DNA from: Candidatus Nomurabacteria bacterium
GTDB taxonomy: Bacteria > Patescibacteriota > Saccharimonadia > Saccharimonadales > Saccharimonadaceae
Assembly (NCBI GenBank): GCA_031275815.1
Contig: JAISOF010000017.1
Coordinates: 1 to 33,284, forward strand
DNA: 33,284 nt
Direction of reading: 5' to 3'
Below are positions 1 to 33,284 of this stretch, one piece after another. The notes below the pieces were generated by a model, which was not told the DNA's origin, made no database searches, and worked only from the letters and a program-made list of their open reading frames with translations. The translations under genes were made by a program, and so were the position numbers. How positions within the stretch are numbered: the first letter of the stretch is position 1; every line of letters starts with the position of its first letter.

Positions 1-90
1 GGGAGGGGATGGAAAGAACAGGGAGGGTGGAAAAGACGGGGAGCGCTGGGGCCCATGCCGGATGGTTAGGCGGGTTTTGGGCGACACACC

Positions 91-134
<44 letters not shown>

Positions 135-257
135 GTCGCGCTTAGGCAAACTTTGCCCTTGATGTAACCCAGCCCCTTGCAACTCACTTCTTGCTAACAT
201 ACGTATATTTTAGTATAAGGGGGATGGAAATGCAAGAGTTAAATATAACATTTTTTG

Positions 258-284
258 AAGTCTTTGGAGACTTTTGAGTTTTTG
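258..284 (+). terminator. possible weak intrinsic terminator
   Basis: AAGTCT (258-263) pairs perfectly with AGACTT (268-273) around a TTGG loop, and a T-rich stretch follows. The stem is short and AT-rich. It could end a transcript entering from the left, but no gene is visible there. The rest of 133-409 shows no coding signal. Confidence 0.3.
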
Positions 285-409
285 TTGCAAGCGAAAACTG
301 TTTATCATATTACTTTGATTGAACTATTTGCCAAAAACGAAAAGCCGCGAGAGGACTCCACGAGGATTAGGCGATTTTTAAGATAAACTTAATATTTTGG
401 TAGCAATTT

Positions 410-439
410 TTGACAAAATGGCAGGCGATGTGGTATATT
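410..439 (+). promoter_or_regulatory. rplY sigma-70 promoter
   Basis: A perfect -35 box TTGACA (410-415) is followed after 18 nt by TATATT (434-439). A TG one base upstream makes it an extended -10. Transcription should start near 446, leaving a short leader that contains the AGGAG ribosome-binding site at 457-461. Confidence 0.8.
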
Positions 440-465
440 TAATGAAATAATAAATCAGGAGTTTT

Positions 466-1149
466 ATGAGTGAGAAATTAGCTCTCCAGAAGCGTGATGT
501 GTCTGGTAAAAAGGTCAAGGCTTTGCGGCGGCAGGGTTTGGTGACAAGTGTAGTTTATGGCAAGGGGATAGCGCCGATTTTGACGCAATCGGAGTATAAT
601 CCGACAGAGGCGGCGGTGACCGTTTCGGGGTATCATTCGCCAATTGATTTGACGATTGACGGCAAGGCGCAGCTCGCGATGGTGAAAAACGTGGACATTG
701 ACCCTGTGCGCCGCACGATTTTGAACATTGAGTTTCAGGGCATTTCGGCCGATGAGGTGGTGTGGGCGGAAACGCCGATTGCGCTGGTTGGTTTGGGCAA
801 TTCTGAGGCTGAGAAAATGCATTTTTCGATTTTGCAAGTTTTGGAATCTGTGGAAGTCAAGGCGAAACCCGCTGACTTGCCGGAAGCTCTGGAAATTGAC
901 ATCACCCATCTCGCTAGCGTCGGCGACAGCGTTACGCTCGGCGACATTAAGTTGCCAAAGGGCGTGGAGTTCGCTGAAAAAGACGTTGATCTTGAACAGG
1001 TCATCGCCAATGTCTATGACCCAATTGCCGAAGCTGAGGCTGAGGCCAAAGCCGACGAGGAGGCCGCGAAAGCTGCTGCTACCGAAACTGCCGCTGAGGA
1101 GGCTCCTGCCGCTGAGGCTCCTACTGAGAGTGCACCAAAAGCTGAATAA
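466..1149 (+). CDS. rplY: 50S ribosomal protein L25 (TL5/CTC type)
   Basis: L25 binds 5S rRNA in the central protuberance of the large ribosomal subunit. The 227-residue protein has the L25 N-terminal domain (start MSEKLALQKRDVSGKK, then the VVYG segment near residues 29-32). A C-terminal beta domain of the TL5/CTC class follows (about 95-190, with the IDITHLASVGDSVTLGDIKLP region). It ends in an Ala/Glu-rich tail from about residue 190 that is probably disordered, as in many long bacterial L25 proteins. The ATG at 466 lies four bases after AGGAG, one of the few clear Shine-Dalgarno sites in the window, and behind a strong promoter. It seems monocistronic, since the next gene has its own promoter. 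Confidence 0.95.
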   Translation: MSEKLALQKRDVSGKKVKALRRQGLVTSVVYGKGIAPILTQSEYNPTEAAVTVSGYHSPIDLTIDGKAQLAMVKNVDIDPVRRTILNIEFQGISADEVVWAETPIALVGLGNSEAEKMHFSILQVLESVEVKAKPADLPEALEIDITHLASVGDSVTLGDIKLPKGVEFAEKDVDLEQVIANVYDPIAEAEAEAKADEEAAKAAATETAAEEAPAAEAPTESAPKAE

Positions 1150-1196
1150 AGCAAGGTCACCACAGCTGACAAGAAGGGTCACCCAAATTAAAAACC

Positions 1197-1212
1197 TGTT
1201 ATAATGTATAGC
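1197..1212 (+). promoter_or_regulatory. extended -10 promoter, leaderless start
   Basis: TGT followed by TATAAT (1200-1205) forms an extended -10 box, and ATG 1213 comes seven bases later, where transcription should begin. An in-frame ATG at 1204 overlaps the -10 box and would lie upstream of the transcript, so 1213 is the better start. No convincing -35 box is seen at the standard distance. Confidence 0.65.
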
Positions 1213-2664
1213 ATGCTCAACCAAACCACTAGATTACAAAACATCGCCCGAGAGTTGATTACCTTGCCTGTAGAAACTGAATGGGTGGAGTTCAAACGTA
1301 GCAATTCCAACAAGGAGAAACTCGGCGAGAATATATCGGCAATCGCGAATTCCGCTACTTTGCACGACAAAGAAAAAGGTTATATTCTATTCGGCGTTAA
1401 TAATACAAACCATGCAATAGTTGGCACTTCTTTTAGTCTTAAAAAGTCAAAGGTCGGCAATCAAGAAATTGAGAACTGGTTGGTTACCCAACTTAATCCA
1501 CAGATTAATTTTTCCGCCCACGAGTTTCTGCTTGATGAAAAGCCGATGGTTTTAATTGAGGTAAATCCTGCATTAGGTTATCCGGTAAAATTTCGTAAGC
1601 AAGCCTATATCCGCATTGGCTCTTATACTAAACCGCTGTCTAATCACCCCGAGAAAGAACGGGATTTATGGCTGAAATTGACCATGAGAAAATTTGAAAC
1701 AGAATTAGCATTATTGCAGCTCACAAAAGACGACGTATTAGATTTATTAGATTATGAGTCCTTGTACAAAAAAATGGACTACCCAACGACCAGAGATGCT
1801 AATCAAATAATCTCAAAATTAGTTGAAGATAGGTTGGTTATAAAATATGAGGGTCAACTGGCAATAACTAACTTAGGGGCTGTATTGTTTGCGAAAGATA
1901 TTACAAAATTTGACGGTATAAAAAGGAAATTGGTGCGGGTAGTGATATATGCGGGTAACAATAAATTGAAAACAAAACTTGAACAGCGTGATGTAAGAGG
2001 TTATGCATCCGGTATCGATGGTCTGATAAATTATATTATGGAAAAATTGCCTTCAAAAGAGGAACTGCGCGGAGCATCATTGAAAATCGTGCCCGCTTAT
2101 CCAAAGCTCGCCATTCGCGAGATTGTCGCCAATGCCCTCATACATCAAGATTTTTCAGTTACTGGAGCTAGCCCTATGATAGAAATTTATAACAACAGGA
2201 TAGAGGTATCGAACCCTGGTGTTCCAAGTTTTGACATTGAACGTATTATCGACCATAGCCCGCAAAGCAAAAATGAAATACTAGCTGGTTTTATGGCAAG
2301 AATGAATATCTGTGAAGAACGTGGCAGTGGCGTGGACAAGGTGGTGTTACAATGCGAGTTGCACCAGCTACCAGCGCCCATGTTCACGGTGGAAAAAGAC
2401 TTTATGAAAGTTACGCTATTCCCAAAAAGAACATTGAGAGAAATGTCCAGAGAAGACAAGGTTAGGGCAACTTATTATCACGCTGTAATTAAGTATTTGT
2501 CGGATGGCTATATGACCAACAGCTCGCTTAGAGAAAGATTTGGCATACCGGAAAGAAATTATCCAACAGCTTCAAAGATTATAAAATTAGCATTAGACGC
2601 TGGTGTCATTAAGAATAAAGATAGTGGCAGCTCTGACAAAAAATACGTGCCATTTTGGGCATAA
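1213..2664 (+). CDS. AlbA_2 / HATPase_c_4 regulator-like protein
   Basis: This 483-residue protein has an N-terminal AlbA_2 (Schlafen AAA_4-type, DNA-binding) domain. Visible motifs are EWVEFKRS followed by ENISAIANS and the strand YILFGVNN. The C-terminal part resembles the ATPase-like HATPase_c_4 domain: REIVANALIHQDF (about residues 301-313), then IEIYNNRIEVSNPG and the EERGSGVDKV loop. A winged-helix-like tail follows. Members are often annotated as 'ATP-dependent DNA helicase RecG-related' or 'putative transcriptional regulator', but no helicase motifs are present here. They frequently occur in accessory regions and may act as regulators or in defence; the true role is unknown. Base composition is more AT-rich than in the neighbouring rplY, which hints at acquisition. 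Confidence 0.8.
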   Translation: MLNQTTRLQNIARELITLPVETEWVEFKRSNSNKEKLGENISAIANSATLHDKEKGYILFGVNNTNHAIVGTSFSLKKSKVGNQEIENWLVTQLNPQINFSAHEFLLDEKPMVLIEVNPALGYPVKFRKQAYIRIGSYTKPLSNHPEKERDLWLKLTMRKFETELALLQLTKDDVLDLLDYESLYKKMDYPTTRDANQIISKLVEDRLVIKYEGQLAITNLGAVLFAKDITKFDGIKRKLVRVVIYAGNNKLKTKLEQRDVRGYASGIDGLINYIMEKLPSKEELRGASLKIVPAYPKLAIREIVANALIHQDFSVTGASPMIEIYNNRIEVSNPGVPSFDIERIIDHSPQSKNEILAGFMARMNICEERGSGVDKVVLQCELHQLPAPMFTVEKDFMKVTLFPKRTLREMSREDKVRATYYHAVIKYLSDGYMTNSSLRERFGIPERNYPTASKIIKLALDAGVIKNKDSGSSDKKYVPFWA

Positions 2665-2729
2665 CGAAGCTCAATTACATGTCGATTACATAGTTTTTAT
2701 AGAGGTAAAACTGGGTTTTTTTGCCAAAT

Positions 2730-2747
2730 TGTAGCGTTTGAGCTACA
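2730..2747. terminator. possible bidirectional terminator hairpin
   Basis: TGTAGC (2730-2735) and GCTACA (2742-2747) form a perfect six-base stem with loop GTTTGA. It lies between two convergent genes. T-richness on either side is only moderate, so termination is plausible but unproven. The rest of 2665-2796 is AT-rich and non-coding. Confidence 0.4.
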
Positions 2748-2796
2748 TTAATAAACTTTTATCGCAACTGGAGGGAAAGGTTGGGATTTTGTTTTT

Positions 2797-4587
2797 TCAA
2801 CCCCTCAAAGCCGCCGTATTCGCAATCAACCGCTCACGGAAAGCGTTTTGAGCGGTCTCAAAGTTGTCGTTGTTGCCGTCCCACGCGATGAGGGCGGGGT
2901 CTTGCAAGGCGCGCGCAAAAGAAAAAGTGACCGACCACGGGAACGGTCCGTGCTTGATGACGGACGCCAGATTCTCAGTCGACTGAGTGACGCTTTGCCC
3001 GCCCGACAGGAACACCACCCCACCAGTTTCCACCGGCACGTGAGCTTTCAGCACCTCCGCCGTCTTCGCTCCCACCTCTTCCGGCGTGGACTGCACAGCG
3101 AATTTTTTGCCCGCCAGAATCATATTGGTCTTCAAAATCGTGCCACCGAGTATCACCGACCGCTCACGCAAACTCTCAAACAGTTTCGCCAAAATCTTGC
3201 CCGTCACCTCCGCACACTGGTCAATTGAATAGTCACCGTCATACACCACCTCCGGCTCCACAATCGGCGCAATGCCGACCTTTTGGCAAACGGCGGCATA
3301 TTCCGCCAAAATCTCACAATTCTTCGCAATCGCGAACTCGCTCGGCAAACCGTCCTTAATTTCAAACGCCGCCCGCCACTTGGCAAAACTGAACCCCATG
3401 TTGTGGTATTCCACCATCCTGTCCAACAGCCCATCCAGCCCGTCCGTCATCTTTTCGCCAGCGTGATTTGGAATGTCCACCAAGCCTTGATCGACCTTGA
3501 TGCCCGCAATCACACCATGCGAAGTCACAAAATCCACAAAGTTTTGCCCATTGTCCGCATGTTGGCGCGCGGTTTCGTCGAACATAATCGCGCCCGAAAC
3601 GTATTCGCCAAGATTGGGCAGCGACAGGAAAATATTGCGATAATCCCGCCGGTTCTTCTCGTTATTTTCAATCAGCCGCGCCGCAAACTTCCGCTCAATT
3701 GAGCCACCCGACTCATCCGCCGCCAAAATGCCCTTGCCTTTTTTCATCAGCCGTCGCACCGTTTGTTCCGGCTCGGTTTCCACCTTGACCTCGCCAGACG
3801 CCCCAATCACTTCATACTCCTTGCCGCTAATCATCCCCTCCAATTTTTTCAAAGAATTGACCGTGTGCAAAGTGGCATTTTCCACATTATATTTCGCAAG
3901 CAGCAGCGCCTCCGCCAGCGGGCGCCCCAATAGCAACGCGCCAAAAATCGTGCTGGCAATAATCGACCGCACAGTGGAAACCGTCAACAACTCCTCCTTG
4001 TCGTTCAGATGAAACCGCACCGTGGCTGTTTTGCCGTCCAACTTCCCGTCAATTTCATTCTTGCCAACCAAAAATACTTTGTCGCCCACAAAATCTGCTT
4101 TTTCACTTACAAAATTGATGGTACCTCCCGCTGAAGCCATACCACCCTTTAAATACCACCCACCAATCGTGACATCCTCATGCCGACCCAAAAACGCCGC
4201 CACATTTCCCGCCAACTCTTCCGTCATATTCGCCGAGTTATCCACAAAAACCGCACCAATCTCATCCTGCGGCTCTTGCCACAAAGTCGGCGAAACCGTC
4301 GACGGCACAAAAATCGAGGCACGGTTCTCATTCGACAAGATATAACGATAATCCTTGTGGTGATGACCAGCGTCCACAAAGCCCGTTTCCAACCCCAACC
4401 GATTCAAAACATCAATCGCCACCGCCAGCCCGCTGTGCACTGACAGCCGCCGAAAATACCGATGTTCCGAGCCGTCAAAAGAGATGTCCAGCCACTTCAC
4501 GCTGTGCTCATCCGCCAACATCCGCTCGTCATTCAACTTCAAATAAACGTCTTTTGTGAGATTTCCCACCACAAATATTTTTTTCAT
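2797..4587 (-). CDS. PfkB-like domain fused to class I fructose-bisphosphate aldolase
   Basis: The C-terminal half (about residues 275-596) is a class I aldolase, which cleaves fructose 1,6-bisphosphate to dihydroxyacetone phosphate and glyceraldehyde 3-phosphate. It has GKGILAADESGGSI, GIKVDQG, FAKWRA, PIVEPEVVYDGDY and VVFLSGGQS. The Schiff-base lysine lies in GGTILKTNM (Lys486, codon 3130-3132). The N-terminal 270 residues look like a PfkB/ribokinase-family sugar kinase (start MKKIFVVGNLTKDVYLKLND). However, the catalytic GAGD motif is missing: the matching place (about 200-211) reads TVSTVRSIIAST. It may therefore be an inactive or regulatory kinase fold. Most class I aldolases are near 350 residues, so this is a fusion of two adjacent glycolytic steps. 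The start at 4587 is chosen because a TGC-TACAAT box ends six bases before it. An upstream ATG (4593) and an open frame to 4695 precede or overlap the promoter. Confidence 0.88.
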   Translation of the reverse strand: MKKIFVVGNLTKDVYLKLNDERMLADEHSVKWLDISFDGSEHRYFRRLSVHSGLAVAIDVLNRLGLETGFVDAGHHHKDYRYILSNENRASIFVPSTVSPTLWQEPQDEIGAVFVDNSANMTEELAGNVAAFLGRHEDVTIGGWYLKGGMASAGGTINFVSEKADFVGDKVFLVGKNEIDGKLDGKTATVRFHLNDKEELLTVSTVRSIIASTIFGALLLGRPLAEALLLAKYNVENATLHTVNSLKKLEGMISGKEYEVIGASGEVKVETEPEQTVRRLMKKGKGILAADESGGSIERKFAARLIENNEKNRRDYRNIFLSLPNLGEYVSGAIMFDETARQHADNGQNFVDFVTSHGVIAGIKVDQGLVDIPNHAGEKMTDGLDGLLDRMVEYHNMGFSFAKWRAAFEIKDGLPSEFAIAKNCEILAEYAAVCQKVGIAPIVEPEVVYDGDYSIDQCAEVTGKILAKLFESLRERSVILGGTILKTNMILAGKKFAVQSTPEEVGAKTAEVLKAHVPVETGGVVFLSGGQSVTQSTENLASVIKHGPFPWSVTFSFARALQDPALIAWDGNNDNFETAQNAFRERLIANTAALRG

Positions 4588-4593
4588 AACCAT

Positions 4594-4616
4594 ATTGTAG
4601 CATAGTGTGCTATAAT
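4594..4616. promoter_or_regulatory. divergent pair of extended -10 promoters
   Basis: Two promoters lie back to back within 36 bases. On the plus strand, TGC-TATAAT (-10 at 4611-4616) is seven bases before ATG 4624. On the minus strand, TGC-TACAAT (-10 at 4599-4594) is six bases before ATG 4587. Both mRNAs should be leaderless. Polymerases bound at the two sites would overlap, so mutual exclusion is likely. Confidence 0.7.
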
Positions 4617-4623
4617 AAAACAA

Positions 4624-5283
4624 ATGGGTGGAGGAAATCCGAAAAATCATATCCGTGAAGGTATCAAAAAAGTCAGACCACTGCGCACATGGCAACTGGT
4701 TTTGATTTTGATTGTGTTGTTGCCGGTGGTGTTGTCGCTACTCAGGTTGGACAATATCGGCATGCTCCAGCGACGGGAGGCGGTGGAGTCGGCGGACGAA
4801 TCGGGCAACGAGGAGGCACTGAAAAACCGCCTGATTGAGTTGCAAGATTATGTTTTCACGCACATGAATGCCAGCACGGGGGCGTTTTATCTGGATAAGC
4901 AGTACGAGCGCGACGCCGCTCAGGTGTTGGAGCGCGCCGGACAAGATTTGGTCAACAACGATTCCAATCCCAACGGCAATATTTATAAAAAGGCGTCGGA
5001 GGTCTGCGACCCGCAATTTCACGTCAAATACTCTCAGGCGCACATTGCTTGCATGATGAGAGAGTTGGAAAAATACCCCTCAATGGAAGAAATCAGCGAC
5101 ACGGCGCTGGCGGACTTGCCGGACACTGAATTATACCGTCGCGAATATGTTTCGCCATTCTTCACATTTGGTGTGACGGGAGCCACAATTGCTTTAACCG
5201 CCATTTTGGCTGTTGTAATAATTACAAGGTTTCTTATCTATTTATCTCTTAGAATTATGCTGATTTTTTATAAAAATAGCTAA
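4624..5283 (+). CDS. membrane protein with two transmembrane helices, unknown function
   Basis: I do not recognise a family. The 219-residue protein has a basic N-terminus (IREGIKKVRPLRT), a first membrane helix at about residues 25-40 (LVLILIVLLPVVLSLL), and a hydrophilic region of about 135 residues with two cysteines. A second long hydrophobic stretch (about 178-205, TFGVTGATIALTAILAVVIITRF) is followed by another short hydrophobic segment. With the positive-inside rule the N-terminus is cytoplasmic and the central region external. It is transcribed divergently from the aldolase fusion and has no visible Shine-Dalgarno site, which fits the leaderless start. Its stop lies just before the promoter of the next gene. 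Confidence 0.75.
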   Translation: MGGGNPKNHIREGIKKVRPLRTWQLVLILIVLLPVVLSLLRLDNIGMLQRREAVESADESGNEEALKNRLIELQDYVFTHMNASTGAFYLDKQYERDAAQVLERAGQDLVNNDSNPNGNIYKKASEVCDPQFHVKYSQAHIACMMRELEKYPSMEEISDTALADLPDTELYRREYVSPFFTFGVTGATIALTAILAVVIITRFLIYLSLRIMLIFYKNS

Positions 5284-5289
5284 ATCTTA

Positions 5290-5318
5290 TTGACATCTTT
5301 GGCGGGGTACCGTATCGT
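5290..5318 (+). promoter_or_regulatory. sigma-70 promoter of the 68-residue protein gene
   Basis: TTGACA (5290-5295), a 17-base spacer and TATCGT (5313-5318) form a near-consensus promoter. Purine-rich ribosome-binding sites follow: AAAGGAGG at 5334-5341 and AAAGGA at 5342-5347. The gene therefore has a real leader, unlike most unlinked genes here. Confidence 0.7.
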
Positions 5319-5353
5319 AAGAAATGTAAGGTTAAAGGAGGAAAGGAACCACT

Positions 5354-5560
5354 ATGGCTTACAAGCATGTCAATTCAAAGGGTGTCACATATTATTTGCA
5401 CGAAACAACCGTCACACTTCGGGGCGGCAAACCGCAGAAGATTTATTTCTTCGCGAAGGTCGAGAAAAACGCAAAAGGGACTCCAACGGATCTCCCAGAG
5501 GATCGCGTTGTCAAAGAGAATCCGCGTAACGGCTTTTTGACAGTTTCCAAAAAGAAATAG
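5354..5560 (+). CDS. small basic protein of 68 residues, unknown function
   Basis: The protein starts MAYKHVNSKGVTYYLHE and ends in a lysine run (VSKKK). It is hydrophilic and predicted soluble, and the beta-rich pattern (TVTLRGGKPQKIYFFAKV) suggests a small compact fold. Expression signals are strong: consensus -35, two purine-rich ribosome-binding sequences and a good intrinsic terminator 17 bases after the stop. It is thus a dedicated single-gene unit, probably highly expressed. I believe similar short proteins occur in Saccharibacteria, but I cannot name a family. An overlapping frame beginning at 5290 is a shadow, because it would start inside the promoter. Confidence 0.8.
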   Translation: MAYKHVNSKGVTYYLHETTVTLRGGKPQKIYFFAKVEKNAKGTPTDLPEDRVVKENPRNGFLTVSKKK

Positions 5561-5576
5561 TTTGCGACTTGCAATC

Positions 5577-5615
5577 AAAAAAGCAACCTCTCGCTACGGC
5601 AGGGGTTGCTTTTTG
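5577..5615. terminator. strong intrinsic terminator
   Basis: AAGCAACC (5581-5588) pairs with GGTTGCTT (5604-5611). The flanking A-run (5577-5580) and T-run extend the stem, and the T-run gives the U-tract. The same shape works on the minus strand, but no minus-strand gene reads into it. Confidence 0.85.
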
Positions 5616-5718
5616 TGGCATTATTGGCGCAACAAGACCACTATTATCTTTTTAAGGTATACAACTATTAGTATGAATATATCCAAAATAGCCACTTGTG
5701 CAAATAAAGCATATACAT

Positions 5719-5731
5719 TATTATAGTAACA
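5719..5731 (+). promoter_or_regulatory. -10 box giving a leaderless start for the first VirB6 module
   Basis: TATTAT (5719-5724) ends seven bases before ATG 5732. There is no Shine-Dalgarno sequence upstream. The region 5616-5718 is AT-rich with no other clear signal. It lacks the TG extension seen at the other leaderless promoters here. Confidence 0.5.
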
Positions 5732-6577
5732 ATGGACAACAAAACATCGGGCATTTTTTATGCAAGCCATACCACTCCTGAAAAACACTCTCCTCGCAAG
5801 CTGAAATGGGTGGTCGTCGCGGCGGCAGTGGTCGCAACCGGACTCGTTGTCAGCGCCTTTGTCTTCCTCTTGCGCCCCGCACACCCCACGTTGGAAGAGC
5901 TGCGAAAAACGTTTAATCTTTATGCCAATCAATTACTGTATGGTGAATCGTCCGAAAAAGACTTGGAAGGGCAGTTCAATCCAGTCGATTTATACAACAC
6001 CTTTAAGGTCGATATCATCTTGGAAGATGATACAGCCCATAATGAAGTGAGAGCATATTACACAAAGCTGGCTGAATTGCTCGACAATTTTGAGTCAAAA
6101 TACCAAAAAATGCACGCTCGGCACAGCAATCTTGGCGAACCCATCAAAAATTATCGGCAAACTTTCACTATTTTCGCCAAATACGCCCTCATCAATGACC
6201 TGTCGGAAGATTTTTTGTTGAAAAAATACTTGGCGGACGGCGAGCTTGCCACGCTTGCTTATATTGAAAGCGCTTATACTGCAACGGCGGAAGACGAAAA
6301 TGAAACTGTCAAAAAATATGGTATCACCAAAATCGAAACCGCTAGCACTTTTGTCCATATTTTGAATATTTATCAAGAGCAAGGGTGCATTAAACAGGGA
6401 AGTTTGAACGAAGTTTGTGCGAAAAATCTGACGACCGACCCTGTGATAAGGAATTATTATCACACAATACGCGAGAACAAGGACGCGACCGACGACATGT
6501 TGAACTTTGCACGATCCGACCTCTTAAGTGGCTGTTGGGATATCAACGACAAACTGAAAGGCATGGCAAAAAGATGA
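5732..6577 (+). CDS. one-helix membrane protein paired with VirB6-like protein (copy 1)
   Basis: The 281-residue protein has a short cytoplasmic N-terminus (SPRKLKW) and one membrane helix at about residues 29-52. An alpha-helical external domain of about 225 residues contains FNLYANQLLYG and ends in ARSDLLSGCWDINDKLKG. It is clearly paralogous to the protein at 10682-11812, which shares the helix, the (F)N-YxNxLLxGE segment and the C-terminal LLSGCW motif. Function is unknown. Its stop overlaps the start of the VirB6-like gene (ATGA), so the two are translationally coupled and probably form one membrane complex. It could be a VirB8-like bitopic component by position and shape, but I see no sequence proof. 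Confidence 0.8.
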   Translation: MDNKTSGIFYASHTTPEKHSPRKLKWVVVAAAVVATGLVVSAFVFLLRPAHPTLEELRKTFNLYANQLLYGESSEKDLEGQFNPVDLYNTFKVDIILEDDTAHNEVRAYYTKLAELLDNFESKYQKMHARHSNLGEPIKNYRQTFTIFAKYALINDLSEDFLLKKYLADGELATLAYIESAYTATAEDENETVKKYGITKIETASTFVHILNIYQEQGCIKQGSLNEVCAKNLTTDPVIRNYYHTIRENKDATDDMLNFARSDLLSGCWDINDKLKGMAKR

Positions 6578-9500
6578 AGCGCAAAATCATTACGTATGTT
6601 TTATCATGTATCTCCCTATTTGGCATAACAGCGCTGTTTATGGGAATGATGGCGTCCGCCGACGGCACCTCCAACATCTTGAAGAAAGCCGCTTTGCAAG
6701 GTCTGTACAAATGTTATGAAATGGGCAAAATACGGGCGGATATCGGAGTTCTCAGCAACTATAACGACTATAACATCCTGATTCAAGCCGACGGTGGTGA
6801 AGATTTTGTGCCCCTGCCCAACAATTTCCAAAACACCATCAACGACGCTGCCGTCAGCTGCAAAGAGGTACTAAGTGGCTATCCCGATTATGGTTCCACC
6901 GGCAACAACGCGTTCAAAGGTCTGTTCGCTTTGGCAGGTATCACGCCGCCCACCGGTGCCAGCAACGCCAGCGCCAAAGACGCTTTCTTGACTGGCATGG
7001 GATATCAAGCGACCAAAGACAGCGACGGGCAGTGCGTGGCGTTTTATTACAAGCTGAACAGCTCGACTACTGCCGGATCTTATTACAATGAAAGCGAAGT
7101 TTATCAATACACGTACCACCTTTGTGCGCCTATTGTCAACAAAGATGGCACAATTGGCGTGGATAAGCTGGCGGTGTCCAAAGAGGGCGGTTCGGACATC
7201 GTGGAGTTTGAAGTGGGCAGCAGAGGAAAAATGAAACTGGATTGCGAACTGTACTCGCCGACAGACGGCGGGTGCGAGCAGCATACTTTCACCAAAAACG
7301 TCACTTTGTGGGACGATTTCACCAATGATGTCTTGAGAGATTTAGCCACCCATAACAGCACTAACACCACAGTAGCTGGTTCATACTCAGTAACGTATAC
7401 CCTCCAAAACGACATCAAACGCGAGCCCTATGGAGTGGTCAACGCCACCTATGCTTTCTCCGACCCGGAACTTGCCGCGCGCTCCGCCATCAAATACCTG
7501 TCAGGCGGGGCTTATCACGGCAAAAACGGCACCGCGTTCTCCCCCCAAGAAGAAGTTTTGCTGTATCAAACCTATATTGAGCAATATTACAAGTCCAAAA
7601 TCGAATGCGGCACCATATCAAACGATAAATTGACCATTTTGCAAGGGCAAGGCTACATCAACGCCCGCCTGTACGTGAACGGCAGCCCGCGCGAAGATTG
7701 CTGGGTGCTGCCCACCGCCAACCGAGACAAAAAAGTCAACGGGCTATCGCCAGCGAGGTGGTTCACCGAAAGAAAAACTTTCAATGACCTGCTCGACGCC
7801 CTCAACAGCTCAACCGCGAATAGTTTGCCGAGTGAAGACACCTCCAGCATTGGCAATTTCACCACCGCCCCCGACGGCTCCATCAGTTTCTCCGGAACCA
7901 GTACCGCCGGAACCACCAGTAGCAACTCCGCACCCGCTACCACTTGCGACATCGGCGCGCTGGGCTGGATCATCTGCCCCGTCATCACCACTTTGGACAA
8001 CATGCTCGGCTGGTTTTATAACACCATCATCCAAGATTTCATGGCAATGCCCGCCGCCTTGTTCGAGGGCGACACCGGCACTTACAAAGCGTGGCGCACC
8101 TTTCGCGATTTCGCGAACATCATCTTCGTCATTCTGATTATGCTGGTCATCTTTTCGCAAGTCACCAGTATCGGCATCAGCAACTACGGCATCAAAAAAA
8201 TCCTGCCCCGCCTGATTGTGGTGGGGGTGCTGGTCAATTTGTCATATTTCATTTGCCAAATCGCGGTGGATTTGTCGAACATTCTCGGCGTTGGACTGCA
8301 AGACTTGTTGTCCGGATTAGTCGCCGCGCCCGAATGCGTTGGGGAATGTTCCTCCCAAAATAGCGGTACAGGTCTTTTGGCAACCGTCGGCACCGCGCTC
8401 GGTATTGGTATTGGCGGCTTGGTGGTGGCGATGGCGATGGGTTTTTGGGGCATTGTGTTTGCGCTACTCGCGTTTTTGTTGTCGGGGTTGGTTGCGCTGT
8501 TGATGATGTTTGTTTCGCTGTCGTTTCGCAAGGTCGGCATCATCGTGCTAATCGCGCTGGCGCCCATTGCCATCGTCTGCAAACTACTCCCGAACACCGA
8601 AAATATTTATAAAGGTTGGTTCAAAATGTTGAAAACTTTGTTGGTGCTGTTCCCGATTTGCGGGCTGCTGATTGGCGCCGGCACGATGGTCGGAAAAATT
8701 ATCGCCACCACTAATCCGGGCGGTGACGACATGGGCAGTATCACCAAACTGGTGGCTGCCTTGTGCGTGGTGTTGCCGTATTTCGGCGTGTTCGCTCTCA
8801 CAAAAAAATCTCTGGATGGGCTGGGGGTGTTGGGTGGCACCCTTCAAAACAAGCTGAACGGCATGCAAGGCAAGATGAGCGGGGCGGTCAACGACAAATT
8901 GCGCAAAAATAATGCTTTCCTTGGCTACCAAAACCAACAACGGGACATCGCAAAAACTCAGGCCAAAGGCGGCGTGTATGCGGGAAGGAACCCGCTACAC
9001 AAATTGCGCAATCAATTGAGTAAAACCGGTATGGTGGCGGGCATCCGTGGCGAAGATTACAACCGCCGTTTGCGCGCGGCGGGGTTAAATGCCGCTCTCA
9101 GCGACCACGCGGGGCGCGTCAAAGATTATGCCACGTTCATGGAGGATTTAAACACCGGCTCAGAAGTGTATGCGGAAATGGAAAAAGCTCACGCGGCGGG
9201 CGATCGAGCGGGCGTGCAAGCGGGGCTGACGGAATTGGCAAAACGGGGCGATTTCAGCAAAATTGATGACTTTTTGGCGCGCGACCACTCCGGCGATGAC
9301 GACCTGATGCAAAGTACCATCTCCAGCGAGCTGATTAAAAACAAGCAAGCGGCGCCTCATCATTGGGCATATGGCGTGGACATGAAGAAACGGTCGGAAA
9401 CCGGCGAGGCGGGGCGTTCGTTTGCGGATTTTGCTGCGGATACCACAGATGATGGCTTGAGAGAGGCGATGGCGGGGCTGGGCGATGACGCTTTGGTCAA

Positions 9501-10173
9501 CATGGACAGGGATGTATTGAAGCGACTGAACAAGAATGGCTTTGGCAATGACGCTAGTGGCAATAAAATCCACGCCGGCGATGTTTTCACCTCAAAACAA
9601 CTGCGCACCGCCGCCACCAACCTCACAGGCGAAAAGCTGGACGCCTTAAACGGCATGATTGGGCAAATGCAAAACAGTGGCGCGGAATTGATGAATGGCA
9701 TTAGCGCTGCGCAACTTGGTAAAACCAAAAGCGACGTCTTCAAAACCATCACTAACGGCGGGGACGACGCCAAAATCCGGTCGCTACTGTCGCAAAGAGG
9801 CTCGACCCTGCAAACCGCGATTGACGATTTGTTCAAAGACCAAAACGCCGCAATGCTCAGCGAAATGAACCCCGAAACCCGCGCGATTATTGAAAAATAC
9901 CGCACCAACACCGGTCAAAACGGGGCAGCTGTCAATATTACACACTCTGCTCAAAGCGCGCCGGCGCCAAGCCCGGTGCCGACGCCAGTGACCCCTGCGC
10001 CCACGCCCGCGCCAACACCACCAGTCCCATCCGGCTATACCACCGCCCAGCAACCAAATCTTGCGACAGCCGGCTTTGTCGTGCCGAACTCAAGCGCTCC
10101 TCCGCCAAAGGCTCCCTCTGGCGATGGTGCTAATGGCGGTGGTGGCGGTGGTAATAACCCCAAACCAACCTAA
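6574..10173 (+). CDS. VirB6/TrbL-like polytopic membrane protein (copy 1)
   Basis: This 1199-residue protein starts MKRKIITYVL with a signal-like helix (to about residue 29). A cysteine-containing external domain of about 430 residues follows. A conserved stretch beginning CDIGALGWIICPVITTL (about 458) leads into a cluster of roughly six membrane helices (about 512-750), including ISNYGIKKILPR between helices. The tail of about 440 residues is hydrophilic and ends Pro/Gly-rich. This layout fits the VirB6/TrbL family, which forms part of the inner-membrane channel of type IV secretion systems. Saccharibacteria and other CPR carry such proteins, but no VirB4 or other ATPase lies in this window. 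The start at 6574 is chosen because it overlaps the upstream stop; the frame is open further upstream (ATG 6415), but that lies inside the upstream gene. Confidence 0.82.
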   Translation: MKRKIITYVLSCISLFGITALFMGMMASADGTSNILKKAALQGLYKCYEMGKIRADIGVLSNYNDYNILIQADGGEDFVPLPNNFQNTINDAAVSCKEVLSGYPDYGSTGNNAFKGLFALAGITPPTGASNASAKDAFLTGMGYQATKDSDGQCVAFYYKLNSSTTAGSYYNESEVYQYTYHLCAPIVNKDGTIGVDKLAVSKEGGSDIVEFEVGSRGKMKLDCELYSPTDGGCEQHTFTKNVTLWDDFTNDVLRDLATHNSTNTTVAGSYSVTYTLQNDIKREPYGVVNATYAFSDPELAARSAIKYLSGGAYHGKNGTAFSPQEEVLLYQTYIEQYYKSKIECGTISNDKLTILQGQGYINARLYVNGSPREDCWVLPTANRDKKVNGLSPARWFTERKTFNDLLDALNSSTANSLPSEDTSSIGNFTTAPDGSISFSGTSTAGTTSSNSAPATTCDIGALGWIICPVITTLDNMLGWFYNTIIQDFMAMPAALFEGDTGTYKAWRTFRDFANIIFVILIMLVIFSQVTSIGISNYGIKKILPRLIVVGVLVNLSYFICQIAVDLSNILGVGLQDLLSGLVAAPECVGECSSQNSGTGLLATVGTALGIGIGGLVVAMAMGFWGIVFALLAFLLSGLVALLMMFVSLSFRKVGIIVLIALAPIAIVCKLLPNTENIYKGWFKMLKTLLVLFPICGLLIGAGTMVGKIIATTNPGGDDMGSITKLVAALCVVLPYFGVFALTKKSLDGLGVLGGTLQNKLNGMQGKMSGAVNDKLRKNNAFLGYQNQQRDIAKTQAKGGVYAGRNPLHKLRNQLSKTGMVAGIRGEDYNRRLRAAGLNAALSDHAGRVKDYATFMEDLNTGSEVYAEMEKAHAAGDRAGVQAGLTELAKRGDFSKIDDFLARDHSGDDDLMQSTISSELIKNKQAAPHHWAYGVDMKKRSETGEAGRSFADFAADTTDDGLREAMAGLGDDALVNMDRDVLKRLNKNGFGNDASGNKIHAGDVFTSKQLRTAATNLTGEKLDALNGMIGQMQNSGAELMNGISAAQLGKTKSDVFKTITNGGDDAKIRSLLSQRGSTLQTAIDDLFKDQNAAMLSEMNPETRAIIEKYRTNTGQNGAAVNITHSAQSAPAPSPVPTPVTPAPTPAPTPPVPSGYTTAQQPNLATAGFVVPNSSAPPPKAPSGDGANGGGGGGNNPKPT

Positions 10174-10190
10174 TTCTGCCAGCTCAACAT

Positions 10191-10228
10191 GACACATTGT
10201 AGGCTTTTTGCTTGACATATTGTAGGTT
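10191..10228. repeat. direct repeat upstream of the structured element
   Basis: GACACATTGTAGGCTT (10191-10206) recurs as GACATATTGTAGGTTT (10214-10229) with two mismatches and a 23-base period, about two helical turns. The second copy overlaps TTGACA (10212-10217). TGT-TATGCT (-10 at 10232-10237) follows, a possible extended -10 for transcription of the structured element. The spacing between this -35 and -10 is only 14 bases, so the -35 is doubtful. The pair could be an operator. Confidence 0.45.
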
Positions 10229-10358
10229 TGTTATGCTTACACTCGCCCAGACCGTGTGAATGTCATTCCGATTGATACATTGAAAGCATAAATGTTTTAA
10301 GACTATGCGATTACGAAAAGAAGTTAAGCTGGAATGAACATCAAACTGCTACCAACAA

Positions 10359-10581
10359 GGTCTTGTTGGCACCAACCCCCACTTCACAGGGCTTTTCAAT
10401 CTGTGACAACAGATTGGAGTGAGGAACCGACCTGCCGCAGGTTGGGCCGGATGGCACGGTTCTGTACCTGTGAATGTGGGTGGTTGTGCAACAAGAGCGG
10501 CAAGGGAAGTGCATCAACAAAAGTATTACACCAACAAAACCGGTAAGAAGAATAAGCCCAACAAAGGTGATCACGCAACAA
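10359..10581 (+). ncRNA. candidate structured RNA / inverted-repeat element, copy 1
   Basis: A left arm (10359-10390) pairs with a right arm (10467-10498) in a long stem with a few bulges. Within it lie two hairpins. One is CAATCTGT (10397-10404) with ACAGATTG (10409-10416), loop GACA. The other is GAACCG (10424-10429) with CGGTTC (10457-10462), enclosing ACCTG/CAGGT. A tail follows with CAACAA at 10489, 10515, 10532, 10559 and 10576. The second copy at 16862-17060 keeps the same folds with wobble and compensatory changes. Strand is given as plus because the tail and a possible upstream promoter (near 10232) lie in that direction. It matches no RNA family I know. A MITE-like DNA element is the main alternative. 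Confidence 0.6.
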
Positions 10582-10613
10582 AACCGAAAAACATGTTGCA
10601 AAATGCATTTTTG

Positions 10614-10622
10614 TGTTATACT
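10614..10622 (+). promoter_or_regulatory. extended -10 promoter of the second VirB6 module
   Basis: TGT-TATACT (-10 at 10617-10622) lies about 60 bases before ATG 10682. It directly follows the palindromic AAAATGCATTTT end of the structured element. A purine-rich GGAAGGG six bases or so before the ATG serves as ribosome-binding site, so this transcript has a leader. Confidence 0.5.
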
Positions 10623-10681
10623 GCTTACAGTTACGTTAAAGTTTTATTTTGAGGACAAAACAACTATTTTGGAAGGGTGCG

Positions 10682-11812
10682 ATGGATTTTAGGAAAAGAC
10701 GAAGAGAAGTAACAGCAAGACCAGGGATGATTACCGGTCAGACTCCAGCCACTCCTGCGTCACCGGTCGCGGCTCCAAGCTCGCCCGCAACTCCAAGCCA
10801 AAACTCTCCGACCTCTCCAACGGCGCCCCCCGCCCAAACTCCGCCTCAATCTCCCACAATATCTCCGGTGCCAACGCCCGCCCAGATGCCCGCGCGCCAA
10901 ACACAACCCCTTACCACGGTTCAGGCGCAAACTCCAACCTCACCCGCGCCAGCTCAGTCTCAAACAGAAGTTGACTATCTTTCCACAGATTACGGGAGAA
11001 TCGCACCCCAAAAACGCAAAAAAAACAAACTGAAAAAACTCATCATCCTTGCGGCAATCGTCATCTTGGGCGGCGGCATCGCAGCTTTCGTGTTCTTGCG
11101 CCCCAAAAGCTACACCCCAGCCGAAATCATCTCCGCTTTCAACACTTACAGCAACTATCTCCTCTCCGGCGAAAAATCCGACCGGCCGTTGGAAGGGGAG
11201 TGGGAGCCGCTGAACGAGTTCACTTTTTATCAGTTAGACCTTGTCAGGGGAAACTCCCAAGAGGACGTTACGGCGTATTACAACGAGCTGAAAACCCTCT
11301 TCGGCGACTTTGCCCAAAAATACCATTCGGCCGACACCGACACCCCTGAAGACCTTGACGGCATGGTGGAAAATTATCAGACAAATCTTGATTTTTATTA
11401 TACATACGTCTTGACTGAGAGTGTTTCGGAGGAGGCCCTGTCTGAAAAATACTTCGCGGAAGGCGTGTCGTCTGCTGTGACATACGCCGAGCAATTTTAC
11501 AAAGACCTGAAAAATAGCGAAAACGAATACACCAAGCAGTACGGTGAACTTCAGGCTGAGCTGTCAACTTTGTGGATTAATGTATTTAATGAATACCAAA
11601 ACAATGATTGTTTCAGAGATGGGGCGCTAGACGAAGATTGCACAACTGTTCAGTATTTCACCAATACTCAAGTTCAATCTTACAACAAGCGCATCCGCGA
11701 GGCCAAAGACACCATAGAAGACTTGCAGGACTCTGCAAGAGTGGATTTGTTAAGTGGCTGTTGGAGTATAAGCGAAAAATTGACTGGACTGACGGAGAGC
11801 CAAGATGAATAA
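10682..11812 (+). CDS. one-helix membrane protein paired with VirB6-like protein (copy 2)
   Basis: This 376-residue paralogue of the 5732-6577 product differs mainly in a long Pro/Thr/Ser/Gln-rich cytoplasmic N-terminus (about residues 15-90). A basic patch (KRKKNKLKK), one membrane helix (about 118-140) and the helical external domain ending ARVDLLSGCWSISEKLTG follow. The proline-rich tail is absent from copy 1 and may reach through or bind cytoplasmic partners. ATG 10682 is preferred over 10649 because GGAAGGG precedes it. The stop overlaps the next start by eight bases. Function is unknown; by context it is a partner of the VirB6-like protein. Confidence 0.78.
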   Translation: MDFRKRRREVTARPGMITGQTPATPASPVAAPSSPATPSQNSPTSPTAPPAQTPPQSPTISPVPTPAQMPARQTQPLTTVQAQTPTSPAPAQSQTEVDYLSTDYGRIAPQKRKKNKLKKLIILAAIVILGGGIAAFVFLRPKSYTPAEIISAFNTYSNYLLSGEKSDRPLEGEWEPLNEFTFYQLDLVRGNSQEDVTAYYNELKTLFGDFAQKYHSADTDTPEDLDGMVENYQTNLDFYYTYVLTESVSEEALSEKYFAEGVSSAVTYAEQFYKDLKNSENEYTKQYGELQAELSTLWINVFNEYQNNDCFRDGALDEDCTTVQYFTNTQVQSYNKRIREAKDTIEDLQDSARVDLLSGCWSISEKLTGLTESQDE

Positions 11813-14800
11813 ATTGTTTTTGACCCGTATTTTGCCTATCATAGTTGCGGTTGGGATTGTTGCAACAACCATTGTTAGCATGGCGACGACTTCCGCAGCC
11901 ACAGATGATGGCGCAACGACTATCTTGAAAAAGACTGCGTTTCAGGGGTTAGAAAAATGCTACAATGGGAATAAAGTAAAACCAGATTTAGGAACCACAG
12001 ACAATTACAAAACATATGAAAGCATAATCCAGGACGACGACGGTCAGGTTAATCGAGACTTCGTTAAAGTGCCCAATAATTTCGGCAACAGTATTGGTAA
12101 AGGCTGGCTGGGTATGGGTACTGAAGTTGGGGTCAACTGCAAAGAGTTGTTGGGCGGTCATAGCTCTTCTTGGACAGGACTTTTTGACTTGGTGGGTAAA
12201 ACACCGCCAGTCAGTGAAAGCTCTCCAGAAGAAAAAAAGAATTTCCTCATTGGCATGGGATACAACCGCACTGGGGGTGGTGATGGAGATTGCGTGGCAT
12301 TTGTTTTCTCTTCATACTATTCTAACCCTGTCCCTAGTCTAGGAGTGCCATCAATCATTGAAGACCCCAACTCTACTACTCCATATCTCTGCACTCCTGA
12401 ACTTAATTCTGATGGCACTATCGAAAGCAACAAGCTAGTTGTGTCAGGACAGGGGACTAATGAAACCATACTTGAGTTCACAGTCTTGCTTACTGGTAGA
12501 AGTGGGGTAAAAATTACTTGTCATGGTGACAATTCTAAAAAATGCGACGGCAACAACTTCAATCTTGAATTATCTGGATTATATGGCTTCTATCCAGGTG
12601 TCACCATATGGCACGATAACGTCAATATACCCCCTCCGGGAGAATCAAGAAAAGATTTCGTAGGTAGTATCTGGGAGGATGTGTCAGCACTCTATGGAGG
12701 AGACGGATTAAGCTTGCTTACCGGAGCTCACTATAAGGTCATAGACATCATAACAGTACCCTACGAAAACATTGGCGCTCGCTATAAATTTGAAAATGCG
12801 TACGCTGCCGCAAACATTGCCATCAAATACCTTTCTGACAGTGGTTATGGAACGTACAGCAGTGGAAGCACCAAAAGCATCGCGCTCTCAGAAACCGAAA
12901 AAACCGCTCTCTACCAATACTATATCACAGAATATTACCAGGCTGACATTCAATGCCCCTCAGCAGGTTCCTCCACCGACGCAATCACTCCGCTCACGAG
13001 TCAGGAGTACAGAAAAGCCAAAGTATTCGTGAACGGTGAAGCTCGCACAGATTGCTACGTCAGCAAGCCACAAGCAAACGAAGGCAACTTGGTCAACACC
13101 GCAGACGGCATGGGCTACTTGAATGAGAAAAAGACCTTCAACCAACTCCTGGACTTCCTCGACGCCTCCCCCATATTATCGCTCGGCGCAACATACAAAG
13201 ACATCGCCGGCAGCTTCACGGTCAATGCAGACGGTTCCGCAGAGTATAGCGGCAACTCCTCACTCTTCACCCCCCCAGGGGGAGAAACCGAAGTCCAAGC
13301 CACCTGTGACCTCGGCCCATTAGGTTTCATCATCTGTCCAGCCATTCATACATTGGATAGTCTGCTTGGCAAAATGTACGAATATATTGAGGGGTCGTTG
13401 GCAATTCCATCATCTTTTTTGAAAATCGACGGCGGCACATATGAGGCATGGAAAGTCTTCCGTAACTTCGCCAATATTGCATTCGTGATTCTCCTGATGA
13501 TAGTCATCTTTTCGCAAGTCACCAGTATCGGCATCAGCAATTATGGCATCAAAAAAATCCTTCCCCGCATTATCATCGTCGGCATTTTGATTAACGTGTC
13601 ATATTTCATTTGCCAAATCGCCGTGGACTTGTCAAATATCCTTGGGGCTGGATTGAACGATATATTCAAAGATATTGCATCTGGTATCGGCGTCGGCACT
13701 ATGCCTGATACACTTGATGGCAGCAATGGAATAATTGAAGTAATTGGATTGGTCATAGGCATCGGTCTCACAGGCCTAATCAGCACTGCTTTATTGGGTG
13801 GATGGGCAGTGTTATTCGGGCTCGCAAGTTTCCTCATCACAGGGCTAGTTTCTATATTAATGATGTTTGTAGCATTAGGGTTTCGGCAGATTGGCATAAT
13901 TGTACTTATCGCCGCCGCTCCGCTAGCTATGGTGTGTAAACTATTGCCAAACACTGAAAAAATCTTTAGCAGTTGGTGGAAAATGTTGAAAACCCTCTTG
14001 GTGCTTTATCCGATTTGCGGTGTGCTAGTCGGCGGCGGTGTGCTGGTCGGACGCATTGTGGCACAAGCAGCTGATGGTGGAGGTACTCTAGGCAACCCTG
14101 CCAGTGTTTTGACTTTTGCAAATGTTGGTCCGGATACCACAAGCAGCTCCAATTACATGCTTCAACTCCTTGCTGCTCTGTGTGTAGTCCTGCCATATCT
14201 CGGTGTCTTCACCCTCACGAAAAAAGCCCTTGACGGTCTGGGTTCAGTGGGTCAAATGCTGGGTGGTGCAATCAACAACGCCGGCACAAAACTCAAAGGT
14301 GGCTTGGACAAATCTCCCATCGGCAGGAATGGCAAGTTTGCTCAGGGTCGGATTAAGAACCAGCAGGAGGAGATGAAGGCAAAGAGCAGATTACGCAGGT
14401 TTGTGGCTGGTGAAGGCGATGCTCAAACAGCAAAACATGCAACTAACTTAGAAAAAGCAAAAACTGCCAACAACAAAAAAATTCAGGCACAACTTAAAGC
14501 TAAGCAAGAAAGAGGCGAGGAATTAAGTGATTGGGAAAAGCGTATGTTGCGTACTAGTGAAGCTGGCATTAATAAAGAAAACGCTGAAGCTGTTCAAGAT
14601 TATGTAAGCCAATTCTCGAACTTATCCGTTGAAGAACGAAAGAAACGCCTTGAGCAAGGTCGTGAGTCAGGGGACATGAATATGATAGAAGCGGCGATAA
14701 AAACTTTGCATAGGACTGGAGATACAAAGGAAATACGTGAAGTGCTCGAAAATTTTTCACCAGACAATATCAAAAAGCTAGAGCAGAGTGGCAACATCCA

Positions 14801-15722
14801 ACGCTTTGCTGATGCGCTTACCGGCGTTAAGGATGAAGATATCGGAGTTTCCGGTTATGGTGCACTAATAAGTCAGGGGAAGAGAATGACTTTCAAGGAC
14901 AGTATGCGTAGTAAAGACGAAAACGGGAATATAGTAAATGATGGAGGAGAGTTAGGCGGATTTATTAGGGGCAAATATTCAAATGACGTAATGACGTCCA
15001 ATAACGCTAGCGCGGTGGAGTTTGCAATGAAAAACCACTTGGTCAATAGTAGTCAAATTGGCGCCGTAGTTGCTAATAGCAAAAACCCATCCGCAGCAGA
15101 AGCCGTGGGCAAAACGATTTCGTCGGATCAAGTTGCGAAGATTACCGGCGACAAGTTGTCCAGTGTTAGTTCTGATCTAATAAATGCTTATGATAAAACA
15201 CACGGAGCTGGAGCCTTCGCAGAAGACCTTAGCCAGTCTGCTATACAAAATCTAGGTGGCAATATTCAAGCGTACTCAAAAGCCAATGATGAAGTGCAGA
15301 AGATTGTTACAGCGCGTTATCAACAACCAACCGGAAGTGGTGGATCTTCAAGTAGTGAAGTCAAAATAGAACATGGCAATGATGGAACCGCGCCCCCCAC
15401 CACGCCAACAATTAACTTGCAACGAGACTTGGTGGACGCCCGCACTGGCGCCAGGGTTACCGCTGATGTTTCTGGACAGGAAGTAATGCAACAAATTAGC
15501 ACTGCACGCCCTGCACAAGGTGGCGAGGTCAACGGAAGCAAACAATACTGGGAAAACGCCGTCGGTTCGCTTTCCAATGAACAGCTCCAGCAAATCATAC
15601 AGCAAAACGCTAAAATCAATGCCGGCGGAACCGTTGCAGACGCGCATTACGACCAGCTGGCAGGATTCGCCAGAAAACACCTCAATGACCGTGGTATGAC
15701 ACACCGCCCACCGACTCCTTGA
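11805..15722 (+). CDS. VirB6/TrbL-like polytopic membrane protein (copy 2)
   Basis: This 1305-residue paralogue of the 6574-10173 product has a signal-like N-terminus (to about residue 32). Its first external segment matches copy 1: ILKKTAFQGLEKCY here and ILKKAALQGLYKCY there. The core begins CDLGPLGFIICPAIHTL (about 501). The membrane-helix cluster (about 555-810) keeps SQVTSIGISNYGIKKILPR identical to copy 1. The C-terminal 490 residues are hydrophilic, partly charged coiled-coil-like (about 865-970), and diverged from copy 1. Codon use in the N- and C-terminal parts is more AT-rich than in copy 1, so the two are not a recent duplication. A C7-A-G5 palindromic run at 13270-13282 lies in the linker before the core and could be prone to slippage. 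Confidence 0.82.
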   Translation: MNKLFLTRILPIIVAVGIVATTIVSMATTSAATDDGATTILKKTAFQGLEKCYNGNKVKPDLGTTDNYKTYESIIQDDDGQVNRDFVKVPNNFGNSIGKGWLGMGTEVGVNCKELLGGHSSSWTGLFDLVGKTPPVSESSPEEKKNFLIGMGYNRTGGGDGDCVAFVFSSYYSNPVPSLGVPSIIEDPNSTTPYLCTPELNSDGTIESNKLVVSGQGTNETILEFTVLLTGRSGVKITCHGDNSKKCDGNNFNLELSGLYGFYPGVTIWHDNVNIPPPGESRKDFVGSIWEDVSALYGGDGLSLLTGAHYKVIDIITVPYENIGARYKFENAYAAANIAIKYLSDSGYGTYSSGSTKSIALSETEKTALYQYYITEYYQADIQCPSAGSSTDAITPLTSQEYRKAKVFVNGEARTDCYVSKPQANEGNLVNTADGMGYLNEKKTFNQLLDFLDASPILSLGATYKDIAGSFTVNADGSAEYSGNSSLFTPPGGETEVQATCDLGPLGFIICPAIHTLDSLLGKMYEYIEGSLAIPSSFLKIDGGTYEAWKVFRNFANIAFVILLMIVIFSQVTSIGISNYGIKKILPRIIIVGILINVSYFICQIAVDLSNILGAGLNDIFKDIASGIGVGTMPDTLDGSNGIIEVIGLVIGIGLTGLISTALLGGWAVLFGLASFLITGLVSILMMFVALGFRQIGIIVLIAAAPLAMVCKLLPNTEKIFSSWWKMLKTLLVLYPICGVLVGGGVLVGRIVAQAADGGGTLGNPASVLTFANVGPDTTSSSNYMLQLLAALCVVLPYLGVFTLTKKALDGLGSVGQMLGGAINNAGTKLKGGLDKSPIGRNGKFAQGRIKNQQEEMKAKSRLRRFVAGEGDAQTAKHATNLEKAKTANNKKIQAQLKAKQERGEELSDWEKRMLRTSEAGINKENAEAVQDYVSQFSNLSVEERKKRLEQGRESGDMNMIEAAIKTLHRTGDTKEIREVLENFSPDNIKKLEQSGNIQRFADALTGVKDEDIGVSGYGALISQGKRMTFKDSMRSKDENGNIVNDGGELGGFIRGKYSNDVMTSNNASAVEFAMKNHLVNSSQIGAVVANSKNPSAAEAVGKTISSDQVAKITGDKLSSVSSDLINAYDKTHGAGAFAEDLSQSAIQNLGGNIQAYSKANDEVQKIVTARYQQPTGSGGSSSSEVKIEHGNDGTAPPTTPTINLQRDLVDARTGARVTADVSGQEVMQQISTARPAQGGEVNGSKQYWENAVGSLSNEQLQQIIQQNAKINAGGTVADAHYDQLAGFARKHLNDRGMTHRPPTP

Positions 15723-15850
15723 CCCAAAAACTCCCAATTCTCCCGCTGCACCATCTCATCCCGCAAATTGCGACTATACCCGCCAAGCGGATACAACACA
15801 AAGCTTTGCTCCAAGATGCCCAAATCCGCAAAAACCTTCGCGGTAACCAT
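15723..15850 (-). pseudogene. remnant of a DUF4143-family AAA+ ATPase
   Basis: The minus strand encodes KVFADLGILEQSF then VLYPLGGYSRNLRDEM and NWEF, followed by unrelated sequence. Proteins of the DUF4143 AAA+ group contain a C-terminal segment of the form 'LxxSFVxxPLxxYSRNLRxEI', which this matches. Nothing else of the gene remains: there is an in-frame stop two codons before the ATG (15848-15850), and the 3' end runs into the VirB6-like gene. It is a small fossil, probably left after deletion beside that gene. Family recognition is from memory of the motif. Confidence 0.5.
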
Positions 15851-15875
15851 TACCTAATGTCAATTTTTTCAGAGG

Positions 15876-15956
15876 ACTAAAAAAGAAAAACTCTACGCAA
15901 GTGAAGTGTATAAACTTCGCGCCGAGTTTTCCAGATACGGCGGCTGCTGTATCTAC
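15876..15956 (-). ncRNA. possible small RNA with promoter and terminator
   Basis: On the minus strand, an extended -10 TGA-TATAAT (-10 at 15967-15962) is followed by an imperfect hairpin (15952-15931, AGATAC pairing with GTATCT). A second stem-loop ends in a T-rich tract: GGAAAACTC (15932-15924) with GAGTTTTTC (15893-15885), then TTTTTT. This would give an RNA of about 75 nt. Against it, the first hairpin pairs better on the plus strand (G-U rather than A-C), so a plus-strand structured leader is an alternative. No homologue is recognised. Confidence 0.35.
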
Positions 15957-16037
15957 GGCGAATTATATCAAAAGTAACACAAAAAAAGCAAGAAAAACCT
16001 GTAACTTCCACAGCAAGCCTGTCCTTGAAGACGCAAC

Positions 16038-16100
16038 CGCTCCACAAAATCAATAGTTTTTATGGAGCGAACTCCACAAAAACAACCAATTTCATGGAGC
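16038..16100. repeat. tandem palindromic 32-bp repeat at the end of tmk
   Basis: Two imperfect units (about 16039-16070 and 16071-16103) each read CTCCACAAAA, an AT-rich middle, then TGGAGC. In the first, CGCTCCA (16038-16044) pairs with TGGAGCG (16063-16069). In the second, CTCCA (16072-16076) pairs with TGGAG (16095-16099). The second unit contains the last codons and stop of tmk, so the first looks like a duplication of the gene end. The hairpins could stop minus-strand transcription, although a U-tract is lacking. Confidence 0.7.
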
Positions 16101-16769
16101 TGACCCCATCACCAACCCAAAAACATCCTCCGCAATCGCGGAAATAGTGCGGGGCTGGTCGCCGTCGGCGCATTCCACCGTTTTGAAATCGTATTTTTTC
16201 GCCAGCTCCACATAGGTTTGTTCCGCGTGCTGCAAGTGCGCTGCGTCCGCCTCGTTCTGGTCGGCCTTTTCCGCTCGCCCCTCCCGCAATTTCACCGCCG
16301 CCCGAAACGGCATGTGCAAAAAAATCGTCACGTCTGGGCGCGGCAGCTCCAACAGTCCAAACTCTAATCGCTCCAAAAAATCATACATCTTCATCCGCTG
16401 TTTGCGCCCAGCAATTTTCCCGCCTTGGTGCGCAAAGTTCGACCACACGTATCTGTCCAAAATCACATCAAACCCCTCGCCGAGCAACCGCTCAATCTTC
16501 GGCAAATTATACAACCGATCCGCCGCAAAATACAAAGCCGAAACTTTCGGATCAACATGCGGTGCACCCTCATCAAACCACCCCTCCATCATCTGCGGCT
16601 TGCCAAGATAAGGCCCGCCCACAATCCGCCCCGTCGGCGTGTCATACATCGGAAAACTCAGACGCCGCACCCTCCGACCCGCCACCGTCATCTTCTCAAT
16701 CAACAGCCGCGACTGCGTCTCCTTCCCCGAACAATCCGTCCCTTCGATGACGATGATTTTGCCTTTCAT
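16092..16769 (-). CDS. tmk: thymidylate kinase
   Basis: This enzyme phosphorylates dTMP to dTDP with ATP, an essential step in dTTP synthesis. The 225-residue protein has the P-loop GTDCSGKET (residues 10-18), the DRY motif at 105-107 followed by the TMP-site segment SNFAHQGGK, and a lid region rich in charged residues (about 165-185). The P-loop has Glu after GK, where many homologues have Ser, Thr or Gln. Length is slightly above the usual 205-215. Start 16769 is supported by TGG-TACAAT (-10 at 16781-16776) ending six bases upstream, which predicts a leaderless mRNA. It is transcribed alone on the minus strand between accessory elements. Confidence 0.85.
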   Translation of the reverse strand: MKGKIIVIEGTDCSGKETQSRLLIEKMTVAGRRVRRLSFPMYDTPTGRIVGGPYLGKPQMMEGWFDEGAPHVDPKVSALYFAADRLYNLPKIERLLGEGFDVILDRYVWSNFAHQGGKIAGRKQRMKMYDFLERLEFGLLELPRPDVTIFLHMPFRAAVKLREGRAEKADQNEADAAHLQHAEQTYVELAKKYDFKTVECADGDQPRTISAIAEDVFGLVMGSAP

Positions 16770-16775
16770 GGAAAC

Positions 16776-16784
16776 ATTGTACCA
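16776..16784 (-). promoter_or_regulatory. extended -10 promoter of tmk
   Basis: On the minus strand TGG-TACAAT ends six bases before the ATG. No Shine-Dalgarno sequence is present. The interval 16785-16861 shows no other recognisable signal. Confidence 0.6.
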
Positions 16785-16861
16785 TTAATTCGAGCGGATG
16801 GATAGTTTACCAAGCATCACCAGCTTATGTCCGAAAAAATGTAAGATTTGCCTATCGTAAT

Positions 16862-17060
16862 GGCACCAACCCCCACTTCACAGGTCTCTTCAATCTGTGA
16901 CGACAGATTGAAGAGAAAAACCGACTGCCCCCAATAACGATTGGATGGCAACGGTTTTTAGTACCTGTGAATGTGGGTGGTTGTGCGACAAGACCGGCAG
17001 GGGAATTGCACCAACAAGAATAGTACACCAATAAACCCAGCAAAAATAATTATGCAACAA
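16862..17060 (+). ncRNA. candidate structured RNA / inverted-repeat element, copy 2
   Basis: The left arm (16862-16884) pairs with the right arm (about 16963-16990). The first inner hairpin is a perfect 14-base stem: TCTCTTCAATCTGT (16885-16898) with ACAGATTGAAGAGA (16903-16916), loop GACG. The second is AAAAACCG (16916-16923) with CGGTTTTT (16952-16959), enclosing CCAAT/ATTGG. The tail has CGACAA, CAACAA, CAATAA and CAACAA at 16986, 17012, 17029 and 17055, almost the same spacing as in copy 1. Similarity to copy 1 continues to a CAAAATGC-N-TTTTGT end near 17103. It lies convergent to, and just downstream of, two tRNA-Arg genes. Confidence 0.6.
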
Positions 17061-17123
17061 AACCAAGCTCAGCGCGCAACCTTTCCAGCAAAATGCGGTT
17101 TTGTTCAGTTAGTGAAATTGCTC

Positions 17124-17200
17124 TGGTACACCCGGAGGGGCTCGAACCCCCGACCTTCTGGTTCGAAGCCAGACGCTCTAATCCGCTGAGCTACGGGTGC
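17124..17200 (-). tRNA. tRNA-Arg (anticodon UCG)
   Basis: The minus strand folds as a full cloverleaf of 77 nt. The acceptor is GCACCCG with CGGGTGT, and the D arm contains GCTCAGCGGATTAGAGC. The anticodon stem is TCTGG/CCAGA with loop CTTCGAA, giving UCG. The T arm is GGGGG-TTCGAGC-CCCTC. The CCA end is encoded, and the first acceptor pair is G-U. It follows the other tRNA-Arg by 31 bases, so both are probably one transcript. Confidence 0.95.
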
Positions 17201-17231
17201 ATATTGCGAGGTGTTGTAAAAATTACAACAT

Positions 17232-17308
17232 TGGTACACCCGATACGATTCGAACGTACGACTTCCAGCTCCGGAAGCTGGCGCTCTATCCAACTGAGCT
17301 ACGGGTGC
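17232..17308 (-). tRNA. tRNA-Arg (anticodon CCG)
   Basis: This is a 77-nt cloverleaf on the minus strand with the same acceptor stem as its neighbour. The anticodon stem is CCAGC/GCTGG with loop TTCCGGA, giving CCG. The T loop is TTCGAAT and the CCA end is encoded. It reads the CGG codon. The pair likely arose as a functional set for CGN codons. Confidence 0.95.
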
Positions 17309-17340
17309 ATATCGCAATATTAGGATTTTATCACATTTTG

Positions 17341-17349
17341 TGCTAAACT
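17341..17349 (+). promoter_or_regulatory. extended -10 promoter of the ftsA-like operon
   Basis: TGC-TAAACT (-10 at 17344-17349) ends six bases before ATG 17356. There is no Shine-Dalgarno site, so a leaderless mRNA is predicted. Confidence 0.6.
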
Positions 17350-17355
17350 TTAACC

Positions 17356-18597
17356 ATGAGTTTATTGAAAAAGAAAAATCAGCCAGCCAAAGAGGTGATT
17401 TTGGCTTTGGATATTGGAACAGAGTTTGTGAAAGCGGTGGCGGCGCGGGTCAACGACCGGATGGAAATCATCGGCGCGACCAAACTTCGCCAGCCACTTT
17501 CCAACATGCACGCTGGCGCCATCGCCGACATCAGCGGAGTGACCGGAGTGGTGGAGCAGGCTTTGATTGAAGTGGAAAAACAGGCGCAGACCACCCTCAA
17601 AAAGGTAGTAGTGGGCATTGCCGGCGAGCTGATAAAGGGTGAAACCAGCACGATTATTTATCGCCGACAAAATCCTGAAGAGCGGATTACGGTTGAAGAA
17701 ATGGAAAATATCGTGGAGAAAGTGGAGGCGCGGGTCAGCGAAAAAATGCAGAAACAGATTGCGATTGAAACCAGCAGTCCAGACGCCAAAATCCGTTTGG
17801 TGAACTCGGCTTTGGTCGGCATTCAGATCGACGGATACAAGATCAACAACCCGATTGGTTTTCAGGGCAAAGAGGTGGCGGTGCAGATCTATACGGCTTT
17901 TGCGCCACTGGTGCACATCGGGGCGATTGAAAAAGTTTGTGATGAGTTGAACTTGGAGCTAGCGGCGGTGGCAACCGAGCCGTTCGCGGTGTTTCGCGCG
18001 GTGACTGGCAACGACCTTTCGAGCCAGTTGACGGCGATTTTGGTGGATATTGGCGGTGGCACGACCGATGTGGCGGTGGTGGACGACGGTGGCGTGGAGG
18101 GAACCAAATCTTTTGCCATCGGCGGGCGCAGTTTCACGCGACAGATTGCCAGCGAGATGGATGTGGATTATGAGGAGGCGGAGAAGTTGAAGTTGGCTGA
18201 GGACACCGAAAGTGTGGAAAATAAGGAACGGATTGAAATGGCGATAGCGAAGAACTTGAAAGTATGGAAAGTGGGGGTTGAACTGACTTTGGAGGAGTTT
18301 GGCGGGCTCGACCATCTCCCCAGCAAAATCCTACTCTGTGGTGGCGGCTCCAGCTTGCCGCAAATCAAGGAAACTTTGGACGAGCCGGATTTTCACGAAG
18401 CTTTGCCTTTTTCCAAAAAACCCGCCGTACAGTTGATAAAATACGGCGATTTGCACGGATTGCGTAACGAAACCGAAACGGTGCTTGACCATTCGTTTGT
18501 CACGGCTATTGGCATGTTGTGGGTGGGGTCGGACACGGTTTTGGAGCCGGAGAAGACGGACATTATTAGCAAATTAAATAAGGTGTTGAAGCATTAA
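17356..18597 (+). CDS. FtsA/PilM-family actin-like ATPase
   Basis: This 413-residue protein belongs to the actin-like ATPase group of FtsA (divisome anchor of FtsZ) and PilM (type IV pilus platform). It shows the phosphate-1 motif ILALDIGTEFVKAV (about residues 15-28), an SHS2-like insertion (about 90-190), phosphate-2 VDIGGGTTDVAVVDD (about 230-244) and the adenosine motif ILLCGGGSSLPQI (about 325-337). It ends in a short amphipathic stretch (DIISKLNKVLKH) that could bind the membrane as in FtsA. Length matches FtsA better than PilM. The downstream one-helix protein, ruvX and mltG suggest a division or peptidoglycan operon, which also favours FtsA. Confidence 0.8.
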   Translation: MSLLKKKNQPAKEVILALDIGTEFVKAVAARVNDRMEIIGATKLRQPLSNMHAGAIADISGVTGVVEQALIEVEKQAQTTLKKVVVGIAGELIKGETSTIIYRRQNPEERITVEEMENIVEKVEARVSEKMQKQIAIETSSPDAKIRLVNSALVGIQIDGYKINNPIGFQGKEVAVQIYTAFAPLVHIGAIEKVCDELNLELAAVATEPFAVFRAVTGNDLSSQLTAILVDIGGGTTDVAVVDDGGVEGTKSFAIGGRSFTRQIASEMDVDYEEAEKLKLAEDTESVENKERIEMAIAKNLKVWKVGVELTLEEFGGLDHLPSKILLCGGGSSLPQIKETLDEPDFHEALPFSKKPAVQLIKYGDLHGLRNETETVLDHSFVTAIGMLWVGSDTVLEPEKTDIISKLNKVLKH

Positions 18598-18599
18598 AG

Positions 18600-18632
18600 A
18601 TAAGTGGTCTTGTTGCGCAACCACCCCATTTC
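18600..18632. repeat. solo half-copy of the inverted-repeat element
   Basis: ATAAGTGGTCTTGTTGC (18600-18616) is identical to 33160-33176. With the following CAACCACCCC it matches the arms of the elements at 10359-10498 and 16862-16990. It begins three bases after the stop of the ftsA-like gene. GTTGCGCAAC (18611-18620) is a perfect palindrome. It could act as a weak terminator or be a decayed element end. Confidence 0.55.
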
Positions 18633-18685
18633 TTCACTATATCACAAACATCCAAAAAAGTCAAGATAGAATAAGCAAAATAGCG

Positions 18686-18701
18686 TGGTATAATGGGAGA
18701 C
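18686..18701 (+). promoter_or_regulatory. extended -10 promoter, leaderless start
   Basis: TGG-TATAAT (-10 at 18689-18694) ends seven bases before ATG 18702. An in-frame ATG at 18693 overlaps the -10 box and cannot be on the transcript, so 18702 is the start. Confidence 0.65.
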
Positions 18702-20339
18702 ATGAACAAAGATGTAATTTATGTGGACATTGATGACGATATCGCAGATATTGTGGATAAGGTGGTGGATTCACCGAAACGTTTGGTGGCGTTGGTGTTG
18801 CCGAAGAACATCGGGGCTCTGAAAAGTGTAGTGAATCTGAAGCTGTTGGCGCGCTCAGCGCACAGTAGTGACAAATTGGTGGCACTAGTCACGCCGAGTA
18901 CCGCCATTTTGCCTTTGGCGTCGCAAGCCAAGCTCGCGGTGGCAAAATCTTTGCGCGATCGTCCGATTATCCCAGAGGTCGCGCCGGCTGAAAATCCCAT
19001 TTCCAATGTGATTGACGGGAGCGAAGACGCGCCGATAATGGTGGATGGCGATGCTGAAACGCCGGAAGAGGCGGTGAAAATTGACGAGGCGATTGATGAC
19101 GACGTCCTGAAAGAAGAGGACGACAAGAAGAAAAAGAAAGACAAGTCGCCAAAAGTGCCGAGTTTTGACAAAATCCGCAACCGCATTGTGCTGATTGCCA
19201 GCATTGTGGGCGTGGTGATTGTGGGCATAGTGGTGATGTGGTTTGTTTTGGCGCCAGAGGCAGTGATTTCCGTCACGACGCGCACCGAAAATCGGCAGTT
19301 GTCAGAGGCGGTGAAGTTCACGACCAACAAAGATGAGGTCAAGCCTGAGGAGGGGATTTTCTTGTTGGAAGAGCACGAGATTGTGAAGAAGAGCGAGGTG
19401 GAGTTTGCGATTACGGGGGAAAAGATTATTGGCGAGAAGGCGACGGGGAAGATTACAGTCAGAAATTGCCTTGCCGGCATGACGGGATATACGGGCTTTA
19501 CGGTCACTACCAACGCCAGATTCACCAGCGAAGAGGGTTTGGTTTTCATTCCGACCTCTGACACTGCGCTTAGTGGTTGGGGCGACGCGGGGATTGGCAC
19601 GTGCGAAACGACCGCCAAAGAAATCAGCGTGGTGGCGGAACAAATTGGCAGCGAATACAATCTGGAAGCTGGACAAACGTTCACCATCAAAAACTCCCAA
19701 GCCACTTTTGTGAAAAACTCCGCCATGACCGGTGGAGTCAAAAAAACCGTCAAAGTGGTTTCTGAAGAAGATTACAACCTCGCGAAAGCTGGGCTAACCA
19801 GTGTCAACGAAACAGCGGGCAAAAAAGAAACCTTGAACAGCCTGAGCGCCACGCTCAAACCCATCGGTGACGAAACCACTGTTACGATGACCGTGAAAGA
19901 AATTGAAGTCATCCCGAAAGTCGGCGAAGAAACTGCTCTCACCAACGCCAAAATGACCCAAGAAACCGTTTTCAAAGCGCACGGAGTTTCCGCCAGCAAC
20001 TTGAAAGACTTCATCAACCAAAAAATCACGGCGGACATCGAGGGCAAAAGCGAACTGCGCGTGTATGACACCGGCATTGAGGGCGCCCGCCTTGATAATT
20101 TTGTGAGCGCCGACGGCAAGTTTTCCGCCACTTTGAAAAGCACGGTGAAAATCGGGCCGAACATTTCCGAAGACCAAATTCGCGAGTTGACCACTGGCAA
20201 AAAGTTCAACGAGGCGAAAAACAGCGTGTCAATCCTGCAAAGTGTCAGCGACGTGGTGATTGACTTTAATTACTTTTGGGTGAATACTGTACCCAAGGAT
20301 TTTAAACATATTATTGTGGAGTTCAAAACCAATGAGTAA
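18702..20339 (+). CDS. one-helix membrane protein with baseplate J-like external region
   Basis: This 545-residue protein begins MNKDVIYVDIDDDIADIVDK. The N-terminal cytoplasmic part (about 1-80) has alternating strands and helices (RLVALVLPKNIGALKS, KLVALVTPS). An acidic then lysine-rich linker follows (KEEDDKKKKKDKS, about 133-145), then one membrane helix (about 160-185). The external region of about 360 residues resembles the 'baseplate J/gp47-like' proteins annotated in many CPR genomes, with segments such as GEKATGKITVRN. It lies between an FtsA-like gene and ruvX-mltG and overlaps ruvX by eight bases, so a role in envelope assembly or division is likely. Despite the family label, nothing here suggests a phage baseplate. 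Confidence 0.65.
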   Translation: MNKDVIYVDIDDDIADIVDKVVDSPKRLVALVLPKNIGALKSVVNLKLLARSAHSSDKLVALVTPSTAILPLASQAKLAVAKSLRDRPIIPEVAPAENPISNVIDGSEDAPIMVDGDAETPEEAVKIDEAIDDDVLKEEDDKKKKKDKSPKVPSFDKIRNRIVLIASIVGVVIVGIVVMWFVLAPEAVISVTTRTENRQLSEAVKFTTNKDEVKPEEGIFLLEEHEIVKKSEVEFAITGEKIIGEKATGKITVRNCLAGMTGYTGFTVTTNARFTSEEGLVFIPTSDTALSGWGDAGIGTCETTAKEISVVAEQIGSEYNLEAGQTFTIKNSQATFVKNSAMTGGVKKTVKVVSEEDYNLAKAGLTSVNETAGKKETLNSLSATLKPIGDETTVTMTVKEIEVIPKVGEETALTNAKMTQETVFKAHGVSASNLKDFINQKITADIEGKSELRVYDTGIEGARLDNFVSADGKFSATLKSTVKIGPNISEDQIRELTTGKKFNEAKNSVSILQSVSDVVIDFNYFWVNTVPKDFKHIIVEFKTNE

Positions 20340-20751
20340 AGTGATGGCGCTGGATGTCGGGGAAAAGAGAATTGGGGTGGCGATTGGCAATTTCGAAACC
20401 AAAATCGCCTCGCCGCTCACCACGATTGAGGCGGACGGACAGGAAATCCAAAAGATTACAACGCTTTTGGATGAAGAAGAGATTGATATTTTGGTGGTGG
20501 GTCTGCCACGCAACTCCAAAGGTGAGGAAACCAAGCAGACCGCGATGGTGCGCACTTTTGCCGAAAAGTTGATGCCGATTTTGGACAACGATTTTGAATA
20601 TCCAAAGCGACTGATTTATCAAGATGAATCTTTGTCCAGCGTGATTGCGGAGGAGCGCTTGAAAGAGTCCGGCGTGCAGTGGACGAAAGCCGACGTGGAC
20701 AAAGAGGCGGCCGCAATTATTTTGCAGGATTTTTTGGAAAAAGAATTATGA
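20332..20751 (+). CDS. ruvX: RuvX/YqgF-family nuclease
   Basis: This 139-residue RNase H-fold protein has the expected MALDVGEKRIGVAIG near the N-terminus, the strand DILVVGLPRNSKGEET (about 53-68), IYQDESLSS with a catalytic-type Asp-Glu (about 95-103) and KEAAAIILQDFLE at the end. Homologues process the 5' end of pre-16S rRNA (YqgF) and are related to Holliday-junction resolvases. ATG 20332 overlaps the upstream stop and has GGAG ten bases before it. ATG 20344 is a possible alternative. Its stop overlaps the next start (ATGA). Confidence 0.9.
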   Translation: MSKVMALDVGEKRIGVAIGNFETKIASPLTTIEADGQEIQKITTLLDEEEIDILVVGLPRNSKGEETKQTAMVRTFAEKLMPILDNDFEYPKRLIYQDESLSSVIAEERLKESGVQWTKADVDKEAAAIILQDFLEKEL

Positions 20752-21662
20752 AACGTTATATGCCAGACGGTGGGTCAAACCAAACTCGCCGAGCACCCAA
20801 AGTCGCGCTGGTGGTGCTGGTTTTGGTGCTGATAATCGGCGTGATTTCCGCTTTTTTCATCAAATCCAAGATTGACGAGCGCAACGAGCGGCAGGCGGAG
20901 TATGAAAAAACTGCTGGCGAACCGGCTGCAACGGTAAATTACACGTTGACACCGGGCACGAATATGTTCAAATTGCGCACTTATCTTGAAAGCAAAGGCT
21001 TTTCGAGCGCAGACATCGAGGCCGCGATTGCAGAGGAGCTTACATATTTCAACAGCAACTTGCCCACCGGTTTTTCGGAAAAAGTCGACACGCTGGAGGG
21101 GCTGTTTTTCCCCGAAACTTTGGAGTTTTATGAAACCGACACGGCGCGCACAGTGTTGAACCGATTCATTGCGGAACAGATGACAGTTGTCGCGGAGAAC
21201 GACCTGATTGCCAAATACGAAAAACAGGGCTTGACGCTGTATCAAGGGCTGATTTTGGCGTCCGTCGTGCAAAGTGAAGTCAGCGACCCCGCCGACCAGA
21301 AACAGGTGGCGCAAGTGTTTTTGAAACGTTTCCGCGAGAGCGTGATGTTGGGGAGCGACGTCACAGCGATTTATGCCGCCGACCTCCAGTGTTTCGAACA
21401 GACCGGCGCCGCCTGCGCCTCGCGCGACATGAGCATTTTGAAAATTGACTCGCCATACAACACGCGTCGATACAGGGGGTTGCCGCCCAGCCCGATTGCC
21501 ACGTCCGGGCTCTCAGCATTGCTCGCAGTCGCCGAGCCCGCGACGGGAGACTATTTGTATTTCTTGTCCGGTGACGACGACGTGACCTATTTCGCTCGCA
21601 CGGAGCGGGAGCACGAGGCTAACCGTGAGAACCATTGCCAAGTTAAGTGTGCGAGTTTGTGA
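20748..21662 (+). CDS. mltG: endolytic murein transglycosylase MltG (YceG family)
   Basis: MltG cuts nascent peptidoglycan glycan strands at the membrane. The 304-residue protein has one membrane helix (about residues 18-40), a LysM-like region (about 65-115), EGLFFPETLEF (118-128) and the catalytic-site segment LASVVQSEVSD with the conserved Glu177. SDVTAIYA follows, and RYRGLPPSPIATSGLSAL precedes YLYFLSGDDDVTYFARTEREHEAN near the end. All key family motifs are present. The ATG overlaps the ruvX stop, so the two are coupled. Presence of MltG indicates that the cell makes peptidoglycan. Confidence 0.92.
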   Translation: MKRYMPDGGSNQTRRAPKVALVVLVLVLIIGVISAFFIKSKIDERNERQAEYEKTAGEPAATVNYTLTPGTNMFKLRTYLESKGFSSADIEAAIAEELTYFNSNLPTGFSEKVDTLEGLFFPETLEFYETDTARTVLNRFIAEQMTVVAENDLIAKYEKQGLTLYQGLILASVVQSEVSDPADQKQVAQVFLKRFRESVMLGSDVTAIYAADLQCFEQTGAACASRDMSILKIDSPYNTRRYRGLPPSPIATSGLSALLAVAEPATGDYLYFLSGDDDVTYFARTEREHEANRENHCQVKCASL

Positions 21663-21806
21663 GAGCTGTGGATTCTGGGCTAAACCCAACATGGCAACTG
21701 GTGAGCGGAATGACGCTACGGGGTACGCCAGCATAGTATCTTTTTTGTGAATACATTCTTTTTTAGATGTACATACATATTTGATAAAACAACCTTTAAC
21801 GTGATA

Positions 21807-21815
21807 CCCCCCCCC
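21807..21815. repeat. C9 homopolymer upstream of the giant surface protein gene
   Basis: Nine consecutive C bases lie about 120 bases upstream of ATG 21938 and about 64 bases upstream of the predicted -35 box. Such tracts can change length by slippage. The remaining interval 21663-21846 shows no gene I can support; a minus-strand open frame there mostly overlaps mltG. Confidence 0.8.
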
Positions 21816-21847
21816 GAACAGAATTATCCCTAAAGATACCACTACTC

Positions 21848-21896
21848 ACACATTTTATTAAATAAAGCAGAAAAGCTATTGTCTTTATTAATGTGT
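21848..21896. promoter_or_regulatory. dyad overlapping the surface protein promoter
   Basis: ACACATT (21848-21854) and AATAAAG (21861-21867) together form the inverse of CTTTATTAATGTGT (21883-21896). The right arm falls between the -35 and -10 boxes of the surface protein promoter, a typical repressor position. The left arm is split by six bases. Confidence 0.4.
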
Positions 21897-21908
21897 TTAT
21901 GGTAATAT
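21879..21908 (+). promoter_or_regulatory. promoter of the giant surface protein
   Basis: TTGTCT (21879-21884), an 18-base spacer and TGG-extended TAATAT (21903-21908) form a likely promoter. The leader would be about 20-25 bases with a weak GGGTAGG ribosome-binding sequence (21928-21934). Confidence 0.5.
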
Positions 21909-21937
21909 GGGTACTGTAATAATATCTGGGTAGGTTT

Positions 21938-24900
21938 ATGATGATAAAAGCGCTAAACAAGCATAATATTAATTTTAGGCTGTTAGCCATGTCGGCGATA
22001 GGCGTGGCGGTGCTCGTCACGGCGGCGGTTTTTTTCGGCAAAAATCTCATCAAGACTGACAACGCCGGAGCCGCAGTTTATCAAACTTGGGCGTCCGCCG
22101 GTCAATACACTTGGACGGCACCTGCAGACGGCAGTTATCGTTTTGAGGCTTGGGGCGCACAAGGTGGCCACGCTTATGGCGGAAGCTCCAACGGCATTGG
22201 CGGAAAGGGCGGTTATGCCACCGGTACGTTATATCTGACCGCTGGGCAGACCGTTTATGTTTATGTGGGTGGACAGGGCTATACCGCCGGTCATAACGGC
22301 GTGGATCACTTGCATTTGGGTGGCGGTTATAATGGCGGTGGCGGCTCTTGGGGGGCGCCGGTTGGATTTAATGTGGGCGCTGGAGGTGGTGGCGCTTCCG
22401 ACATCCGAACCTCCACCGATTTGAACGACCGCGTGATTGTGGCTGGTGGTGGAGGCGGATCGGGCGGGCTGGCAGAATGGGGCAGTTTGTCATTTTCACC
22501 ACGCGCCGATGGCGGGATGGGCGGAGTTGGCGGAGCGACGCAAGGTCAAAATCAAGGCACGGGGCACGGCGGTGGCCCCGGCACCGACTCGGCAGGTGGC
22601 GCGCCCGGTCAGAGCACTAAGCCAAGTAGTCCGGGCAGTAATGTCAACAAATATTGCACTTCAGGCACTGGCGGCGGAGGCGGTGGTGGCTGGTATGGTG
22701 GTGGCGGTGGCTCCGGCGGCAGTATGACCTCAGCTTCGGTTGGTAATTTTTCCTCACAAGCCGCCACCAACGCTTACACTTATGCCGGTACGTTTGGCTC
22801 CGGCGGTGGTGGGGGCGCGGCGCAAGGTTATCGCGAAAACTGTTATTATCCCGAACCCGGCTCCGGTGGTGGTGGCGGCTCCAGCTATGTCACCCCAACA
22901 GCCACTTTTGCCGAAACCATTAGCGGCGCCAACCTGATGCCCGCCGCCAACGCCACCGGCGACAACCAAACTGTCGGCAACTCCGGCGGCGGCTTTGTGC
23001 GCATCGCCGACGCCAACCCGCGCATCATCTCCGTATCTCGCAAATACATCCCCACCGTCGGCGGCGTGGAAGTCACGATTTATGGAGAATGTTTGGATAG
23101 CAACACCAAAATTTATGTGGACGGCGTGGAAGCGCCCGTCAACAGCGTCAGTGCGGACGGCAAACAAATCGTCATCACCGCTCCAGCGCACGTTGCCGGC
23201 GAAGTGGATGTGTCGGCCGGCGACGCCTCTGGCACCATTTTTAGCACCTTACCCAAAGCCTTTGTGTACGACGACATCAAAATCTTCAGCATCTCGCCGG
23301 ATTACGGTCACGTCAGCGGCGGCACAGTTGTGAAAATCACCGGTCAATATTTTACGGAAAACGCCACCGTCACCATGGACGGAATTCCAGCCACCGTTGA
23401 CAGCGTCAGCGCGGACGGCACCTACATCTTGATTGCCACACCGCCGCACGCCGCCGGCAAAGTCGACGTCACAGTCACCGACACCACCGGTGTCGCCACC
23501 TTGTCCGACGCTTATACTTATTATGATGACATTTCGATGGCCATTCACTCCGTCACGCCCAGTTCCGGTCCGGAAGCCGGCGGCACTGAAGTCACCATCA
23601 CTGGCATTTCTTTCGGTTCGCGCCCATTTGACCAAGAGGATTACAGTTATACCACTTGCACTTATCAGACTTTTACCGCTGAATCTGATGGTCCGTATGA
23701 ACTAAATGTTTGGGGCGCGTCCGGCGGGGCAAGTAACGGTTATTCTGGTGTTTATAACCTTGGTGGCAAAGGAGGTTATAGCGTCGGCACCGTCAACCTC
23801 GTCGCAGGCGACAATCTATATATCTATATCGGGGCACCCGGAACAACCCCAGCAAAACAAAGCACAGCCAGTGGCGGATGTAACGGTGGTGGCACCGCTT
23901 CCAGAGGTGGTGGCGCGGGCGGTGGTGGCACCGACATTCGAACCGTAGTTGGCTCACTCTATAGCAGGATAATTGTCGCTGGTGGCGGAGGTGGCGGAGC
24001 TTCAGACACTTCTGGCACAGGTGGAGTTGGTGGGGGACTATCTGGAGGTACAGGTGGAAATGGAAATACATCCCTACATGGAAGTGGAGGTGGTCAGTCC
24101 TCACCCGGCAGTAGAGGGTCTAATAATCCGGGCACGGGATACACCAACCCCACTAACGGCTACTTTGGCTCTGGCGGATCCGGTGGAACTGGTCCGCTGA
24201 ACGGGGAAGGAACGGCATACACTTACGGCGCAGGTGCCGGTGGTGGTGGTTGGTATGGTGGGGGTGGCGGCGTTGGCTCAGTCAATGATGGTGGCGGCGG
24301 CTCAGGCTATATCTTGACTGCCGATTCATATAAGCCCTCCGGTTACCTCCCAACCAGCAAATACTACCTCCAAAATGCCGCAACCTATGCCGGCAACACT
24401 AGCTTCCCCGCCCCAGCTGGCGGCAATGAAACCGGCCACTCCGGCAACGGCTATGCCCGCATTCGCCACCCGGTCGCCGATGCCATCAAATTCGGCAACG
24501 CTGACACTGGTTATGCCAACTGCCAAATTATCAGCTGGACCGACACCGAAATCAAATGCACCACCACCAAACACGTGGCAAGCTTGGTTGACGTCGTCGC
24601 CGCCAATGAAACCGAATCCGCCACTGCTTTTGATGCTTATGAATATCTGGTCGAGCCCTATTCCATAACCGCCGTCACGCCGAACACCGGACCGACTTAT
24701 GGCGGCACCGAAGTCACCATCACCGGATCGCTCTTCACCGAAAACACCCACGTGATTATCGGCGGTCAAGAAGTACCCGTGACTCTCGTCGATTCCGGCA
24801 CCATCAAAATCACCACGCCCCCACACTTGCCTGGACCAGTGGACATCATCATTTATGACGACAACGGCAGCGCAACCATGGAAAACGCCTTCACCTATCT

Positions 24901-27900
24901 CCCCATGACCGTCACCAACCTCACGCCCGACAAAGGTTGGGTCGGTGGCGGCACCGCAGTCACCATCACCGGCACCTATTTCACCGCGAACACCAAAGTC
25001 CAAGTGGACGGCGTTGAAGCGACCGTCCAAACGGTCAACGGCAGTGGCACCAGCTTGACTTTCATCACTCCCGTTCACGCGGATCCTGAGCTAGTGGGAG
25101 TTTTGGTTTATGACGATTACAATGACGTGTTTTTGGAGGACGCTTACACTTATGAGCTGATGAGTGCGACCAGTCTTTCACCAACCTATGGTCCGGAAGG
25201 TGGCGGCATTTCAGTCACCATCACCGGAAAATACTTCAACAGCTCCACTAGGGTGAAAGTGGATGGTACCTCCGTTAGTGTCAATACCATCAATTCTGCC
25301 GGTACCGAACTAACCATCACCATGCCCGCACACGTCGCCGGCACAGTTGATGTGGAAATTTATGACGATTATACCACCGCCACTCTCCAATTTGAATACA
25401 AAGCCATGACCATCCTCAGCCTGACGCCGAATTACGGGCACACCAGCGGTGGCACCGAAGTCACCATCAGCGGATTGTACATGACGACCAACACCAAAAT
25501 CAAGTTCGACGGACTGGAAGCCACCTTTGTTTCGCTCAGCCCCGACGGCACCACGATGGTGGTGCGCACGCCGGCGCACGTGGCGGAAACTGTGGACGTG
25601 GTGGCGGACAACAGCGTTATCACATCGACCATCGAAAACGGCTTCACTTATTATGACGAAACCGGTTTGACCGTGCTCAGCATCACGCCGGACAATGGTC
25701 CGACTACTGGCGGAACGGAGGTGACTATTCGGGGGATTTATTTTGGCAACGAACGACCCGTCGCTCCAACAGCTAAAGCCTTTGACTTTGTCAGCGGTTG
25801 CGCAGCTCAAGAATTTACAGCTCCAATCAGCGGAGATTACAACCTTGAGGTTTGGGGCGCCGAAGGAGGTTATCGTAGTAGTGCGGATTATGGCGGTAAT
25901 GGCGGTTATTCTACCGGTGTCGTAACCTTAAACGCCGGAGAAAAACTTTATGTGTATGTAGGTGGCTCGGGTAGAACTGGCGGCACATCTGGCGGATGCA
26001 ACGGTGGCGGGTCCAGAAGCTCTTATTACGGCGGCGGCGGAGCAACTGACATTCGATTGTCAAATGGTGCTTGGAATTTGTCAGCTAGTTTGTACTCAAG
26101 AATTATCGTGGCTGGCGGTGGCGGTTCAGATGGCGCTACTAATAGAGCCGGCGGTTTCGGCGGCGGTCTCACCGGTGAGTCTCGATCTAACGGCCTCGGT
26201 ACTGGCGGTGGTGGCGCAACGCAAAGTGCTGGCGGAAGTGGCGGCAACAGCAATAGTGGAACATTCGGTATTGGTGGAACTGGACTGTATCGTTCAAATG
26301 GCTATGGTGGTGCCGGTGGTGGTGGCTGGTACGGTGGCGGAGGTGTTTACCCAGACGCCAGTGCTGATGACGATCGTGGTGGCGGTGGCGGTTCTGGATA
26401 TGTTTTGACCGCCACATCAACCAAGCCAAGTGGCTACGCTCCCGATAGCAAATATTATCTGTCATCAGCAAGTACAGTTGGTGGAAATACATCATTCAAA
26501 TCCCCAACTGGCACGGACGAAACAGGGCACACTGGTGATGGGTTTGCCAGAATTACTTATAGTGGCTTCGTGACAGACGCAATTAAATTTGGCACAACCA
26601 ACTCCAACTATGCAACCTGCAACATCATCAGCTGGACCGACACCGAAATCAAATGCACCACCTCCGCCCACAAAGCCGAGCTCGTGGACGTCATCGTGGA
26701 GGGCAGCACCGACTCCGACACCTTGCCACAAGCCTATACCTACACCCGATCCGGCTACAACGTCGGCGATGATGGCGACAGTGACGGCGACGGCGATAAC
26801 AACGGCATTTTGCACGAAAGTGGCCCCACGATGGGTGGTACCGAAGTCACCCTCACCGGCACCTACTTTGACAGCCAAACGAGGGTGAAAATCGGTGGTA
26901 TTGAAGTCACGCCAACCTATCTCAGCCCAGACGGCACCACTATGAAATTCACCACACCCCCGCACGCTAGTGGAGTGGTAGACATTATAATTTTTGACAA
27001 CGACTCTTCCACAGCCCTGACTGGTGCCTTCACTTACATCCCGCTAAACGTAACCAGCATGACACCGACCAGCGGACCGGTTTCTGGCGGCACCACCTTG
27101 ACTTTCACCGGACAAAGTTTCACTTCCGGCACCAAAGTCAAAATTGATAGTGCCGAAGTTGCAGTAGTCAGTATCAATTCCGCCGGCACCGAAATGACGG
27201 TCACCACCCCAGCCCATTCCGCTGGTGAAGTTGACGTCCAAGTTTATGATGATTTTGACTCCTATATCTTAAAATACACCTACCACGAAATCCAAGTCAC
27301 CTCCATCACCCCCAACTACGGTCCCACCATTGGTGGCACAGCCATCACCATCAACGGCGAACACTTCGATAGCAATACTAAAGTGAAAATTGACGGCGTA
27401 GACGTCACACCCACCGTCAGCCCCGACGGCAAAACAATAACCGTCGTCGCGCCACCACACGCCGCCGGTCCAGTTGACATCGTAGTTTACGACAATTACA
27501 CCACCATCACCAAAGAAGACGCCTTCACTTATTATGAAAATATTTCCCTCACCCCCCTCACCATCTCCCCAACTTACGGTCCCGTGATTGGAGGCACCGA
27601 AGTCACAATCACCGGTATTGCGTTTGGCGACCAAACTGGCACCGCCAAACTCGGCACCACAAGCTCCGGTTACGCTGATTGTAACGTCACCACATGGACC
27701 GACACCAAAATCATCTGCACCACATCGGCGCATGCTGAAGGTTTAGTGGATGTTGTAATTCAAATAAATCAGGAGAGTGGCACCCTCACCGGTGCCTATG
27801 AGTACGTCCCCGAAAACTACCACCCAACCCCATCCATCACATCCATCACCCCCGACGAAGGGCCCGAAACCGGCGGCACGCTCGTCACCATCACCGGTGA

Positions 27901-28717
27901 ACGCTTCGGTAGTACCGCTGAAACAGTTGAGCTCGGCACCGCCACCTCCGGTTACGCCACCTGCACCATCATCAGCTGGACTGACACCGAAATTCAGTGC
28001 ACCACCTCCGCCCACACCGCCGGCATCGTCGACGTCAAAATCACCATCGGGGAGGACAGCACCACCTTGACCGACGCTTACACGTACACTCTCGAATCCT
28101 TCATCTCCGTCGGTTTCGTGAACGACCCCGCCTCGTCCTGCGGCCCGCAAACCAACTCCACCGTTGACTTCCAAATTATCAACCCCAGCTTCGCCAACAT
28201 CATCACCACTTCCGCTTGCATCACCTCTGTCGCGACCAACCATAACGGCTACATACTCTCCCTGTCCGCAACCGGCAACGACAGCTCTCTGATTTCCACC
28301 GCCAACCCTGCTGACAAAATCCCCTCCATTTCAAACAGCTTGACCAACCCCGCGCCTCTGTCCGCCGGCAGCTGGGGTTTCGCCCTGCCCAAATCCAATA
28401 TGCTCGCAAGCGACAGCACCACCCTCCTGCACAACGCTACCGGACTAACCGCAAACGGTTTCGATGCCACCTATACCTCCGTCAACCACGCAGACCTCTC
28501 CACCAGCCCCGCCCGACTGTACAAATTCGCCGGCGTCCCCACCCACCAAAACCCCGCCCTCCTCAAACAAACCTCCACCGCCACCATCGCCGACCCCTTT
28601 GACCCCGCCTCTGGCAACGACCCCACCGCCACATTCTTCGGCGTCGCCATCGGCCGCGAAACCCCCGACGGTATCTATACCACCACTGTCGTTTACACCA
28701 TTGAGTCAAGAAACTAA
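21938..28717 (+). CDS. giant secreted surface protein with glycine-rich and IPT/TIG domains
   Basis: This 2259-residue protein starts with a signal peptide or membrane anchor (about 1-46). A glycine-rich domain (about 47-355) has WTAPADGSYRFEAWGAQGG, DIRTS and RVIVAGGGGG, as in ALK-type glycine-rich domains. About 13 IPT/TIG beta-sandwich repeats follow from residue 361, each with GGTEVTITG- and HxAGxVDV-type motifs. Two of them, the third and the eighth, are split by further glycine-rich domains inserted at about 564-845 and 1276-1546. An Asp/Gly-rich linker (GDDGDSDGDGDNNG, about 1609-1622) may bind calcium. The last 200 residues form a separate beta-rich domain ending TTTVVYTIESRN, with no LPXTG motif. 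The design fits a long adhesin or stalk exposed on the cell surface; the ligand is unknown. Confidence 0.85.
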   Translation: MMIKALNKHNINFRLLAMSAIGVAVLVTAAVFFGKNLIKTDNAGAAVYQTWASAGQYTWTAPADGSYRFEAWGAQGGHAYGGSSNGIGGKGGYATGTLYLTAGQTVYVYVGGQGYTAGHNGVDHLHLGGGYNGGGGSWGAPVGFNVGAGGGGASDIRTSTDLNDRVIVAGGGGGSGGLAEWGSLSFSPRADGGMGGVGGATQGQNQGTGHGGGPGTDSAGGAPGQSTKPSSPGSNVNKYCTSGTGGGGGGGWYGGGGGSGGSMTSASVGNFSSQAATNAYTYAGTFGSGGGGGAAQGYRENCYYPEPGSGGGGGSSYVTPTATFAETISGANLMPAANATGDNQTVGNSGGGFVRIADANPRIISVSRKYIPTVGGVEVTIYGECLDSNTKIYVDGVEAPVNSVSADGKQIVITAPAHVAGEVDVSAGDASGTIFSTLPKAFVYDDIKIFSISPDYGHVSGGTVVKITGQYFTENATVTMDGIPATVDSVSADGTYILIATPPHAAGKVDVTVTDTTGVATLSDAYTYYDDISMAIHSVTPSSGPEAGGTEVTITGISFGSRPFDQEDYSYTTCTYQTFTAESDGPYELNVWGASGGASNGYSGVYNLGGKGGYSVGTVNLVAGDNLYIYIGAPGTTPAKQSTASGGCNGGGTASRGGGAGGGGTDIRTVVGSLYSRIIVAGGGGGGASDTSGTGGVGGGLSGGTGGNGNTSLHGSGGGQSSPGSRGSNNPGTGYTNPTNGYFGSGGSGGTGPLNGEGTAYTYGAGAGGGGWYGGGGGVGSVNDGGGGSGYILTADSYKPSGYLPTSKYYLQNAATYAGNTSFPAPAGGNETGHSGNGYARIRHPVADAIKFGNADTGYANCQIISWTDTEIKCTTTKHVASLVDVVAANETESATAFDAYEYLVEPYSITAVTPNTGPTYGGTEVTITGSLFTENTHVIIGGQEVPVTLVDSGTIKITTPPHLPGPVDIIIYDDNGSATMENAFTYLPMTVTNLTPDKGWVGGGTAVTITGTYFTANTKVQVDGVEATVQTVNGSGTSLTFITPVHADPELVGVLVYDDYNDVFLEDAYTYELMSATSLSPTYGPEGGGISVTITGKYFNSSTRVKVDGTSVSVNTINSAGTELTITMPAHVAGTVDVEIYDDYTTATLQFEYKAMTILSLTPNYGHTSGGTEVTISGLYMTTNTKIKFDGLEATFVSLSPDGTTMVVRTPAHVAETVDVVADNSVITSTIENGFTYYDETGLTVLSITPDNGPTTGGTEVTIRGIYFGNERPVAPTAKAFDFVSGCAAQEFTAPISGDYNLEVWGAEGGYRSSADYGGNGGYSTGVVTLNAGEKLYVYVGGSGRTGGTSGGCNGGGSRSSYYGGGGATDIRLSNGAWNLSASLYSRIIVAGGGGSDGATNRAGGFGGGLTGESRSNGLGTGGGGATQSAGGSGGNSNSGTFGIGGTGLYRSNGYGGAGGGGWYGGGGVYPDASADDDRGGGGGSGYVLTATSTKPSGYAPDSKYYLSSASTVGGNTSFKSPTGTDETGHTGDGFARITYSGFVTDAIKFGTTNSNYATCNIISWTDTEIKCTTSAHKAELVDVIVEGSTDSDTLPQAYTYTRSGYNVGDDGDSDGDGDNNGILHESGPTMGGTEVTLTGTYFDSQTRVKIGGIEVTPTYLSPDGTTMKFTTPPHASGVVDIIIFDNDSSTALTGAFTYIPLNVTSMTPTSGPVSGGTTLTFTGQSFTSGTKVKIDSAEVAVVSINSAGTEMTVTTPAHSAGEVDVQVYDDFDSYILKYTYHEIQVTSITPNYGPTIGGTAITINGEHFDSNTKVKIDGVDVTPTVSPDGKTITVVAPPHAAGPVDIVVYDNYTTITKEDAFTYYENISLTPLTISPTYGPVIGGTEVTITGIAFGDQTGTAKLGTTSSGYADCNVTTWTDTKIICTTSAHAEGLVDVVIQINQESGTLTGAYEYVPENYHPTPSITSITPDEGPETGGTLVTITGERFGSTAETVELGTATSGYATCTIISWTDTEIQCTTSAHTAGIVDVKITIGEDSTTLTDAYTYTLESFISVGFVNDPASSCGPQTNSTVDFQIINPSFANIITTSACITSVATNHNGYILSLSATGNDSSLISTANPADKIPSISNSLTNPAPLSAGSWGFALPKSNMLASDSTTLLHNATGLTANGFDATYTSVNHADLSTSPARLYKFAGVPTHQNPALLKQTSTATIADPFDPASGNDPTATFFGVAIGRETPDGIYTTTVVYTIESRN
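24530..24565 (+). repeat. 36-bp exact repeat, first copy
   Basis: This segment, coding for ISWTDTEIKCTT, is identical at nucleotide level to 26627-26662. The copies are 2097 bases (699 codons) apart, and a diverged third copy lies near 27971. Recombination between the two exact copies would delete five TIG repeats in frame. Confidence 0.85.
26627..26662 (+). repeat. 36-bp exact repeat, second copy
   Basis: Identical partner of 24530-24565, at the matching place in the eighth TIG domain, just after its inserted glycine-rich domain. The reading frame is the same. Confidence 0.85.
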
Positions 28718-28727
28718 ACTTCAAACA

Positions 28728-28789
28728 ACTGTATAAGATTTATACAAAACTATTGACTACTGTATAAAAATAGGCTAAAATTATACAGT
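28728..28789 (+). promoter_or_regulatory. fic promoter with paired operator-like palindromes
   Basis: TTGACT (28753-28758), a 17-base spacer and TAAAAT (28776-28781) lie eight bases before ATG 28790. ACTGTATAA occurs at 28728 and 28759, 31 bases apart. Each copy faces an inverse partner: TTATACA at 28740-28746 and TTATACAGT at 28781-28789. The first forms a tight 7-3-7 palindrome upstream of the -35; the second spans the spacer and -10 and reaches the start codon. This is a classic layout for repression, probably by the gene's own product. Confidence 0.65.
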
Positions 28790-29899
28790 ATGAATAACTT
28801 TAATCCACTAATTCCGCACAACACGCTTCAAAGCTTGCCTCCAGAAGTTGATTTTCATGATACTGACTTACTAGTGCTCGCCATGGAAACAATACGCTCA
28901 GTATCACAACTTCGGACGCGCCTGACGCTTAATAAGCGGTCAATCGCTAATACTTTAGATTTATTATCACCACTGTTTGTGCCAGAAGCCGTAGCTAGCT
29001 CTAGCATAGAAAATATCATCACGACAAACGACAGTGTTTACATAGCAAAAATAAAGGCAGAACGTGAATTAACTCCCGCCGAAAAAGAAGCGTTAAACTA
29101 CACTGAAGCTTTAATGCAAGGTGCGCGAATTGTAAATAAAAAAGGGTTTTTGGCCACCAACGATTATATTTTCTTACAAGAAATTTTAGAGCCAAAAAAG
29201 AAAGGTTTGAGAAATTACACAGGAACAACACTCACGAATCCCCACACCAAAAAAGTCTATTACACGCCACCAACGGGCAAGGCGTTAATCCGCGACATGC
29301 TGTCCAACTACGAAAAATACTATAACGACAAAGCCCCAATTGAAGAAATATATGCCAGAATGGCTATCTTGCATTATCAGTTTGAAGCAATCCACCCATT
29401 CGGGGATGGGAACGGCAGAACAGGGAGGATTCTGATGCCGTTATATTTGACTCTTCAAGGCGAATTGCCGGTACCCGTATTATTTATTAGCCAATATATT
29501 TTGGAACACCGAGATGAATATTATAAAAAGCTAAGAGAAGTTACAGAAAAAGGCGCATGGAAAAATTGGATTTTATTTATTATGTCAGCCACCAAAGAAC
29601 AAGCTGAGTACACATGCAAAATATTGGAACAAATACAAAAAAATATCAGCACGGTCAAACAGTTGTTGAAAGATAATTTCAAAAATATGTACTCTTCTGA
29701 ATTAGTAGATTTTTTGTTTTCAATGGCTTACTTCACTGAAAAACAGTTTATGGAAGAACTGAAAATTAGTCGTGCAACCGCACATAAATATCTTATTTTA
29801 TTAACGGAGAAAAAAATCATAGAAAAAAAGAAACAAAGTGGTAGGAACAGGTACTTATACGTCAATCCAAAATACATAAATATCTTACTTGGCGTTTAA
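28790..29899 (+). CDS. Fic-family AMPylase-type protein with C-terminal winged helix
   Basis: Fic enzymes transfer AMP or related groups to protein hydroxyls. The 369-residue protein has a Fic N-terminal domain and the complete active-site motif HPFGDGNGRTGR (202-213). It also has the inhibitory motif S-x3-E-N (SSSIEN, Ser70 to Asn75) before the catalytic core, which marks class II Fic proteins that hold themselves inactive. The C-terminal 90 residues (EELKISRATAHKYLILLTEKKIIEKKKQ) form a winged helix-turn-helix that could bind DNA. Low GC content and the self-contained promoter suggest an accessory gene. No antitoxin-like small gene is beside it, which fits the built-in inhibition. Confidence 0.88.
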   Translation: MNNFNPLIPHNTLQSLPPEVDFHDTDLLVLAMETIRSVSQLRTRLTLNKRSIANTLDLLSPLFVPEAVASSSIENIITTNDSVYIAKIKAERELTPAEKEALNYTEALMQGARIVNKKGFLATNDYIFLQEILEPKKKGLRNYTGTTLTNPHTKKVYYTPPTGKALIRDMLSNYEKYYNDKAPIEEIYARMAILHYQFEAIHPFGDGNGRTGRILMPLYLTLQGELPVPVLFISQYILEHRDEYYKKLREVTEKGAWKNWILFIMSATKEQAEYTCKILEQIQKNISTVKQLLKDNFKNMYSSELVDFLFSMAYFTEKQFMEELKISRATAHKYLILLTEKKIIEKKKQSGRNRYLYVNPKYINILLGV

Positions 29900-29911
29900 T
29901 CTTTCACAACG

Positions 29912-29920
29912 TGATATAAT
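29912..29920 (+). promoter_or_regulatory. extended -10 promoter of ruvA
   Basis: TGA-TATAAT (-10 at 29915-29920) ends six bases before ATG 29927, only 15 bases after the fic stop codon. A leaderless mRNA is predicted. Confidence 0.65.
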
Positions 29921-29926
29921 TACTCC

Positions 29927-30496
29927 ATGATTGCACACATTTTTGGAAAAGTGGTGGAAAAGTTCGGCGACAGCGTGATTGTCGACGTCGGCGGCGTGGG
30001 ATACGAAATCACGCTTTCCGCGCCGGATTTTGAGAAATATTTGTTGAATGACGAGGCGAAAATCTTCACTTATCACCACGTGCGCGAACAGAGCGAGGAG
30101 CTGTTCGGCTTTTCGTCGCTCGCCGCGAAAAAATTGTTTGAACTTTTGATTTCCGTGCAAGGCGTCGGACCGAAAGCCGGCATGGCGATTTTGTCCATCG
30201 GAAACAGCGAACAAGTCCGAAACGCCATCGCAAACAGCGACGCCGCCTTCATTGGCAAAGCCACTGGCGTCGGCAAAAAAACCGCCGAGCGGGTGATTGT
30301 GGATCTGAAAGACAAAGTCGGACTGCCCACTGCCTATGCCACCGGTGGCATCCAAACCGCCCTCAACACTTCTGACGAAGCATTGGAAGCCCTGATGGCA
30401 CTAGGCTTCACCCTGAACGACGCCACCCTCGCCCTGAAAACCGTCCCAACCAATTTAAGCGTGGAAGACCGCATCCGACTGGCACTCAAAAACTAG
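29927..30496 (+). CDS. ruvA: Holliday junction branch migration protein RuvA
   Basis: RuvA binds four-way DNA junctions and loads the RuvB motor. The 189-residue protein has the N-terminal OB-fold (MIAHIFGKVVEKFGDSVIVDVGGVGYEI). Two helix-hairpin-helix motifs follow: FELLISVQGVGPKAGMAIL (about 70-88) and FIGKATGVGKKTAERVIVDLKDKV (about 105-128). Domain III, which contacts RuvB, is at the end (EALMALGFTLNDATLAL). Length is typical. No ruvB or ruvC lies next to it in this window. Confidence 0.95.
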   Translation: MIAHIFGKVVEKFGDSVIVDVGGVGYEITLSAPDFEKYLLNDEAKIFTYHHVREQSEELFGFSSLAAKKLFELLISVQGVGPKAGMAILSIGNSEQVRNAIANSDAAFIGKATGVGKKTAERVIVDLKDKVGLPTAYATGGIQTALNTSDEALEALMALGFTLNDATLALKTVPTNLSVEDRIRLALKN

Positions 30497-30605
30497 CCCG
30501 CAATGCAGGATATCTTTATGTTAACACAAGCACAACGAAAAGTCAAGCGTCGCGTTTTGTGATGTTTGGTCATACAATAATAACCAAGCAAGAAAGGGTG
30601 AGCAA

Positions 30606-31271
30606 ATGTCACAAACTCCGCTTATGGTGCTGACGAATATCCACAAGTCTTATAAAACCGATGTGGTTCTGCGAGATGTCGATTTGAAGATTGAAACGGG
30701 GGAGTTCGTGGTGCTGATGGGGCCGAGTGGCAGTGGCAAGAGCACTTTGCTCAACATTTTGGGTGGGTTGGACAAGCCGAGCGCTGGGGTGGTTTTGGTG
30801 GACGGAGCGGATATCACGAAATTGTCCGACCGCAAGTTGTCGGAGTTTCGCAACCAGACGATTGGGTTTGTATTTCAGTTTTTCTATTTGCAACCATTCC
30901 TCAGCGTTGCGGAAAATATCGCTTTGCCGCTGATTCCCGCCAAAGTGCCGAAAAAAACGCGCGTCAAAATGGCAGAAGAAGTCGCCGAAAAAGTAGGGCT
31001 AAAAGAAAAGTTGCGCAGCCTGCCAAAACAGCTTTCCGGTGGCGAAATCCAACGCGTAGCAATTGCGCGCGCGATTACCAATCGTCCGAAAATTATTATT
31101 GCAGATGAACCAACCGGTAATCTTGACCACGCCAACAGCCTGAATGTCATCAAGCTTTTCAGGCAGATTTGCAAACAAAGTGGCTCAACGCTCATTGTCG
31201 CTACTCATGACGAAGAAATCGCAAATGTGGCTGACCGCACATTGAAACTAAAAGACGGGAGACTGATATGA
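30606..31271 (+). CDS. ABC transporter ATP-binding protein (MacB/LolD type)
   Basis: This 221-residue ATPase has Walker [10 protein letters not shown] (39-47), Q-loop Gln91, signature LSGGE (143-147), Walker [13 protein letters not shown] (Asp167, Glu168) and switch His201. The GNLD ending and short length are typical of the MacB/LolD/FtsE branch, which works with FtsX-fold permeases in mechanotransmission rather than transport through the membrane. GGGTGA at 30597-30602 serves as ribosome-binding site four bases before the ATG. TACAAT (30573-30578) is a possible -10. Its stop overlaps the permease start (ATGA). Confidence 0.92.
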
Positions 31272-33112
31272 TAAAGTTTTTGGATGCAACACGACTTGCA
31301 CGCACCAAACTACACACGCACAAAATCCGCATTGCACTTTCTATCGTCATACCGATTTTGTTATTTTCGGCAATTCTCGCTGGCATTACTTTATTCAGAG
31401 GTTTCCAAAAAACTCTTGCCGATTTTAACAGCGAAGGCTTAAGCGGGCGGTTTTTGGTTGGCGCAGGCAATGCCGACTGGGGTCTCTATGTCAGTGCAGT
31501 TACTAGAGATGAAAAGCTAATTTCACTCATCCGAAAAAAATACCAAGAGGTAGTGGAAGAACACAAAAAACTCGCTAAAGAGCTTGACATAGAATATCAA
31601 GACAGTTTTGACCCATCGCCCATTGACGAACCGTTCCCTGGGGACTACTATCTAAACACCTCTTTACCTTATGTCCTGCAAGCCAAAAAGCAGATTTTCA
31701 ACATCCGTGAACAAAATCCAAGCGACGTTTATCGCATCTCAGAAAATTATCACCCAAAAAACATTTGGACAGTGTCACCGCTTTATCCAAACAACAGCAC
31801 CTTTTTCGTGATGAAAGATGGCACGGAAAATTATAAACAATTGGAGCCACGCGAGGGACCGGACGACACGCCGTCAAGTTTCATCTCAACTGGCGTGTCC
31901 ATAATTGAAGATGATTTAGCGGAGCCATTTATCATGAGTAGCCAAAAAGATTTTGGCGAAAAAGTGCCAGTAATTTTAACTTATGAACACGCGGAAAGGC
32001 TTTTGGGACTGAAATCATTGACGGCTGGTGCCACGTCCGAAGAAAAAATCGCTCGCATGAAACAAGTGAAAAATGAAATTATTGACCAAGAAATCACCAC
32101 TTGTTTTCGCAACAGCATTTCCACAGCAAACTTGACCAGCGCCATGCGCCCGAATGAATACGCGCTGGTCATATACGAAAAACCAGCGGAGGCTTGCGGA
32201 GAAGTTACGGTGAAAAAAGACGAACGCACCGCCGAGCAAAAAGCCAGCGAAGCGGATTTGGCGAAGTTCAAAACGGCGCTCGGCGAAGAAGTCGAAGCGT
32301 GGACGGACGAATTGACGTTTGTGGTGATTGGATTAACTCCGGTCGACGACAGCGATGAATGGAAAGGGGAGGGCTTGTGGGGCATATTTCAAAAGCTGGC
32401 TGGCTCCTCCCTCAGCTCCTCTATGTCGGTCGTGCCGCGTAGTTATTTGGGTACAAATCCCAAGTTTGAAAAATTGCTCGTGGCTCCCGAAAAAGCCGGA
32501 AAGGTTTCGGGTGGAGACGGATATGTTTTGGAGTTCAGCAGCCGCGAAGATGCCGTCAATTTCATCAACGAAAAGTCCAACAACGGCGAAAAAGCCACCG
32601 CCGAAAAACCCTTTTTATTGAGCCCGTACGGCAACAACAGCGTCGTCATAGACGAACTCTTTGAAGCCCTCGCCAAAATCGCGCTAATTGCGCTCGGCAT
32701 CGCTGTCGTCATCTCCATCCTCTTCCTATCCTCCACCTTCATCAAAATCATCACCAACGCCCGCAAAGAAATCGCCGTCTTCCGCGCCATCGGCTTCAAA
32801 AAATCCGACATCGTGCGCATTTACCAAGTTTACTCCCTCATCTTCGCCCTCGTCATCGCCATTTCCGCCATCGTGCTCGGACTGCTCGCCGCCTGCGTCG
32901 TCTCTGCCATCCTCTCCGCGCCACTCGAAAGCGAACTAATGGCGCTCTTCTCCATCATCGACACCGCAAAAACCGTCAACCTCTTCACCCCCAACGCCTT
33001 CGACATCCTCGTCCTGCTTGTCATCGTCTTTTCCACCGCTCTCATCTGCTCCACGCTCCCCGCTCTGCTCGCCATCCGTCGCAACCCCATCAAGGACTTG
33101 CGCGAGGAGTAA
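31268..33112 (+). CDS. FtsX/MacB-type ABC transporter permease
   Basis: The 614-residue protein has one N-terminal membrane helix (about residues 22-44) and a large external domain of about 420 residues. Three C-terminal helices lie at about 467-495, 517-548 and 575-600, and the end LLAIRRNPIKDLREE is typical of this family. With the coupled ATPase it forms a MacB/LolCDE-like machine that may release or export lipoproteins, peptides or toxins. The external domain is longer than in most simple permeases, and its substrate is unknown. The gene is complete. Confidence 0.88.
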   Translation: MIKFLDATRLARTKLHTHKIRIALSIVIPILLFSAILAGITLFRGFQKTLADFNSEGLSGRFLVGAGNADWGLYVSAVTRDEKLISLIRKKYQEVVEEHKKLAKELDIEYQDSFDPSPIDEPFPGDYYLNTSLPYVLQAKKQIFNIREQNPSDVYRISENYHPKNIWTVSPLYPNNSTFFVMKDGTENYKQLEPREGPDDTPSSFISTGVSIIEDDLAEPFIMSSQKDFGEKVPVILTYEHAERLLGLKSLTAGATSEEKIARMKQVKNEIIDQEITTCFRNSISTANLTSAMRPNEYALVIYEKPAEACGEVTVKKDERTAEQKASEADLAKFKTALGEEVEAWTDELTFVVIGLTPVDDSDEWKGEGLWGIFQKLAGSSLSSSMSVVPRSYLGTNPKFEKLLVAPEKAGKVSGGDGYVLEFSSREDAVNFINEKSNNGEKATAEKPFLLSPYGNNSVVIDELFEALAKIALIALGIAVVISILFLSSTFIKIITNARKEIAVFRAIGFKKSDIVRIYQVYSLIFALVIAISAIVLGLLAACVVSAILSAPLESELMALFSIIDTAKTVNLFTPNAFDILVLLVIVFSTALICSTLPALLAIRRNPIKDLREE

Positions 33113-33159
33113 AACCCATAATTATACGCAAAATGGGCGGAAAAATCACATTTTTATAC

Positions 33160-33184
33160 ATAAGTGGTCTTGTTGCATAATCCC
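33160..33184. repeat. solo half-copy of the inverted-repeat element, near contig end
   Basis: Seventeen bases (33160-33176) are identical to 18600-18616, again shortly after a plus-strand gene. A C-run, A-runs and low-complexity sequence follow to the window end. I see no gene in 33113-33284. Confidence 0.5.
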
Positions 33185-33284
33185 CCCCCAAAAAAACAAA
33201 AACCAAAACCCCCCACCCCTCCCCACTACCCTGCATACTCTGGCAGTCCCATCCGGTTATACCTATTAATCAAACTAGCCCTAA

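Follow-up and report, generated by a model that had tools for sequence, protein, structure and literature searches.

Two copies of a palindromic element lie between genes in the window, by which we mean the whole 33,284-nt stretch of DNA that was analyzed. Copy 1 has two long plus-strand open reading frames, one on either side, and copy 2 has a thymidylate kinase gene on one side and, on the other, two tRNA genes on the minus strand. The initial annotation had described two folded intergenic copies, and both are present, at 10359-10498 and about 16861-16995, each with a long closing stem and two hairpins. Compared with dinucleotide shuffles, the folds had z-scores of -6.0 (copy 1) and -12.0 (copy 2), and no shuffle was equally stable. 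A compensatory difference had also been noticed in the outer pair of hairpin 2, and we found the same: copy 1 has G-C at 10424/10462, where copy 2 has A-T at the corresponding pair. The features of the two copies, and of an IS at the edge of the window, are as follows.

10359..10498, plus strand: copy 1, the 140-bp head of the palindromic element
10359..10384, plus strand: left arm of copy 1, the IS5-like terminal repeat GGTCTTGTTGGCACCAACCCCC
10385..10473, plus strand: conserved three-way-junction core of copy 1, matched by the core covariance model R2 (L001:1527-1615)
10392..10421, plus strand: hairpin 1 of copy 1, with a loop in the GACA/ACAA region here and the loop xACG in the family
10424..10462, plus strand: hairpin 2 of copy 1, closed by the outer G-C pair 10424/10462
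10474..10498, plus strand: right arm of copy 1, whose reverse complement starts GCTCTTGTTGCACAACCACCC (family form GGTCTTGTTGCACAACCACCC)
10499..10585, plus strand: tail of copy 1, with iterated CCAACAA motifs and the end GATCACGCAACAAAACC
16861..16995, plus strand: copy 2 of the element, with a left arm that has diverged in its leftmost ~10 bases
16879..16970, plus strand: core of copy 2, matched by the core covariance model R2 (L026:1519-1610)
16996..17064, plus strand: tail of copy 2, with the end AATTATGCAACAAAACC
33166..33284, minus strand: right end of an IS5-family IS with the terminal repeat GGTCTTGTTGCATAATCCCCC, cut by the contig end
33229..33282, minus strand: last 18 transposase codons of the IS5-family IS, cut by the contig end

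The CCAACAA tails, in the window copies and in other copies of the host genome, are variable, and the modules that precede the head contain TTGTTGG motifs complementary to them.

A count of two copies, although both are real, understated the scale. In the host genome (G000, 1.07 Mb), BLAST returned 47 pieces, which fall at about 40 places. About 15 of the approximately 40 copies sit at contig ends, which indicates that the repeats break the assembly. The larger composites in this genome consist of the head, variable upstream modules and CCAACAA tails. A diverged copy at L009:3108-3227 (contig C16), with the left end ATCTTGTTGCACAATCCCC, lies directly upstream of a gene start and about 1.6 kb from another copy. 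A sister genome of the same genus (G001) carries at least nine core copies, which are about 72% alike to the G000 copies by BLAST. The host SecY was closest to records labelled Candidatus Saccharibacteria, except for the top match (90%), which is labelled Nomurabacteria, and judged by this protein the host is a relative of Saccharibacteria. The record JAITKW010000066.1 is labelled Candidatus Nomurabacteria, yet its SecY groups with Saccharibacteria, and it is possibly mislabelled.

In the host genus the element ends in GGTCTTGTTGGCACC on the left and, reverse-complemented, in GGTCTTGTTGCACAACCACCC on the right. These terminal inverted repeats of the 140-bp unit match an IS5-family IS of the same genome (GGTCTTGTTGCACAA...). 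The ends of the IS are GGTCTTGTTGCACAATCCTCC and GGTCTTGTTGCATAATCCCCC, for comparison with the element end GGTCTTGTTGCACAACCACCC, and the element end shares with the left end of the IS 15 identical leading bases and 18 of 21 bases overall. G000 encodes a 337-aa DDE transposase of the IS5 family (C20:61364-62374; PF13737/PF01609; NCBIfam IS5 model, E 5e-76), and further IS5 transposase fragments lie at its contig ends, the window's own included. Perfect 9-bp direct repeats, ACATTTTAA and TATTGTAAC, abut the ends of two of the seven testable copies in G001. Around 20 copies in G000 no 9-bp target-site duplications were found, neither next to the 140-bp head nor next to the larger composite, and recent movement by IS5 is therefore seen only in G001. 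With IS5-type terminal repeats, 9-bp duplications at two copies of the sister genome, an IS5 transposase in the genome, a short length and no coding capacity, the host-genus element has most of the features by which an IS5 MITE is recognized. It differs from such MITEs in its interior, which is an independently conserved palindromic core found in relatives without these ends. The initial annotation had weighed a new RNA family against a MITE. The answer is both, in that the structure is conserved without a match in Rfam and the element has IS5 ends and, in G001, target duplications.

An ordinary IS5-family MITE would have arisen from the IS by deletion, its interior would be meaningless, and its folding would be a by-product of the inverted repeats. 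The matching ends, the G001 duplications and the transposase in the same genome would fit such an origin, as would another MITE family of this genome, 148 bp long and with clear 9-bp duplications. We nevertheless consider an ordinary MITE unlikely, because the conserved part is the interior and not the ends, the core covaries strongly and is not a piece of the IS, and it occurs in 15 genera with arms mostly unlike IS ends. Indeed, core homologs without IS5 ends already contradict this explanation. The second MITE family of G000 (about 148 bp, about 25 copies) has the ends GGTATTGTTGCATAATTAT and TGCRTTGTTGCATAATTAT. Its copies include L073:1199-1347, L075:885-1032 and L077:976-1123, several lie near contig ends, and one is nested inside the palindromic element (L037).

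The core, of about 85 nt, is a three-way junction that contains two hairpins with xACG loops and, 5 bp down the stem from the second loop, a bulged base. A search of Saccharibacteria genomes with a covariance model had been proposed at the outset. A first model, built on the whole head, gave weak, structure-preserving matches in other genera, and the core model R2 matched in 177 of the 394 family genomes, belonging to 15 of 61 genera, with up to 11 core copies scored per genome. Outside the family, the core model matched none of the genomes in samples of 393 from the order and 380 from the phylum. Among 100 distinct core sequences, a sample that contains related copies, all 34 pairs showed changes on both sides, 91.8% of cells paired, and 0 of 500 shuffles reached such covariation. 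As a control, we slid the 3' partners by one to three columns, and paired cells fell from 92% to less than 40%; the alignment was fitted to the covariance model and pair counts lean towards structure for that reason, but the gap to this control is very large. Rfam was compared as well, as suggested earlier; none of its 4227 families matched at the gathering score, and the best chance match had an E of 0.14. The claim that the structure is kept by compensatory change is thus upheld.

We then considered the mismatches within the arms. On the element's own strand there were 60 G-T and 24 A-C mismatches, with the same direction of excess in sense, antisense and intergenic copies, although the copies are related and therefore non-independent, and strand-biased mutation could contribute. 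Copies antisense to their host gene had 28 wobble and 12 A-C mismatches, so folding of the host mRNA is not the cause of the excess. These counts suggest that the element's own plus strand must fold, either as RNA or as single-stranded DNA.

Covariation had initially been taken to point to a new RNA family. A genuine structured RNA family, regulatory or trans-acting, that was under RNA selection and was later copied around genomes would account for covariation at every pair, for the conserved loops and for the wobble excess, including that in antisense copies. Compensatory changes can, however, also be produced by template switching from one palindrome arm to the other (PMC8794818), and covariation therefore does not simply prove that there is a functional RNA gene. 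Copies of the element are scattered, vary in number, lack a conserved neighbourhood, lie in both orientations inside unrelated genes and are absent from most genera, and the wobble test compares related copies. On balance, we regard an RNA family as improbable.

Outside the host genus, the element is often found within genes. Of 65 flanked copies from other genera, 46 fall within open frames (at least 200 aa) that span the core and both arms, 29 of them antisense and 17 sense. The genes hosting in-frame copies, essential ones among them, include argS, alaS, pheT, obgE, ychF, gatA, mnmA, prmC, uvrD/pcrA and an aminotransferase, and the prmC insertion occurs in the same region in two genomes. 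When MnmA was aligned to a PDB structure, 34 inserted residues were followed by a resumption of the alignment at the very next residue; for ObgE, the alignment broke at the insert and resumed after about 32 net residues. MnmA of G294 also contains a second in-frame insert (L184, residues ~325-375), which resembles the type B element described below.

We compared cores and arms in three genomes (G282, G294 and G028). Between copies within one genome, core identity was 0.78-0.79, whereas arm identity was 0.49-0.58, against 0.46 at random. The two arms of each copy, in contrast, were complementary to each other at 0.78-0.86. By these values, each copy outside the host genus has arms of its own, which are nevertheless complementary to each other.

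The source of the arms could be traced in UvrD, where orthologs of one genus include empty sites (e.g. L211, L217, L219 and L220) and sites filled by this element (L196, L198, L200, L202, L203, L206 and L210). Compared with the shortest empty class, the filled sites have about 26-36 additional residues. Upstream of the insert, codons for RLWxLL are found that occur in empty sites too, which means that the upstream arm is native, and an inverted copy of them lies downstream of the core. This inverted copy had a mean score of 30.4 against the flank of its own genome, 13.2 against the flanks of other genomes and 10-14 against empty sites. At UvrD, therefore, the gene's own sequence forms one arm and an inverted copy of it forms the other, all read in frame. 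The UvrD copies may share one ancestral insertion, and in that case they are evidence for upkeep of the arms rather than for their repeated creation. Remnants such as L214 suggest loss by deletion. The native arm was established with empty orthologs at UvrD only; at other genes, protein alignments agree without deciding the matter. UvrD and MnmA fit a rule that the right arm of the element is the native one in every case, but AlaRS can be read either way, and we set the rule aside.

Other palindromic families, at least two in number and unrelated in their cores, occupy the same UvrD loop, most of them with arms that match the local flank. Type B was found at L197, L199, L201, L207, L208, L209 and L212, and type C at L204, L213 and L224, with L205 in addition.

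Could the palindromes arise without any selection on structure, perfected by replication template switching alone and spread by chance? The mechanism is known (PMC8794818), the UvrD arms match each other and track the local flank, and a similar idea has been proposed for coding palindromes in Nematomorpha mitochondria (PMC6649704). Template switching alone would not account for the recurrence of one homologous core, with its conserved loops, at many unrelated sites, nor for the strand-specific wobble excess, and we consider it quite unlikely. An element moved by a RAYT (Y1 HUH) transposase that recognizes hairpins, the REP-like alternative first entertained, is very improbable, because despite the conserved loops and two Y1 genes in the host genome, Y1 transposases were found in 2 of 20 element-positive and 4 of 20 element-negative genomes and are absent from the element-rich, near-complete genomes G282, G294, G300 and G325, and because two copies have 9-bp duplications, which Y1 elements are not known to make.

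Taken together, we conclude that this is probably a selfish, non-autonomous palindromic element of one Saccharibacteria family, which in the host genus may have become an IS5-mobilized MITE through copied IS ends. Template switching has been reported to create and repair stems (PMC8794818). In the mechanism that we propose, the nascent 3' end of the hairpin would snap back and copy its own flank in inverted orientation, and the same snap-back copying would keep the arms matched. Where a core landed beside an IS end, the copied flank would place IS ends on both sides. The product would be a MITE that the IS5 transposase moves in trans, duplicating 9 bp of the target, and the two window copies would be its intergenic descendants. 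Inverted copying of a flank that contains an IS end could thus yield a MITE in one step, which would join both halves of the evidence. A bolder and more tentative possibility is that the element represents a new class of mobile element. Its insertion would make an inverted flank duplication around a recognized three-way-junction core, and the element would move as a single strand of RNA or DNA that is folded and has a fixed polarity; it would enter essential genes in frame and, given a neighbouring IS end, become a MITE in one step.

We found no enzyme that moves the core outside the host genus; Y1 transposases were not associated with the element. Reverse transcriptase genes occurred in 13 of 20 element-positive and 4 of 20 element-negative genomes, with a fifth negative genome (G021) only below the cut-off; they are absent from G000, G001 and the near-complete G325, and the excess in element-rich genomes is confounded by genus. 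A phage origin was rejected, as phage records yielded no match and viral contigs no exact one. An exact-pattern search of GTDB representatives, among which the closest records may be absent, likewise gave no match. Integron attC sites, considered for the variable arms, were set aside because the copies are dispersed and inside genes.

The palindrome family is apparently undescribed; we found no literature on such elements in Saccharibacteria in a search that covered mainly openly accessible journals. REP/RAYT elements are also dispersed conserved hairpins, but the Saccharibacteria element lacks their Y1 association, is larger and lies within genes. In Nematomorpha mitochondria, palindromes in coding sequence also stay matched in their arms, with template switching suggested as a possible mechanism, but no conserved homologous core was described there, unlike the recurrent central core here (PMC6649704). 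Judged by their described features, the protein-coding palindromic repeats of Rickettsia and Wolbachia (RPE/WPE) are the closest known kind. These are palindromes of 100-150 bp that form several families per lineage, lie in frame in genes, including essential ones, and show gains and losses between orthologs (PMC3767692, PMC10969869). The Saccharibacteria elements resemble them in all of these respects, in that palindromes of this size, from several families, sit in frame inside genes of other genera (the window copies are intergenic) and are gained and lost between orthologs. RPE arms are shared between copies, whereas arms in Saccharibacteria outside the host genus are unique to each copy and, at UvrD, include an inverted copy of the host flank. 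The Saccharibacteria elements further differ in their three-way-junction core with covarying stems, in their phylum and in the IS5 ends of one genus.

So far, in-frame palindromic elements have been known chiefly from Rickettsia and Wolbachia, and their mode of movement is still a question. Saccharibacteria provide an independent, large set in another phylum, with a recognizable core, empty and filled orthologous sites and one lineage adopted by a transposase, which makes the origin of such elements, and one route of MITE birth, directly testable. These elements also warn that covariation alone does not prove an RNA gene. Finally, the element accounts for the inserts of about 30 residues seen in many housekeeping proteins of Saccharibacteria.
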